A stretch of DNA of 64,000 bases from Rhizobium sp. N324 (GTDB lineage: Bacteria > Pseudomonadota > Alphaproteobacteria > Rhizobiales > Rhizobiaceae): contig NZ_CP013630.1 in assembly GCF_001664485.1 (NCBI RefSeq), positions 189,001-253,000 of the forward strand, written 5' to 3'. A program made the position numbers and the translations under genes. A model generated the notes under the pieces. It was not told the DNA's origin and made no database searches. It worked only from the letters and a program-made list of their open reading frames with translations. Positions 1 to 64,000 of this stretch are shown one piece after another. The number at the start of each line of letters is the position of its first letter. The stretch's first letter is position 1.

Positions 1-57
1 TTCGTCGTGCTCGACCCGGACGGTCATCGACTGCGCGTCTGTGAGCCGGATAAATAA
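1..57 (+). CDS. VOC (glyoxalase/bleomycin-resistance) family protein, C-terminal end only
   Basis: The window opens inside a reading frame that ends in VLDPDGHRLRVCEPDK and a TAA stop at 55-57. A D-P-D/E-G-H/N-x-h pattern close to the C-terminus is typical of the last beta-strand of vicinal-oxygen-chelate proteins, where the following Glu or His often ligates the metal. Only 18 residues are visible, so the family call rests on this one motif and the substrate cannot be inferred. Confidence 0.55.
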   Translation, partial: FVVLDPDGHRLRVCEPDK

Positions 58-114
58 TACTGATGTTGTGCCCGGAATGTGCAGCGCTTCCGGGCACATG
101 CATAGAACAAAGAC

Positions 115-969
115 CTAAAGCAGGCCTCGCATCGCATGCCCCGTGTAGACGCCGAGGATGCGCACCTTCTCGGAGAAGAACCGCAGCTCCTCCAAGGCCC
201 GGCGCACGTTCGGGTCGTTCGGATGGCCTTCGATATCGGCGTAGAACTGTGTCGCCACGAATCGTCCGCCGAGCTGATAGCTTTCGAGCTTCGTCATGTT
301 GATGTTGTTGGTGGCAAAGCCGCCGAGCGCCTTGTAGAGCGCGGCCGGAATGTTGCGGACGTTGAAGACGAAGGTGGTGACGACCTTTTCCTCAGCCGAA
401 TTCCGTTGCGCCCATTCCTCGTCGCGCGACAGCACGACGAAGCGGGTGACGTTGTTTTCCGTATCCTCGACGTTTTCGGCGACGATCTCGAGCCCGTAGA
501 GATCGGCGGCAAGGCGCGGCGCGAGCGCAGCCATCGTCCGGTCGCCGGTTTCCTTGACGAGCTTCGCCGCCCCCGCCGTATCGCCGGCGATGACAGGCTT
601 CCAGCCATGGGCGCGGACGATCTTGCGGCACTGGCCGAGCGCGTGGATATGGCTGTGCACCGTGCGGATCTCGTCCTTGGTCACGCCAGGCAGCACCATT
701 AGCTGGAAGCGGATCGGCATGAAATATTCGCCGATGATGTGGAGCCGCGATTCGGGCAGCAGATGGTGGATATCGGCGACACGCCCGGCGATCGTGTTCT
801 CGATCGGGATCATCCCGATATCGGCGTCGCCATTGTCGACCGCCGTGAACGCATCCTCGAAAGTCTGGCAGGGCAGCGGCTCCATGGTCGGAAACATGTC
901 CCGGCTGGCCATGTCGGAATTGGCGCCGAATTCGCCCTGGAAGGCGATCCTGTTGGTCTTGATGTTCAT
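115..969 (-). CDS. pheA: Prephenate dehydratase
   Basis: This 284-residue protein would convert prephenate to phenylpyruvate in phenylalanine synthesis. Residues 1-185 form the periplasmic-binding-like dehydratase domain, with IPIENTIAGRV at about 54-64 and the catalytic TRF triad at 175-177. An ACT regulatory domain follows at about 196-275 (NIPAALYKAL, then NNINMTKLESY, a variant of the usual ESRP phenylalanine-binding segment). It is the monofunctional form, with no chorismate mutase fused. It lies downstream of kdsB on the same strand, separated by a RIME-type palindromic repeat; the kdsB-pheA order is familiar from rhizobia. Confidence 0.95.
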   Translation of the reverse strand: MNIKTNRIAFQGEFGANSDMASRDMFPTMEPLPCQTFEDAFTAVDNGDADIGMIPIENTIAGRVADIHHLLPESRLHIIGEYFMPIRFQLMVLPGVTKDEIRTVHSHIHALGQCRKIVRAHGWKPVIAGDTAGAAKLVKETGDRTMAALAPRLAADLYGLEIVAENVEDTENNVTRFVVLSRDEEWAQRNSAEEKVVTTFVFNVRNIPAALYKALGGFATNNINMTKLESYQLGGRFVATQFYADIEGHPNDPNVRRALEELRFFSEKVRILGVYTGHAMRGLL

Positions 970-989
970 GATAGTTCCGTCAGTTCGAC

Positions 990-1103
990 TTAGAGCATGA
1001 TGCCGAAAAGTGTGAGCGGTTTTCGGACGACATCATGCTCTAACTCTTTAATTGAGAACAGGATTCAGATTTTAGGCCAACCGAGCCTAAAATCATCCTG
1101 TTC
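990..1103. repeat. RIME-type rhizobial intergenic palindromic element (two hairpins)
   Basis: Two adjacent inverted repeats fill the pheA-kdsB gap. The first has arms TTAGAGCATGATG (990-1002) and CATCATGCTCTAA (1031-1043), with an inner pair CCGAAAA/TTTTCGG. The second has arms GAACAGGAT (1056-1064) plus ATTTTAGGC (1069-1077), matched by GCCTAAAAT (1085-1093) plus ATCCTGTTC (1095-1103). The first hairpin is the classic Rhizobium intergenic mosaic sequence as I remember it. The second reaches into the 3' end of kdsB. Confidence 0.8.
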
Positions 1104-1848
1104 TGGCGGAGAGGATGCGCCGCGCTATTTCGAGGTCGGCGGGAGTATCGACACCGAGCGGAACCGTGTCAACGATCTCGGCGTCGATGCGCATGCCGGC
1201 CTCCAGCGCCCGCAGTTGCTCCAGCGATTCGCGCCTTTCGAGCGTCGAAGGTCCGAGCGAGACAAAGCGTTCCAGCGCCGCGCGCCGATAGGCGTAAAGG
1301 CCGATATGGTGGTAGAGCGGACCCTTGCCGTAAGGTGCGGTCGCCCGCGTGAAATAGAGCCCGCGCAGCCGGGTGTCGGAAACCGGCGAACCGACGACCT
1401 TGACGATGTGCGGCGCGGTTTTATCCGCTTCATTGTCGATTTCGGTCGTCAGCGTGCCGATATCGACCGCCTCGTTCTCGAGAGGGCGCAAAGCCGCGCG
1501 CACGGTTGCCGGATCGATCGTCGGCAGATCGCCCTGGACGTTGACGATGAATTTCGCCTTGCCGGCAGGATCGACTTTCTGCAGCGCCTCGAAGATCCGA
1601 TCGGAACCCGATTGGTGATCCGAGCTGGTCATGACGACTTCGAAGCCGGCGGCAGAAACCGCGTCGAACACCCTGGCGTCGTCGACGGCGACGACGACGC
1701 GGCCGATCGCCGCCTCCTTGGCGCGCAGCGCCACCTGAACGATCATCGGCAGCCCGCAAATATCGGCGAGCGGCTTGCCCGGAAGCCGGGTGGAGGCCAT
1801 CCGCGCCGGGATCAATACGAGCACACCGTCTAAATTTGAATCACTCAT
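1093..1848 (-). CDS. kdsB: 3-deoxy-manno-octulosonate (CMP-KDO) cytidylyltransferase
   Basis: A 251-residue nucleotidyltransferase that activates KDO with CTP for lipopolysaccharide inner-core synthesis in the cytoplasm. The sequence shows the N-terminal nucleotide-binding signature [15 protein letters not shown] (13-27), the metal/CTP motif NVQGDLP (about 103-109), the IGLYAYRR segment, and [10 protein letters not shown] followed by GVDTPADL near the C-terminus. Length is normal. The last four codons and the TGA stop lie inside the flanking RIME element, so the C-terminal RTG is probably contributed by the repeat. The gene is divergent from the cytochrome gene. Confidence 0.95.
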
Positions 1849-2001
1849 GGGTCGGGCCTTCTATTCCGGGCTGAAAAGTGTCAAAAAGTCTCACGCACAA
1901 GACCATTTAGACAGTTGCAACGATCAGCCAAAAGACATAGGTTCCGCGCGATTTCAAGATGGTCCGGTTATGGTCTGCCGGCTGCAAGGGGAGCATTGCA
2001 G

Positions 2002-2568
2002 ATGAATTCATACGTCAATACGGCCGTGGGGGCGCTGCTCGGAACGATTTTCGTTCTGATGTCGGTCTCTATCGCGTCCGAAGGGATCTTCCATTCCGAA
2101 GCACCGGAAAAGGAAGGTTTCGCGATCGTTGCCGAAGAGGCGCCCGCCGCTGGTGGCGAAGCTGCGCCTGCCGCTGCTGCCGTTCCGATCGCGCAATTGC
2201 TTGCTTCTGCCGATGCCAAGGCCGGTGAAACGGTCTTCAAGAAGTGTCAGGCCTGTCATGACGGCACCAAAGGGGGACCGAACAAGGTCGGTCCCAACCT
2301 CTTTGGTGTCGTAGATCGCCCGATCGCCTCGCATGAGGGCTTTGCCTATTCCGCTGCCATGAAGGATTTCTCCAAGGGCAGCAGCGAAAAGTGGACCTTC
2401 GAATTCCTCAACAAGTTCCTGCTGGCGCCGAAGAAGGACGTTCCGGGCACCGCGATGGGCTTTGCCGGTCTGGCAAAGGATCAGGACCGCGCCAACGTCA
2501 TTCTTTACCTGCACACGCTGGCCGATTCGCCGGTACCGCTGCCGGACCCGAACACCGCGACGCAGTAA
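2002..2568 (+). CDS. cycM: Membrane-anchored class I cytochrome c (CycM-like)
   Basis: A 188-residue protein with an uncleaved N-terminal membrane segment (about residues 6-28) and an Ala/Pro/Glu-rich linker (40-65). A cytochrome c domain follows, with CQACH (C82, C85, H86) for covalent haem and M152 in GTAMGF as probable distal ligand. This layout matches rhizobial CycM, which carries electrons from the bc1 complex to the aa3 oxidase in the periplasm. The ATG at 2002 is preferred over in-frame starts upstream because it is preceded by a GGGGAG-like ribosome site and gives the signal anchor at the very N-terminus. A strong terminator follows. Confidence 0.9.
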
Positions 2569-2597
2569 CGCGGACGCAACCATCGCACCTCGTGAAG

Positions 2598-2625
2598 AGC
2601 CCGGCCCGCGAAGCCGGGCTTTTTG
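2598..2625 (+). terminator. Rho-independent terminator of the cytochrome c gene
   Basis: Perfect 8-bp stem AGCCCGGC / GCCGGGCT with a 7-nt loop followed by TTTT, 30 bases after the stop codon at 2568. It also sits between convergent genes. Confidence 0.85.
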
Positions 2626-2640
2626 TTGTGCGGAGCGTGT

Positions 2641-3588
2641 TCAGGCCCCCAGGAAATAGGCCCAGAGCGAGACGGTGATGGCGCCGAGCGCCGTCGTCAC
2701 GGTGATCGTCGAGGCAGCAATGCTATGGCCGACGCCGAATCGGTTGGCGATCAGCCAGGCATTGACGCCCGTGGGCACCGAGGATGTCAGCACGATCGCC
2801 GCCGTCCATGCCGGGCTGAGGCCGAGTAGATGGCTCGCCGCCCAGACGCAGCCGGGCAGCAGCAGCAGCTTCAAGCTCGATGTCACGCTGGCGATACCGA
2901 GATTGCCGGAGATGCCGTATTTCTCCAGCGCCATGCCGAGCGAGATCAACGCCGCCGGACCGGCAATGCCGGCGATCTGCTTGACGACGGTTGCCAGGGT
3001 GACCGGCATGGCGAGACCGGAAAGATGCATGGCCATGCCGGCCGCAAGCCCGATCACCAGCGGATTGCGCACCAGATTGACGGCGATCTGGCGCAGCACC
3101 AGCACCATGCTGCGATCGCTTTTGCCGGCGATCTTGCGCTCGGCATGCTCCATCAGCACCGTGCCGGCGACCATCATCACCGGCAGATGCACGGCGAGCA
3201 GGATCGACAGCGCCACCAGTCCTTCGTCGCCGACCGTGCGCTCAACGAGCGGCAGGCCGATGAAGATATTATTGGCGAAAGCCGAGGAAACGCCGGCCAG
3301 CACGCCGATCCGCTCGTCGCGGCCGAAGAGGCGTGTGGCGGCGATATGGCCGGTCGCCCAGGTGATCGCAACGCCTGAGAAATAGACGATCCACAGCCGG
3401 AAAGGCGAGGCGCCGTGAAAATCCGCCTCGGCGATGGTGCGGAAGAGTAAGAGCGGCACGGCGATCTTGAAGACGAATTCGCTGAGCGCTTCGCCGACAT
3501 TCGATGCCATCAAGCCGCTGCGGACGATCACCCAGCCGATGAGGATCAGGATGAAAATGGGAAGAACGTCGAGAATGATAGCTGACAT
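2641..3588 (-). CDS. AEC family transporter (auxin-efflux-carrier type permease)
   Basis: Starting at the ATG at 3588 the protein is 315 residues, the usual size of bacterial AEC carriers. It begins with a typical first helix (SAIILDVLPIFILILIG) and shows about ten hydrophobic segments in two halves. Members of the family move small organic acids, such as malate or malonate; the substrate is not predictable here. The frame stays open upstream to 3747, but that extension is basic, cysteine-rich and covers a repeat and a terminator, so it is not believed. No clear Shine-Dalgarno is seen. Confidence 0.85.
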   Translation of the reverse strand: MSAIILDVLPIFILILIGWVIVRSGLMASNVGEALSEFVFKIAVPLLLFRTIAEADFHGASPFRLWIVYFSGVAITWATGHIAATRLFGRDERIGVLAGVSSAFANNIFIGLPLVERTVGDEGLVALSILLAVHLPVMMVAGTVLMEHAERKIAGKSDRSMVLVLRQIAVNLVRNPLVIGLAAGMAMHLSGLAMPVTLATVVKQIAGIAGPAALISLGMALEKYGISGNLGIASVTSSLKLLLLPGCVWAASHLLGLSPAWTAAIVLTSSVPTGVNAWLIANRFGVGHSIAASTITVTTALGAITVSLWAYFLGA

Positions 3589-3640
3589 GGGGGAGGCTGC
3601 TTTGCGCGGGGAATAAACGACCACAGCGCCGCGCCTCTCG

Positions 3641-3700
3641 TGAGACGCGTAAGGACGCAGCAGCACTTTGAATTCCTTATGCAGTAGCAGCAAACGGCTT
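3641..3700. repeat. Truncated copy of a second rhizobial palindromic repeat
   Basis: GACGCG-(C/T)AA-GGACGC-(A/G)-GCAGCACTTTGAA is shared with 16368-16398. The middle part is missing here and the sequence passes straight to TTATGCAGTAGCAGC. It is read as a degenerate copy of the same intergenic element. Confidence 0.5.
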
Positions 3701-3750
3701 GGATTGAAAAGGCAATCGCCGCCGCTCCGGCGGCATTCGGAAAACAAAAA

Positions 3751-3769
3751 AAGCGGGCACAGCCCGCTT
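3751..3769 (-). terminator. Strong hairpin with a minus-strand T tract, no obvious gene upstream
   Basis: AAGCGGGC-ACA-GCCCGCTT is followed on the minus strand by a run of seven T then GTTTTCC. It would end a leftward transcript starting between about 3780 and 4050, where no convincing complete gene is seen. The nearest minus-strand gene starts downstream of it at 3588. Confidence 0.65.
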
Positions 3770-3776
3770 TTCCGCT

Positions 3777-3905
3777 CCGGCCTTGCCGGATATCCGATCG
3801 CAAAGCTGCCAGTTCATCCGTGGTCAGCATCGCGCCGGTAAGATCGAGGGCATCATCCCTCGTGCGCCCGGCTGCAACCGAAAGCTGCTCATGCCGGTCT
3901 TCTTG
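3777..3905 (-). pseudogene. Coding-like fragment without a start, possible gene remnant
   Basis: After an in-frame stop near 3906, the minus strand reads without interruption through residues such as RDDALDLTGAMLTTDE followed by LAALRSDIRQGRSGKAG, then runs into the terminator hairpin at 3751-3769. The composition is that of a soluble alpha-helical protein, but the only in-frame ATG is late (3830). It could be a decayed gene 3' end, a very short gene starting at 3830, or chance. I do not recognise a family. Confidence 0.25.
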
Positions 3906-4059
3906 CGACTATTTCTAGATTCGGAAAATGACAGGGGCATGACGAATAGGCGGCAGTTTGCGAAGAAATAGCCGCGCCATCCACCATTTATTCTTCCAAA
4001 GCGCGGAAATTTCGCTAAGACCAAACCCCGGCTATCACAAATCCGGGACTCCCCATTTC

Positions 4060-5052
4060 ATGACAAGATTCGATGTTCTGACAGTCGGCAACGCAATCGT
4101 GGACATTATTGCCCGTTGCGACGACCAGTTCCTCATTGACAACCAGATCACCAAGGCGGCGATGAACCTCATCGACGCCGAACGGGCCGAACTCTTGTAT
4201 TCGCGCATGGGGCCGGCGCTGGAAGCCTCCGGCGGCAGCGCCGGCAATACGGCGGCCGGCGTTGCGAACCTCGGCGGCAAGGCTGCCTATTTCGGCAATG
4301 TCGCTGCCGATCAGCTCGGCGACATCTTCACCCACGACATTCGCGCCCAGGGCGTTCACTACCAGACGAAGCCCAAGGGCACCTTTCCGCCAACGGCGCG
4401 TTCGATGATCTTCGTCACCGAGGACGGCGAGCGGTCGATGAACACCTATCTCGGCGCCTGCGTCGAACTCGGGCCCGAGGACGTCGAGGCCGATGTCGTG
4501 GCCGACGCCAAGGTCACCTATTTCGAAGGTTATCTCTGGGACCCGCCGCGCGCCAAGGAAGCGATCCTCGATTGTGCCCGCATCGCCCATCAAAACGGCC
4601 GGGAAGTGTCGATGACGCTGTCCGACAGTTTCTGCGTCGGCCGTTATCGCGGCGAATTCCTCGATCTGATGCGCTCCGGCAAGATCGATATCGTCTTCGC
4701 CAATCGCCAGGAAGCGCTGTCGCTCTACGAAACCGATGATTTCGAAGAGGCGCTGAACAGGATCGCCGCCGATTGCAAGATCGCCGCCGTGACGATGAGC
4801 GAGGATGGCGCCGTCATCCTGAAGGGCCGCGAGCGTTATTACGTCGATGCGATCAGGATCAGGGAAGTCGTCGATACGACGGGTGCCGGCGATCTCTTCG
4901 CCTCCGGCTTCCTTTACGGCTATACCCAGGGGCGCTCGCTGGAGGATTGCGGCAAGCTCGGCTGCCTCGCCGCCGGCATCGTCATCCAGCAGATCGGCCC
5001 GCGCCCGATGACCTCGCTGTCCGAGGCTGCCAGGCAGGCAGGGCTTATTTAA
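4060..5052 (+). CDS. PfkB-family adenosine kinase
   Basis: A 330-residue ribokinase/PfkB-fold protein that would phosphorylate adenosine to AMP. It shows the first PfkB signature region GGSAGNTAAGVANLGG (58-73) and the second signature DTTGAGDLF (272-280), whose Asp-278 is the catalytic base. Overall length and the N-terminal FDVLTVGNAIVDI match the adenosine kinase described from rhizobia. The ATG at 4060 is chosen over a longer frame from 3958 because family similarity begins there. It converges on the SH3-protein gene and their stop regions overlap by 8 bases. Confidence 0.88.
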   Translation: MTRFDVLTVGNAIVDIIARCDDQFLIDNQITKAAMNLIDAERAELLYSRMGPALEASGGSAGNTAAGVANLGGKAAYFGNVAADQLGDIFTHDIRAQGVHYQTKPKGTFPPTARSMIFVTEDGERSMNTYLGACVELGPEDVEADVVADAKVTYFEGYLWDPPRAKEAILDCARIAHQNGREVSMTLSDSFCVGRYRGEFLDLMRSGKIDIVFANRQEALSLYETDDFEEALNRIAADCKIAAVTMSEDGAVILKGRERYYVDAIRIREVVDTTGAGDLFASGFLYGYTQGRSLEDCGKLGCLAAGIVIQQIGPRPMTSLSEAARQAGLI

Positions 5053-5584
5053 AGGCTTCGCCGGGATAGGCGCCCCAGATTTCCGACTGCGCTACCCAAC
5101 CGGAGGCGCCGTCGGTTTCGGCGCGGCACCAGTCGCCGTTGCACTCGCCGATCGTCAGCATCACGCCGGGTTCCAGCTTGGCAACGATCGATGCGGAAGG
5201 CTGCGCCTCGCGGCGCAGATTGACGAACACGCCCTTGGCCTTCGTCTTCATCCACGGGGCGGCGATCGCCGCGCGCTGGCCTGACAGCAGCGATTGGTTG
5301 ACCCAGCCTTCGGTGCCGTCGGCATCGCGGATGCGGCGCCAGTTGTCGTATTCCTGGATGATCTCCACCGGCAGGCCGGATTTCAAGTACATCCACGAAA
5401 CGGCATAATCCGTTCCCGGGCCGATGCGCAGGTTGACGCGCTTGGATTTCAGCGTGACGAAACGCGGCAATGGCAGCCCGCTTGGCCCCTTGGCGGCCTG
5501 CGCATGGGCGAATTCGACAGTTCCCATGGAGGCGGCCAGAGCGATGGCAAGGGCAAGGCAGGACTTCAGGACTTTGCTGCGCAT
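5045..5584 (-). CDS. Exported protein with two bacterial SH3 domains
   Basis: A 179-residue protein with a Sec signal peptide (basic MRSK, hydrophobic 8-22, cleavage near AHAQA at about 30). Two SH3_3/SH3_4-like repeats follow: about 43-103 (VNLRIGPGTDY, later GTEGWVNQSLL) and about 113-172 (FVNLRREAQPSAS, later GASGWVAQSEIWG). Such domains usually bind peptidoglycan or periplasmic peptides. The start at 5584 gives the signal peptide directly. A longer frame to 5662 would bury it. The specific role is unknown. Confidence 0.8.
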   Translation of the reverse strand: MRSKVLKSCLALAIALAASMGTVEFAHAQAAKGPSGLPLPRFVTLKSKRVNLRIGPGTDYAVSWMYLKSGLPVEIIQEYDNWRRIRDADGTEGWVNQSLLSGQRAAIAAPWMKTKAKGVFVNLRREAQPSASIVAKLEPGVMLTIGECNGDWCRAETDGASGWVAQSEIWGAYPGEAFK

Positions 5585-5769
5585 GGAAGTTTCCGTTTGC
5601 TCGAATTCGCGGGCAGGCCCGGCCTGCTCGCGGTCCGGGCTCTGACATTCCCACGGCTGCACCGCGAGTTTTGTTTGTCTTCGCGTGCGGGTCTGGTAGA
5701 AAATGCCCGGATGGGAAAATTATCACCCCTCTTGGTTAAAGACCTCTGAACAAGGCACCACAGCCAGCC

Positions 5770-6771
5770 ATGACAGCGAAGAAAAAACCGAAGGTCTACA
5801 TCACCCGCAAGCTGCCCGATGCCGTCGAAACCCGCATGCGCGAGCTCTTCGACGCCGAGCTGAACATCGACGACGCGCCGCGTTCGGTTCCCGAGCTCGT
5901 CGCCGCCGTCAAGACCGCCGACGTGCTGGTGCCGACCGTCACCGATCGCATCGACGCGGCGCTGATCGATCAAGCCGGGCCGCAGATGAAGCTGATTGCG
6001 AGCTTTTCCAACGGCACCGACCATATCGACGTCGAGGCGGCGGCGCGCAAGGGCATTACCGTCACCAACACGCCGAACGTCCTGACCGAGGATACCGCCG
6101 ATATGACCATGGCGCTTATTCTCGCGGTTCCGAGAAGGCTCGGCGAAGGTGCGCGCGTGCTGACCGACAAGCCGGGCGAATGGGCGGGCTGGTCTCCCAC
6201 CTGGATGCTCGGCCGGCGCATTCACGGCAAGCGCATCGGCATCGTCGGCATGGGCCGCATCGGCACGGCGGTCGCCCGCCGCGCCAAGGCTTTCGGCCTG
6301 TCGATCCACTACCACAACCGCAAGCGCGTCAATCCGGCCGTCGAGGATGAACTGGAGGCGACCTATTGGGAAAGCCTCGACCAGATGCTCGCCCGCGTCG
6401 ACATCGTCTCGGTCAATTGTCCGTCGACGCCGGCGACCTTCCACCTGATCTCGGCGCGCCGGCTGGCGCTGCTGCAGCCGACCGCCTATCTCGTCAACAC
6501 CGCGCGCGGCGATGTGGTCGATGAAGCGGCGCTGATCAAATCTCTGAGGGAGGGCCGGATCGCCGGCGCCGGCCTCGACGTCTTCGAAAACGAGCCTGCC
6601 GTCAATCCGAAGCTCGTCAAGCTCGCCAATGAGGGCAAGGTCGTGCTGCTGCCGCATATGAGCTCGGCGACGATCGAAGGCCGCATCGATATGGGCGACA
6701 AGGTCATCATCAATATCCGCACCTTCATCGACGGTCACAGGCCGCCGAACCGGGTGCTGCCCGGCCGTTGA
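5770..6771 (+). CDS. gyaR: D-2-hydroxyacid dehydrogenase, glyoxylate reductase type
   Basis: A 333-residue NAD(P)-dependent dehydrogenase likely to reduce glyoxylate to glycolate or hydroxypyruvate to glycerate. The substrate-domain motif SNGTDHIDVEAA is at about 80-90. The Rossmann dinucleotide motif GIVGMGRIGTAVARR is at about 157-171. The NTARGDVVDE segment carries the active-site Arg, and the catalytic His lies in LLPHMSSAT, where the family more often has GSAT. The start has a charged MTAKKKPKVYITR typical of the family. Confidence 0.88.
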   Translation: MTAKKKPKVYITRKLPDAVETRMRELFDAELNIDDAPRSVPELVAAVKTADVLVPTVTDRIDAALIDQAGPQMKLIASFSNGTDHIDVEAAARKGITVTNTPNVLTEDTADMTMALILAVPRRLGEGARVLTDKPGEWAGWSPTWMLGRRIHGKRIGIVGMGRIGTAVARRAKAFGLSIHYHNRKRVNPAVEDELEATYWESLDQMLARVDIVSVNCPSTPATFHLISARRLALLQPTAYLVNTARGDVVDEAALIKSLREGRIAGAGLDVFENEPAVNPKLVKLANEGKVVLLPHMSSATIEGRIDMGDKVIINIRTFIDGHRPPNRVLPGR

Positions 6772-6788
6772 AGCAGGCTAAACTGGAT

Positions 6789-7274
6789 TCAGGCGGGGCG
6801 GATCGGCGGGAGAATCTTGCGCATCTCGACGAATGTCGTTCTGGCAAAGCCGGGATGCGCCTTTTCGGCGGTTCTCAAAAATCCCCAGGCGGTAAAGACG
6901 GCGTGATTGTCGGTGAGTTCGATGCGCGTTTCCAGCCGCAAAGCGGGAAGACCGAGCCTTGCGGCCGTCTGTTCGGCAATCGTCAACAGCCGCCTGCCGA
7001 GGCCCTTGCCCTGAAGCCCGGCCAGAACGGCGAGCTTGCCGACATAGAGACAGTCGGCCTCCGGCCGCAGGAATAGGCAGCCGATCAGCTTTTCGCCGTC
7101 GATGGCGACATGGCCGATCTCGGCCCTGGCCTTTTCGGCCAGCGACTCCGCCGTCAGCGCGAGCGCCGAGGACGGCGGATCGATCCTGCCGTTCATCGAG
7201 GCGAAGGAGGCGAGGATGAGCGCGAGCAGTTCATCCCAGCGCGTGAAATTATGATCAAGAGGAATAATCGTCAT
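6789..7274 (-). CDS. GNAT family N-acetyltransferase
   Basis: A 161-residue acetyltransferase domain. The acetyl-CoA loop reads LQGKGLGRRLL after a beta-strand DCLYVGKLAVLAG, and the C-terminal region AVFTAWGFLRTAEKAHPGF is typical of the fold. The acceptor substrate is unknown. Its ATG overlaps the stop of the MoeB-like gene by 4 bases, so it is the third gene of a recF-moeB-like-GNAT unit and is probably translated by coupling. Confidence 0.82.
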   Translation of the reverse strand: MTIIPLDHNFTRWDELLALILASFASMNGRIDPPSSALALTAESLAEKARAEIGHVAIDGEKLIGCLFLRPEADCLYVGKLAVLAGLQGKGLGRRLLTIAEQTAARLGLPALRLETRIELTDNHAVFTAWGFLRTAEKAHPGFARTTFVEMRKILPPIRPA

Positions 7275-8095
7275 CCGGCCTGTCTTTGTGTGGTGTGGCG
7301 TCTTTTGTAGCGGACAGTGTCGAACCGGGCCTTGAGCGCGTCATAGAGCAGCAGCCGTCCGATCAGCGGTTCGCCGCTGCCGGTGACGAGCTTGATCGCC
7401 TCCATCGCCATCATCGTACCGATGACGCCGGTCAACGCGCCGATGATGCCGGCCTCGGCGCAAGATGGAATCAGCCCCGCCGGCGGCGCTTCCGGAAACA
7501 GGTCACGATAACAAGGGTTGGGCGTCCCGTCCTCGGCGCTCTCATAGGGCTTGAGAACCGTTACCGAGCCGTCGAAACGCCCGACCGCGCCGCTGACGAG
7601 CGGAATGCGTGCTTCCTCGGCCGCATCGGCGGCGGCGTAACGTGTGTCGAAATTGTCGGAGCCGTCGATCAGCAGATCGAAGCCGGACAGTTGCCGGGAG
7701 GCGGTCTCCGGAGAAAAGCGCTCCTCGAAGCGGATCAGCCGGACATGCGGATTGAGCCTGGCGATGGCGACGGCAGCACTTTCCGTCTTCAATTCGCCGA
7801 TCGTACCGGAATCATGGATCACCTGGCGCTGTAGGTTCGACAGCGACACCCGGTCGTCGTCGACGATACCGAGCGTGCCGATCCCGGCTGCGGCCAGATA
7901 TTGCAGCACCGGCGCACCGAGGCCGCCTGCGCCGATCACCAGCACACGGGCGGCTTTCAGCCTCTGCTGGCCGGCGCCGCCGATCTCGGGAAGCAGGATG
8001 TGGCGGTGATAGCGGGCGATTTCATCAGGGCTGAGCGGTTCCATGGCGCCGATATTATCATGGCGCCCGCCGCCGGGAAAAGCCGCCTCGCTCAT
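7271..8095 (-). CDS. HesA/MoeB/ThiF family adenylyltransferase (E1-like)
   Basis: A 274-residue ubiquitin-E1-like enzyme that would adenylate the C-terminal glycine of a sulfur carrier protein (MoaD or ThiS type). It has RYHRHILLPEIGGAGQ (28-43), the ATP loop VLVIGAGGLGAPVLQYL (about 50-66), the DNFDTRY loop, and SGAVGRFDGSV. The zinc-binding CxxC pairs of E. coli MoeB are absent: the first site reads PCYRDLF and the C-terminus lacks Cys altogether. The ATGA overlap with recF supports the start at 8095; MEPLS at 8044 is an alternative. Confidence 0.85.
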   Translation of the reverse strand: MSEAAFPGGGRHDNIGAMEPLSPDEIARYHRHILLPEIGGAGQQRLKAARVLVIGAGGLGAPVLQYLAAAGIGTLGIVDDDRVSLSNLQRQVIHDSGTIGELKTESAAVAIARLNPHVRLIRFEERFSPETASRQLSGFDLLIDGSDNFDTRYAAADAAEEARIPLVSGAVGRFDGSVTVLKPYESAEDGTPNPCYRDLFPEAPPAGLIPSCAEAGIIGALTGVIGTMMAMEAIKLVTGSGEPLIGRLLLYDALKARFDTVRYKRRHTTQRQAG

Positions 8096-9216
8096 TCGAA
8101 CACCCTTCCCTCGGCAACCGTGAAGAACTGCGCCCTGTCGCCGAGCGCCGAAAACATCGCGCTATCGGTGCCGGTCATAAAGGCCTGGCCGCCGAGCCCG
8201 TCGATGAGGTCGAACAGCGCGGCGCGGCGGCCCTCGTCGAGATGGGCGGCAATCTCGTCAAGCAGCAGGATCGGCGCATGGCCGGTGAGATTGCCGACGA
8301 GGCGCGCATGCGCTAGCACCATGCCGACTAGCAGCGCTTTCTGCTCGCCGGTGGAGCAGCGTTCCGCCTCCATCGCCTTTTCTCGGTGATGCACGATGAG
8401 ATCGGCCCGGTGCGGCCCCTCCAGCGTCCGCCCTGCGCCGGCGTCCCGGTAGCGGCTCTCCGCCAGCAGGGCCGCGTATTCGTCCTCGAGGTCGACCGAC
8501 GGGCGCGAAAACTGACCATCCATAAAACCCGAAAGCTGCAGCGATGCCGAAGGGAAGGGCGAGCTTTCGCGCGTTTCCTCGATCAGCCGGGTCAGCAGGC
8601 CGAGCATCTCCTGGCGGGCGAGCGCCATGGCGATGCCGAGGCTCGCCATCTGTTCCTCGATGCCGGCAAGCCAGGAGGGGTCGAAGCGGCCTTCATCCAG
8701 CAATTTGTTGCGGCTGCGCATGGCGCGCTCGAAATCGCTGGCGCGGCGGCCATGGGCGGGATCAAGCGACAGCACCAGCCGGTCGAGAAAGCGGCGCCGG
8801 TCGGAGGAGGCGCCGGTAAACAGGCCGTCCATCGCCGGTGTCAGCCAGAGAAGCCGCAGATGGTCGGTCAGTTCGTCGGCGGTCTTGGCCGCAGTACCGT
8901 TGATCCGCAGCCTGCGGATGGTGGTTTCTTCGCCGGTTTCGACGCCGGTGCCGATTTCGACTTCGCCTTCCATGCCGTCGAGCGCGGCGAAGATCGAGAA
9001 ACGGCCGGCCGCGCCGACACGGGTAATGTCGCCATAGGCGGCCCGGCGCAGGCCGCGGCCCGGCGACAGCAGCGAAACCGCTTCCATCAGATTGGTCTTG
9101 CCGGCGCCGTTGTCTCCCGTCAGCACGGCGTGCCGGCCGTCAAGGGCAAAGGCCGCCGCCGCATAATTGCGGAAGTCTGTCAGCTTCAGACGGGAAAGAG
9201 CAACCTTGTGCGGCAT
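8092..9216 (-). CDS. recF: DNA replication and repair protein RecF
   Basis: A 374-residue SMC-like ATPase that helps load RecA on gapped DNA. Seen are KLTDFRNYAAAAFAL, the Walker A GDNGAGKTN (about 38-46), the ABC-like signature CSTGEQKALLVGMVL, and Walker B ILLLDEIAAHLDEGRR. The start at 9216 (MPHKVALSRL) is chosen because family similarity begins there; the frame is open further to 9336. It heads a unit with MoeB-like and GNAT genes by 4-base overlaps, rather than lying with dnaN/gyrB. Confidence 0.93.
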   Translation of the reverse strand: MPHKVALSRLKLTDFRNYAAAAFALDGRHAVLTGDNGAGKTNLMEAVSLLSPGRGLRRAAYGDITRVGAAGRFSIFAALDGMEGEVEIGTGVETGEETTIRRLRINGTAAKTADELTDHLRLLWLTPAMDGLFTGASSDRRRFLDRLVLSLDPAHGRRASDFERAMRSRNKLLDEGRFDPSWLAGIEEQMASLGIAMALARQEMLGLLTRLIEETRESSPFPSASLQLSGFMDGQFSRPSVDLEDEYAALLAESRYRDAGAGRTLEGPHRADLIVHHREKAMEAERCSTGEQKALLVGMVLAHARLVGNLTGHAPILLLDEIAAHLDEGRRAALFDLIDGLGGQAFMTGTDSAMFSALGDRAQFFTVAEGRVFE

Positions 9217-9506
9217 CGAATGTCCGGAATCGTGAAGCGTGACAGCTAAGCCTAAGCGGCGTTGATGGCAAGGCTCGCGGCTTTGCTGCGGTGATCGCCG
9301 GCGCCACTGGCCGGCAGGGACCTGTTTCGGGCGCAATGGCGCGTGGGACCGAATTCTCGTTAAAAATACAACCTGAAGACGGATGCTCCGACGTCGCCGG
9401 GGCGCGGTGGCCGCCGGTCTTTTTCAATGCCCGCTAGCCCCGGATATGCGAGGTTTTGCCACAATTGCTCCCGCGACTGACGTAACGTAAGGCCAAAAAA
9501 AAGCTG

Positions 9507-9521
9507 GTTGAATTTTGCAAC
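9507..9521. promoter_or_regulatory. Inverted repeat upstream of the HTH regulator, possible operator
   Basis: GTTG-N7-CAAC at 9507-9521 is followed by another GGTTG half site, about 70 bases upstream of the GTG start. It could be an autoregulatory site of the HTH protein. This is inferred only from symmetry and position. Confidence 0.3.
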
Positions 9522-9589
9522 TGTACGGTTGAGTTATCCTGTGAAAACGATATGGTAAACGAAGTGTTTATGTATCAGAGAGTGAAGAA

Positions 9590-9955
9590 GTGCCAGATCC
9601 GGTTGATATTATCGTTGGTCGCAACGTAAGACAGTTTCGCGCCCTTCGCCGTGTGTCGCAGCTCGAGCTTGGCGAAGCACTCGGACTGACTTTCCAGCAG
9701 ATCCAGAAATACGAAAAAGGGACGAACCGCGTTTCCGCCAGCAAGCTGCATCAGATCGCGATGTTTCTCGATGTCGAGATCTCCGCTCTGTTCGAGGGAG
9801 CCGGCATGTCGCAATTCGGCGGCCGTATCGAACTCAGCCCCGACGCCTATGCGCTGGCACTGACCTATGACAGGCTGAACTCGTCGGCCGGCAAGGAAGC
9901 GGTCAAGACCATCCTGACGATCATGAGTGGGGAAACGGTCGAAAGCGCGGCCTGA
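9590..9955 (+). CDS. XRE-family HTH regulator, PhrR/PraR-like
   Basis: A 121-residue protein whose residues 8-65 form a Cro/C1-type helix-turn-helix (VGRNVRQFRALRRVSQLELG, then FQQIQKYEKGTNRVSASKL). A C-terminal helical tail of about 50 residues is shared by the rhizobial PhrR/PraR family, which controls pH response, attachment and quorum-sensing genes. The GTG at 9590 is the likely start: a stop codon lies in frame at 9557 and no ATG is available. It is followed by a convergent small gene. Confidence 0.85.
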   Translation: MPDPVDIIVGRNVRQFRALRRVSQLELGEALGLTFQQIQKYEKGTNRVSASKLHQIAMFLDVEISALFEGAGMSQFGGRIELSPDAYALALTYDRLNSSAGKEAVKTILTIMSGETVESAA

Positions 9956-10018
9956 TCTCGCCGGAGCCCGATCAGGCGCCCGTTCAAGCTCTGCAGCATG
10001 TCACGGTCAGCGCCAGTG

Positions 10019-10219
10019 TTAGTGGATCTCGCATTCATGCAGCGCCATCAGCAGGTCGTCCTGGGTCTGGTGGCCGGCATGATAAAGGTCGATGGCGATA
10101 CTGGCGATGGAAAGCCCCTGCTGGCTGCGAAGCTTGATGTTGCGCTCGGCGCACCATGTGTAGATGGCGCCGGCGAGAACGTCGACGTCTTCGGACTGGG
10201 AGGTAAAGGCTGGCGCCAT
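10019..10219 (-). CDS. Small conserved-type protein of unknown function (66 aa)
   Basis: A short acidic protein (MAPAFTSQSEDVDVLAGAIY, then TWCAERNIKL ... LLMALHECEIH) with predicted helices and no membrane segment or signal peptide. An AAGGG ribosome site lies 8 bases before the ATG at 10219. Codon use matches its neighbours. No family is recognised. It converges on the HTH regulator. Confidence 0.65.
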   Translation of the reverse strand: MAPAFTSQSEDVDVLAGAIYTWCAERNIKLRSQQGLSIASIAIDLYHAGHQTQDDLLMALHECEIH

Positions 10220-10280
10220 GGCAGATACCCTTGATTTGGTTGTTCCCGCGCGTCTGAAGGACGCTGTCTCATTGTGAGTC

Positions 10281-10330
10281 CGCGCAAAATCCTTTCCTGA
10301 TATCGATTCCGATTTTCAAGGTTATGCGCT
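10281..10330. repeat. Degenerate copy of the ATCCTT...CGATTCCGATT...AAGG palindromic repeat
   Basis: It shares the core CGATTCCGATT and the flanking ATCCTT / AAGG..ATGCGC pattern with the element at 16366-16454. It lies in the roughly 300-base gap between the small gene at 10219 and the dnaJ terminator, where no gene is seen. Confidence 0.4.
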
Positions 10331-10481
10331 GAAGGCAGAGACTGAATTCATTTGGAAAACTTGCAAGCGGCATCATTCGGCTGCGTTAATGTAAGCCATG
10401 TTCCGCTCCGCCGTCGTGCCGATCCGGGACAAATTCCTCGATGCGAACGGTGGATGTGCCAAATCGGGACCCATGGAATCC

Positions 10482-10513
10482 AAAAAGCCGGAGACGTTTC
10501 CGTCCCCGGCTTT
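10482..10513 (-). terminator. Rho-independent terminator of dnaKJ
   Basis: On the minus strand, GCCGGGGACG-GAAA-CGTCTCCGGC forms a 10-bp stem with one G-U pair and a stable GAAA loop, followed by TTTTTGG. It starts about 25 bases after the dnaJ stop. Confidence 0.88.
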
Positions 10514-10536
10514 CGAGATGGATTATCGATCGCGGC

Positions 10537-11667
10537 TCAGCCTTCGAAGAATTCCTTCATCCGGGCGAAGAAGCCCGTCGATTCGGGATTGTTCTCCTTG
10601 GAGGAAAGCTGCTCGAATTCCTGCAGCAGCTCGCGCTGGCGCTTGGTCAGCTTTTGCGGCGTCTCGATCTGGATCTGGATGTAGAGATCGCCTGTCTGCG
10701 CCGAACGCAGCACCGGCATGCCCTTGCTCTTCAGGCGGAACTGTTTGCCGGCCTGCGTGCCCTCGGGCACGCTGACGCGCGACTTGGTGCCGTCGAGCGT
10801 CGCCACGTCGAAGGTGCCGCCGAGCGCGGCCGTCGTCATCGAGATCGGAACGGCGCAATAGAGATCGGCGCCGTCGCGCTGGTAGAATTCATGCGGCTTC
10901 ACCGACAGGAAGATATAGAGGTCGCCTGCCGGTCCGCCGCGGGCGCCGGCTTCGCCCTCGCCCTGCAGGCGGATGCGTGTGCCGTCCTCGATGCCGGCGG
11001 GAATGTTGACCGAGAGCGAACGCTCCTCCGTCACCCGGCCCTGGCCGTGGCATTTCGGGCAGGGATCGGGAATGATCTGGCCGCGGCCGTGGCAGGTCGG
11101 GCAGGTCCGCTCGATCGAGAAGAAGCCCTGTGCGGCGCGCACGCGCCCGCTTCCCTGGCAGGTGCCGCAATTCTTCGGCTGCGTGCCGGGTTTGGCGCCC
11201 GATCCCGAACAGACGTCGCAGGTGATCGAGGTGGGAACGCGGATTTGCGCCGTCTTGCCGGAGAAGGCCTCTTCCAGCGTGATTTCCATATTGTAACGAA
11301 GGTCGGCGCCGCGCTCGCGGCCGCCCGACGAGCGTTGGCGCGCCCGTCCGCCGCCCATCATCTCGCCGAAGATGTCCTCGAAGATGTCGGAGAAGCCGCC
11401 GCCGGCAAATCCGCCGCCGCCACCGCCGCCCATGCCGCCATGCTCGAAAGCAGCATGGCCGTAGCGATCATAGGCCGCCCGCTTCTGCGGGTCCTTGAGC
11501 ATCTCGTAGGCTTCGTTGATTTCCTTGAACTTGCGTTCGGCGTCCTTGTCATCCGGGTTTTTGTCCGGATGGAATTTCATCGCCAGCTTGCGGAAGGCGC
11601 TCTTCAGCTCTTTCTCATCCGCCGTCTTGGCTACACCCAGAGTTTCGTAAAAGTCCGCTTTTGCCAT
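10537..11667 (-). CDS. dnaJ: Chaperone protein DnaJ
   Basis: A 376-residue type I Hsp40 co-chaperone that stimulates DnaK ATPase and delivers substrates. The N-terminal J domain has HPD in [11 protein letters not shown] glycine-rich stretch follows (about 75-100). Four CxxCxGxG zinc motifs ([32 protein letters not shown]) and the two C-terminal beta domains complete the protein. It follows dnaK after 85 bases that contain an inverted repeat, and ends in a strong terminator. Confidence 0.97.
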
Positions 11668-11680
11668 TAAGGATTAAACC

Positions 11681-11698
11681 CCGGAAATGGATTTCCGG
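11681..11698. repeat. Palindrome between dnaK and dnaJ
   Basis: CCGGAAAT-GG-ATTTCCGG is an 8-bp perfect inverted repeat 14 bases upstream of the dnaJ start, overlapping its leader. It may be an mRNA hairpin that tunes dnaJ relative to dnaK. It has no T tract of terminator quality. Confidence 0.5.
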
Positions 11699-11752
11699 CT
11701 GCCATGGTGAGCAGCCGGATCAAGTGTTGAAGCATAACCACGCCGTCGCGGA

Positions 11753-13669
<1,917 letters not shown>

Positions 13670-13754
13670 GTCATTCTCTCCTTGAAGCAAGCTGTCTGAA
13701 CCCCGAGAAGGCATTCCCTGACAGCCCCTTACGGGATGGGTCTACTTAAGATTA

Positions 13755-13770
13755 CGCAATCGTGATTGCG
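13755..13770. repeat. Inverted repeat in the dnaK leader
   Basis: CGCAATC-GT-GATTGCG is a 7-bp perfect palindrome lying just downstream of the predicted RpoH -10 element, so near the transcript 5' end. It is unlike CIRCE (TTAGCACTC-N9-GAGTGCTAA), so HrcA control is not implied. Confidence 0.45.
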
Positions 13771-13781
13771 GTGATGCGGCG

Positions 13782-13811
13782 TATATAAGGAGCGGTTTTC
13801 TGGACTGCAAG
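13782..13811 (-). promoter_or_regulatory. Probable RpoH (sigma-32) promoter of dnaKJ
   Basis: The minus strand reads CTTGCA, 15 bases, then CCTTATATA. This fits the alphaproteobacterial RpoH pattern (CTTG at -35 and CC-x-x-AT at -10), and sits about 115 bases upstream of dnaK. Confidence 0.6.
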
Positions 13812-13950
13812 GCGGGAAATGGCCCGGAATCCAGCAAAACGAATGTGTTGCAGTCAATTTTGACAGTCGCCGGGAACGAGCCCGCCCGCCGTCCGGAAAG
13901 CGGCCGATTTATAGACCATCCGGTTTGTCCAGGCCATGCAGCAAAACATC

Positions 13951-16287
13951 TCACTGGCCCATGATCAGATCGAGCAGCGTCGTGCGCCGCGGCTGGACGG
14001 AAGAGGTCGACTGCGGCCCCCCGACGTCGCCGGGCGGCACTATGCCGTCGTAGCCGGAACCGCCGCCTTCGGCAATGTCGCCTGGAGGAACCGGCCCGTT
14101 GCCGGAGGTCGCGCTCGGTTGCCGGACAGGCGCCTGCGGATAGCGGTTTGAATTGCCGTCGCCGCCGAAGACACCGGAAATAATGCCGCCGATCGTCGAG
14201 GGCGGCGCCTCTGCCGTCATCGGCTGCCCGTTGGCCAACTGTCCATCGCCTGGTGCTGTCTGCGCCATCGGCTGGCCATTGGGATCGTCGATCAGCTGGC
14301 CGTTGCCGAAGAGCGGCGCCGGCGAAAGACCCTTATGGGCGGCGATCATGAATTCCTTCCAGGCTTTGGCAGGAAGACCGCCGCCCGTCACCTTCTTCAT
14401 CGGCTTGCCGTCATCATTGCCGAACCAGACGCCGGTGGTGAGGTTGCTGGTGAAGCCGACGAAAAGCGCGTCGCGCGAATTCTGCGTCGTGCCGGTCTTT
14501 CCCGCTGCCTGCCAGCCGGGGATCTTGGCGCTCTTGCCGGTGCCGTTGTCGATGACGCCCATCATCATCGCATCCATCTCGGCGGCGATCTGCTCGGACA
14601 GCACGCGCGGGGGGCTGTCATAGGTGTTTTCGTAGAGAACCTTGCCCTCGGCGGTCGTCACCCGGCGGATGACGTGCGGCGTCGCCTTGTAGCCGCCGTT
14701 CATGAAGGCCGCATAGGAGGCGGTGAGCTCCATCAGCGACACCTCGGACGTGCCGAGCGCGATCGAGGCGTTCGGCTGCAGCTCGCTTTCGATGCCGAGC
14801 CGGTGGGCGAGCTTGATCACCTGATCCGGCCCGTCATACATCACCAGCTGAGCGGCCACCGTGTTCAGCGACTTGGCGAGTGCGGTCGCCAGCGTTACCT
14901 CGCCATTGTATTTCTTCTCGTAATTTTCGGGCGTCCAGTCACCGATACGGATCGGCGCGTCGTTGAACACCGAAAAGGGCGTCAGTCCTTTTTCGAGTGC
15001 GGCGGCATAAACGAAGGGCTTGAACGAGGAGCCTGGCTGGCGTTTGGCCTTAACGGCGCGGTTGAACTGGCTCGTCGCATAGTCCCTGCCGCCGACGAGC
15101 GCCCGGATTGCGCCGGTGCCGTCGATCGACACCAACGCCGCCTGAGAGGCGTCGAGCTTTCCGCCCTCCTTGTCGAGCACGTCGACCAGCGATTGCTCGG
15201 CCTTCTTCTCCAGCGACTTGTCGATGGTGGTATCGACGATGACGTCCTCCTTGACGTCGCCGATCAGGCCCGGCAGCTCGTCCATCACCATGTCGGCGAC
15301 ATAGTGTCCGGCACCAGACCAATAGCTCTTGGCGGAAGCCGGGGTCTGCGACATTGCGGTCTTGACCTCGGAATCGGTGATGAAGCCCTGTTCGCGCATT
15401 GCCGCAAGCACGAGCTGCGCGCGCGCATTGGCGGCGTCCGGGTCGCGGGCCGGCGAAAGTCGCGACGGCGCCTTGAGCAGGCCGGCCAGCACCGCGGCCT
15501 CTCCGAGGTTGACGTCACGCGCCGACTTGTTGAAATAACGGCGCGACGCCGCCTCGACGCCATAGGCGTTCGATCCGAAGAACACCCGGTTGAGATACAT
15601 GGCAAGGATCTGGTCCTTGGTGTATTTCTGCTCCAGCCAGAGCGAAAGCAGCACCTCCTGCACCTTGCGTTCCAGCGTCCTTTCAGGGGAGAGGAAGAGG
15701 TTCTTGGCAAGCTGCTGCGTCAGCGTCGAGCCACCCTGCACCATGTGGCCGGCCGTGAAGTTGGTGACGATCGCCCGGCCGAGGCCGAGCGGGTCGACGC
15801 CGAAATGCGAATAGAAACGCCGGTCCTCGATGGCGATGACGGCTTCCGGAATATAGGGCGACATGTTTTCGAGCGACAACGCCTCGCCGCCGGTGGCGCC
15901 GCGATTGGCGATGACGCTGCCGTCGACGGCGGTGATCTTGACGTTCGGTGGTCGTTCCGGAATCGCCCAAGTGCTGGCGCTCGGCATGCGCGAGCCATAA
16001 TAGACGACAAGCCCGGCAACGCCGATGCCGACCCAGATGAACAGCACGATACACCAGTAGACCACCCGGCGCAGGAAGCCGAAAAAACTGCCGCCTTCGC
16101 GCTCCCGCGGCTCGCGCCGCCGCCGCGGGGCAGGGCGTTCCGGCGGCGGCTTGGAGCTGCCACGCCGTGTGGATCGGCTCCCGGCAATGCGGTCATCGGC
16201 ATCGAGGGAAAACTGGTCATCGTCGCGTGCCGGGCGGCCGCTGAAGGACGGTTCGATTCTGTCGCCTGATCTACCTCTGCCCGCCAT
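13951..16287 (-). CDS. mrcA: Class A penicillin-binding protein (PBP1A family)
   Basis: A bifunctional peptidoglycan synthase of about 778 residues. A basic, disordered cytoplasmic tail (1-70) precedes one membrane helix (about 74-97). The GT51 transglycosylase domain has the catalytic Glu in IAIEDRRFYSHFG (about 154) and GGSTLTQQLAKNL. The transpeptidase domain has the active Ser in PGSSFKPF (about 420), SLN, and KTGTTQNSRDALF. The C-terminal 100 residues are Gly/Pro/Gln-rich. The start is uncertain: MAGRGRSG at 16287 is preferred, and MGCDRS at 16308 is possible. A CtrA-type box lies about 205 bases upstream. Confidence 0.92.
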   Translation of the reverse strand: MAGRGRSGDRIEPSFSGRPARDDDQFSLDADDRIAGSRSTRRGSSKPPPERPAPRRRREPREREGGSFFGFLRRVVYWCIVLFIWVGIGVAGLVVYYGSRMPSASTWAIPERPPNVKITAVDGSVIANRGATGGEALSLENMSPYIPEAVIAIEDRRFYSHFGVDPLGLGRAIVTNFTAGHMVQGGSTLTQQLAKNLFLSPERTLERKVQEVLLSLWLEQKYTKDQILAMYLNRVFFGSNAYGVEAASRRYFNKSARDVNLGEAAVLAGLLKAPSRLSPARDPDAANARAQLVLAAMREQGFITDSEVKTAMSQTPASAKSYWSGAGHYVADMVMDELPGLIGDVKEDVIVDTTIDKSLEKKAEQSLVDVLDKEGGKLDASQAALVSIDGTGAIRALVGGRDYATSQFNRAVKAKRQPGSSFKPFVYAAALEKGLTPFSVFNDAPIRIGDWTPENYEKKYNGEVTLATALAKSLNTVAAQLVMYDGPDQVIKLAHRLGIESELQPNASIALGTSEVSLMELTASYAAFMNGGYKATPHVIRRVTTAEGKVLYENTYDSPPRVLSEQIAAEMDAMMMGVIDNGTGKSAKIPGWQAAGKTGTTQNSRDALFVGFTSNLTTGVWFGNDDGKPMKKVTGGGLPAKAWKEFMIAAHKGLSPAPLFGNGQLIDDPNGQPMAQTAPGDGQLANGQPMTAEAPPSTIGGIISGVFGGDGNSNRYPQAPVRQPSATSGNGPVPPGDIAEGGGSGYDGIVPPGDVGGPQSTSSVQPRRTTLLDLIMGQ

Positions 16288-16365
16288 CGCCGACCGGTCA
16301 CACCCCATGTTCGATCGCGAAGCGTGACTTCGCACAACGGCACTCTTCTACTGCGCCACGCATCA

Positions 16366-16454
16366 AAAGACGCGCAAAGGACGCGGCAGCACTTTGAACT
16401 GCTGCATAATTTTCCCCTTAAACCGATTCCGATTGAAGGATGAAATCATGCGGC
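16366..16454. repeat. Rhizobial palindromic repeat (second family, fullest copy here)
   Basis: The element begins AGACGCGCAAAGGACGC and contains a small palindrome GCAGC-actttgaact-GCTGC. It then forms an imperfect hairpin between GCATAATTTTCCCCTT and GAAGGATGAAATCATGC around CGATTCCGATT. Similar, more degenerate stretches occur at 3641-3700 and 10281-10330. Confidence 0.6.
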
Positions 16455-16491
16455 AGGCGCCGTCATCCGATTGAACTGTAAATGCGGCGAT

Positions 16492-16506
16492 TTAACGGGG
16501 TGTTAA
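16492..16506. promoter_or_regulatory. CtrA-type box TTAA-N7-TTAA
   Basis: TTAACGGGGTGTTAA is a perfect match to the TTAA-N7-TTAA core bound by the cell-cycle regulator CtrA in alphaproteobacteria. It lies between the small gene at 16536 and the penicillin-binding protein gene, about 205 bases from the latter's start. Only the core matches; the extra C seen in strong boxes is missing in both orientations. Confidence 0.4.
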
Positions 16507-16535
16507 TAATGGAAAGCAGAACCCGCCGGGGGCGC

Positions 16536-16826
16536 TCAGAACTGACGGGCCTCGTAATCCTCGAGGGTCTCCGGGTCCTGCTTATATTCCCACACGCCGA
16601 GATGAAATCGGCGCCATATCTGGCCGGAAGGGTTGAGAGGCGCGCCGTCGGTAAGGCGGACGGCAAGGATAGGATTGTGTTTATGCCAAACGGTAATGTC
16701 TGTCGCGGTTGCCCGGGCGCCGAAAAGCCCGAAGAAAGCCAGGTAGTCTTGCACCATCAGGGTCCAGCCTCGAACGGATAATCGATCCGCAACATCATGA
16801 AAGTGCAATAAAGAATCCCGCAGCAC
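16536..16826 (-). CDS. Small protein of unknown function (96 aa)
   Basis: A compact soluble protein with predicted helices and a strand-rich middle (TDITVWHKHNPILAVRL), then WRRFHLGVWEYKQDPETL near the C-terminus. It is rich in Trp, His and Phe. No signal peptide or membrane segment is seen and I do not recognise a family. Codon use is typical of the window. Translation may start at 16826 or at the internal MVQDYLAFF. A CtrA-type box lies just beyond its stop. Confidence 0.6.
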   Translation of the reverse strand: MLRDSLLHFHDVADRLSVRGWTLMVQDYLAFFGLFGARATATDITVWHKHNPILAVRLTDGAPLNPSGQIWRRFHLGVWEYKQDPETLEDYEARQF

Positions 16827-16944
16827 AAGGGCATCACGGTGCCCTCACATCAAATTGTCGGTGATCTTCCAGGAGGAGCGAAGAAGCAGCTGAAGATGCG
16901 TTGCGGGCCGAAATGCGCGCGCTGCGTTCGGCACTCTGCGCATA

Positions 16945-17105
16945 TCTTTTGACTGGTTGGTGGAACCAATGGGCTCCGCGATGGTTTAGGAGGAAGCGGG
17001 ACAGCCCCTCACGTCCCGCGCCCGGATCGGCCGTCTCCCCTCAACACGCGCCGATCGACATCAGGCCCGGTGCATCCCCTCATGGGAGCGCCGGGCTTTT
17101 TCTTG
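16945..17105 (+). ncRNA. Candidate small RNA (three hairpins, own terminator)
   Basis: No plus-strand gene is present, yet the stretch holds three successive hairpins. TTGG-tggaa-CCAA lies near 16955. GCGGGAC (16996-17002) pairs with GTCCCGC (17013-17019) around a C-rich loop AGCCCCTCAC. The last is a full intrinsic terminator at 17065-17101. A CCCCUC loop is typical of riboregulators that bind Shine-Dalgarno sequences. The 5' end is a guess. Confidence 0.4.
17065..17101 (+). terminator. Intrinsic terminator on the plus strand, no gene upstream
   Basis: GCCCGGTGC-(A)-TCCC pairs with GGGA-GCGCCGGGC over 13 bp with one bulge and a 5-nt loop, followed by TTTTTCTT. The minus-strand SH3 gene ends nearby, but the T tract is on the plus strand. 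Confidence 0.75.
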
Positions 17106-17164
17106 CCTGCCCGCCGGTGGCCGGGCAGGCGAAAGGGACGGCGCTGCCGCCGCCCCTTCCTATC

Positions 17165-17848
17165 TTATTGGTCGCAGGAAGGATCGCCGGGCCGGCAATC
17201 CAAATCCCTGCGATCGAGTCTGCGATCCCCGTCTCTCCGGTCGTCCCGTCGATTGTCGTCGCGGCCGTCCCGGTCGCCATTTCGGTCGCGCCAGTCTCTG
17301 TCGCGATCCCGATCTCGCCGATCTCTGTCGCCGTCCCGGTTGCGATCGCCGTCGCGCCAGTTCCGATCGCGATCCCGCCAATCCCGATCCCGATTATCGC
17401 GATCTCTGTCACGATCCCGATTATCGCGGTCGCGATAATAGTAGTCCGGGCCGCGGCTCCAGCGGTCGCGCTCACGATAGAAATCGCGGTTGCGGTAGTA
17501 ACGATCCCAGTAATTGTCGACGCTGAAGCGGATGACCGGAATGCCGAGCGGACGGTAATATTGCGGACCGACATAGATGCGGCGCTGCTGATAGAGGGCT
17601 TGCACATATTGGCCGGAGACCCAGCCGCGGCCACCGTAGAACTCCACGTCGCACCAGTTGAGATCGGAAAGGCAGCCGCGGATCTCAACGGAGGAGCCGG
17701 CGGGTATGACCGCGACGGCGGGATATCGGGTGCTCGGACCCGCGCGCATGTTGACGTTCGCCGTCGCATAGCCTTCGGCAGCCTGCGCGATCACGGGCGC
17801 CAGCATGAACAGGCCGGCCGCGGCAATTTTAGCAAACAGATTTTTCAC
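17165..17848 (-). CDS. Secreted SH3-domain protein with Arg/Asp-repeat tail
   Basis: A 227-residue protein. A signal peptide (1-23, cleavage after AQA) precedes one SH3_3 domain at about 25-85 (ATANVNMRAGPSTRYPAVAV, then WCDVEFYGGRGWVSG). A Tyr/Arg-rich linker (90-125) follows. The last 100 residues are almost only R, D, N, W and G in RDRD/RDNRDRD units, ending DCRPGDPSCDQ with two Cys. The domain suggests cell-wall binding; the zwitterionic tail is of unknown use. The DNA repeat makes spurious long hydrophobic frames on the opposite strand. Confidence 0.8.
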   Translation of the reverse strand: MKNLFAKIAAAGLFMLAPVIAQAAEGYATANVNMRAGPSTRYPAVAVIPAGSSVEIRGCLSDLNWCDVEFYGGRGWVSGQYVQALYQQRRIYVGPQYYRPLGIPVIRFSVDNYWDRYYRNRDFYRERDRWSRGPDYYYRDRDNRDRDRDRDNRDRDWRDRDRNWRDGDRNRDGDRDRRDRDRDRDWRDRNGDRDGRDDNRRDDRRDGDRRLDRRDLDCRPGDPSCDQ

Positions 17849-18080
17849 GCTTTCTCACTCCTCGTAGGCGCATTTGGCCATCGCCTGGCTGCACATGCCT
17901 GGCGTCCGCCGTCTGAAACGAAAGGTCGAGCGACCGCCCGCATTTGCGAAAGCGTTATCATTCACCTTGTCTTTCAATGACTTATATGCGGCCCGCGATG
18001 AACGTAGCTTGAACGCGAAACTGCTGCCAATGCCTTGAGGCCGTCGAGTGCTTCCAATGACGCGGCGATCCCGCGCGCCG

Positions 18081-18096
18081 TTAACGATCTGTTAAC
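18081..18096 (+). promoter_or_regulatory. Perfect CtrA box (TTAA-N7-TTAAC)
   Basis: TTAACGATCTGTTAAC matches the full CtrA consensus including the terminal C, in plus orientation. It sits where CtrA-activated promoters place the box, about 30-45 bases before the candidate small RNA that ends at 18199. Confidence 0.55.
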
Positions 18097-18124
18097 CTTT
18101 CCGAGGCAGTCTGGCTGCAATACC

Positions 18125-18200
18125 CGCTTCTCGTTGACCACGGATGTACTGGCACCGAGCGGGCGGATGACGAAAGGCCGGTTTTCACCGGCCTTTTTGT
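18125..18200 (+). ncRNA. Candidate CtrA-controlled small RNA
   Basis: Downstream of the CtrA box there is no open frame with a ribosome site, but two hairpins occur. CCCGCT (18123-18128) pairs with AGCGGG (18158-18163), followed by a 10-bp terminator. The predicted transcript is about 75 nt. It lies in the gap between two minus-strand genes, so it is not a leader of a plus-strand gene. CtrA-linked small RNAs are known in rhizobia, but homology is not claimed. Confidence 0.4.
18173..18199 (+). terminator. Intrinsic terminator, plus strand
   Basis: AAAGGCCGGT-TTTC-ACCGGCCTTT is a 10-bp perfect stem ending in TTTTTG. On the minus strand only TTTC follows, so it may also serve weakly as terminator for the peptidase gene ending at 18227. 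Confidence 0.75.
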
Positions 18201-18226
18201 TGTCGCGATCTGGCAGTCCGTTTCGT

Positions 18227-19615
18227 TCAGGCGGCGAGCGCCTGAAGAATCCGCACCCAGGAGCGGATACCCTTGTGGTAGGAGACAAGCTCGTATTTCT
18301 CGTTTGGCGAATGGATGCGGTCGTCGCTGAGGCCGAAGCCGACGAGCAGCGATTCCATGCCGAGCATTTTCTGGAAGTCGCCGACGATCGGGATCGACCC
18401 GCCCATGCCGATGACGATGGCGGGTTTCGGCCACTCGTCGGACAGCGCCGTCTTCGCCTTGGTCAGAACCGGCGAATCATAGGAGAGGTGGATCGCCGGC
18501 GAGCCGCCATGCGGATGGAACTCGACCGAGCAGTCGGCCGGAATCTTTGAACGCATATAGGCGCGGAAAGCCTCGCGGACGGCGGCCGGATCCTGCGTGC
18601 CGACGAGGCGGAACGAAACCTTCGCCGAAGCCTTGGCGGCGATCACAGTCTTGAAGCCTTCGCCGGTATATCCGCCCCAGATGCCGTTGATTTCGGCGGT
18701 CGGCCGCGCCCAGGTGAGCTCCAGCACTGAACGGTCCTTTTCGCCGGAGGGAATGGAAAGGCCGACTTCGCCGAGGAAGGTCTCGGCGGTCTTGCCGAGC
18801 GTCTCCCATGACGCCTTGATGTTGTCGGGAGTTTCCTCGACGCCGTCGTAGAAACCGTCAAGCGTGATGCGGCCCGTCTTGTCATGCAGGCCGGCGAGAG
18901 CCTCGACGAGAATGTGGATCGGATTGGCCGCAGCGCCCCCGAAGAGACCGGAATGCAGGTCGCGGTCGGCGGCCGTGACGGTGACTTCCTCGCCGACAAG
19001 GCCGCGCAGTGCGGCGGCGATCGCCGGCGTGTCGCAGTCCCACATGCCGGTATCGCAGACCAGCGCATAATCGGCCTTGAGTTCGGCGGCATTGGCTTCG
19101 AGGAAGGGCTTCAGCGACGGCGAGCCGGATTCTTCTTCGCCTTCGAAGAGAACGGTGATGCGGCAGGGAAGCGCGCCGTTGATTTCCTTATAGGCGCGGC
19201 AGGCCTCGACGAAGGTCATCAACTGGCCCTTGTCGTCGGAGGTGCCGCGGCCTGTCAGGATCTTGCGGCCGTCGCCGACATCCTTGATCGACGGCTCGAA
19301 GGGGTCGTTTTCCCAAAGCTCGATCGGGTCGACCGGCTGAACGTCGTAATGGCCGTAAAACAGAACGTGCGGCGTGTCGGTGGACGCGCCGGCATGGTGG
19401 GCGACGACCATCGGATGGCCTGGCGTGTCGCGAACGGAGGCTTCGAAGCCGAGCGTTTCGAGATAGCGGACGAGCCATTCGGCGGCCTTGCGGCATTCGG
19501 GTTTGTAGGCGGGATCGGTGGAAATCGACTGGATGCGCAGCAGCTCGAACAGCTTTTCGAGGCTCGATGAAAGATTCTGGTCCGCACGCGAAAGAACCGG
19601 TTGTATGTCGGCCAT
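18227..19615 (-). CDS. M20/M25/M40 family metallopeptidase (dipeptidase type)
   Basis: A 462-residue two-zinc peptidase or amidohydrolase. Metal ligands and catalytic residues are visible in order: His and Asp in VLFYGHYDVQPVDP, Asp in TGRGTSDDKGQ, the Glu pair in LFEGEEESGSPS, Asp in VCDTGMWDCD, and the C-terminal His in LSDDRIHSPNE. A dimerisation domain lies between. It probably hydrolyses dipeptides or acylated amino acids in the cytoplasm. The ATG at 19615 is chosen for its AAGGAG site; the frame runs open to 19702. Confidence 0.9.
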   Translation of the reverse strand: MADIQPVLSRADQNLSSSLEKLFELLRIQSISTDPAYKPECRKAAEWLVRYLETLGFEASVRDTPGHPMVVAHHAGASTDTPHVLFYGHYDVQPVDPIELWENDPFEPSIKDVGDGRKILTGRGTSDDKGQLMTFVEACRAYKEINGALPCRITVLFEGEEESGSPSLKPFLEANAAELKADYALVCDTGMWDCDTPAIAAALRGLVGEEVTVTAADRDLHSGLFGGAAANPIHILVEALAGLHDKTGRITLDGFYDGVEETPDNIKASWETLGKTAETFLGEVGLSIPSGEKDRSVLELTWARPTAEINGIWGGYTGEGFKTVIAAKASAKVSFRLVGTQDPAAVREAFRAYMRSKIPADCSVEFHPHGGSPAIHLSYDSPVLTKAKTALSDEWPKPAIVIGMGGSIPIVGDFQKMLGMESLLVGFGLSDDRIHSPNEKYELVSYHKGIRSWVRILQALAA

Positions 19616-19839
19616 TTTCGACTCCTTTTCGAATTTGGCGGGACGATAGACCAAAGTAGGAAAGCAGGCGAGGCGGAAAAGGAAAAAATCAGGGGCGCGC
19701 AAGCGTGCCGAAACGACGTGGATCCAACCTCGTGGAGGGGGCGCCTCGCGATAATAAAGAAAGATCTAATTCAATTTACAGTTAATTAGCAGAACCTAAA
19801 TAGCATCGACCGAAAATCAGCTGTTCGGGGGGCGCGCAG

Positions 19840-22224
19840 ATGTTTTCGGTCATTGCCTGTATTCGCGACAATCACGACTGGCGCCTGGTCATCGTGGCGG
19901 CCGCGGTCTGTCTGGTTGGCGCCATGGCGGCGATGCTGCTGCTTTCCCGTGCCCAGGAGTGCGACGCCGGGCAGCGCAAGCTCTGGATCGGTGCGTCGGG
20001 CTTTGCCTTCGGCACCGGCGTATGGGCAACGCATTTCATCGCGATGCTCGCTTATGATGGCGGCACGCCGATCAGTTACGCGCTCGACCTGACGCTGCTT
20101 TCCTTTTTGCTGTCGGTCGCAGGCTCATGGGTGGCGATCCTTGCCGCCTCGCAACGTGAGGGACGGTTTTCCCGTATCCGCGGCGGGGTTCTGATGGCGT
20201 TCGGCATCGCCTCCATGCACCTGACCGGCATGCAGGCGATCGAGACACAGGCGGTCATCCTCTACGATCCGGTGATGACGCTGACGGCGGTCGTCACCGG
20301 AATGCTGCTGTCGAGCGCCGCCTTCCATATCTTCTTCAATCTGAAGGGCATAAGGCGTCTCCTGACCTCGTCGCTGGTCTTCGTCCTCGCCATCTGCACC
20401 CTTCACTTCATCTCGATGGGCAGCATTACGCTTGTGCCGGACCCCGGCATGCAGGTTCCCACATTGGTGCTCGACACCCGGGTGCTCGCCGCCATCGTCG
20501 TGGTGGCGGCAACGGCTCTTATCCTGGTCGCGCTTGCCGTGGTCTTCGTCCAAAGCCATTTGACGGATCTGCGCGGACTTGCCAATGCCTCGCAGGAGGG
20601 GCTGCTGATCCTGCGCGACGGCCGGATCATCGATGTCAACGAACGGTTCCAGGCCTTGTCGGGCTGGAAGCTTGCCGATCTCTCGGGCAAGGCGCCCTCG
20701 GATGTGCTGACGGTCGTTCAGGGACCTCGGGAGAACAGGTCCGGCGAGACGCTGCTGAACACCCGCACCGGCAGAGAGATTGCCGTGGAAGCAAACGCCA
20801 GCAGGATCGTTTATCGCGGCCGCAATTGCGAGGTGCTGGCGGTGCGTGACCTCACCGAGCGCAAGCAGGCCGAGGAGATGATCGAGCATCTCGCCCACCA
20901 CGACGTGCTCACCGATCTGCCGAACAGGTCGCTGTTCGACACCCGTATCCGACAGGCGCTGCAGGTGGCGGAACGCAAGAACACCGAGGTCGCGCTGTTC
21001 TGTCTCGACCTCGATCGGTTCAAGGCCGTCAATGACATTTTCGGCCACGCCGAAGGCGACCGCATTCTCCGCAAGGTCGCCTCCATCCTGCGCCGGGTGG
21101 CCAGCGAGAACGATACGATCGCCCGGCTCGGCGGCGACGAATTCGCCATCATCCAGTCCGCCGGACAGCAGCCGGCGTCGGCGCAAAAGCTTGCGGCTGA
21201 TATCATCGACGAATTCGCCGCCGAGATGGACACGGCTCGTGACCCCACAGCCGTCGGCGTCAGCCTCGGCATCGCGTTCTATCCGCGGGACGGGCGCACG
21301 GCCGAAGAACTCTGCAACAATGCCGATACCGCGCTCTACCGGGTCAAGCATGATGGCCGCGGCAGGGCCTGTTTCTTCGACGCGGAAATGGACGAAGCGG
21401 CGCGCAACCGCCGCCAGATCGAAAGCGACCTGCGCCACGCGATCATCCGCAACCAACTCCATGTCAGCTATCAGCCGATCCTCAACGCGCAGAACGGCGA
21501 GATCAGCGGCTACGAGGCCTTGATGCGTTGGCACCGGCCGGGCCATGGCCTGACCGAGCCCGACATTTTCATCCCGATCGCCGAGGAAAGCGGATCGATC
21601 GTTCAGCTCGGCGAATGGATATTGCAGCAGGCCTGCATGGAGGCCGCGCGCTGGCCGCAGCCGCTGAGGATCGCGGTCAATGTTTCGCCGGTGCAGTTCA
21701 TGCTGCCCAACCTGTGCGAGCGGGTCGAGGCGGTCCTCGCCGAGACGGGGCTCGCAGCCGATCGGCTGGAGCTTGAGATCACCGAGACAGCCCTGATCCG
21801 CGATCGCGACCGGGTGATGGCAACGCTGCAGCGCCTGCGTCGGTTGGGGGTGCACATCGTCATGGACGATTTCGGCACCGGCTACTCTTCACTGTCGAAC
21901 CTGCGCTCGTTTCCCTTCGACAAAATCAAGGTCGACCGCAGCTTCACCGGCGTGCTGGAGCATGATGCGGCGGCGCGATCGATCGTGCGCGCGATCATCG
22001 GCCTCGGCCACAGCCTCGGCATGCCCGTCGTCACCGAGGGTGTGGAAACGGAAATGCAGCGCCGGATCGTCGTCGAGGAAGGCTGCGCGCAGGTGCAGGG
22101 CTTGTTGCTCGGCAAGCCGGATATCGAGCCGAGCATGAAGCCAGCCGTTCGCAAAAGCATCCTGTCGGAGCAGGCCGGAACCGGCATGCCGCCGCGACGG
22201 CGTACACGCCTCGCCAGCGAATAA
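19840..22224 (+). CDS. MHYT-PAS-GGDEF-EAL cyclic-di-GMP turnover protein
   Basis: A 794-residue inner-membrane sensor. Seven or so hydrophobic helices (1-245) hold MHYT-type repeats (THFIAMLAY, MHLTGMQAI, LHFISMGSI) thought to bind copper and sense gas. A PAS-like segment (about 250-345) links to GGDEF (RLGGDEFA, about 428) and EAL (YEALMRW, about 556). The EAL residues E, N (NVSPVQF), E (EITETAL), DD (DDFGTGYSSL), K (KIKVDRSF) and EGVETE are present, so both synthesis and breakdown of c-di-GMP may be active. Transcription is alone. Confidence 0.93.
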   Translation: MFSVIACIRDNHDWRLVIVAAAVCLVGAMAAMLLLSRAQECDAGQRKLWIGASGFAFGTGVWATHFIAMLAYDGGTPISYALDLTLLSFLLSVAGSWVAILAASQREGRFSRIRGGVLMAFGIASMHLTGMQAIETQAVILYDPVMTLTAVVTGMLLSSAAFHIFFNLKGIRRLLTSSLVFVLAICTLHFISMGSITLVPDPGMQVPTLVLDTRVLAAIVVVAATALILVALAVVFVQSHLTDLRGLANASQEGLLILRDGRIIDVNERFQALSGWKLADLSGKAPSDVLTVVQGPRENRSGETLLNTRTGREIAVEANASRIVYRGRNCEVLAVRDLTERKQAEEMIEHLAHHDVLTDLPNRSLFDTRIRQALQVAERKNTEVALFCLDLDRFKAVNDIFGHAEGDRILRKVASILRRVASENDTIARLGGDEFAIIQSAGQQPASAQKLAADIIDEFAAEMDTARDPTAVGVSLGIAFYPRDGRTAEELCNNADTALYRVKHDGRGRACFFDAEMDEAARNRRQIESDLRHAIIRNQLHVSYQPILNAQNGEISGYEALMRWHRPGHGLTEPDIFIPIAEESGSIVQLGEWILQQACMEAARWPQPLRIAVNVSPVQFMLPNLCERVEAVLAETGLAADRLELEITETALIRDRDRVMATLQRLRRLGVHIVMDDFGTGYSSLSNLRSFPFDKIKVDRSFTGVLEHDAAARSIVRAIIGLGHSLGMPVVTEGVETEMQRRIVVEEGCAQVQGLLLGKPDIEPSMKPAVRKSILSEQAGTGMPPRRRTRLASE

Positions 22225-22243
22225 TCCCAGCGAATGATCGCCC

Positions 22244-22675
22244 TCAGAGCGCCTTGGCGTTTTCCAGAAGCCGACGGATATATTCGAGCGTCAGTTCGCG
22301 CTCGAAAACCCGAAAGCCTTTAAACAGCGCAAGGTCGGCCTCGCGCGCGGTTTCGATCGCCTCGGCCTCCATGGCGCGGGCCTTCGGCGTCAGGAAGAGC
22401 AGTTGCGCCCGCTTGTCGGATGGATGCGGCCGGCGCTCGATCAGCCCGTCGCGGACCATGCGCGACAGCGTATTGGCCATGGTCGCCTGCTCGATATCGA
22501 CCCGCTCGAGAAGCTGTTTCTGGGTCAGCCCGTCCTCGGCCCAGAGTTCCAGCAGAATGGGAAACTGGCCCGGAGAAAAACCGAGGCCGACCGCGCGCTG
22601 ATGCAGCGAGCGGGCAAAACCCTTCGCCAGCTGGCTGGCAAGGTAAGCTCCCGAATCCATGCGGTTAAATCCCAT
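22244..22675 (-). CDS. MarR family transcriptional regulator
   Basis: A 143-residue winged-helix dimeric regulator. The recognition region reads LTQKQLLERVDIEQATMANT and the wing LSRMVRDGLIERRPHPSDKRAQL. Flanking helices form the dimer interface. The ligand and targets are unknown. It converges on the MHYT gene and is followed upstream by the gap that carries the candidate alpha-r7 RNA on the same strand. Confidence 0.9.
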   Translation of the reverse strand: MGFNRMDSGAYLASQLAKGFARSLHQRAVGLGFSPGQFPILLELWAEDGLTQKQLLERVDIEQATMANTLSRMVRDGLIERRPHPSDKRAQLLFLTPKARAMEAEAIETAREADLALFKGFRVFERELTLEYIRRLLENAKAL

Positions 22676-22775
22676 GATTGCAAGTTAGGCTCAAAACCAT
22701 CCCGGAGACAATGCAGCAAATCGCATGCGATACTTCAAAATATGCGAGGGGCGACGATAATTTCGAGGGCCTGGA

Positions 22776-22816
22776 AAAACAAAAGTCGCCATGGCCTGGA
22801 GGTTGGCCATGGCGAC
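22776..22816 (-). terminator. Terminator of the polA-upstream small RNA
   Basis: A 12-bp perfect stem with an 8-nt loop, then TTTTGTTTTTCC on the minus strand. Confidence 0.8.
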
Positions 22817-22920
22817 CTTAAAGTGGGGACAAAGGCCCGGAGAGGGGGATAAGGCCTTTGTCCAAGCCTGACGCGGCGGGGGACAAGCCGGTAATCAGAC
22901 CCGCGGCGCGATCAAGCGCC
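22776..22920 (-). ncRNA. Candidate trans-acting small RNA, probably alpha-r7 (Smr7C) family
   Basis: In the marR-polA gap the minus strand holds two strong hairpins. The first is GGACAAAGGCC / GGCCTTTGTCC (22827-22837 and 22853-22863). The second is GTCGCCATGGCC / GGCCATGGCGAC (22785-22796 and 22805-22816), followed by TTTTGTTTTT, a typical terminator. A TTGAAA element (22953-22958) may be the -35. From memory, the S. meliloti Smr7C RNA (about 150 nt) lies next to polA; both place and size fit. The 5' end is approximate. Confidence 0.6.
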
Positions 22921-23066
22921 GGTGACATGGATTTGTGCCTGAGAATGTGGTTTTTCAAGGGAGGGCGATCGTTACAAATCGGTAACAGTTTGGTGAGCGG
23001 AATCTTCCGCGCCACTCGCCGAACTTTAGATGGACCTCGTCCCGTGCCCGCGCTATCCATGCAGCC

Positions 23067-26066
23067 ATGAAAAAAGGCGATCACCTCTTCCTAGTCGATG
23101 GTTCCGGATTCATCTTCCGGGCGTTTCATGCACTGCCACCACTGACCCGCAAGACCGACGGCCTGCCGATCGGCGCCGTTTCCGGTTTCTGCAACATGCT
23201 GTGGAAGCTGTTGAGGGATGCGCGCAATACCGATGTCGGCGTCACGCCGACCCATCTTGCGGTCATCTTCGACTATTCCGCCAAGACGTTCCGCAAGGAT
23301 CTCTACGACGCCTATAAGGCGAACCGCTCCGCCCCGCCGGAAGAGCTCGTTCCCCAGTTCGGCCTGATCCGCGAGGCGACCCGCGCCTTCAACCTGCCCT
23401 GCATCGAGACCGAAGGCTTCGAGGCCGATGATATCATCGCCACCTATGCCCGCCAGGCCGAGGCAATAGGGGCTGATGTCACCATCGTCTCTTCGGACAA
23501 GGACCTGATGCAGCTCGTCAGCCCGAATGTCCATATGTATGACAGCATGAAGGACAAGCAGATCGGCATTCCCGATGTGATCGAGAAATGGGGCGTGCCG
23601 CCGGAAAAGATGATCGACCTGCAGGCGATGACCGGTGATTCCGTCGACAATGTGCCCGGCATCCCTGGCATCGGCCCGAAAACTGCCGCCCAGCTGCTGG
23701 AGGAATACGGCGATCTCGACACGCTGCTCGACCGCGCTACCGAGATTAAGCAGGTCAAGCGCCGCGAGACGATCCTTGCCAATATCGATATGGCCAGGCT
23801 CTCTCGCGACCTCGTGCGGCTGCGCACCGATGTGCCGCTCGACCTCGATCTCGACGCGCTGGTGCTGGAGCCGCAGAACGGCCCGAAGCTGATCGGCTTC
23901 CTCAAGACGATGGAATTCACGACGCTGACGCGCCGCGTCGCCGAAGTCTGCGATTGCGATGCCAGCGCCATCGAACCGGCGATCGTCCACATCGAATGGG
24001 GCAAGGCTGCCCATGGCCCCGATCTCGACGCGGCCGAGCCGGACCCGGTTGCCGGCGGCATCCCCGAGATCTCGGGCGAATCGGTGCCGGTGCCGCCGCG
24101 TGCCAAGGCCAAGGCTTCGGTCGAAGGCGCCTTTTCGCCTGCCGATCTCGCCAAGGCGCGGGCCGAAGCCTTTGCCACACTGCCCTTCGATCATTCGACC
24201 TATGTGACGATACGCGATCTCGCCACGCTCGACCGGTGGATCGCCGATGCGCGCGATACCGGCCTCGTTGCTTTCGATACCGAGACGACCTCGCTGGATG
24301 CGATGCAGGCCGAGCTTGTCGGCTTCTCGCTGGCGATCGCCGACAATACGGCCGATCCCACCGGCACGAAGATCCGCGCCGCCTATGTGCCGCTCACCCA
24401 TAAGAACGGCGTCGGCGATCTGCTCGGCGGCGGCCTCGCCGACAACCAGATCCCCATGCGCGATGCCTTGCCGCGGCTGAAGGCCCTGCTGGAGGACGGT
24501 GCGGTCCTCAAGGTCGCGCAGAACCTGAAATACGATTATCTGCTGTTGAAGCGTTACGGCATCGAGACCAAGAGCTTCGATGACACGATGCTGATCTCCT
24601 ACGTGCTCGACGCCGGCACCGGCGCCCATGGCATGGATCCGCTCTCGGAAAAATTCCTCGGTCATACGCCCATCCCCTACAAGGATGTGGCCGGCAGCGG
24701 CAAGGCGAACGTCACCTTCGATCTCGTCGATATCGACCGCGCCACCCATTATGCCGCCGAAGATGCCGACGTGACGCTGCGGCTGTGGCTGGTGCTGAAG
24801 CCGCGGCTGGCGGCCGCCGGATTGACCAGCGTCTATGAACGGCTTGAGCGGCCGCTGCTGCCGGTGCTGGCGCGCATGGAAGCCCGCGGCATCACCGTCG
24901 ACCGGCAGATCCTGTCGCGCCTGTCCGGCGAACTGGCCCAGGGTGCTGCGCGCCTGGAAGACGAGATCTATACGCTCGCCGGCGAGCGGTTCAATATCGG
25001 CTCGCCGAAGCAGCTCGGCGATATCCTGTTCGGCAAGATGGGTCTTGCCGGCGGCAGCAAGACGAAGACCGGGCAATGGTCGACCTCTGCCTCGGTGCTC
25101 GAGGATCTGGCCGCCGCCGGTTTCGAGCTGCCGCGCAAGATCGTCGACTGGCGCCAGCTCACCAAGCTGAAATCCACCTATACCGACGCGCTGCCCGGTT
25201 ATGTGCACGCGGAGACCAAGCGGGTCCACACCTCCTATTCGCTGGCATCGACGACGACGGGACGCCTGTCCTCCTCCGAGCCGAACCTGCAGAACATTCC
25301 GGTGCGCACCGCCGAAGGCCGCAAGATCCGCACCGCCTTCATCTCGACGCCGGGTCACAAGCTGATCTCCGCCGACTACAGCCAGATCGAATTGCGCGTG
25401 CTTGCCCATGTGGCCGAGATCCCGCAGCTGACCAAGGCCTTCGAGGATGGCGTCGACATTCACGCGATGACGGCGTCGGAAATGTTCGGCGTGCCGGTCG
25501 AAGGCATGCCGGGCGAAGTGCGCCGCCGCGCCAAGGCGATCAATTTCGGCATCATCTACGGCATTTCGGCCTTCGGCCTTGCCAACCAGCTGTCGATCGA
25601 GCGGTCGGAAGCCGGCGACTACATCAAGAAGTATTTCGAGCGTTTCCCCGGAATCCGCGATTATATGGAAAGCCGCAAGGCCATGGCGCGCGACAAGGGC
25701 TATGTCGAAACCATCTTCGGGCGGCGAATCAACTACCCCGAAATCCGCTCTTCCAATCCGTCGGTGCGCGCCTTCAACGAGCGCGCCGCGATCAACGCGC
25801 CGATCCAGGGCTCGGCTGCCGACGTCATCCGCCGGGCGATGATCAGGATGGAGCCGGCGCTCGCCGAGGTCGGTCTTGGCGAGCGTGTCCGCATGCTGCT
25901 GCAGGTGCATGACGAACTTATTTTCGAAGTCGAGGATGAGGATGTCGAAAAGGCGATGCCGGTTATCGTCTCGGTCATGGAAAACGCCACCATGCCGGCG
26001 CTCGAAATGCGCGTGCCGCTGAGGGTCGACGCGCGCGCCGCCAGCAATTGGGACGAGGCGCATTAG
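23067..26066 (+). CDS. polA: DNA polymerase I
   Basis: A 999-residue repair and lagging-strand polymerase. The 5'-3' exonuclease/flap domain covers about 1-300 (FLVDGSGFIFRAFHALPP, ADDIIATYARQA, SSDKDLMQLV, PGIPGIGPKTAAQLL). A 3'-5' proofreading domain follows with both catalytic acids in AFDTETTSLDAM (about 402-413). The polymerase domain has SADYSQIELRVLAHV, RRAKAINFGIIYGIS and LQVHDELIFEVE (about 945). Length is normal for alphaproteobacteria. No strong ribosome site is seen; the ATG at 23067 fits the family start. Confidence 0.98.
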   Translation: MKKGDHLFLVDGSGFIFRAFHALPPLTRKTDGLPIGAVSGFCNMLWKLLRDARNTDVGVTPTHLAVIFDYSAKTFRKDLYDAYKANRSAPPEELVPQFGLIREATRAFNLPCIETEGFEADDIIATYARQAEAIGADVTIVSSDKDLMQLVSPNVHMYDSMKDKQIGIPDVIEKWGVPPEKMIDLQAMTGDSVDNVPGIPGIGPKTAAQLLEEYGDLDTLLDRATEIKQVKRRETILANIDMARLSRDLVRLRTDVPLDLDLDALVLEPQNGPKLIGFLKTMEFTTLTRRVAEVCDCDASAIEPAIVHIEWGKAAHGPDLDAAEPDPVAGGIPEISGESVPVPPRAKAKASVEGAFSPADLAKARAEAFATLPFDHSTYVTIRDLATLDRWIADARDTGLVAFDTETTSLDAMQAELVGFSLAIADNTADPTGTKIRAAYVPLTHKNGVGDLLGGGLADNQIPMRDALPRLKALLEDGAVLKVAQNLKYDYLLLKRYGIETKSFDDTMLISYVLDAGTGAHGMDPLSEKFLGHTPIPYKDVAGSGKANVTFDLVDIDRATHYAAEDADVTLRLWLVLKPRLAAAGLTSVYERLERPLLPVLARMEARGITVDRQILSRLSGELAQGAARLEDEIYTLAGERFNIGSPKQLGDILFGKMGLAGGSKTKTGQWSTSASVLEDLAAAGFELPRKIVDWRQLTKLKSTYTDALPGYVHAETKRVHTSYSLASTTTGRLSSSEPNLQNIPVRTAEGRKIRTAFISTPGHKLISADYSQIELRVLAHVAEIPQLTKAFEDGVDIHAMTASEMFGVPVEGMPGEVRRRAKAINFGIIYGISAFGLANQLSIERSEAGDYIKKYFERFPGIRDYMESRKAMARDKGYVETIFGRRINYPEIRSSNPSVRAFNERAAINAPIQGSAADVIRRAMIRMEPALAEVGLGERVRMLLQVHDELIFEVEDEDVEKAMPVIVSVMENATMPALEMRVPLRVDARAASNWDEAH

Positions 26067-26142
26067 CCTCGTCTCCACAAAATCGGCAAAGATTTTTCCG
26101 TTTAATTCAACTCACTGAAATCGCAGCGAATTAGCGACGGGA

Positions 26143-26163
26143 GCCGTATCGGAACGATACGGC
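26143..26163. repeat. Hairpin between polA and ftsK
   Basis: GCCGTATCG-GAA-CGATACGGC is a 9-bp perfect stem with a 3-nt loop, followed by purine-rich GGGAAGGAAC rather than T. It may be a leader hairpin or protein site rather than a terminator. Confidence 0.5.
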
Positions 26164-26239
26164 GGGAAGGAACTTATTAACCTTCCTTTTCTATCCCGGT
26201 AGGGTCGTAATTTGTTAGGCATGAGTGAGTAGCGGACGC

Positions 26240-28569
<2,330 letters not shown>

Positions 28570-28573
<4 letters not shown>

Positions 28574-29088
28574 TCAGGCGCGGAGTGCGTTACGCACTCT
28601 GCCAATTGCACTGTCTCGCTGACGAATGCGGTCTTTCCACCGGTGTAGACGCCCCAATCGCCGCCTGCCTCTACAGCCAGGCGGCGTTTCAGATCGGCAT
28701 AGGCCGTGGCCCTTTCGGGGTGATCCCGAAGGTAGTCTCGAAACAGGATGCGCTCCCGATGGGCGCGGTTACCGGGCTCGCAGAGATAGAGCTTGAACCC
28801 ATAGGCTTCGTGATCTCGGGTGAACGCCCAGCGTTTCTCTCCCCTATCGCCGTGGAAGACAAAATCGGCAGCGCGCAGCATTTCGATCGCCATTGGCAGA
28901 ACGTCGTCGGAGATCGTGACGACATCGAGATCGATCTTCGGCTTGGCCGCCAGGCCGGGCACCGACGTGCTGCCGATATGGTCGATGGACAGCACGAGAT
29001 TGCCGAGCAGGGTGGAGATCTCGGCGCTGATGTCAGCAAAGAGCCGCGGCCAGGAAGGATCGTAGTCGACCACTTTGATGGCGCGCAT
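28570..29088 (-). CDS. GrpB family protein (nucleotidyltransferase-like)
   Basis: A 172-residue GrpB/UPF0157 protein: [19 protein letters not shown], then the nucleotidyltransferase-like core [22 protein letters not shown], and [20 protein letters not shown]. Close relatives are fused to dephospho-CoA kinase in some bacteria, but no activity is firmly established. The ATG at 29088 is chosen because GAGAGGAAGG precedes it; a TTG at 29112 would overlap phnN. The gene lies 20 bases after phnN and is likely cotranscribed at the tail of the phosphonate locus. Its stop overlaps that of ftsK. Confidence 0.85.
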
Positions 29089-29108
29089 GCCCTTCCTCTC
29101 AATTGCGG

Positions 29109-29705
29109 TCAATGCACCTCGGCGAGCAGCCCGTCGAGGATCGTGACTATCTTCTGCTTGGCCTCTTCGAGCGAGCCGCTATTGTCGAGTTCCGCCACGT
29201 CGTAGTCGCCGCGCACCGTCAGCGGCCCGCGGGCAAGTCTGGCCATGATATCCTCATGCGTCTCGCGCCCGCGCGCCTCCAGCCGGCTGGCAAGCACTTC
29301 CGGGCGAGCGGTGACGTTGATCACCTTGAGCCGCGGGAAAGCCGCCTGGAAACGGTGAAGCGCCGAGCGCGAGCCATTGGCGACGACGACATGGCCGCGC
29401 GACAATGCCACCGAGACCTCGGCCGGAATGCCGTATTTCAAGCCGTGCGCCTCCCACCAGACGGCGAAGGAGCCCGACTGCTCCATGGCGGCAAATCCTT
29501 GGAGGGAGACGGAAAGATGGTCTTCGCCGCCGGCGTCGCGGTGGCGGGTGATGACGCGGCGGGTGAAATGAACCTCGGCACGGCCGGCGAAATGCCGGGC
29601 GGCAAGGTTCATCAGCGTGTCCTTGCCGGCGCCGCTCGGCCCGACGACGACGACCATGATGCCGCGCTCGGCTCCGGCTCCTGGATGGGGTTCGTACGGG
29701 CTCAT
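29109..29705 (-). CDS. phnN: Ribose 1,5-bisphosphate phosphokinase
   Basis: A 198-residue P-loop kinase that makes PRPP from ribose 1,5-bisphosphate, the last step of ribose recovery in the C-P lyase pathway. The Walker A reads VVVVGPSGAGKDTLM (about 17-31), followed by guanylate-kinase-like HFTRRVITRHRDAGGEDH and ALSRGHVVVANGSRSAL. Its start overlaps the phnM stop by 4 bases, indicating translational coupling. Confidence 0.93.
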   Translation of the reverse strand: MSPYEPHPGAGAERGIMVVVVGPSGAGKDTLMNLAARHFAGRAEVHFTRRVITRHRDAGGEDHLSVSLQGFAAMEQSGSFAVWWEAHGLKYGIPAEVSVALSRGHVVVANGSRSALHRFQAAFPRLKVINVTARPEVLASRLEARGRETHEDIMARLARGPLTVRGDYDVAELDNSGSLEEAKQKIVTILDGLLAEVH

Positions 29706-30841
29706 GCGACACGGCGTCCTTGGCGCCAGACGGAGCGTGTCACCGGCACGCCATGCGAACGGTGGACGCGGACGAGATCGGCGCGCAGCCCGGTGGCGAT
29801 CCGGCCGCGGTCGTTGAGACTGACGGTGCGCGCCGGCGTCGACGTCACCATGGCGATCGCCTTCGGCAGGGTGATGCTCTCGACTTCATCGGCGAGGATG
29901 AAGGGCGCATGCAGCAGGCTGAGCGGCACGTAATCGGAAGACAGCACGTCGAGCACGCCCATCTCGGCGAGGTCGCGGGCGGCGATATTGCCGGAGTGGG
30001 ATTTGCCGCGCACGATGTTCGGCGCGCCCATCAGCACGCTCATGCCATGTTCGTGCGAGGCGCGGGCGGCATCGAAGCTGGTCGGGAATTCGGCAAGCCG
30101 CACGCCGTTGTCGATCGCCTCGTCGACATGGGAGAGCGTCGCGTCGTCATGGCTTGCGACGGTGATGCCGCGCTCGGCGCAGACCTTGGCGATGGCATTG
30201 CGATGCGGTGTCGAATTGCGCGCCGATTCCGCCTGGCGCTTGGCGACGAAGCGCGCGAAGACCTCGTCGCTTAAGCCCCGCTTCTTCTGATAATAGAAGA
30301 TATATTGATCCATCGTCTGGAACTGCCGCTGGCCGGGGGCATGATCCATCAGCGAGACCAGGCGCACATGCCGGTCGTTTTCGAAATCGGCGAAATGTTC
30401 GAGCACATTGTCGGCCGAGACCTCGCAGCGCAGGTGGAGGAGATGCTCGGCGCGCAGCCGGCCTTCCTTCTCCGCCGACTGGATGGCATCGGCCATCTCG
30501 CGCATCTCGCCATGTTCGAAGCCGCCGTCCTCATCAGCCCCCATGCGCAGGCAGTCGAACACCGTGGTGATGCCCGAGGTGACGATCTGGGCGTCATGCG
30601 CCTGAACCGCGGCCGTCTTGTTCCAGCGGATGCCGGGACGCGGCTGATAATGACCTTCGAGATGGTCGGTATGCAGCTCGACGAGGCCGGGAATGATGTA
30701 ATCGCCTTCGAAATCTTCGCCGGCTACCGAGTTGCCTTCGGAAATGTCGGCGATCTTGCCGTCGCGAATGACAATCGAGCCCGCGAGGATGTCATCCTCG
30801 AGAACGATGCGGGCGTTGGAAAACACGGTCTCTTTGCTCAT
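29702..30841 (-). CDS. phnM: Alpha-D-ribose 1-methylphosphonate 5-triphosphate diphosphatase
   Basis: A 379-residue amidohydrolase that removes pyrophosphate from the phosphonate ribosyl triphosphate before C-P bond cleavage. Metal-ligand motifs are LVELHTDHLEGHYQPRPG (about 54-71), LVSLMDHAPGQRQF, ITVASHDDATLSHVDEA, and VLSSDYVPLSLLHAP. The start at 30841 is chosen by family length; the frame remains open for another 130 bases without a ribosome site. It is followed by phnN. Confidence 0.94.
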   Translation of the reverse strand: MSKETVFSNARIVLEDDILAGSIVIRDGKIADISEGNSVAGEDFEGDYIIPGLVELHTDHLEGHYQPRPGIRWNKTAAVQAHDAQIVTSGITTVFDCLRMGADEDGGFEHGEMREMADAIQSAEKEGRLRAEHLLHLRCEVSADNVLEHFADFENDRHVRLVSLMDHAPGQRQFQTMDQYIFYYQKKRGLSDEVFARFVAKRQAESARNSTPHRNAIAKVCAERGITVASHDDATLSHVDEAIDNGVRLAEFPTSFDAARASHEHGMSVLMGAPNIVRGKSHSGNIAARDLAEMGVLDVLSSDYVPLSLLHAPFILADEVESITLPKAIAMVTSTPARTVSLNDRGRIATGLRADLVRVHRSHGVPVTRSVWRQGRRVA

Positions 30842-30854
30842 CTCGTCGGGTCTT

Positions 30855-31550
30855 TCAGCTTTTGGCGCCGGAAAGCGGCAGCCAGGAATGAACTTTGAAC
30901 GGGGCGCCGCGCGTTTCCTCGGTGAAGACGGCGAGGCCGGAAATCGCAAGCGGCCGGTTGGTGAAAACGGCAAAACGCTCGGTCAGAATGGTTTTCATCA
31001 CCGCGGCGCGTGGCTCGGGCACCTGGCCGGTGAGCGTCATGTGGAAGCCGAAATCCTCCATCACATAGGGATAACCCCAGCGCTGCAGATTGGCGCGCTG
31101 GCTGTCGCTGAGCTTCTCCGGGTTGCGCCGCGCCATATCGGCTTCGGACAACGCTGCGCGAAACGGTTCGAAGGACCTTACCACCTTCGCGGCGAAATCC
31201 TGAAGCGGTTGATGAACAGAACCCGGAACAAGGGCAAAAAAACGGCCGAGCTGGCCAAGCACCAGTTCGGGAATCTCGAAGGCTTCAGTGCGCGCGGCAA
31301 ACTCCTCGACGACGGCCATCAGATCCCTCTCGGTGACCGAAGCGGCGAGCGAAAACGGCGCCTTGATCGTCGCGTGAAAGCCGTAGCGGCGCGGATCGGC
31401 GGTCAGGTCGAACTGCTCTGCCGCACCGAGTTGCTCATGCTCCGGTGCAGGATAGGTCTCGTCACTGAATGCATCGCGGCCGAGCCAGCGCGAGGCCGCG
31501 CCGGTCAGGGGATCATCCTTCGGCGGCGAGAAATAGAGAGCGTAGCGCAA
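30855..31550 (-). CDS. DUF1045 protein, 2H-phosphoesterase-like, in phosphonate locus
   Basis: A 231-residue protein of the DUF1045 family, usually found in phn operons. It shows two H-x-T-x motifs, GFHATIKAPF (His-59, Thr-61) and GFHMTLTGQV (His-170, Thr-172), the hallmark of 2H phosphoesterases that open cyclic phosphates. With no phnP in this locus, it may open the 5-phosphoribosyl 1,2-cyclic phosphate left by PhnJ; that is inference. The TTG at 31550 (MRYALYFSPP) is the likely start, with AGGA before it; no in-frame ATG exists. Confidence 0.82.
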   Translation of the reverse strand: MRYALYFSPPKDDPLTGAASRWLGRDAFSDETYPAPEHEQLGAAEQFDLTADPRRYGFHATIKAPFSLAASVTERDLMAVVEEFAARTEAFEIPELVLGQLGRFFALVPGSVHQPLQDFAAKVVRSFEPFRAALSEADMARRNPEKLSDSQRANLQRWGYPYVMEDFGFHMTLTGQVPEPRAAVMKTILTERFAVFTNRPLAISGLAVFTEETRGAPFKVHSWLPLSGAKS

Positions 31551-31693
31551 GGCTTTTATCCTGGGGATCGTCGAAATGGGGAGCGCAATGTGCAGTGATT
31601 TGGCGGCGAACCGCAAGCAGGTTCCCGGCTAAAAGATTTCCGTGACAGAATGATGATGGCGGCAGCGCCGCCACAGCCTTTCCGGCCGATGGC

Positions 31694-33037
31694 TCAGTGG
31701 GTTTTCGTGCCCATCAGCCGGTGGCGCAGCGCGTTCGAGGCGGCGTCGAAAAGGAAGACGACGAGCAGGATCAGGATGACCATGTAGGCGACGTTTTCCC
31801 AGTTGGCGTTGGTGCGCATCGCCTCCCAGAGTTTGAGACCGATGCCGCCGGCGCCGACGGCGCCGATAATCGTTGCACCACGCACGTTCGATTCCCATTG
31901 GTAGAGCGTCTGGCTGACGATGACGGGAACGATCTGCGGCATAATGCCGTAACGATGGACCAGCACGGTTTGAGCGCCGGTTGATTGGATGCCTTCCCGT
32001 GGCTTGTTGTCGATATTTTCCAGCCCTTCGGAATAGAGCTTGCCGAGCGTGCCGGTCTCGGTGAGGAAGATCGCGCCGCTGCCGGCAAGCGGGCCGGGGC
32101 CGAGGGCGCGGGTCAGGAACAGCGCCCAGATCAGCATGTCGACCGACCGCAGGAAATCGAAGAAACGCTTGAGGATCTGATTGAGGAGCCGGTTCGGCGT
32201 GATGTTGCGTGCCGCCAGGAAGGCGAGCGGGAAAGCGGCGAGCGACCCCAGCAGCGTTCCGAGGAATGCCATGACGATCGTCTGGAAAAGTTTGGTCCAG
32301 ACGTCGCCATGCTGCCATTCGCTGTTGTTCCAGATGTCGTCGAAGGCGAGCGACAGGTTGGACTGGTCGGGCTTGATGCGCGGCCCCGAGACGATGAGGC
32401 TGACGACCTCGCCGATCGGCTTGTCGAAGAAGGACGATTGCGTGTCGAAGACGAAATTCGCCCAGCCGATGAAACGCTTGCGGATTTTCACCCGGTCGAC
32501 GGAAATGCTGACATTGCCGGCAAAGCCGAGATCGGCAAGCACATTGTCGTCATAGACGGTCATCCAGCCGGGCACTGGCCCGACCACCTTAGGCGCACCG
32601 CTCGTGACCTCGACGGGGACGCTGATGCCATGCGCGGTGACGATCGTCTGGCTCTTCGAGACCGTGACGGTGCGGCTGGCGCCGCTGATCGAAACGGTGA
32701 TGCTGTCATCGGGATTGTCGACGAGCCAGTCGGGATGGGGATTGTCGCCGAGCGGCGAGAAGCGCGGATACCGCACTTCGATCGAGCCGTCGTCCTTAAT
32801 GCGGAATTCCGGCTGAACGTCGTAGCTTACCCATTGGCTGAGATAGATGCCGACGCGCTCCCAATGGGCTTCGGCGAACAGCTTGGGCAGGTCGAAAAAC
32901 CAGACGGCATAGAGGCTGTAGAGCAGCGTCGCGATCAGGATCATCAGCCCGCCGAAACGCTGGCGGAACGAGCGGTGGAAATATTCCGGATAGTGCGCTT
33001 CGATCTCGTGCATCCGGTTGGCGTCGATCACCGTCAT
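31694..33037 (-). CDS. phnE: Phosphonate ABC transporter permease, long form
   Basis: A 447-residue permease, well above the usual 260-320. The first helix (about 28-52) is followed by a polar, beta-rich stretch of about 180 residues (55-235), probably periplasmic. The permease core comes next, with the EAA-type loop QTLYQWESNVRGATIIGAVGAGGIG near residue 395. It pairs with the shorter PhnE encoded just upstream to form a heterodimeric channel. The 7-base gap between them indicates one operon. Confidence 0.9.
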   Translation of the reverse strand: MTVIDANRMHEIEAHYPEYFHRSFRQRFGGLMILIATLLYSLYAVWFFDLPKLFAEAHWERVGIYLSQWVSYDVQPEFRIKDDGSIEVRYPRFSPLGDNPHPDWLVDNPDDSITVSISGASRTVTVSKSQTIVTAHGISVPVEVTSGAPKVVGPVPGWMTVYDDNVLADLGFAGNVSISVDRVKIRKRFIGWANFVFDTQSSFFDKPIGEVVSLIVSGPRIKPDQSNLSLAFDDIWNNSEWQHGDVWTKLFQTIVMAFLGTLLGSLAAFPLAFLAARNITPNRLLNQILKRFFDFLRSVDMLIWALFLTRALGPGPLAGSGAIFLTETGTLGKLYSEGLENIDNKPREGIQSTGAQTVLVHRYGIMPQIVPVIVSQTLYQWESNVRGATIIGAVGAGGIGLKLWEAMRTNANWENVAYMVILILLVVFLFDAASNALRHRLMGTKTH

Positions 33038-33044
33038 GGCGGCC

Positions 33045-34004
33045 TCAATGTTGCAGGAGGAAGGCGTGCTCGCCGACGAGGCGGCGACGCAGCCATGCTG
33101 AGAACTGGTCGACGGCGACGATCGTCACGAACAGCAGCAGAACGAGCGCCATCGTCTTGGCGCCGAAGCCGCGCGAGATCGACAGCTTCAATTCTTCGCC
33201 GATGCCGCCGCCGCCGACGGCGCCGATGATGGTCGAGGCGCGCACGTTGATCTCGAGCCGCAGCAGCGCATAGGAGGTGAAGTTCGGCAGCACCTGCGGC
33301 AGGGCGGCGAAGCGCACGCGCTCGCACCAGTTGGCGCCGACCGCTTTCATGCCCTCATGCGGCTTCATGTCGATATTCTCGGCCACCTCGTAGAAAAGTT
33401 TGCCGAGCGCGCCGATCGTGTGCAGGGTGATGGCGATGATGGCGGCGACCGGCCCGATCGACAGGATCGCCGAAAACAGGCCGGCAATGACGATCTCGGG
33501 GAAGGCGCGCAAAAATTCCATCAGGCGTTTGGTGAAGATGCGCAGCGGCCATGAACGCGTCAGGTTGCGCGCGGCAAAGAAGCTCAAGGGAACGGCAAAG
33601 ACGAAGGCGACGATCGTCGAGATCAGCGCCACGTTGATCGTCACGATCATCAGCTCGAAATATTCGGGAATGTAGAAGGCGCCTGAGATATAGACGCGGC
33701 CCTTGTCGAAATTGAATTCCTCCCCGCCCTTGTCGTTCACGCTCGCTATGTCGAACAGCGCGCGCCAGACGTCGTTCCAATCCTTAGGGATGAGCCAGCT
33801 CAGGAAATCGAAAAGATGCGGCAGGCGGTCGAAGAAATGGCCGGCATTGCTCTCGTCGGCGAAGCGGACGGAGCTTGCGAAAGCCGCAATCAGAATAACC
33901 AGGCCGAGGATGGTGTAGAAGCGGCGCCTGGCGACCATCCGCTCCCAGGCGGTGCGGATCTCCCTGGTGCTCTGCATCTGCGGCTGTGTATCGGCAACAG
34001 TCAT
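33045..34004 (-). CDS. phnE: Phosphonate ABC transporter permease
   Basis: A 319-residue permease with about six helices and the conserved cytoplasmic loop RLEINVRASTIIGAVGGGGIG. The cytoplasmic N-terminus (1-28) is polar and the first helix starts near residue 29. It follows phnD after 64 bases that contain a GC-rich hairpin, likely a processing or attenuation point that sets binding-protein levels above those of the channel. Confidence 0.93.
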   Translation of the reverse strand: MTVADTQPQMQSTREIRTAWERMVARRRFYTILGLVILIAAFASSVRFADESNAGHFFDRLPHLFDFLSWLIPKDWNDVWRALFDIASVNDKGGEEFNFDKGRVYISGAFYIPEYFELMIVTINVALISTIVAFVFAVPLSFFAARNLTRSWPLRIFTKRLMEFLRAFPEIVIAGLFSAILSIGPVAAIIAITLHTIGALGKLFYEVAENIDMKPHEGMKAVGANWCERVRFAALPQVLPNFTSYALLRLEINVRASTIIGAVGGGGIGEELKLSISRGFGAKTMALVLLLFVTIVAVDQFSAWLRRRLVGEHAFLLQH

Positions 34005-34029
34005 GGACGCCTCGCCCGGTTACAAAGAA

Positions 34030-34051
34030 GGGCGGCCGTTTCCGGCCGCCC
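34030..34051 (-). terminator. Attenuator-like hairpin between phnD and phnE
   Basis: GGGCGGCC-ggaaac-GGCCGCCC on the minus strand is an 8-bp perfect stem followed by TTCTTTG. It lies inside the transport operon, so partial termination or mRNA protection of phnD is more likely than full stop. Confidence 0.6.
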
Positions 34052-34068
34052 CGCATTCAAGAGGCCGA

Positions 34069-34974
34069 TCAGCCGCCGATGGCAGCTTTGCGGACTTCGA
34101 CGACGGTGTTGTAGAACTCGTGCTTAACGGGGGCATAGCCCTTGTAGTCGCCGCCTTCGATCGCGGCGAAGCACTTGTGATCCTTTTCCGGCAGCGCCGT
34201 GAAGAAGGCTGCAAGCTTCGTCTGCCAATCCTCACCGAGAGCGTTGCGAACGACGAGCGGGCCGTTCGGGATCAGCGGCGACCGCCAGACTTCAACCAGC
34301 TTGTTCGGATCGACGGCGCCCTTGTCGACTTCCTTGCGGAACGTGCCCGAGGTGTAGCCGTCCTTGAAATCGCCGATGCCCGACGAGTCGTCGACGGCGA
34401 CGTCGACCTTTCCGTCATAAGCGGCGAGAAGGTTGTTCTCGTGGCCGCCATTGAACTGCGTGGAAGCGAAGAACTTGTCGTTCGGCATGCCCGTGTCCTT
34501 CGGGATCTGCGTCAGCGGAACGAGATAACCCGAGGTGGAGTCCGGATCGGCGTAGCCGAGCTTCTTGCCCTTGGCGTCCTGGATGGTCTTGATACCGGAT
34601 GATTTCAGGGCGAGGCCGATCGAGTGGTAGCCGGTCGAACCATCCTTCTGCTGCGTCGTGAGGATCGGCGTGACAGCCTTCGGATCCTTGATGTAGACGG
34701 CTGCGTAGCCCGAAGCGCCGAGTTCGGCGAAGTCGAGCGTGCCGCCGAGCAGGCCCTGGATGACGCCGTCATAATCGGCGGCCGGGAACAGCGAGACCTT
34801 CTCGAAGCCGAATTCCTGCTTCAGGTGGTCGGCGAGGCAGGCATAATTGCGCAGGCGGTCGGTTTCGTTTTCGCCGCCGAGGATGCCGATGCGGAATTCC
34901 TTGAGATCTGCAGCATTGGCGGCGCCGGCGAGCGCGAAGAGCGCCGTTGCCGCAAAGAGTGCTTTCTTCAACAT
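34069..34974 (-). CDS. phnD: Phosphonate ABC transporter substrate-binding protein
   Basis: A 301-residue periplasmic binding protein. The signal peptide (MLKKALFAATALFALAGAANA) ends at about 21. The mature part reads KEFRIGILGGENETDRLRN, and the phosphonate-pocket region YHSIGLALKSSGI leads into GKKLGYADPDSTSGYLVP, where Ser/Thr side chains bind the phosphonate oxygens in the family. It follows phnC by 87 bases. Confidence 0.95.
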   Translation of the reverse strand: MLKKALFAATALFALAGAANAADLKEFRIGILGGENETDRLRNYACLADHLKQEFGFEKVSLFPAADYDGVIQGLLGGTLDFAELGASGYAAVYIKDPKAVTPILTTQQKDGSTGYHSIGLALKSSGIKTIQDAKGKKLGYADPDSTSGYLVPLTQIPKDTGMPNDKFFASTQFNGGHENNLLAAYDGKVDVAVDDSSGIGDFKDGYTSGTFRKEVDKGAVDPNKLVEVWRSPLIPNGPLVVRNALGEDWQTKLAAFFTALPEKDHKCFAAIEGGDYKGYAPVKHEFYNTVVEVRKAAIGG

Positions 34975-35061
34975 GTGTCTCTCCTATTGACCGGTATTCC
35001 CCGGTCTCCCGTTACGAAGAAGTGTGCCCTTGACGCGGGCGCTCGATCGCGGCCGCCTCGC

Positions 35062-35910
35062 TCAGAGGCCGGCCAGCGCCAGCGGTTGGACGCCGGCGGG
35101 TTGATTGTCTGCCCGCTCGGGAGCGATGTTGATCGACGTCGAGGTCATCGTTTCGTCGATGCCGGCGCCGTCCTTGTCTGTCCCGTAGATCGCCTTCACC
35201 GCCTCGGCGGTCAGCTCCGACGGCTTGCCGTCGAAGACGACGCGGCCGCCGGCCATGCCGACGATGCGCTCACAATAGTTGCGGGCGGTATCGAGCGTGT
35301 GGAGGTTAGTGATGACGGTGATGCCCTCGCGCTCGTTGATGTCGCGCAGCGCATCCATGACGATCTTGGCGTTCAGCGGATCGAGCGAGGCGATCGGCTC
35401 GTCGGCGAGCACCATCTTCGGGCTCTGCATCAGCGCCCGCGCAATCGCCACGCGCTGCTGCTGGCCACCGGAAAGCGTGCCGGCCGGCTGTAGTGCCGTC
35501 TGTTCGATGCCGAGGCGTTCGAGGGCTGCGATGGCGTATACACGTTCTTCGCGGGTGAAGATGTTGAGCAGGCTGAGAAGCGTCGAGCGGTGGTTGAGGC
35601 GGCCGAGCATGACATTGGTGAGAACATCGAGGCGCGGCACCAGGTTGAACTGCTGGAAGATCATTGCGCAGTCGCGTTGCCAGTTGCGCAGCGCCCCGCC
35701 GCGAAGCCCGGAAACCTCGACGCCGGCGAAATGAATGGTGCCGGAGCTCGGCTCCTGCAGCCGGTTGATCATCCGCAAGAGCGTCGACTTGCCGGCGCCG
35801 GAACGGCCGATGATGCCGACCATCTGGCCCTGCGGGATGGCGAGCGTGATGGAATCGACGGCGAGCTTTTTTCCGAAACGGCGTGTGACATTCTTGAGCT
35901 CGAACATCAT
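35062..35910 (-). CDS. phnC: Phosphonate ABC transporter ATP-binding protein
   Basis: A 282-residue ATPase. Walker A is GRSGAGKST (about 36-44), the signature [15 protein letters not shown], Walker [14 protein letters not shown], and the switch His appears in [17 protein letters not shown]-terminal tail of about 35 residues beyond the core is specific to this group. It heads the phnCDEE unit, separated by 115 bases from the acyltransferase gene upstream, so a second promoter is possible here. Confidence 0.95.
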
Positions 35911-35973
35911 GCTCTTCCCTTGCGATCCAGGCCTTTGGTCAGGATCGCATTAGTCCCGCTTGATGAACCTCGC

Positions 35974-35999
35974 GTGTCATATTTGTGTAGTTCGTGTCA
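35974..35999. promoter_or_regulatory. Weak Pho-box-like half sites upstream of phnC
   Basis: On the plus strand GTGTCAT (35974), GTGTAGT (35985) and GTGTCAC (35994) resemble Pho half sites. The first two are 11 bases apart, the last 9. Orientation is opposite to phnC, so this is a weak candidate for a PhoB site for the transporter genes. Confidence 0.25.
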
Positions 36000-36025
36000 C
36001 AATTCTCAGCGCCTATATCGGAGGT

Positions 36026-36643
36026 TTAGCCACCATATCTCGCTAGAAAATCTTCCGCGCTCAGGTTGCGAAAATCCTGCAACGCCTGGCGCAGAAGGTC
36101 ATGGTCCCAGTCCCACCAGGCAAGCCTGTCCATGCGCTCGCCGACCGCTTTCGAAAAGCGCTCGCGGATCAATTTAGCCGGCACCCCGCCGACGATCGAG
36201 TAGGCCGCGACATTCTTCGAGACGACCGCGCCGGCGCCGATCACCGCGCCGTTGCCGACGCTGATGCCCGGCAGGAGCGTCGCCCCATGGCCGATCCAGA
36301 CGTCGTGGCCGATCGTCACCCGGTTTGCGCGCCGCCAGGCGAAGAAGTCTTCCTCCATGTCGCCGTCCGGCCAGTAGTCGGCGGCGCGATAGGTGAAATG
36401 ATGCAGTGTCGCGCGCCAGGTCGGATGGTTGGTGGCGTTGATGCGCACGGCGGCGGCAATATTGACGAACTTGCCGATCGTCGCGCACCAGATGGAGCCG
36501 TCCTGCATGATGTAGGAATAGTCGCCGAAGGTGGCTTCGCTGATGCGGCAGCGTTCGGAAACCTCCGTAAAGCGCCCGAAGCTGGACTCGCTGACCGAGG
36601 CTGTCTCGTGGATAGAGGGTTCAATGCCCAGCTTGCGGCTCAT
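36026..36643 (-). CDS. Hexapeptide-repeat acyltransferase of the phosphonate locus
   Basis: A 205-residue left-handed beta-helix acyltransferase (xenobiotic/chloramphenicol acetyltransferase-like). Its hexapeptide turns include FGRFTEVSERCRISEA, IGKFVNIAAAVRI, VTIGHDVWIGHGATLLPG and GNGAVIGAGAVVSKNV; the catalytic His is probably in INATNHPTW. A subfamily of these genes is restricted to phn clusters and may acetylate an aminoalkylphosphonate, as PhnO does, though the substrate is unproven. The ATG overlaps the phnL stop by 4 bases. Confidence 0.88.
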   Translation of the reverse strand: MSRKLGIEPSIHETASVSESSFGRFTEVSERCRISEATFGDYSYIMQDGSIWCATIGKFVNIAAAVRINATNHPTWRATLHHFTYRAADYWPDGDMEEDFFAWRRANRVTIGHDVWIGHGATLLPGISVGNGAVIGAGAVVSKNVAAYSIVGGVPAKLIRERFSKAVGERMDRLAWWDWDHDLLRQALQDFRNLSAEDFLARYGG

Positions 36644-37347
36644 GCGGCGATCTTTCCGGGAGAGAAGAGCTGGACGTCGAGAATGCGGTCGGCGACCGCC
36701 TCGCGGACTTCTTCGTCGTGGAAGATGCCGAGAAGGGCGACGCCCGCCTGCTTCTTCTCCTCGATCATGCCGACGACGACGGCACGGTTCCTGGCGTCGA
36801 GCGAGGCGGTGGGTTCGTCGAGGAGCAGGATTCTGTGCTCGGTGATGAAGCCACGGGCGATGTTGACGCGTTGCTGTTCGCCGCCGGAGAAGGTGGCGGG
36901 CGGGAGTTGCCAGAGCGCTTCCGGCAGGTTGAGCCGGGCAAGCAGGGCGCCGGCCTTCTCCCGTGCCGCGACGGCGTCTTCGCCGCGCGCCACCAGCGGT
37001 TCGGCGACCACGTCGATTGCCGCCACGCGCGGCACGGTGCGCAGGAACTGGCTGACGTAACCGAGCGTATGGCGCCGGACGTGGAGCACGGTGCGCGGGT
37101 CGGCGGCGGCGAGGTCGACGATGCGCCCGTCGTGGCGGATGAGGATCTGGCCGGTATCGACGGCGTAATTGCCGTAGATCATCTTCAGCAGCGAACTCTT
37201 GCCGACGCCCGATGGGCCGCCGAGCACGACGCATTCGCCTGAGGCGACCGAGAAGGCGACATTGGAAACGACGGGCAGCCGGATGCCGTCGCGCAGATGC
37301 ATGGTGAAGCTCTTCGAGACTTCGGAAACGACGAGGGGCGTTGGCAT
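36640..37347 (-). CDS. phnL: C-P lyase subunit PhnL (ABC-type ATPase)
   Basis: A 235-residue ABC ATPase needed with PhnGHI to make the ribosyl-phosphonate triphosphate. Walker A reads VLGGPSGVGKSSLLK (about 43-57), the signature FSGGEQQRVNIARGF, Walker B ILLLDEPTASLD, and the switch His lies in LLGIFHDEEVR. The ATG at 37347 is preferred over a GTG at 37371 because GGAAAGAAGA precedes it. It follows phnK by about 30 bases. Confidence 0.93.
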   Translation of the reverse strand: MPTPLVVSEVSKSFTMHLRDGIRLPVVSNVAFSVASGECVVLGGPSGVGKSSLLKMIYGNYAVDTGQILIRHDGRIVDLAAADPRTVLHVRRHTLGYVSQFLRTVPRVAAIDVVAEPLVARGEDAVAAREKAGALLARLNLPEALWQLPPATFSGGEQQRVNIARGFITEHRILLLDEPTASLDARNRAVVVGMIEEKKQAGVALLGIFHDEEVREAVADRILDVQLFSPGKIAA

Positions 37348-37378
37348 GATGTCTTCTTTCCTGGTTTGCACCGATTGC

Positions 37379-38155
37379 TCAGACCTGCAGGATCGAGGAG
37401 ACCAGCAGCTGCGTGTAGGGTTCGCGCGGATCGTCGAGCACCCGGTCGGTAAGCCCGTGTTCGATGACGTAGCCGTCCTTCATCACCATCATCCGGTGCG
37501 AGAGCAGGCGGGCGACGGCGAGATCGTGGGTGACGACGATCGCCGAGAGGCCGAGATCGTTGACGAGGCCGCGCACCAGATCGAGCAGGCGCGCCTGCAC
37601 CGAGACGTCGAGGCCGCCTGTGGGTTCGTCCATGAAGACAAGGCGCGGGCCGGTGACGAGGTTGCGGGCGATCTGCAGGCGCTGGCGCATGCCGCCGGAA
37701 AAGGCGCGCGGCTGGTCGTCGATGCGGTCGGCGTCGATCTCGACCCGTTCCAGCCAGTCGATCGCGGAGGCGCGGATCTTGCCATAATGCCGGTCGCCGA
37801 TTGCCATCAGCCTTTCGCCGACATTGGCGCCGGCCGACACCGCCATGCGCAGGCCGTCGGCCGGGTTCTGATGCACGAAGCCCCAATCGGTGCGCATCAG
37901 GAAGCGCCGCTCGGCCTCGTTCATCCGGTAGAGATCGCGGTAGCTGCCGTCGCGCATGTGGTATTCGACGCTGCCGGTGCTTGGCAGCAGCCGGGTGGAG
38001 AGGCAGTTCAGCAGCGTCGTCTTGCCGGAACCGGATTCGCCGACGATGGCCAGCACTTCGCCCGGCCAGAGATCGAAGGAAACGTCGCGGCAGCCGATGC
38101 GGTTGCCGTAGAATTTCGAAACGTCGTGGACTTTGAGAAGCGGGATATCGCTCAT
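37379..38155 (-). CDS. phnK: C-P lyase complex protein PhnK (ABC-type ATPase)
   Basis: A 258-residue ABC ATPase that docks on the PhnGHIJ core. Visible are [15 protein letters not shown] (about 38-52), a PhnK-typical segment MRTDWGFVHQNPADGLRM, the signature FSGGMRQRLQIARNL, and FMDEPTGGLDVSVQ. Its ATG overlaps the phnJ stop by 4 bases. Confidence 0.94.
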   Translation of the reverse strand: MSDIPLLKVHDVSKFYGNRIGCRDVSFDLWPGEVLAIVGESGSGKTTLLNCLSTRLLPSTGSVEYHMRDGSYRDLYRMNEAERRFLMRTDWGFVHQNPADGLRMAVSAGANVGERLMAIGDRHYGKIRASAIDWLERVEIDADRIDDQPRAFSGGMRQRLQIARNLVTGPRLVFMDEPTGGLDVSVQARLLDLVRGLVNDLGLSAIVVTHDLAVARLLSHRMMVMKDGYVIEHGLTDRVLDDPREPYTQLLVSSILQV

Positions 38156-39027
38156 TCTGCAGCCTCCCGGGCCAGCATTTCGCCGGCATGCCCCTGCGCG
38201 CGGCGGTCTTCGCAATGATCGGTGTCGGAGCAGACGAACATGCGCCCGCCCTTGTCGTCGAGAACCACTTCGTCGAGATAGACATCTTCAGCGCCGCAAA
38301 GGGCGCAGGGCTTGTCGAAGCGCTGGATGTCGAAGGGATAGTCCTCGAAATCCAGGCTGACGACGTCGGTATAGGGCGGAACCGCATAGATGCGCTTCTC
38401 GCGGCCGGCGCCGAAGAGCTGCAGCGCCTCCGACATGTGCATCTTCGGATTGTCGAATTTCGGCGTCGGCGACGGGTCCATCACGTAGCGGCCGTGGACC
38501 TTCACCGGATAGGCGTAGGTCCTGGAGATCCGGCCGTTATGGGCGATATCCTCGTAGAGCTTCACATGCATGAGGCCGTATTCCTCGAGCGCATGCATCT
38601 TGCGGGTCTCGGTCTCGCGCGGCTCAAGGAAGCGCAGCGGCTCGGGGATCGGCACCTGGTAGACGAGTACCTGACCGGCCTTCAGTTTTTCCTCGGGGAT
38701 GCGGTGGCGCGTCTGGATGATCGTCGCCTCGCCGGTATGCGTCGTCACCGCGACATTGGCGACCTTCTGGAAGAAAGCGCGGATGGAAACGGCATTGGTC
38801 GTGTCGTCGGCGCCCTGGTCGATGACCTTCAGCACGTCGTCGGGCCCGATGATCGAGGCCGTCACCTGCACGCCGCCGGTGCCCCAGCCGTAGGGCATCG
38901 GCATTTCGCGCGAGGCGAAAGGCACCTGATAGCCGGGAATGGCGATCGCCTTCAGGATGGCGCGGCGGATCATCCGCTTGGTCTGTTCGTCGAGATAGGC
39001 GAAGTTGTAGCTGGCCAGATCGCTCAT
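38152..39027 (-). CDS. phnJ: Alpha-D-ribose 1-methylphosphonate 5-phosphate C-P lyase
   Basis: A 291-residue radical-SAM enzyme that splits the carbon-phosphorus bond, giving an alkane and a cyclic ribose phosphate. The iron-sulfur cysteines C241, C244 and C266 and the catalytic C272 are all present with the spacing known from E. coli PhnJ (CALC, then VCSDTDHC). The glycyl-radical Gly-32 also falls at the same number (IPGYQ). It overlaps both neighbours by 4 bases. Confidence 0.97.
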   Translation of the reverse strand: MSDLASYNFAYLDEQTKRMIRRAILKAIAIPGYQVPFASREMPMPYGWGTGGVQVTASIIGPDDVLKVIDQGADDTTNAVSIRAFFQKVANVAVTTHTGEATIIQTRHRIPEEKLKAGQVLVYQVPIPEPLRFLEPRETETRKMHALEEYGLMHVKLYEDIAHNGRISRTYAYPVKVHGRYVMDPSPTPKFDNPKMHMSEALQLFGAGREKRIYAVPPYTDVVSLDFEDYPFDIQRFDKPCALCGAEDVYLDEVVLDDKGGRMFVCSDTDHCEDRRAQGHAGEMLAREAAE

Positions 39028-40130
39028 TCGGCGGCTTCCTTCATGTCTTCGCCGGCGTTGCGGGCGGCTTCGAATTCGCGGCGCATGCGGCGGACGAGAT
39101 CGAGTTCGGCCTGGAAGTCCACATAATGCGGAAGTTTCAGGTGTTCGACGAAGCCGGTCGCCTGGACATTGTCGGAATGGGAGATGACGAATTCCTCGTC
39201 CTGGGCCGGCGCAGTGATATCCTCGCCGAGCTCTTCAGCCCGCAATGCGCGATCGACCAGCGACATCGCCATCGCCTTGCGCTCGCTCTGGCCGAAAACC
39301 AGGCCGTAGCCGCGGGTGAATTGCGGCGGCGCCTTGGCCGACCCCTTGAACTGGTTGACCATCTGGCATTCGGTGACCTGGATCGTGCCGAGCGAGACGG
39401 CAAAGCCGAGTTCCGGCACGTCGAATTCCACCTCGACCTCGCCGATGCGGATTTCGCCGGTGAAGGGGTGGTTACGGCCGTAGCCGCGCTGGGTGGAATA
39501 ACCGAGCGCCAGCAGGAATCCTTCGTCGCCGCGGGCGAGCGCCTGCAGGCGCAGATCGCGGGTCATAGGGAATTCCATCGGCTCGCGGGTCAGGTCGCCG
39601 ATCTGGTGATCTTCGGGCATGTCGCCGTCAGCCTCGATCAGGCCTTCCTCGCCGAGGATCTCGGAGACGCGCATGACGCGGCCGGCCTCGGCGGCGCGCT
39701 GGGCGGGCGCCTCGACCGCCTCGTCTGAAAGCAGGGAGGGATCGAGCAGACGGTGCGTATAGTCGAAGGTAGGCCCGAGAAGCTGGCCGCCCGGCAGATC
39801 CTTGTAGGTCGCCGAGATGCGTCGTTCGATCGTCATATCAGCCGTGTCGAGCGGCCTGGAATAGCCGAAACGCGGCAGCGTCGTGCGGTAGGCGCGCAGA
39901 AGGAAGATCGCCTCGATCATGTCGCCTCGCGACTGGCGCACCGCGAGGGCGGCGAGGGTGCGGTCGAAAAGCGAGGCTTCGGCCATTACCCGGTCGACGG
40001 CGAGGGCCAGCTGCGCCACGATCTGGTCGATGCCGATCGCCGGCAGCGAACGGTCGCCGCGGCGGCGGTCGGCCAGCAGGCGGTGGGCATTGGCGATGGC
40101 GGCCTCGCCACCTTTGACGGCAACATACAT
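39024..40130 (-). CDS. phnI: C-P lyase core protein PhnI
   Basis: A 368-residue subunit of the PhnGHIJ core that displaces adenine from ATP with phosphonate. The family N-terminus MYVAVKGGEAAIANAHRLL is intact, and the sequence contains LGYSTQRGYGRNHPFTGEIR and the C-terminal DNVQATGFVEHLKLPHYVDF. Length is normal. It follows phnH after 4 bases and is coupled to phnJ. Confidence 0.96.
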   Translation of the reverse strand: MYVAVKGGEAAIANAHRLLADRRRGDRSLPAIGIDQIVAQLALAVDRVMAEASLFDRTLAALAVRQSRGDMIEAIFLLRAYRTTLPRFGYSRPLDTADMTIERRISATYKDLPGGQLLGPTFDYTHRLLDPSLLSDEAVEAPAQRAAEAGRVMRVSEILGEEGLIEADGDMPEDHQIGDLTREPMEFPMTRDLRLQALARGDEGFLLALGYSTQRGYGRNHPFTGEIRIGEVEVEFDVPELGFAVSLGTIQVTECQMVNQFKGSAKAPPQFTRGYGLVFGQSERKAMAMSLVDRALRAEELGEDITAPAQDEEFVISHSDNVQATGFVEHLKLPHYVDFQAELDLVRRMRREFEAARNAGEDMKEAAE

Positions 40131-40134
40131 GAGC

Positions 40135-40743
40135 TCAGATCTCCGTTGCTGTGATCTTGGTGGTGCGCGGCAGGCAGAGAAAACGCCCGCCCGATGTCAG
40201 CACGATGTCGATGCCGCGCGGGAAGAGCGCGCGGTTCTCGGTCCAGAGCCGCAGGAAAGTCTCCGGCAGGCCGACAGGCGCAATTTCCGTCACACTCTGA
40301 ATACCGGGACCCATCAGCGCCAGCCTGCGCCCACCTTCGAGTTCGGAAAGTTCGATCACGAGCGTCGTCGAACGGTCGGGATATTCCTGCGTGCCTGAGG
40401 CGAAGAGGCTGAAGGGACAAAGCGCGGTGCCCGCTTCCGTGAAGGCGAAACGCGCCTCGGCCTTCTCCGTGGTCAGCGGCGCGCCGGTGTGGAAACCGAG
40501 CCACTCCGGCACGGCCGATTTCGCCAACCCCTGGGAAAGCCAGACCGGCGTGTCGTGGTCGCAAAGTGTAAGAGCGATCGCGCCCGCGGCAACGCCGAGC
40601 GGCAGAGGCGGCGCAGCCTCGGGCTGGACGGTCTGGATCGTGCCGGGGCGGGCCATGCCGTCCATCAGCATTTTGAAAACGCTCTGGGCGTGGAAGACCG
40701 GGTCGGCAAAACCGCCGGTGAGAGCTTCTGTCTTCAGGCCCAT
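40135..40743 (-). CDS. phnH: C-P lyase core protein PhnH
   Basis: A 202-residue structural subunit of the C-P lyase core with a PLP-transferase-like fold but no cofactor site. Typical are VFKMLMDGMARPGTIQTV near the start, LTLCDHDTPVWL, GTQEYPDRSTTLVIEL, and PRTTKITATEI at the end. Its ATG shares one base with the phnG stop (TGATG), so translation is coupled. Confidence 0.95.
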   Translation of the reverse strand: MGLKTEALTGGFADPVFHAQSVFKMLMDGMARPGTIQTVQPEAAPPLPLGVAAGAIALTLCDHDTPVWLSQGLAKSAVPEWLGFHTGAPLTTEKAEARFAFTEAGTALCPFSLFASGTQEYPDRSTTLVIELSELEGGRRLALMGPGIQSVTEIAPVGLPETFLRLWTENRALFPRGIDIVLTSGGRFLCLPRTTKITATEI

Positions 40744-41219
40744 CAGTTGTCTCCCCTGACCATGGTGAAGAAGTCGACGCGGGTCGCCGCCGTCTCCTCC
40801 GCCTTGCGGCGTTCGGCAGCGGCGATCCGCTCAGCGATCGGTAAAAGCAGCGCCCGTTCGACGAAATCCTTGGTCGCCTCCTCCTGCCAGAGTGCGTCGA
40901 AGATCGCCGCAAGCCGGGCCTTCTCACGGTCGGTGCCGAGCGCCTGGGCATGTCCGACAGAGCCGGAGTCGAGCCGGACCGTGGCCCGGGTCACCGTCAC
41001 TTCGCCGAGGTTGAAGGGGGCGCCGCCGCCGCCGATGCGGCCGCGCACCATCACCAACCCGGTCTGCGGCCCGCGCACCGGATGCGTTGCGGGCTTTTCC
41101 GGCAAGGCATCCCAGACTGCCTGGAGTTCGCTGCGTTCCGCGCGCGCCAGCAGATCGGCGGCGCGTTTGCGCCCGGATGCCGTCTGTGACGCAGCGTCTG
41201 TCCTGTCCGCCGATATCAT
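40743..41219 (-). CDS. phnG: C-P lyase core protein PhnG
   Basis: A 158-residue first gene of the C-P lyase operon. The family pattern RKRAADLLARAERSEL, GLVMVRGRIGGGGAPFNLGE, TVTRATVRL and GHAQALGTDREKA is clear. The ATG at 41219 has AGAGGAAG seven bases upstream; a GTG two codons earlier is the alternative. Control is by the Pho box and PhnF-type palindrome directly upstream. Confidence 0.94.
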   Translation of the reverse strand: MISADRTDAASQTASGRKRAADLLARAERSELQAVWDALPEKPATHPVRGPQTGLVMVRGRIGGGGAPFNLGEVTVTRATVRLDSGSVGHAQALGTDREKARLAAIFDALWQEEATKDFVERALLLPIAERIAAAERRKAEETAATRVDFFTMVRGDN

Positions 41220-41238
41220 CGCCACTTCCTCTTAAATA

Positions 41239-41252
41239 TCTATTGATATAGA
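41239..41252. promoter_or_regulatory. Palindrome TCTAT-N4-ATAGA, candidate PhnF operator
   Basis: TCTATTGATATAGA lies 20 bases upstream of phnG, between it and the divergent phnF. GTCTATA-type palindromes are the usual targets of HutC/PhnF-group GntR regulators. It would block the phnG promoter and might also act on phnF. Confidence 0.5.
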
Positions 41253-41289
41253 CAACCATACAAGCTATACCTACGCTTAAATCGATGTC

Positions 41290-41307
41290 GTGACAAGCGT
41301 GTGACAT
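41290..41307 (-). promoter_or_regulatory. Pho box for the phnG operon
   Basis: On the minus strand ATGTCAC-ACGC-TTGTCAC gives two 7-base half sites 11 bases apart, matching the PhoB pattern (C/T)TGTCA(T/C)-N4-repeat in the orientation of phnG, 71 bases before its start. Confidence 0.65.
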
Positions 41308-41329
41308 CGGGCACGGGAATGGGGGCGGA

Positions 41330-42067
41330 ATGGCGGGATTGAAGCAGGTGCAAAGGCAGACCGGCGTGGCGCTCTGGCGCCAGATTGCCGACCGGATTCG
41401 TGAGGCGATCGGCAATGGAGCCTATGACGAAACCGGAATGGTGCCGCCGGAAACGGTCCTGGCGCTGCAATTCGGCGTCAACCGGCACACGGTGCGCAGC
41501 GCCCTGGCGGCCTTGGCGCAGGAGGGGATCGTCCGCGCGGTACAAGGTCGCGGCACGCTGATCGAGCGCAAGGAGCGGCTGAATTTCCCGATCACCCGGC
41601 GCACCCGCTTCACGTCAGGCATCGGCGACCAGGCGCGCGAGATGCGCAGCCTACTGCTCGATGAGGTGCAGGAGGAAGCAGGCGCCGAGGTCGCCCGCTG
41701 GCTGGGTCTGAAGCAGGGAGAGCAGGTGATCCGGCTGGAAACATTGCGTCAGGCGGACAAGCGGCCGGTGTCAAAAGCGACGAGCTGGTTTCCCGCCCAG
41801 CGCTTCGCCGGGATTGGTGAAGCCTATCGCAAGCACGAGTCGATCACCAAGGCCTTTGCCGATCTTGGCCTGCCGGACTATGTCCGTGCGACGACCGAAG
41901 TGACGGCCGCCCATGCGAATACGGCCGATCTGGCCGATCTGGAACTGACGCCCGGCGCGATCCTGCTGATCGCCAAGGCGATGAACACCGATCTTGACGG
42001 TGTGCCGGTGCAATATTCGATCAGCCGCTTTGCGGCCGACCGAGTGCAGTTCACGATTGAGAACTGA
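41330..42067 (+). CDS. phnF: GntR/HutC-family regulator PhnF
   Basis: A 245-residue regulator. The N-terminal winged helix covers 8-75 (ALWRQIADRIREAI, NRHTVRSALAALAQEGIV, QGRGTLIE), and a UTRA/chorismate-lyase-like ligand domain follows (about 95-240), ending PVQYSISRFAADRVQFTIEN. It is divergent from phnG across about 110 bases that hold the Pho box and the palindrome. It probably represses the C-P lyase genes and senses a phosphonate or a pathway intermediate. Confidence 0.92.
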   Translation: MAGLKQVQRQTGVALWRQIADRIREAIGNGAYDETGMVPPETVLALQFGVNRHTVRSALAALAQEGIVRAVQGRGTLIERKERLNFPITRRTRFTSGIGDQAREMRSLLLDEVQEEAGAEVARWLGLKQGEQVIRLETLRQADKRPVSKATSWFPAQRFAGIGEAYRKHESITKAFADLGLPDYVRATTEVTAAHANTADLADLELTPGAILLIAKAMNTDLDGVPVQYSISRFAADRVQFTIEN

Positions 42068-42072
42068 GGGCA

Positions 42073-42098
42073 GCCTTCCCTGTCGGAACAGGGAAGGC
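42073..42098. terminator. Hairpin between convergent phnF and gpmA
   Basis: GCCTTCCCTGT-CGGA-ACAGGGAAGGC is an 11-bp perfect stem with a 4-nt loop right after the phnF stop. T tracts are short on both sides, so it may act as a weak bidirectional terminator or mRNA end protector. Confidence 0.6.
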
Positions 42099-42107
42099 AA
42101 ATTGCAT

Positions 42108-42743
42108 TCAATGCGCGCCGGACATGTCGCCGAGGACTTCCTTCGACGCCACGGTCGAATCCGCCTTCAGCGTGTAGACCATCGGAACGCCGGTCGCGAG
42201 ATTGAGGGCCAGCACGCCTTCCTTGGTCAGCTTGTCGAGCACCATGACCAGCGAGCGCAGCGAATTGCCGTGTGCGGCGACCAGCACTTTCTCGCCCCGA
42301 AGCACGCGCGGCAGGATTTCGGTGAGATAATAGGGCCAGACGCGGGCGCCGGTGTCGCGCAGGCTTTCGCCGCCGGGCGGCGGCACGTCGTAGGAACGGC
42401 GCCAGATGTGCACCTGTTCCTCACCCCATTTGGCGCGGGCATCGTCCTTGTTGAGGCCGGAGAGGTCGCCGTAATCGCGCTCGTTCAACGCCTGGTCGCG
42501 GATCGTCGGGAGATCGGGCTGACCGACCTTGTCGAGGATGAGCTTCAGCGTGTGCTGCGCGCGCACCAGCACCGAGGTATAGGCGACGTCGAATTTGATG
42601 CCGTATTCGGCAAGTGCGGCGCCGCCGGCATTGGCTTCCTCGATGCCGAGCGCCGTCAGATCGGGATCCTTCCAGCCGGTGAAGAGATTCTTCAGGTTCC
42701 AGTCACTCTGGCCGTGGCGAACGAGGACGAGGGTTCCGCTCAT
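42108..42743 (-). CDS. gpmA: 2,3-bisphosphoglycerate-dependent phosphoglycerate mutase
   Basis: A 211-residue glycolytic enzyme interconverting 3- and 2-phosphoglycerate. The phospho-His is in [12 protein letters not shown] (His-10), the second part of the site in [18 protein letters not shown], and the second catalytic His in [14 protein letters not shown]. It is shorter than E. coli GpmA (about 250) but normal for alphaproteobacteria. It follows dapB on the same strand with a 21-base gap. Confidence 0.95.
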
Positions 42744-42764
42744 GAATATGCCTCCGATATGTCG

Positions 42765-43589
42765 TTATTGGGAAGAAAGCCCGAGCACGTCGAGCATGGA
42801 ATAGAGACCCGGCTTCTTGTCGCGCGCCCAGAGTGCGGCCTTGATGGCGCCGCGCGCAAAGATCGAGCGGTCGGCAGCGCTGTGCGACAGGGTGACGATC
42901 TCGCCTTCGCCGGCGAAAAGCACGGAATGCTCGCCGATGACGGAGCCGCCGCGCAGGGTCGCAAAGCCGATCGTTCCGGCTTGCCGGGCGCCCGTATGAC
43001 CGTCACGTATGCGAACCGATTTGGCGGCGAGATCGATATTGCGCCCCTTGGCCGCGGCCTCGCCGAGCAGAAGGGCGGTGCCGGACGGCGCATCCACCTT
43101 ATGCTTATGGTGCATTTCCAGGATTTCGATGTCCCAATCAGCAGGCTCGAGCGCCCGGGCGGCCTGCTCGGCGAGCACGCTGAGCAGATTGACGCCGAGG
43201 CTCATATTGCCTGACTTGACGATACGGGCATGGCGAGCTGCCGCCTCGATCCTGGCATTGTCGTCGTCCGAGCAGCCGGTGGTGCCGACGACATGGACGA
43301 TGCGGGCCTGCGCGGCGAGCCCTGAAAATTCCACTGTCGCCGCCGGCGAGGTGAAGTCGAGCACACCCTCGGCGTCGAGGAAGGCCTGGAGCGGATCGTC
43401 GCCGATGATCACGCCCGTCGGGCCGAGACCGGCGATCTCGCCGGCATCCTTGCCGATAAAGGGCGAATCGCTGCGTTCGACCGCGGCATGCAGTGTGGCG
43501 CCCTCGATCGAATGGATGAGCCGGATCAGCGTCTGCCCCATGCGCCCGGCTGCGCCAACCACCACCAGTTTCATCGCAGCATCGCTCAT
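42765..43589 (-). CDS. dapB: 4-hydroxy-tetrahydrodipicolinate reductase
   Basis: A 274-residue lysine/diaminopimelate pathway enzyme. The NAD(P) motif is [14 protein letters not shown] (9-22), followed by [13 protein letters not shown] and the catalytic [19 protein letters not shown], with the active-site His and Lys. The start at 43589 ([10 protein letters not shown]) has a GGTGAGA site; MKLVV at 43574 is possible. It precedes gpmA. Confidence 0.95.
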
Positions 43590-43604
43590 GTCAGTCTCAC
43601 CAGG

Positions 43605-45392
43605 TCAGTTTGAATCGGAAGCCGAAGGCCGCTGCAGATTGTTGAGGCGAGCGTAAAGACCGTCGCTGACCTTCGCAAGCGTCTCGTGATTGCCTTCCTC
43701 GACGACGCGGCCCTGCTGCATGACGACGATCTTGTCGGCGCGCACCACGGTCGAAAGCCGGTGGGCGATGACGACGACGGTGCGTCCGGTCATTGCCTCG
43801 TCGAGCGCCTTCTGCACGGCCGCTTCGGATTCGGTGTCCAGCGCCGAGGTCGCCTCGTCGAGCAGCAGGATCGGCGCATTGCGCACCAGCGCGCGCGCAA
43901 TCGACAGCCGCTGACGCTGGCCGCCCGAAAGCGTCACGCCGTTTTCGCCGACCGGCGTGTCGTAACCCTGCGGCTGTGCCGAGATGAAGTCATGTGCATA
44001 GGCAAGCCGGGCTGCCGCTTCCACCTCGGCATCGGTCGCTTCCGGCCGGCCATAGCGGATATTGTCGCGGATCGTGCCCTCGAACAGGTAAGGCTGTTGC
44101 GAGACATAGGCGAGCTGATGGCGCAGCGACTTCTTGGTGATGTGGGCGATGTCCTGTCCGTCGATCAGGATCTCGCCCTCGCGCGGATCGTAAAAGCGCG
44201 GAATGAGGTTGATGACCGTGGATTTGCCGGCACCCGAAGGGCCGACCAACGCCGTGGTCGCGCCGCCCTCGGCGATGAAACTCACACCGCTCAGCACGCT
44301 CTCATTGCCGTAGCCGAAGGAAACGTTGCGGAATTCGATCCGCGCTTGCGTCACGGTCAGCGGCTTTGCATCCGGCAGGTCGCGCTGGCGCGGCTCCATG
44401 TCGAGCAGTTCGTAGATCATCCGCGCGTTGACGACGGCCCGCTCCATCTGCACCTGCAGACGGGCAAGCCGGCGGGCCGGATCATAGGCAAGCAGCAGCG
44501 CCGTGACGAAGGAGAAGAAGGCGCCCGGCGGCACATTGTAATAGATCGAGCGGTAGGCGGCATAGGCGAGTACGCTGGCGACGGCAAAGCCCGCGAAACT
44601 CTCGGTCAGCGGCGAGGTGCGCTCGGAAAGCCGGGCAATCCGGTTCGCCCTGTTTTCGGCGCCCTTGATGAGCTTGGTGACCTTGCGTTCCAGCTCGTCT
44701 TCCATCGTGAAGGCTTTGACGATGGCGATGCCCTGGATCGTCTCCTGCATGGCGCCGAGAACGTGGCTGTTCAAATGCACCGCCTCGCGCGTTGCCGAGC
44801 GCAGCCGCTTGGAAACATAGCGCAGCGCATAAAGCAGCGGCGGCGCCATGATGAACACCGCAAGGCTGAGCAATGGATCCTGGAGGATCATTACTGCCAG
44901 CAGCGAAACGAAGGTCAAAAGGTCGCGCACCGACGAGGTGATCGTCAGGTTGAGCACGTCGCGGATGCCGCTGACGTTCTGGCTGACCTGCGCGGCGATA
45001 TGAGCGGAGCGGGCCTCGCTGAAGAAGCCGACCGAAAGCGTCATCAGATGCGAATAGAGCCGGCGCTGGTAGCGCGCGACGATATCGTTGCCCACCTTGG
45101 ACAGCGCCACGGCCTGGCCGTAGCTTGCAAACCCGCGCAGCACGAAGGCGATGAAGATCGAAAGACAGATGATCCAGACGACGTCGGCGCGCCGGTTGGC
45201 GAAGGCCTCGTCGATAATCGCCCGCATGATCCAGGCGGTAAAGGCCGTCGAAAGCGCCACCACGATCAGGCAGGCAATCGCAAAGACATAGCCCCAGAGA
45301 TGGTCGCGGCCGTTTTCAGCGATGATACGCTTCAGGATGCCGGTTACGGTATCACTGCTGACGCTCTGCGTTCTGCTTTCCGCCGCTTCCAA
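43605..45392 (-). CDS. ABC exporter, fused permease and ATPase (MsbA/multidrug type)
   Basis: A 595-residue half transporter that would work as a homodimer. The type I exporter membrane domain covers about 30-330 with six helices (YVFAIACLIVVALSTAFTAW; FVLRGFASYGQ). The nucleotide domain has GPSGAGKST (about 387), Q-loop [26 protein letters not shown] and LLLDEATSALDTES. Lipid or drug substrate is unknown. A TTG at 45392 is the apparent start, as no ATG is in frame; AGGAAA lies upstream. Confidence 0.9.
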   Translation of the reverse strand: MEAAESRTQSVSSDTVTGILKRIIAENGRDHLWGYVFAIACLIVVALSTAFTAWIMRAIIDEAFANRRADVVWIICLSIFIAFVLRGFASYGQAVALSKVGNDIVARYQRRLYSHLMTLSVGFFSEARSAHIAAQVSQNVSGIRDVLNLTITSSVRDLLTFVSLLAVMILQDPLLSLAVFIMAPPLLYALRYVSKRLRSATREAVHLNSHVLGAMQETIQGIAIVKAFTMEDELERKVTKLIKGAENRANRIARLSERTSPLTESFAGFAVASVLAYAAYRSIYYNVPPGAFFSFVTALLLAYDPARRLARLQVQMERAVVNARMIYELLDMEPRQRDLPDAKPLTVTQARIEFRNVSFGYGNESVLSGVSFIAEGGATTALVGPSGAGKSTVINLIPRFYDPREGEILIDGQDIAHITKKSLRHQLAYVSQQPYLFEGTIRDNIRYGRPEATDAEVEAAARLAYAHDFISAQPQGYDTPVGENGVTLSGGQRQRLSIARALVRNAPILLLDEATSALDTESEAAVQKALDEAMTGRTVVVIAHRLSTVVRADKIVVMQQGRVVEEGNHETLAKVSDGLYARLNNLQRPSASDSN

Positions 45393-45493
45393 AAATCGGG
45401 TTTCCTGTCTCGCACCGAACGCGGCGCAGGGGGCGACGCGTACTTTTGCCGGCTCTATAAAGAGTTGGGATTGGTTTGGCTAGAGCGCCGGGC

Positions 45494-46519
45494 TCAGCGT
45501 CGCCAGCGGCGGCCTTCCGTCGAGACGCCGAAATTCGCCGGCATGCGCGCATAGGAAGAAAGCCCGGCAAGCGCTGCCAGCGGATGTGTCACCACATAGG
45601 TCGGGATGGTGCGAAGCAGCGCCGAATGTGGCGCCTTGTCCTCGAAGGCCAACCGGAATTCCGGTCTCTTCAGCGCCGGGAGGATCTTCTGCGAAATGCC
45701 GCCTGAGAGATAAACGCCGCCGCGCGCCATGAACACCATCGCCATGTCGCCCGCCACCCGGCCGAGATAGGTGGCAAACAGCGACACGGTCTCGATCGCC
45801 GCCTTGTCGCTGCCGGCAAGCGCGTGCGAGGTGATGTCGGCCGGATCCTTCATCGTCGGCTGGATGCCGTCGACGATACAGATGGCATGGTAGAGATTGA
45901 CGAGGCCGCGCCCGCAGAGGATCTGCTCGGCCGAGACGCGGCCTTCGATCGTCTCGATGTGGGGGAAGAGTTGATAGTCGCGCTTGCTGCGCGGTCCGAG
46001 ATCGATATGGCCGCCTTCGCCGGGAACCGGGATCCAGCTGTGCTGGGCATGCACCAGCCCGCCGACACCGAGACCGGTGCCCGGCCCGAGCACGACGCGG
46101 GACGCGATCATATCGCCGGTGGCGTCGCCGACGCGTTCGCGGTTCTCATCCGAAAGCGCGGCGACGGCGAGCGCCTGCGCCTCGAAATCGTTGACGACGA
46201 GCACGTCCTCCATGCCGAGGCCTTCGATCATCGTCTTCGGCCGCACCACCCAGTCGCAATTGGTCAACGGGATCTCGTCGTCGTTGATCGGGCCGGCGAC
46301 GGCAAGGATCGCCGAGCGCGGCTGCACGGCTGTCTTGTCGAGTACGCCTTGCTGGATCGCTTCGTCGATCGTGGCGAAATCCGCCGTGCGCACGTTCGGA
46401 AATTGCTTCGGCTCGGCATAGGCGTCGGTCAGGATGGAGAAGCGGGCATTGGTGCCGCCGATATCGCCGATCAGGATCGGGAAGGGCAGCGGAGCGGTGC
46501 TGTGGTTCGGTTTTGGCAT
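45494..46519 (-). CDS. glk: Glucokinase
   Basis: A 341-residue ATP-dependent glucose kinase of the bacterial Glk family. Seen are [16 protein letters not shown] (15-30) for phosphate binding, [13 protein letters not shown] and [14 protein letters not shown] (catalytic Asp), [12 protein letters not shown], and [15 protein letters not shown] for glucose contact. It starts upstream of mgsA on the same strand only 18 bases away, so glk and mgsA are likely transcribed together from the mgsA side. Confidence 0.95.
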
Positions 46520-46536
46520 GGCCGGTTCCGTGCTGA

Positions 46537-46917
46537 TCAGGCTTCGAGTGTGGGAAGAAGTTTTATAGCGGTCGCGTGGTTGAGCGCCATCGGAATATCG
46601 TAAACGATGGCGAGCCGCATCAGCGCCTTGACGTCGACATCGTGCGGCATTGGCGTCAACGGGTCGACAAAGAAGATCAGGGCATCGACCTCGCCGGTCG
46701 AAATCAGCGCGCCGATCTGCTGGTCGCCGCCGAGCGGTCCGCTTTTCAATCTGGTGACGTCGAGATCCGGAGCGGCATCGAGCACCCGCCCACCGGTCGT
46801 ACCGGTGGCGACGATCTTCCAGCCGGAGAGAATATCCCTGTTGGCGCGGGCGAAATCCGCCATATCGTCTTTCTTCTGGTCATGTGCAATCAAAGCAAGG
46901 CATTTGCCGCCGGCCAT
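46537..46917 (-). CDS. mgsA: Methylglyoxal synthase
   Basis: A 126-residue enzyme that turns dihydroxyacetone phosphate into methylglyoxal and phosphate when phosphate is short. The family motif [14 protein letters not shown] (catalytic Asp) is intact, along with [24 protein letters not shown] and [15 protein letters not shown]. Length is slightly below the E. coli protein (152). It precedes glk in the same direction. Confidence 0.95.
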
Positions 46918-47026
46918 GAACCCAATCTCCGCCCAAGCAATTCAATCGATTTGACCGCTTCTATACCAAGAATTTGCGATTTGAAAGACAGCGCCTCTTC
47001 GGCCCGCCCCAGCCCCTCGGGCACCC

Positions 47027-48103
47027 TCATTGGATCGCCGGCTTGTCGTTCGGAACCGGGCCGACATCCGGCAATTCTTCTTCCTCATCGGCGGCCGGCT
47101 CCGCTGCCGGAGCGGCGGTGAGCGCGCTTGCGGCGGAAGGTCCGCCATAAGTGGCGGCCTGCATAGAGGTGACGGAAGCGGCGTCGAGCACGGCGGCACA
47201 GGCCTTCGGCAGGTCGGAAACCATCATTTCGCGCGGCGGCTTCGGCGGCTTGGCGCCGGGCTTGGGCGGCTTCGGCGCGGCCCAGGGGGCCGGCGTGAAC
47301 CAATAGGCGAGCGACTTGTCGCAGCCATCGCCGGGGGCAACAGGCGCCTGCGGCGTGCATCCCGCAGCACCCGGCGGGCACTTTATGCGGATGTGGAAAT
47401 GCGAGTCGTGGCCGTATATCGGCCGAAGCTTGCCGAGGTTGGTGCGGTCGCCCGTCCAGGTGTCGCACATCTTCTTCTTGATCGCCGGGTTGACGAAGAT
47501 GCGCTCCACCTCGGGATAGTTCGCCGCCAGCATCAGTAGCCGCGCCCGCGATTGCGTCCAAACCTTGGGGTCGACGGTCAGGAACTTATCCTTTTGCAGC
47601 ATCGTGGTGAACGGCAGGTCCTCACGCTCCTTGGCCGTCATGTGGCGTGCCGGCATCGGTGTGAACCAGATATCGGCATCGAGGCCGATCTGGTGCGAGG
47701 AATGGCCGTTGAGCATCGGCCCGCCGCGCGGTTGCGCAATGTCGCCGACGAGGATGCCCGGCCAGCCTGCATATTTGACCCCGTCCTGCGAAAACCGTTC
47801 CAGAAGCGCGATCATCGCCGGGTTGCCCCAGCGGCGGTTGCGCGAAAGCCGCATCGCCTGCCAGGTCGGCCCGTCTGTGGGAAGCGCCACCGCACCCGTC
47901 ATGCAGCCCTTGGCGTAAAAGCCGATCGGCTGCGCCGAGCCCTGCGTCGGCAGGCTGACTGCGCCGAACTGCCCCTTGGCACTGCCAGGGCTCGGCGTCC
48001 TCTGCTCAGCCCCGACATCGCCGGCGGCAAGGCTTGCGCCGATTGCGCCGGCAAGCGCCAGTTTGCCGAATGTCCTGAAAGCCTGAGCGAAGCCGAAAGC
48101 CAT
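47027..48103 (-). CDS. mepA: Penicillin-insensitive murein endopeptidase
   Basis: A 358-residue periplasmic M74 zinc peptidase that cuts D-Ala-mDAP crosslinks. A signal peptide covers about 1-28 (LALAGAIGASLAAGDVGA). The zinc site is formed by NGHSSHQIGLDADIWF and GHDSHFHIRIKCP. Four or more Cys (including CPPGAAGC) could make disulfides. After residue 285 a Pro/Ala/Glu-rich tail extends the protein beyond E. coli MepA (274). Transcription is away from yejA. Confidence 0.92.
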   Translation of the reverse strand: MAFGFAQAFRTFGKLALAGAIGASLAAGDVGAEQRTPSPGSAKGQFGAVSLPTQGSAQPIGFYAKGCMTGAVALPTDGPTWQAMRLSRNRRWGNPAMIALLERFSQDGVKYAGWPGILVGDIAQPRGGPMLNGHSSHQIGLDADIWFTPMPARHMTAKEREDLPFTTMLQKDKFLTVDPKVWTQSRARLLMLAANYPEVERIFVNPAIKKKMCDTWTGDRTNLGKLRPIYGHDSHFHIRIKCPPGAAGCTPQAPVAPGDGCDKSLAYWFTPAPWAAPKPPKPGAKPPKPPREMMVSDLPKACAAVLDAASVTSMQAATYGGPSAASALTAAPAAEPAADEEEELPDVGPVPNDKPAIQ

Positions 48104-48315
48104 GCTGTTTCCTTGAGAAGTGATTTGCGTTTGAATCTATCGTGAAAAGTGATTTTGGTGAATCGATGTTTTGGCGGGCGGGGATGGAAGGAGTGCGAGA
48201 GGGATGATGCCAATGGCTCAAATTTTCGCGAGTCCGGCAAAAACCAAACTCTTACCTGTTTTTCGCCTGTATTTTTCGTATTGTCGAACCCACCAATAAT
48301 GAGGGGAAAGTGTGA

Positions 48316-50148
48316 ATGGCGGCTTTGTGGTCGAAGATCGGTTTGTTTGTATCGCTGGCGGGTGTCCTGGCGCCCATGACGGCAACGGGTCAGGACCAGC
48401 CCTTTCAGATCGGCAGCTCCGTCATCAGCGAGATGAAGTACAAACCGGGCTTTGCGCATTTCGACTACGTCAATCGCGATGCTCCAAAGGGCGGAGACCT
48501 GCGTCTTTCCGCCAGCGGCGCCTTCGACACCTTCAACCCGCTGTTGGCAAAAGGCCAGATAGCGGTAGGCCTGTCGCTTGCCTACGACACGTTGATGAAG
48601 CCGGCGGATGATGAACTCCTCGTCTCCTACGGTCTGCTTGCCGAGGGATTATCCTATCCCGCTGACGTCTCCAGCGCGACCTTTCGCCTGCGCAAAGAGG
48701 CGAAATGGGCAGATGGTCAGCCTGTAACCCCTGAAGACGTCATCTTCAGCCTTGATAAGACCAAGGAGTTGAACCCCCTTGCCGGCAACTATTACCATCA
48801 CGTTATCAAGGCGGAAAAGACCGGCGAGCGCGACGTTACGTTCACCTTCGACGAGAAGAACAATCGTGAGCTGCCCAACATTCTCGGCCAGCTGATGATT
48901 GTGCCGAAACATTGGTGGGAAGCGCCAGGACCCGATGGCAAGCCGCGCGACATCACCAAGACGACGTTGGAGCCGGTGATGGGTTCCGGGCCGTATAAGA
49001 TCGCTTCCTTTTCGCCAGGCGCAACAATCCGTTATGAGCTGCGTGACGACTATTGGGGCAAGGACCTCAATGTGAATGTCGGCCAGAACAATTTCCGCAA
49101 TATCATCTACACTTATTTCGGCGACCGGGATGTCGAGTTCGAAGCCTTCCGCGCCGGCAATAGCGACTACTGGCAGGAGACGACGGCTTCCCGCTGGGCG
49201 ACGGGATATGATTTTCCCGCAGTGAAGGAAGGGCGCATCAAGAAGGAAGAGGTTGCAAATCCGCTACGCTCCACCGGCATCCTGCAGGCGCTCGTGCCCA
49301 ATATGCGGCGTGACCTTTTCAAGGACCAGCGGGTCCGTGAAGCGCTGAATTACGGCCTCGATTTCGAGGAACTGAACCGGACCGTTGCCTTCAACAGCTA
49401 CAAGCGCATCGACAGCTACTTCTGGAACACCGAACTCGCCTCATCCGGCCTGCCGCAGGGACGTGAACTGGAAATACTGCAGGCCATGAAGGACAAGGTT
49501 CCGCCTGAGGTCTTCACGACGCCCTACACCAATCCGGTCGGCGGCGATCCGCAGAAGAGCCGCGACAACCTGCGCAAGGCGATTGCACTGCTGAAAGAAG
49601 CTGGATGGGAGATCAAGAACAATCGCATGGTCAATAGCAAGACCGGTCAGCCGATGAGTTTCGAGATCCTGTTGTCGAGCCCCATATTGGAACGCTGGGC
49701 GGTGCCCTATGCCAACAATCTCAAGAAAATCGGCATCGATGCGCGGGTGCGCACGGTCGACGCCTCGCAAGCCGTCAACCGCGAACGCAGCTTTGATTAC
49801 GACATGATCTGGAATGTCTGGGCAGAGACGATGAACCCGGGCAACGAGCAGGCAGACTATTGGGGATCCGGCTCGGTCAACCAGCAAGGCTCTCACAATT
49901 ATGCCGGCATTGCCAACCCGGCGGTGGATGAACTCATACGCATGATTATCTTCGCCCCCAACCGCGATGAGCAGGTTGCCGCGATCAAGGCGATGGACCG
50001 GGTCCTGCTGGCAAATCACTACGTCATTCCGCTGTTTTACCGCGATACCTATAACATCGCCTATTGGAACACTGTCACGCATCCGGCCGAGTTTCCGGCC
50101 TACAGCCTTGGCTTCCCCGATGCCTGGTGGTCCACCTCGGCAAAATGA
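48316..50148 (+). CDS. yejA: Peptide ABC transporter substrate-binding protein (YejA-like)
   Basis: A 610-residue SBP_bac_5 family protein. A signal peptide (1-25) is followed by GFAHFDYVNRDAPKGGDLRL, typical of YejA/microcin C-binding proteins, then LSYPADVSSATFRLRKEAKWADG and GSGPYKIASFSPGATI. In S. meliloti YejABEF takes up peptides and affects survival of plant NCR peptides. AGGGGAAAG sits 6 bases before the ATG. It heads yejABEF-ghrA, with 150 bases before yejB. Confidence 0.93.
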   Translation: MAALWSKIGLFVSLAGVLAPMTATGQDQPFQIGSSVISEMKYKPGFAHFDYVNRDAPKGGDLRLSASGAFDTFNPLLAKGQIAVGLSLAYDTLMKPADDELLVSYGLLAEGLSYPADVSSATFRLRKEAKWADGQPVTPEDVIFSLDKTKELNPLAGNYYHHVIKAEKTGERDVTFTFDEKNNRELPNILGQLMIVPKHWWEAPGPDGKPRDITKTTLEPVMGSGPYKIASFSPGATIRYELRDDYWGKDLNVNVGQNNFRNIIYTYFGDRDVEFEAFRAGNSDYWQETTASRWATGYDFPAVKEGRIKKEEVANPLRSTGILQALVPNMRRDLFKDQRVREALNYGLDFEELNRTVAFNSYKRIDSYFWNTELASSGLPQGRELEILQAMKDKVPPEVFTTPYTNPVGGDPQKSRDNLRKAIALLKEAGWEIKNNRMVNSKTGQPMSFEILLSSPILERWAVPYANNLKKIGIDARVRTVDASQAVNRERSFDYDMIWNVWAETMNPGNEQADYWGSGSVNQQGSHNYAGIANPAVDELIRMIIFAPNRDEQVAAIKAMDRVLLANHYVIPLFYRDTYNIAYWNTVTHPAEFPAYSLGFPDAWWSTSAK

Positions 50149-50298
50149 GCGGGCTTGCAATGCAGGGGCCCTCGGCTCCAAATGGAACGAACGAATCACG
50201 ACACGCCGGCGGGGCCGGCAAGGGAAGGCTGGCGGATTGAGCGGCATTGGACTGGACGGCGGGCAGACAAGAAATACATTCCCGGAGGCTGAAGGCTG

Positions 50299-51384
50299 AT
50301 GGGCGCCTATGTCATTCGCCGTCTGCTTTTGATGATCCCGACCATCGTCGGCATCATGGCGATTTCCTTCATCGTCATTCAGTTCGCCCCCGGCGGGCCG
50401 GTCGAGCAGGTCATCGCCCAATTGACCGGCCAGGCCGATAGTGCCGACCAGCGCCTGTCCGGCGGCGGCGATCTTCCAGGCGGCGGCATCGATGAAGGCT
50501 CCAAATATCGCGGCGCCCAGGGCCTCGATCCGGAGCTGATCGCCAAGCTGGAAAAGCAGTTCGGCTTCGACAAGCCGCCGCTGACGCGTTTCGGCGAGAT
50601 GATGTGGAATTATATCCGCTTCGATTTCGGCGAGAGCTTCTTCCGCAATACCTCCGTGCTCGATCTCGTCAAGGAGAAGCTGCCGGTGTCGATCTCGCTC
50701 GGCATCTGGATCCTGATCTTCTCCTATGCCATCTCCATCCCGCTCGGCATCCGCAAGGCGATCAGGGATGGATCGACCTTCGACGTCTGGACATCCGGCG
50801 TCATCGTCATCGGTTACGCCGTGCCGAGCTTCCTCTTCGGCATTCTCCTGATCGTGCTTTTCGCCGGCGGCTCGTTCTACGACTGGTTCCCGCTGCGTGG
50901 CCTGGTCTCCGACAATTTCGACCAGCTCGCCTGGTGGCAGAAGCCGCTCGATTATTTCTGGCACCTCACTTTGCCGCTGATCTCACTGTCGCTCGCCGCC
51001 TTCGCCACGACGACGCTCCTGACGAAGAATTCCTTCATCGAGGAGATCAAGAAACAATATGTGGTCACCGCCCGCGCCAAGGGCCTGAATGAGCGGCAGG
51101 TGCTTTATGGCCACGTGTTCCGCAATGCCATGCTGATCATCATCGCCGGTTTTCCCGGCGCCTTCATCTCCGCCTTCTTCACCGGCTCGCTGCTCATCGA
51201 AAATATCTTCTCGCTGGATGGCCTCGGCCGCCTCGGCTATCTCTCGGTGGTCAACCGGGACTATCCGATCGTCTTCGCCACGCTCTACATCTTCTCGCTG
51301 CTCGGCCTTGTCGTCAGCCTGGTTTCCGACCTGATCTACACCTGGATCGATCCGCGCATCGATTTCGAGCGGAGAGATGTCTGA
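50299..51384 (+). CDS. yejB: Peptide ABC transporter permease (YejB-like)
   Basis: A 361-residue permease. The first helix ([20 protein letters not shown]) leads to a long periplasmic loop (about 35-110) with a Gly-rich insert [14 protein letters not shown]. Five more helices follow, with the EAA loop [20 protein letters not shown] for contact with YejF. It overlaps yejE by one base (TGATG). Confidence 0.94.
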
Positions 51385-52532
51385 TGGACGCCGCCGCAAA
51401 TCCTGCTGTCGCCACACCCGTCAAGCCGCCGCGCAAGGGCCTGCTGTCACCGACCAACATTCGCCGCTGGCAGAATTTCCGGGCGAACGGCCGTGGTTAC
51501 TGGTCGCTGTGGCTGTTCCTACTGCTGTTCATCCTCAGCCTGTTTGCCGAATTCCTCGCCAACGACCGGCCGATCATCGCCTCCTACAAGGGCGAGATCC
51601 TGTTTCCGGTTCTGGTCGACTATCCAGAGGAGAAGTTCGGCGGCTTTCTCGCCGAGACCGATTACCGATCTTCGGTGATCGCAGACGAGATCAATGCCAA
51701 TGGCTGGATGGTCTGGCCGCCGATCCGCTATTCCTACCGCTCGGTCAACTCAAACATTCCGCATTCGGCGCCGACCGCCCCCTTCTGGCTGATGAGCAAG
51801 GAGGAGCGGTGCTCCGGTTATCCTGAAGGGGTGAACGATCCTGCCTGCACGCTCGGCAATCTCAATTGGCTCGGCACCGACGACCAGGCGCGCGACGTGC
51901 TGGCGCGCGTCATCTACGGCTTCCGTATATCGGTGCTCTTCGGCCTGGCTCTGACCATCTGCTCGGCGATCATTGGCGTGACGGCAGGCGCCGTGCAGGG
52001 TTATTTCGGCGGCTGGACCGATCTCCTGCTGCAGCGCTTCATCGAGATCTGGTCGTCGATGCCGGTGCTTTACATCCTGCTCATCATCGCCGCCATTCTG
52101 CCGCCCGGCTTCTTCGTGCTGCTCGGCATCATGCTGCTCTTTTCCTGGGTCGGCTTCGTCGGCATCGTGCGCGCCGAATTCCTGCGCGCCCGCAATTTCG
52201 AATATGTCCGCGCCGCCCGCGCGCTCGGTGTCAACAACCGCACCATCATGTGGCGCCACATGCTGCCGAACGCCATGGTGGCGACGCTGACCTTCCTGCC
52301 CTTCATCCTCTCCGGATCGATCACGACGCTGACCTCGCTGGATTTCCTCGGCTTCGGCATGCCGCCTGGCTCCCCTTCGCTCGGCGAGATGATCGCCCAG
52401 GGCAAAAGCAACCTGCAGGCGCCATGGCTCGGGCTGACGGCCTTCTTCGCCATGTCGATCATGCTGTCCCTTCTGATCTTCATCGGCGAAGCCGTGCGCG
52501 ATGCCTTCGACCCGAGGAAGACGTTTCAATGA
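51384..52532 (+). CDS. yejE: Peptide ABC transporter permease (YejE-like)
   Basis: A 382-residue permease. After a cytoplasmic tail (1-42) comes the first helix (LWLFLLLFILSLFAEFLA), a periplasmic domain of about 110 residues, and five helices in the core. YVRAARALGVNNRTIMWRHM is the ATPase-contact loop. LGTDDQARDVLARVIYGFR marks the family. Coupled to yejF by a 4-base overlap. Confidence 0.94.
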   Translation: MDAAANPAVATPVKPPRKGLLSPTNIRRWQNFRANGRGYWSLWLFLLLFILSLFAEFLANDRPIIASYKGEILFPVLVDYPEEKFGGFLAETDYRSSVIADEINANGWMVWPPIRYSYRSVNSNIPHSAPTAPFWLMSKEERCSGYPEGVNDPACTLGNLNWLGTDDQARDVLARVIYGFRISVLFGLALTICSAIIGVTAGAVQGYFGGWTDLLLQRFIEIWSSMPVLYILLIIAAILPPGFFVLLGIMLLFSWVGFVGIVRAEFLRARNFEYVRAARALGVNNRTIMWRHMLPNAMVATLTFLPFILSGSITTLTSLDFLGFGMPPGSPSLGEMIAQGKSNLQAPWLGLTAFFAMSIMLSLLIFIGEAVRDAFDPRKTFQ

Positions 52533-54166
52533 GTGACATGACAGAACCGCTCCTTTCCGTCCGCGATCTCTCGGTTGCCTTTCACCAGGGCGGCCAGACC
52601 TCGCTCGCCGTCGATCACATCTCCTTCGATATCGCCAAGGGCGAGGTCGTGGCACTTGTCGGCGAATCCGGCTCCGGCAAGTCGGTCTCGGCCAACTCGA
52701 TCCTGAAGCTTCTGCCCTATCCCTCGGCAAGCCATCCCTCCGGCGAAATTCTGTTCAAGGGCAAGGACCTGTTGAAGGCGTCGGAGCGGGCGCTGCGCGA
52801 GGTGCGCGGCAACGACATCACCATGATCTTCCAGGAGCCGATGACCTCGCTCAATCCGCTTCATACGATCGAGAAGCAGATCGCCGAGATCCTGGCGCTG
52901 CACCAGGGTCTCACCGGCCAGCCGGCGCGCCAGCGCATCCTGGAATTGTTGAACCAGGTCGGCATCCGCGAGCCGGAAAAGCGATTGAAGGCCTATCCGC
53001 ACGAACTGTCAGGCGGCCAGCGCCAGCGCGTCATGATCGCCATGGCGCTCGCCAACCGGCCGGAACTGCTGATCGCCGACGAGCCGACCACCGCCCTCGA
53101 CGTCACCGTGCAGGCGCAGATCCTCGAGCTGTTGCGGCAGCTGAAGGGCGAACACGGCATGTCGATGCTGTTCATCACCCATGATCTCGGCATCGTGCGC
53201 AAATTCGCCGACCGGGTCTGCGTCATGACCAAGGGCAGGATCGTCGAAACCGGAACGGTCGAAGAGGTCTTCGCCAATCCGAAGCACGACTATACCCGCC
53301 ACCTCCTCGCCTCCGAGCCGCGTGGCGAGCCGCCGCTGGCCGACCCCGCCAAGCCGATGGTGATGGAGGGGTCCGACATTCGCGTCTGGTTCCCGATCAA
53401 GGCGGGCCTGATGCGCCGCGTCGTCGATCACGTGAAGGCTGTCGACGGCATCGATCTTTCGCTGCGCGCCGGACAGACGCTCGGCGTCGTCGGCGAGTCC
53501 GGGTCCGGCAAGACCACGCTCGGCCTGGCGCTCACCCGGCTGATTTCCTCGCAAGGGCGGATCGCCTTCGTCGGCAAGGATATAGCCGGCTATTCGTTCA
53601 GCGAGATGCGGCCGCTGCGCAACCAGCTGCAAGTGGTCTTCCAGGATCCTTACGGGTCGCTCAGCCCCCGCATGTCGGTCGGCGATATCGTCGCCGAAGG
53701 GCTGAAGGTGCATGAGCGCTCGCTGACATCGGAAGAGCGCGACCAGCGGGTCTGCTGGGCGCTGGAGGAAGTCGGTCTCGATCCCCTGACCCGCTGGCGC
53801 TATCCGCACGAATTTTCCGGCGGCCAGCGCCAGCGCATCGCCATTGCCCGCGCCATGGTGCTGAAGCCGCGCTTCGTCATGCTCGACGAGCCGACCTCCG
53901 CGCTCGACATGAGCGTGCAGGCCCAGGTGGTCGATCTTCTGCGCGATCTGCAGAAGAAGCATGACCTCGCCTACCTCTTCATCAGCCACGACCTGAAGGT
54001 GGTGAAGGCGCTGGCCAACGATGTCATCGTCATGCGTTTCGGCAAGGTGGTCGAGCAGGGCCCATCATCGGAAATCTTCCGTGCGCCGAAGGACGAATAC
54101 ACCAGGGCGCTGATGGCGGCCGCCTTCAACATCGAGGCGGTGCCGACACCAGCCGTGCAACAGTAA
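52529..54166 (+). CDS. yejF: Peptide ABC transporter ATP-binding protein, duplicated domains (YejF-like)
   Basis: A 545-residue ATPase with two fused ABC cassettes. The first has [14 protein letters not shown] (about 45), [15 protein letters not shown] and [14 protein letters not shown]. The second has [14 protein letters not shown] (about 323), [15 protein letters not shown] and [14 protein letters not shown]. It drives both YejB and YejE. It is followed by ghrA after 8 bases. Confidence 0.95.
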
Positions 54167-54174
54167 AGATCATC

Positions 54175-55131
54175 ATGCCGACACCTCCCGTTCTCGTCGA
54201 TATCAAGTTCAATCCCGAAGGCGTCGCCCGCGCGCTGGAGACGGCCTTTACCGATCGCGGCAGCATCAATCTCGCCGATCCGGCCGATCGGGGGCGCGAT
54301 CTCCGCGAGGCCGAATATGCGCTGGTCTGGAAGCCGGATGCCGACCTTTTCGCTCGCGCGCCGAACCTCAAGGTGATCTTCTCCGGCGGCGCCGGCGTCG
54401 ACCATATCATCGGCATGCACGGCCTGCCCGAAATCCCGATCGTGCGTTTCGTCGACCGCAGCCTGACGACCCGCATGAGCGAATGGGTGGTCATGCAGTG
54501 CCTGATGCACCTGCGCGGGCAATATGCGCATGACAGCCATCAGCGGCGCCGTGAATGGGCCAAGCTGATCGCGCCGGAGGCGGCCGAGGTGACCGTCGGC
54601 GTCATGGGCCTCGGCGTGCTCGGCCAGGATGCGGTCGCCAAGCTGAAGGGGATGGGTTTCGATGTCATCGGCTGGTCGCGCACCCGCAAGGAGATCGACG
54701 GCGTCGAAACCTTCGATGCCGGCGCGTTGGACGCGTTCCTTGGAAAGACCGACATCCTTGTCGGCCTGCTGCCGCTGACGCCTGAGACGACAGGTTTTTA
54801 TGATAGCGGGCTATTTAAGAGGCTGCGCCGCAACGGCGCGCTCGGGGGGCCGGTCTTCATCAATGCCGGCCGCGGCAAGAGCCAGGTCGAGGCTGACATC
54901 GTTTCCGCCATTCGCAGCGGCACCCTCGGCGGTGCCTCGCTCGATGTCTTCGAGACGGAGCCGCTCAGCCCCGACAATCCGTTGTGGGAATTGGAGAACG
55001 TCTTCATCACGCCGCACGACGCGGCCGTCTCCGAAGAAAACGCGCTGTTCCGCCATGTCGAGACGCAGATCGCCCGGTTCGAGCGCGGCGAGCCGCTGCA
55101 ATTCGAGGTCGACCGCGCCGTCGGCTATTAG
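54175..55131 (+). CDS. ghrA: Glyoxylate/hydroxypyruvate reductase A
   Basis: A 318-residue D-2-hydroxyacid dehydrogenase of the GhrA subgroup. Seen are FSGGAGVDHIIGMHGLPEIP, the Rossmann motif VGVMGLGVLGQDAVAKL (about 142-158), INAGRGKSQVEADI with the active-site Arg, and ITPHDAAVSEENALF with the catalytic His. The 8-base gap after yejF suggests cotranscription, an association with no obvious pathway logic. Confidence 0.9.
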   Translation: MPTPPVLVDIKFNPEGVARALETAFTDRGSINLADPADRGRDLREAEYALVWKPDADLFARAPNLKVIFSGGAGVDHIIGMHGLPEIPIVRFVDRSLTTRMSEWVVMQCLMHLRGQYAHDSHQRRREWAKLIAPEAAEVTVGVMGLGVLGQDAVAKLKGMGFDVIGWSRTRKEIDGVETFDAGALDAFLGKTDILVGLLPLTPETTGFYDSGLFKRLRRNGALGGPVFINAGRGKSQVEADIVSAIRSGTLGGASLDVFETEPLSPDNPLWELENVFITPHDAAVSEENALFRHVETQIARFERGEPLQFEVDRAVGY

Positions 55132-55221
55132 GCGCCGGGAACCTTCCATACAGCCACCCGTTTTCTCTGCGGAAGTTCTTCGGGCCGGATCGGTCCGTTA
55201 AGACAGCGGAAGGAGACGATG

Positions 55222-55581
55222 ATGGCGCATCAGACGGAAACACGCTGGGAACAGTCGGACGGCAAGCTTCACAAGGAAGAGCAGATCCCACCGGTGAAAG
55301 CACGGCAGGGGCGCACGGGTTACCGCATCCTGCTGGTGCTGCTCGCCGCACTGGTGCTCGCTTTCGTGGTCTGGATCCCCGTCGAGATCTGGGGCAAGCG
55401 CGAAGCAAACGAGGTGGCGCCGCAGCAGCCAGGCCAGCAGCTGCAGTCGCAGCAGCCTGGAACCCCTGCGCCGACCGTGCAAAATGGCACTGCGGTTCCC
55501 ACAGAGACGCCAAACGCGACACCGGCCGCCCCCGGCGTCACGCCCGCAACGCCGGCCCAGCCCGCCGCGCCAGCGCAATAA
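55222..55581 (+). CDS. Small membrane protein with Pro/Gln/Thr-rich tail
   Basis: A 119-residue protein: polar N-terminus (1-33), one membrane helix (about 34-57, ILLVLLAALVLAFVVWIPVEI), then a periplasmic low-complexity tail of P, Q, A and T. AAGGAG stands 6 bases before the ATG at 55222; the ATG just before it is too close to the site. No family is recognised. A hairpin terminator follows. Confidence 0.7.
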   Translation: MAHQTETRWEQSDGKLHKEEQIPPVKARQGRTGYRILLVLLAALVLAFVVWIPVEIWGKREANEVAPQQPGQQLQSQQPGTPAPTVQNGTAVPTETPNATPAAPGVTPATPAQPAAPAQ

Positions 55582-55603
55582 GCCTCCGGCGGATGATCTT
55601 CCG

Positions 55604-55636
55604 CATCCCGCCGCCGTACCGCGGCGGGATGTTTAT
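55604..55636 (+). terminator. Rho-independent terminator
   Basis: CATCCCGCCGC-cgtacc-GCGGCGGGATG is an 11-bp perfect stem followed by TTTATTGATTTG, 22 bases after the stop of the small membrane protein gene. Confidence 0.8.
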
Positions 55637-55769
55637 TGATTTGTCTGGACTTTCTCTGCCGATTTTTCGATAAGAAGGCGCACGAGCCGGTTTCGTGCGC
55701 CGGCCCCGCACTTGACAGCCCTGGGGAATTTGGCGGCACCTGACCGGGGTGGACAGGGGCAGGAATTTC

Positions 55770-57074
55770 ATGGCCAGGACCGACATCGCAAGACGCGTCT
55801 ACAATCACGCTTGGAAGCTCGATCCGATCGTTCGCAGTCTGATCGATACCGACTTCTACAAGCTGCTGATGCTGCAGATGATCTGGAAGCTCTATCCCGA
55901 CGTGAACGCGTCCTTCACCCTCATCAACCGCACCACGCGTGTGCGGCTCGCCGATGAGATCGACGAAGGCGAATTGCGCGAACAGCTCGATCACGCCCGC
56001 ACGCTGAAGCTTTCCAAGAAGGAGATGATCTGGCTGGCCGGTAACAGCTTCTATGGCCGCGCCCAGATCTTCGAGCCGGAATTCCTCGCCTGGCTTTCCA
56101 ACTTCCAGCTCCCCGAATACGAGCTGTCGAAGAAGGACGGGCAATATGTGCTGGATTTCCATGGGTCCTGGAAGGAAACCACCATGTGGGAAATCCCGGC
56201 GCTTGCCATCGTCAATGAGCTGCGGTCGCGCTCGGCGATGAAGGCGCTCGGTCCCTTCACCCTCGATGTGCTCTATGCCCGCGCCAAGGCGAAGATGTGG
56301 TCGAAGGTCGAACGGCTGAAGGAACTGCCGGGCCTGCGCATCTCCGATTTCGGCACCCGCCGCCGTCACAGTTTCCTCTGGCAGCGCTGGTGCGTCGAGG
56401 CGCTGAAGGAAGGCATCGGCCCGGCCTTTACCGGCACCAGCAACGTTTTGCTGGCGATGGATTCCGATCTTGAAGCCGTCGGCACCAATGCCCACGAACT
56501 GCCGATGGTGGCCGCCGCCCTGGCGCAAACCGACGAGCAGCTGCGCAACGCGCCTTATAAGATCCTGCGCGACTGGAATAAGCTCTATGGCGGCAACCTC
56601 CTGATCGTCCTGCCGGATGCTTTCGGGACCGCAGCATTCCTGCGCGACGCGCCGGAATGGGTTGCCGACTGGACCGGCTTCCGCCCGGACAGCGCTCCGC
56701 CGATCGAAGGTGGCGGAAAGATCATCGACTGGTGGAAGAAGATGGGCCGCGATCCGCGCCAGAAGCTGCTGATCTTCTCCGACGGTCTCGATGTCGACGC
56801 CATCATCGATACCTACCGGCATTTCGAAGGCCGCGTGCGCATGAGCTTTGGCTGGGGTACCAATCTGACGAATGATTTTTCCGGCTGCGCGCCGACCGAA
56901 ATATCCGGCCTTAATCCGATCTCGGTGGTCTGCAAGGTCAGCGACGCCAACGGCCGCCCGGCGGTAAAACTCTCCGACAACCCGCAGAAGGCGACGGGCG
57001 ATCCGGCAGAGGTCGAGCGTTACCTGAAATTCTTCGGCGCCGAGGACAGGATCGATCAGACCGTTCTGGTGTAG
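55770..57074 (+). CDS. pncB: Nicotinate phosphoribosyltransferase
   Basis: A 434-residue NAD-salvage enzyme joining nicotinate to PRPP. The N-terminal [19 protein letters not shown] is diagnostic. [17 protein letters not shown] carries the autophosphorylated His, [20 protein letters not shown] follows, and [15 protein letters not shown] / [11 protein letters not shown] bind the phosphoribosyl group. The ATG at 55770 has AGGAA nearby. Its 3' end overlaps a convergent small gene by 19 bases. Confidence 0.96.
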
Positions 57075-57301
57075 GCGAGGGACACAGTGCCGCGATCCCG
57101 CGGCGCATTGCTATGCCCGGCCATCGCATCCTCGATCGACCAGCCGAAGCGCCAGGCGTCGAACATCGAGTACCATTCCTGGAAATCGGTGATCGGCAGG
57201 ATATCCGGCTTCGACATCGGATTGTCGGCGAGGCTGCGGCCACGCGCACGGTCCCGTACGCCACGCTCCTGCATTTCAAGCAGAGTCTCGAACATCGTCA
57301 T
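57056..57301 (-). CDS. Small protein with RMF/CrpP-like layout (81 aa)
   Basis: An 81-residue soluble protein. The pattern [17 protein letters not shown], then [14 protein letters not shown], recalls the small ribosome-modulation-factor/CrpP-like fold, where an R-G-x-x-A/D-x-x-x-G...NP and a W-x-x-G-W helix recur. The likeness is by eye and could be superficial. Start at 57301 or at the second ATG (57295). The 3' end overlaps pncB. A CtrA-type box lies 300 bases upstream. Confidence 0.6.
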
Positions 57302-57681
57302 CCCCCGGTCTTGATCCGATGGATGTATGCAATCATCCTAATAAAGCATTGTCGAGTCCGGATTCGATATTTGAGGTTTTTCACAGGATTAGCCCCAAAT
57401 CGCTAGTTCAGGGCATCGTCAAGACCGGCGCGGCTCGCGATGATGCGATCACCGCCAACGAAAATAGCGTAACGGGGAGGCCCGGCTTCCTGGCTGGGGT
57501 CCGCCGCCGAGCCTCCCGGCTAGCCGACCTTGAACAAGCCGGCAGCGCCGACACGTTGCCGCCTTCCGGCCGATACGATCCAACCAAGTTGATGGGAAGG
57601 GTTAACAGGCCGTTAATATCCACCGGGCCTGTCCCGATCCCGTGCACCCCCGCAGGTGGGCCGGCGGCATTCCTCGGCTTG
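57302..57681. other. Gene-poor stretch with CtrA-type box and a hairpin
   Basis: No believable protein gene is seen. It holds a CtrA-type box (57600-57616) and on the minus strand a GGGAGGC / GCCTCCC stem (57475-57481 with 57511-57517) followed by a weak ATTTTCG tract, so a small minus-strand RNA is possible. Confidence 0.4.
57600..57616 (-). promoter_or_regulatory. CtrA-type box (TTAA-N7-TTAACC)
   Basis: The minus strand reads TTAACGGCCTGTTAACC, a full match to TTAA-N7-TTAAC, in a region between two minus-strand genes. It could drive the 81-residue gene through a long leader or a small RNA. Confidence 0.45.
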
Positions 57682-57891
57682 TCAGGCAGCCAATCGCCGA
57701 AACCGGGTTCTGATCCGGTCGAGATAATAATGGCCCGGAGAGGGCGCCACCGTCATTGCATGGGCTTCGGAGGACGGAACGCCTTCGAACAGCCGCTCTT
57801 CGCCATTCTTGAAGCAAATCCTGAGCCGCCCGTCTTCCTGGCTGAAATAGACGGATTTGATGATCTTCGATTTGACCGAAAGTTCTTCCAC
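57682..57891 (-). CDS. KTSC domain protein
   Basis: A 69-residue protein consisting of one KTSC domain: VKSKIIKSVYFSQEDGRL, ICFKNGEERLFEGVP, SPGHYYLDRIRTRF. The family is small and its function is unknown; some members are linked to lysyl-tRNA synthetase-like or phage proteins. A GTG at 57891 with GGAG nine bases ahead is the likely start. Transcribed alone. Confidence 0.82.
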   Translation of the reverse strand: MEELSVKSKIIKSVYFSQEDGRLRICFKNGEERLFEGVPSSEAHAMTVAPSPGHYYLDRIRTRFRRLAA

Positions 57892-58048
57892 CTGTTTTAT
57901 CTCCGTTTTTTTAATTTGGCCGAAGATAAACCCAAACGTGCAAAGACGCGGTGAAGCCGCATGGTAAAAATTCAGGAATCTTGTGATGCTTTAAACGTCG
58001 CGGCGCCATCGCAAGACCCTGTTTCGGTCGTGAACTCGGAAAACAAAA

Positions 58049-58600
58049 TCAAGCCCGGTGCGACCTTGCCAATCCGGCGGAGAAGGCCGTCAGCAAGGCC
58101 TTCCCCTGGCCCCAGTCGTCAAGGCCGCTCTGCCCGTTGATATGGGCGAAAGGGCCGATCTCAACAAGGCCGCTACCCCAGAAGTCGGCGCGCGCATGGA
58201 CATAGTCGAGCGAGCCGAAAGGATCATCGGTGCTTGCGATAATCAGAGTGGGGAAGCGCATCTTTTTCGTTGGTGGATTACCGAATCCGGCCGCCTCGGC
58301 AGGGAATGAAGCGGACTTCGGATCCGGGACCGCCACAAGAAAGGCCCCTGCGACGTCAAGCGATGAGAGTTGCTGCCAATGAGCAACCAGCAGACAGGCA
58401 AGGCTGTGGGCAACGAGCAGGGGCGGGGTTGCCGATGCGCAGACGGCGCGATCGAGGGCCGAAATCCAGTCCGCCAGGTCGGGCTTGTCCCAGTCGGCTG
58501 GTTGAAAACGCCGCATTGCCGGGTTCGAGATTTCCCAGCGGGTTTGCCAATGAGCGTCGCCCGAACCACCGATCCCCGGCAATATGATGATATCCTTCAT
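58049..58600 (-). CDS. RBBP9/YdeN family alpha/beta hydrolase
   Basis: A 183-residue serine hydrolase. The family start LPGIGGSGDAHWQTRWE (6-22) is clear; the nucleophile elbow reads LLVAHSLACLLVAHW, the Asp lies in IASTDDPFGSLDYV, and the catalytic His in GPFAHINGQSGLDDW. The substrate is unknown. GAGGAAA precedes the ATG at 58600. It is divergent from the Lrp/AsnC regulator, which may control it. Confidence 0.88.
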   Translation of the reverse strand: MKDIIILPGIGGSGDAHWQTRWEISNPAMRRFQPADWDKPDLADWISALDRAVCASATPPLLVAHSLACLLVAHWQQLSSLDVAGAFLVAVPDPKSASFPAEAAGFGNPPTKKMRFPTLIIASTDDPFGSLDYVHARADFWGSGLVEIGPFAHINGQSGLDDWGQGKALLTAFSAGLARSHRA

Positions 58601-58710
58601 GTGGTTTCCTCTGATCATTCGTGCGGATGAAAATGATGCATTTTCATTTGCGTCGGAATGAATGATCATCGGAAAACGGCGTCCTTCTCCGATGATTTCA
58701 AGGTGTTCCC

Positions 58711-59187
58711 ATGGCTTTTCAGGAAAACAATCGGGTGCTGCTCGATCCAACCGATGTCTCGATCATCGAGGCGTTGCAGGAAAATGGCCGCATTGCGATT
58801 TCCGAACTCGGTCGACGGGTCGGGCTTTCTCAGCCGGCGGCATCCGAGCGGGTCAAGCGGCTGGAAGACCGTGGCATCATTGTCGGCTACTCCGCCCGCA
58901 TCGACCCCACTGCTTTGGGAATTGGAATGACGGCCGTGCTTCGCCTGCGCACGACGCATGAACATATCAAAGCCTGTCTGAAGCAGTTTGCCGAAATGCC
59001 GCAAGTCATGGAGGTCCTGCGTCTCACCGGAGAGGATTGTTTCCTCCTGAAGGTGCTGGTTCCGTCGCCGGGAGAACTGGAAACGATCGTCGACACGATC
59101 GCCCGTTTTGGGTCCGTGACGACATCACTTGTGTTGCGCAGCGAGAATCCGAAGCCGATCGGACGCGCCTTGCTGCAGCGTCCTTGA
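58711..59187 (+). CDS. Lrp/AsnC family transcriptional regulator
   Basis: A 158-residue regulator. The N-terminal HTH covers about 10-60 (ALQENGRIAISELGRRVGLS, AASERVKRLEDRGII), and a RAM/ACT-like effector domain follows (about 70-150), with RLTGEDCFLLKVLVPSPGELE. Such proteins respond to amino acids. It is divergent from the hydrolase gene at 58600, a likely target. Confidence 0.92.
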   Translation: MAFQENNRVLLDPTDVSIIEALQENGRIAISELGRRVGLSQPAASERVKRLEDRGIIVGYSARIDPTALGIGMTAVLRLRTTHEHIKACLKQFAEMPQVMEVLRLTGEDCFLLKVLVPSPGELETIVDTIARFGSVTTSLVLRSENPKPIGRALLQRP

Positions 59188-59399
59188 GAATATGCTCGGC
59201 GTGGAAGAAAATCGTCCGCGAGGCGCAGCGCGAAGAAGTGAGGTTTCACTCCGGGCTTCGTTCCCGGCATCAGACGGTATGGATGCACGTGTCGGAGAGG
59301 ACCGCCTGGATGCTGAAATTGATCCTCGCATTTCGATGCGAACTGGCGTTTGTCAAACGACGTCAGACAGTGGGAGACATACGATGCGGAAATGCACCA

Positions 59400-59489
59400 T
59401 GGCGGACAGGGTGGGATTCGAACCCACGGTACGCTTTCACGTACACACGCGTTCCAGGCGTGCGCCTTAAACCACTCGGCCACCTGTCC
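59400..59489 (-). tRNA. tRNA-Ser (anticodon GGA)
   Basis: A 90-nt class II tRNA. Acceptor GGACAGG pairs with CCTGTCC, followed by discriminator G and an encoded CCA. The anticodon loop reads CTGGAAC with anticodon GGA (codons UCC/UCU). The long variable arm GTGTACGTGAAAGCGTAC and the T arm GTGGGTTCGAATCCCAC are typical of tRNA-Ser. Confidence 0.97.
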
Positions 59490-59716
59490 TTCTTGGGCGT
59501 TCGCGCCTGGATAGGAGCAAATCGTCGGAACGGCGCGATATATACCGATGAATTTTTGTCGATCAACCGAAATCTAACAGTTTTTTGACTTCTTCAGATA
59601 AAACTCGCCTCCGCCCGTCCATTGTGCTTCACCCCATCGACGACTATGTAATTCTCGAGGTGGAGAATGGCGCGGCCGGCCGGGATTGTCCGGTATAACG
59701 AGCGTCGGAGGAATTG

Positions 59717-60034
59717 ATGCGTTTCCTGTTGCGTCTGGCCAGCCTTGTCGCGCTTGCGGCGGCCGTTATTGCCGGGACCATCGATTCGATCCAATCGGTT
59801 GCGGCCTCCTCCGTGGTGGTGACGCCGATCTCCGATGCCTGGCAGGATGTGAGCCCGGCAACCCTCACATCGCTGCAATCCTCCCTTTCCTATTATATCC
59901 ACCCGCGTTTCTACGCCTTCATCTTCCAATGGCTGATGCTGCAGCCGGCCTTTGCGGTTTTCCTGGTGATCGCGCTGCTTCTCTGGATGATCGGCTATAA
60001 GAAACCGCCGGTGGCCGGTCGCTTCACCGCATAG
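59717..60034 (+). CDS. Small membrane protein of unknown function (105 aa)
   Basis: Two hydrophobic helices (about 4-22 and 78-97) flank a loop of about 55 residues (SVVVTPISDAWQDVSPATL and following). The C-terminus GYKKPPVAGRFTA is basic, hence cytoplasmic. GGAGG is 6 bases before the ATG at 59717. The pattern of a conserved DAW...L..L...L motif suggests a genuine gene. No family name is recalled. Confidence 0.72.
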   Translation: MRFLLRLASLVALAAAVIAGTIDSIQSVAASSVVVTPISDAWQDVSPATLTSLQSSLSYYIHPRFYAFIFQWLMLQPAFAVFLVIALLLWMIGYKKPPVAGRFTA

Positions 60035-60350
60035 GCACGCCGGGTTTGCCGCCACGACCGGCCCGGATTCCGATCGGCCGCCAATGTTTCTCCGGCCCCG
60101 GCAGGGCTGCCGGTTTGGCTGGAAACTCCGCATCCCGCCAGCGGAAATGTCTAAAAATCAGCCCCGGAGAATGGATTTTCGGCAATTGCTGCAAATCTTT
60201 ACCGCCTGAAAAATTTCTGGTGAATTTTTCCGTGAGCCATGCAAGGATGCGCGCAGCCAGGCCTCCGGGGGGAGGTCGGTGGTTCCGCAGACATGTCCGG
60301 AAAGGACTTGCGGGAGGACCCCTAACGAATAGCAACAACAGGGCTGCACA
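60035..60350. other. Leader/promoter region of the BMP-type operon
   Basis: No protein gene is supported in these 316 bases. Small inverted repeats occur (CCTCC-ggg-GGAGG near 60270; GTCC-ggaaa-GGAC near 60295), but no match to a known riboswitch was recognised. Confidence 0.4.
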
Positions 60351-61343
60351 ATGAAAAAATCCCTTCTCACTCTCCTTGCCGTGGCTGCGATGTCGACGAC
60401 GGCGCTGGCTGCCGATGTCAAGCCGGCGCTGGTTTACGGCACCGGCGGGAAGTTCGATAAGTCCTTCAACGAGGCGGCTTATAACGGCGCCGAAAAGTTC
60501 AAGGCCGAGACCGGCATTGCCTATCGCGACTTCGAGCCGACCGGCGACACCCAGGGCGAGCAGGCCATCCGCAACTTCGCAAGCCGCGGATTCAACCCGG
60601 TGGTTGCCGTTTCCTTCGCCTGGACTTCGGCCATCGAGAAGGTCGCAGCCGAATTCCCCGACACCAAGTTCATCATCGTCGACTCCGTCGTCGACAAGCC
60701 GAATGTCCGCTCGGTGGTCTACAAGGAAGAAGAAGGTTCCTATCTTGTCGGTATTCTTGCCGGCATGGCATCCAAGACCGGCAAGGTCGGCTTCGTCGGC
60801 GGCATGGACATCCCGCTGATCCGCAAGTTCGAATGCGGTTATGAGCAGGGCGCACGCGCCGCCAAGGCCGATGTCGAAGTTTTCCAGAACATGACCGGCA
60901 CCACCGGTGCTGCCTGGAATGACCCGGTTCGCGGCGGCGAACTCACCAAGAACCAGATCGATCAGGGCGCCGATGTCATTTACGCGGCAGCCGGCGCCAC
61001 CGGTCTCGGCGTTCTGCAGACCGCTGCCGACAACAAGAAGCTGTCGATCGGCGTCGATTCCAACCAGAACCATCTGCATCCGGGCTCCGTCCTGACCTCG
61101 ATGGTCAAGCGCGTCGACCTCGCGGTTTACAACGCCTATACCGACACCAAGAACGACAAGTTCACCGGTGGCGTCCAGGCGCTCGGCGTCAAGGAAGACG
61201 GTGTCGGCGCCGCGATCGATGACAACAACAAGTCGCTGATCACGCCGGAAATGCAGGCGGCCGTCGACAAGGCCAAGGCCGATATCATCGCGGGGACCAT
61301 CAAGGTTCACGACTATACCTCGGACAACGCTTGCCCGAAGTGA
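60351..61343 (+). CDS. BMP family ABC transporter substrate-binding protein
   Basis: A 330-residue periplasmic binding protein of the basic-membrane-protein (PnrA-like) family, which binds purine nucleosides. The signal peptide ends at ALA (about 21) with no lipobox Cys, so it is soluble. KPALVYGTGGKFDKSFNEAA, then FVGGMDIPLIRKFECGYEQG and GVDSNQNHLHPGSVLTSM are diagnostic. It heads the operon with ATPase and permease genes. Confidence 0.92.
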   Translation: MKKSLLTLLAVAAMSTTALAADVKPALVYGTGGKFDKSFNEAAYNGAEKFKAETGIAYRDFEPTGDTQGEQAIRNFASRGFNPVVAVSFAWTSAIEKVAAEFPDTKFIIVDSVVDKPNVRSVVYKEEEGSYLVGILAGMASKTGKVGFVGGMDIPLIRKFECGYEQGARAAKADVEVFQNMTGTTGAAWNDPVRGGELTKNQIDQGADVIYAAAGATGLGVLQTAADNKKLSIGVDSNQNHLHPGSVLTSMVKRVDLAVYNAYTDTKNDKFTGGVQALGVKEDGVGAAIDDNNKSLITPEMQAAVDKAKADIIAGTIKVHDYTSDNACPK

Positions 61344-61375
61344 TCCGCGCCCTGAAGTAATCGACGATTGAGATC

Positions 61376-61421
61376 GGGCGTATGGCGGAGGGAATTTTCG
61401 CCATACGCCCTTTTCTTATTT
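61376..61421 (+). terminator. Intra-operon intrinsic terminator
   Basis: GGGCGTATGGCG-gagggaatttt-CGCCATACGCCC is a 12-bp perfect stem followed by TTTTCTTATTT. It stands between the binding-protein gene and its ATPase gene and ends 10 bases before the next start, so read-through sets the ratio. Confidence 0.85.
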
Positions 61422-61431
61422 GGAGCCTGCA

Positions 61432-62943
61432 GTGACAGATAAGCCCGCTATCGAGCTTGTCGGCATCGACAAGAAATTTGGTGCCGTCCATGCCAACAAG
61501 GACATCAACCTCACCGTTGCCAAGGGGACGATCCACGGCATCATCGGTGAAAACGGCGCCGGCAAATCGACGCTGATGTCGATCATCTACGGTTTTTACC
61601 ATGCCGACAGCGGCGAGATCCGCGTCAACGGCAATCCGGTCACCATCCGCGACAGTCAGGCAGCGATCGCCACCGGCATCGGCATGGTGCACCAGCATTT
61701 CATGCTGGTCGACAATTTTACGGTGCTCGAGAATATCATGCTCGGCGCCGAAGGCGGCATGCTGCTGGCGAGAGGCGTTGCATCGGCCCGCGCCGAACTC
61801 AAGCGGCTGGAAACGGAATACGGCCTCGAGGTCGATCCGGACGCGCTGATCGAAGAGCTGCCGGTCGGCCTGCAGCAACGCGTCGAAATCCTGAAGGCGA
61901 TGTATCGCGGCGCCGAGATCCTGATCCTCGACGAACCCACCGGCGTGCTGACGCCGGCCGAAGCCGATCACCTCTTCCGCATCCTCAAGGTGCTGCGCGA
62001 TCAGGGCAAGACGATCATCCTGATCACCCACAAGCTGCGCGAGATCATGGCGATCACCGATACGGTCTCCGTCATGCGCCGCGGCGAGATGGTCGCGACC
62101 CGCAAGACGGCGGAAACGACGGTGGAAGAGCTTGCCGAGCTGATGGTCGGCCGCCGCGTGCTGCTGCGCGTGCAGAAGGGCGAGGCGAATCCTGGGGCCG
62201 CCGTGCTCTCCGTCCGCAACCTCACGGTCAAGGACAATCGCGGCGTCACCATGGTCGACAATGTCTCCTTCGACGTGCGCGCCGGCGAGATCGTCGGCAT
62301 TGCCGGGGTTGCCGGCAATGGCCAGTCCGAATTGCTGGAGGCGATTGCCGGCATCCGCAAGCCGGCCTCCGGCGAAATCCTTCTTGACGGCGAGACGATC
62401 GACAAGGCCGATCCCGCCCGCCTGCGCGAGCTCGGCCTCGCCCATATTCCCGAAGATCGCCACCACATGGGTCTGGTTCTGAAATTCGAGGAATATGAAA
62501 ATTCCGTGCTCGGCTATCACCGGCGTCCGGGTTACAGCAAAGGTCCGCTGCTCGATCTCGAAGCGATCCGCAAGGATGCGATGGAGAAGATCGAAAAATA
62601 CGACATCCGCCCGCCGAACCCGCGGCTGAAGACGGCGAACTTCTCCGGCGGCAACCAGCAGAAGATCGTCGTTGCCCGCGAGATCGAGCGCGACCCGAAG
62701 ATGCTGATCATCGGCCAGCCCACCCGCGGCGTCGATATCGGCGCCATCGAATTTATCCACCGCCGGATCATCGAGATGCGCGACGCGGGCAAGGCGATCC
62801 TGCTCGTCTCCGTCGAACTCGATGAGATCCGCGCCCTTTCAGACCGTATCCTTGTCATGTTCGCCGGCCATGTGGTCGGCGAGAAGACGCCCGATGCCGG
62901 TGAACAGACCCTCGGCCTGATGATGGCCGGCATTGCCGCGTGA
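61432..62943 (+). CDS. ABC transporter ATP-binding protein (nucleoside/sugar type, two cassettes)
   Basis: A 503-residue ATPase. The first cassette has GENGAGKSTLMSII (about 38), ELPVGLQQRVEILKAM, and LILDEPTGVLTP. The second has a degenerate Walker A (GVAGNGQSELLEAI), FSGGNQQKIVVAREI and IGQPTRGVDIGA, as usual for this family. A GTG at 61432 with GGAG six bases before it is preferred over TTG at 61420. The permease gene follows after 7 bases. Confidence 0.92.
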   Translation: MTDKPAIELVGIDKKFGAVHANKDINLTVAKGTIHGIIGENGAGKSTLMSIIYGFYHADSGEIRVNGNPVTIRDSQAAIATGIGMVHQHFMLVDNFTVLENIMLGAEGGMLLARGVASARAELKRLETEYGLEVDPDALIEELPVGLQQRVEILKAMYRGAEILILDEPTGVLTPAEADHLFRILKVLRDQGKTIILITHKLREIMAITDTVSVMRRGEMVATRKTAETTVEELAELMVGRRVLLRVQKGEANPGAAVLSVRNLTVKDNRGVTMVDNVSFDVRAGEIVGIAGVAGNGQSELLEAIAGIRKPASGEILLDGETIDKADPARLRELGLAHIPEDRHHMGLVLKFEEYENSVLGYHRRPGYSKGPLLDLEAIRKDAMEKIEKYDIRPPNPRLKTANFSGGNQQKIVVAREIERDPKMLIIGQPTRGVDIGAIEFIHRRIIEMRDAGKAILLVSVELDEIRALSDRILVMFAGHVVGEKTPDAGEQTLGLMMAGIAA

Positions 62944-62950
62944 GGCCTTT

Positions 62951-64000
62951 ATGAGCACTGCATCAGTTCCGCTGCCAAACTGGATCAATTACGGCCTGAT
63001 CCCGCTTCTGAACCTCATCGTCGCCTTCCTGATCTCCGGTTTCGTCGTCTGGCTGATCGGCGAGAGCCCGCTCGGTGCGCTGTCGCTGCTGCTTGAGGGT
63101 GCGCTCGGCAGCGGCGAAGGCATCGGCTTGACGCTGTTCTACGCGACGAGCTTCATCTTCACCGGTCTTTCCGTCGCGGTGGCGATCCATGCCGGTCTCT
63201 TCAACATCGGCTCCGAAGGCCAGGCCTATGTCGGCGGCCTCGGCTGTGCCTTGGTGGCGCTTTCGCTCGACAATTACGTGCCGTGGTATGTGACGATGCC
63301 GATTGCAGTCGTCGGCGCTGCCCTCTTCGGCGCGGTCGCAGCCTTCATTCCGGCATGGCTTCAGGCGAAGCGGGGCAGCCATATCGTCATCACGACGATC
63401 ATGTTCAACTACATCATCGCGTCACTGATGAATTACCTGCTTGTGCACGTATTGATCGTGCCAGGAAAAATGGCACCCGAAACACGGACTTTCCTCGAAG
63501 GTGGGCAGTTACCGAAGCTGACTTGGTTGATGGAAATATTCGGGGCAAAGCTCGGTGCCGCTCCGTTGAACGTCTCTTTTATCATCGCGCTGGTTATGTG
63601 CTATGTCGTCTGGCTTCTCATCTGGCGTACCAAACTCGGTTTCGAAATGCGTACGCTGGGCGTCAGCCCGACGGCCGCTTCCTATGCCGGTATTCCCTAT
63701 GTGCGGATCGTGATGATCGCGATGATGCTTTCCGGTGCGCTGGCTGGCATGATGGCGCTCAATCCTGTCATGGGCGCCTCTGCCCGCCTGCAGGTGGGGT
63801 TCGTCAGCGGCGCCGGTTTTGTTGGTATTGCCGTCTCGCTGATGGGGCGCAATCATCCGCTCGGCATCATTTTCGCGGCGATCCTGTTCGGCATCCTTTA
63901 TCAGGGCGGCGACTGGATCTCCTTCGAAATGCCGAACATCACCCGCGAGATGATCCTGGTCATCCAGGGGCTGGTGATCCTGTTCGCCGGCGCGCTGGAA
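62951..64000 (+). CDS. ABC transporter permease (BMP/nucleoside type), 3' end beyond window
   Basis: The first 350 residues of a BPD_transp_2 family permease are present. It starts MSTASVPLPNWINYGLIP and shows about nine helices, with IHAGLFNIGSEGQAYVGGLG and KRGSHIVITTIMFNYI typical of nucleoside transporters (YufP/NupB type). No stop occurs before the right edge. A second permease gene is expected to follow. Confidence 0.92.
   Translation, partial: MSTASVPLPNWINYGLIPLLNLIVAFLISGFVVWLIGESPLGALSLLLEGALGSGEGIGLTLFYATSFIFTGLSVAVAIHAGLFNIGSEGQAYVGGLGCALVALSLDNYVPWYVTMPIAVVGAALFGAVAAFIPAWLQAKRGSHIVITTIMFNYIIASLMNYLLVHVLIVPGKMAPETRTFLEGGQLPKLTWLMEIFGAKLGAAPLNVSFIIALVMCYVVWLLIWRTKLGFEMRTLGVSPTAASYAGIPYVRIVMIAMMLSGALAGMMALNPVMGASARLQVGFVSGAGFVGIAVSLMGRNHPLGIIFAAILFGILYQGGDWISFEMPNITREMILVIQGLVILFAGALE

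Follow-up and report, generated by a model that had tools for sequence, protein, structure and literature searches.

How would 5-phosphoribosyl 1,2-cyclic phosphate (PRcP), the expected product of the PhnJ step in C-P lyase-dependent phosphonate breakdown, be opened in a bacterium that has no phnP? The question is raised by a phosphonate locus of Rhizobium sp. N324, contained in the stretch of 64,000 nucleotides analysed here (the window). A preliminary description of this DNA had proposed that a DUF1045 protein encoded beside phnM and phnN replaces PhnP. Proteins of this family (TIGR03223) are also called RcsF, a name shared with an unrelated lipoprotein of E. coli.

Replacement of PhnP by DUF1045 ('rcsF') proteins is well supported, already in print and not original here; its primary sources, as cited in the available text of the published accounts, are Podzelinska 2009 and Huang 2005. 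In the part of PMC3840354 that was available, a Rhodobacteraceae fosmid with rcsF and without phnP is reported to have enabled growth on methylphosphonate in E. coli deleted for phnHIJKLMNOP, in vivo support being at the level of the whole cluster; Huang 2005 is cited there for phnP-less clusters, and the authors consider RcsF in the role of PhnP likely. The available portion of PMC10574752 lists 54 operons, with PhnP in 27 and rcsF in 16 without PhnP, and suggests action on PRcP, and excerpts of PMC5649143 and PMC6981132 repeat the same analogy. DUF1045 is called a putative phosphoribosyl cyclic phosphodiesterase of uncertain function in the accessible text of PMC8235418, and a 'Putative C-P lyase DUF1045' protein is included in a Phaeobacter phosphate-stress proteome table in that of PMC10132767. 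Among the matches listed, the excerpts using the word DUF1045 all had a phosphonate or phosphate-stress context; by their titles and abstract openings no enzyme assay of a DUF1045/RcsF protein was found, subscription papers falling mostly outside this scope. New here are the whole-genome and 80-genome checks, a contrast of residues between copies, and a clade of apparent pseudoenzymes in a urate operon.

The C-P lyase locus and its DUF1045 gene

The locus is complete and contains phnF, phnGHIJKL, phnCDEE, DUF1045, phnM and phnN (Table 1), and thus has the phnG-M core, phnN and a transporter together. The DUF1045 reading frame lies exactly where the preliminary description had placed it, with a TTG start at 31550 and a stop at 30855, and encodes 231 amino acids. 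The protein scores 283.9 bits against TIGR03223 (cut-off 248.95), the only NCBIfam family to match it even at E 10, and 199.3 bits against PF06299 (DUF1045; cut-off 24.3), which places it in both families. H59-A-T and H170-M-T, the motifs pointed out earlier, are indeed its sole H-x-T/S matches and give it the two-motif signature of the 2H phosphoesterase superfamily; its gene is followed by phnM and phnN, already described as neighbours. The lack of phnP, first noted for the locus, extends to the whole genome: in a profile search in which the E. coli control passed, the single match to TIGR03307 (PhnP; cut-off 272.25 bits) was a fragment scoring 23.4 bits, with no hit at the locus, and no PhnP-like protein was found in the genome at E 1e-10.

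Table 1. Positions of annotated features within the window
Feature	Position	Strand	Remarks
phnN	29109..29705	-	ribose 1,5-bisphosphokinase (TIGR02322); 4-nt overlap with phnM; its substrate would be the expected DUF1045 product
phnM	29702..30841	-	TIGR02318 / NF011983; ATG at 30841, 13 nt past the DUF1045 stop codon
DUF1045 ('rcsF')	30855..31550	-	TIGR03223; 2H-fold protein, H59-x-T61 and H170-x-T172; probable phosphoribosyl 1,2-cyclic phosphodiesterase
PHO-box-like sequence	31642..31659	-	tentative; differs from a rhizobial consensus at 3 positions; 91 nt upstream of the DUF1045 start
phnE2	31694..33037	-	permease, upstream of DUF1045
phnE1	33045..34004	-	permease
phnD	34069..34974	-	substrate-binding protein
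phnC	35062..35910	-	ATPase
TIGR03308 (phn_thr-fam)	36026..36640	-	hexapeptide-repeat transferase; start approximate, the match being residues 199-400 of ORF 36026-37234
phnL	36640..37371	-	
phnK	37379..38215	-	ORF long, true start internal
phnJ	38152..39027	-	PF06007 at 495 bits
phnI	39024..40130	-	PF05861 at 549 bits
phnH	40135..40743	-	
phnG	40743..41225	-	
phnF	41330..42067	+	regulator, divergent

In family, adjacency to phnM and phnN, and absence of phnP, the gene resembles those for RcsF/DUF1045/TIGR03223 proteins of fosmid B3_TF_MPn_2 and of the S. meliloti and Aminobacter phn loci; no essential difference from such phn-operon proteins was seen, and its product is an orthologue of the ordinary kind, with 96% identity to named proteins of Rhizobium. 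It shares with PhnP the proposed reaction and the place next to phnN. PhnP, however, is a protein of the metallo-beta-lactamase family, and no sequence relation to it was found, the DUF1045 protein giving no match to TIGR03307.

In named Rhizobiales a residue pattern found at least 592 loci, and the 80 best of them were classed by their neighbours as 73 phn, one phn plus urate, four urate and two other. Within these best 80, phnM neighbours DUF1045 in 74 and the order DUF1045-phnM-phnN is present in 69. A gene for a GrpB-family protein (PF04229, 143.9 bits) follows phnN in the window (28570-29112, minus strand), and one occupies the same place in 11 of the 80.

The gap of 143 nt between phnE2 and DUF1045 (window 31551-31693) contains the PHO-box-like sequence, scored against a rhizobial consensus. 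Such a sequence, with at most 4 mismatches within 160 nt upstream, was present in 37 of 73 rows (the window and 72 relatives) vs 3.2% of shuffles, the related rows being non-independent and the shuffles preserving base composition only. Across the whole window the same scan gave 2 matches with 2.79 expected, which is chance level, and a scan for promoters and terminators gave fewer sites than were found in shuffles. DUF1045, phnM and phnN may have a promoter of their own.

Distribution of PhnP and DUF1045

From 396 Pseudomonadota genomes, 108 had phnJ over the cut-off; once 21 further members of the Rhizobiaceae and 7 duplicates from a genus already included had been set aside, 80 were tested. 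With PhnP taken at E 1e-25 (26 of 26 over the cut-off) and DUF1045 at E 0.001 (28 of 52 over the cut-off, the others at 197-248 bits), PhnP was found in 26 genomes, DUF1045 in 52, both in none and neither in 2. DUF1045 is thus present in 52 of the 54 PhnP-less genomes vs 0 of the 26 with PhnP, a co-occurrence of the kind looked for in a PhnP analogue, in genomes that are not phylogenetically independent (Fisher p = 5e-19). All 47 alphaproteobacterial genomes among the 80 have DUF1045; the 33 others show PhnP in 26, DUF1045 in 5, both in none and neither in 2 (p = 9e-5), and in each of those five DUF1045 adjoins phnN. In a genome of the same family that does have phnP (G473), phnP likewise adjoins phnN; this genome carries a distant PhnJ, and therefore is not a case of a swap inside one operon lineage. 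A PhnJ tree with 59 rows, drawn from G119 and 58 of the 80 genomes, needs just two changes of the PhnP/DUF1045 state and has only three independent pairs on supported branches, too few for a test to reach significance; the statistical claim made from exclusivity was toned down for these reasons. The pattern, tied to lineage and with few independent events, supports replacement.

If the replacement is real, 52 of the 80 phnJ-bearing Pseudomonadota, and 25 of 26 phnJ-bearing genomes in a sample of 143 Alphaproteobacteria, would complete phosphonate breakdown by way of a 2H enzyme and not PhnP, and gene surveys that count phnP would miss such genomes. In the alphaproteobacterial sample PhnP was over the cut-off in no genome and DUF1045 was found in 33 (E 0.001; 21 over the cut-off, with weak rows of 62 bits in G021 and 141 bits in G093), that is, in all but one of the 26 with phnJ vs 8 of the 117 without. 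Proteins like PhnP, below the cut-off but within E 1e-10, occur in 100 of the 143 (24 of the 26 with phnJ and 76 of the 117 without).

A strict rule by which DUF1045 means C-P lyase was rejected on account of those eight phnJ-less genomes. The motif residues are intact also in the aligned DUF1045 rows from genomes without phnJ, so that their conservation by itself is no pointer to C-P lyase. In two genomes without phnJ (G028 and G122; loci L035 and L036) DUF1045 adjoins phnM, and these pairs either are relics of a C-P lyase since lost or signal a separate PhnM-DUF1045 function. In two phnJ-bearing genomes (L045, L046) DUF1045 stands apart, the 19 kb around it containing none of the phn genes, and the scanned neighbours of orphan DUF1045 genes share no common theme.

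In three phnJ-bearing genomes (G480, G483 and G119) neither PhnP nor DUF1045 is over the cut-off, which implies that another route, or dispensability of the step, exists. G480 and G483 (L194, L195) have phnG-N and lack both proteins, while 11 other tested members of the family have PhnP; G330, of the same genus as G483, has PhnP, so a recent loss is likely. G119 is a 1.6-Mb alphaproteobacterium with phnG-M (L048), no PhnP over the cut-off and no DUF1045; directly after its phnM lies a gene for a xylose-isomerase-like TIM barrel (PF01261; L048:13665-14567), possibly a third solution. A divergent second phnJ-like gene (about 379-397 bits vs 450-500 for the main copies) was also seen in G015, G162, G261, G338 and G449.

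Predicted fold, conserved residues and proposed reaction

Searches of solved structures with the single DUF1045 sequence returned nothing significant, every match being to EthR and none better than E 0.011. A profile search gave no significant relative either, since the two 2H proteins that appeared amid chance matches scored E 0.18 and E 1; comparison of folds was therefore needed. An AlphaFold2 model (pLDDT 96.9) predicts the bilobal 2H phosphoesterase fold, and the closest characterised structures to the model act on nucleotide substrates. One of the nearest known systems shares about 11% identity with the DUF1045 protein, and its substrate has ADP at C5 where PRcP has phosphate. E. coli LigT is reported to hydrolyse 2',3'-cyclic nucleotides and to bind tRNA. 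Compared with LigT and B. subtilis YjcG, the DUF1045 protein is longer (231 vs about 170 aa) and has conserved residues of its own, R131, R142 and Y160.

Conservation was evaluated in three sets of sequences assembled with no motif filter: 28 relatives from the survey (A1, less its urate-operon copy), 124 from databases (A2) and 30 phn copies from within the genus. R2, Y56, H59, T61, K63, R131, R142, Y160 and H170 are kept in 28/28, 124/124 and 30/30, respectively, and T172 is threonine in 27, 120 and 30, with serine in the remainder. Given this conservation in relatives, the H-x-T motifs read in the sequence are not a product of chance. As the 28 survey rows include genomes without phnJ, the residues would mark an active enzyme and not C-P lyase as such. 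In the 73 phn-linked loci among the 80 best of named Rhizobiales (out of 592 or more), R131, R142, Y160 and H170 are invariant, and T172 is threonine in 71 and serine in 2; the 73/73 conservation of Y56, H59, T61 and K63 was not used as evidence because the pattern that found these loci contains those residues.

Fold, residues, gene order, absence of phnP and non-overlap with PhnP together support the replacement put forward in the preliminary description, and we consider it very probable that the gene encodes a 2H-fold cyclic phosphodiesterase performing the step of PhnP. The substrate, the direction of ring opening and the roles of single residues are what we infer. In the proposed reaction both H-x-T motifs would bind the cyclic phosphate of PRcP; by analogy with LigT, H170 would activate water and H59 would protonate the leaving 2-oxygen, with R142 and Y160 as likely substrate contacts. 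Ring opening would give ribose 1,5-bisphosphate, which the neighbouring PhnN would convert to PRPP.

A main substrate other than PRcP could be argued from the DUF1045 genes of phnJ-less genomes, from those unlinked to phn and from the nucleotide substrates of the closest characterised structures; the phnM/phnN linkage in 69 of the 80 named loci, the lack of overlap with PhnP in 80 genomes and the absence from this genome of PhnP-like proteins at E 1e-10 speak against such a reading, which is unlikely. Alternatively, the PRcP step might fall to some unrelated protein, for instance a PHP-family (PhnPP-like) cyclic phosphate dihydrolase or a PhnP-like metallo-beta-lactamase, with DUF1045 as an accessory. 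Four PHP matches and the one PhnP-profile fragment in the genome would supply candidates, and the phnJ genomes with neither protein suggest that some other route may exist. However, the open frames that contain three of these four matches are 1164-1189 aa long and by size probably DnaE-like, none of the four is near the phn locus, and the 2H catalytic residues are invariant among phn copies, all of which makes this supposition very unlikely. A role for DUF1045 without catalysis, as a partner of the C-P lyase complex or as its regulator, is hardly credible, as both histidines and T61 are kept throughout the genus phn copies and the database relatives, which would be unexpected if catalysis were unneeded. 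The preferred reading, a 2H enzyme acting in the stead of PhnP, has in addition a ready-made test, since the invariant residues can be set beside a decayed sister clade; the proposal is old and apparently unassayed.

The DUF1045 copy of the urate/allantoin operon

That sister clade is represented in the N324 genome itself, which has two DUF1045 genes. The second (L004:8475-9175, minus strand; C1:3433495-3434172) lies in a urate/allantoin operon with hiuH, allA, uraD and puuE, and its motifs are degenerate (HGV and HMP). Within the genus, each of 60 genomes has at least two DUF1045 matches, two of the three in G185 being fragments, and 21 further copies (20 fetched and the one from N324) were examined out of these 60 genomes. 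The gene order around them is thiO-like - DUF1045 - puuE - uraD - allA - hiuH; within the 8.5 kb spanning each of the 20 fetched copies, thiO-like, puuE and uraD genes were present in 20, allA in 19 and hiuH in 16. Among the literature matches listed, none relevant brought PuuE and allantoinase together with a 'phosphonate metabolism protein'.

None of the 21 genus copies retains T61, R142, Y160 or T172; H59 survives in 17 and H170 in 15, and every copy has R2, Y56, K63, R131 and G159. The decay of R142 and Y160 alongside the catalytic residues suggests that, in the phn copies, these two are probable active-site residues. The four urate copies from named Rhizobiales retain T61 (fixed by the search pattern) and R142 in all four, T172 in three and Y160 in two. 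Median dN/dS, for pairs limited to dS 0.1-1.5, was 0.137 for urate copies (175 of 210 pairs), 0.194 for phn copies (412 of 435) and 0.057 for puuE (189 of 190). The urate copies evolve under purifying selection despite the loss of motifs, and are apparent pseudoenzymes.

A tree was built by a quick method with alternate phn rows of the Rhizobiales set retained (38 in all, that of the window included). In it the 25 urate copies group as a single clade (SH-aLRT 98) nested among phn copies. The simplest reading of this clade is capture, then loss of catalysis with a non-hydrolytic role retained, and it is likely that the urate/allantoin operon acquired a copy of the 2H enzyme of C-P lyase and that this copy turned into a conserved pseudoenzyme. 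In ureide breakdown its 2H fold may still serve binding or regulation. The clade would thereby offer a traceable passage from an enzyme to a conserved, apparently non-catalytic protein of another pathway. Branching beside it (support 84) is the copy of L112, from an uncultured member of the Rhizobiaceae (CANMVS010000005.1), in which a phn cluster ending in DUF1045-phnM-phnN is followed directly by puuE-uraD-allA-hiuH, an arrangement that looks like a juxtaposition enabling capture.
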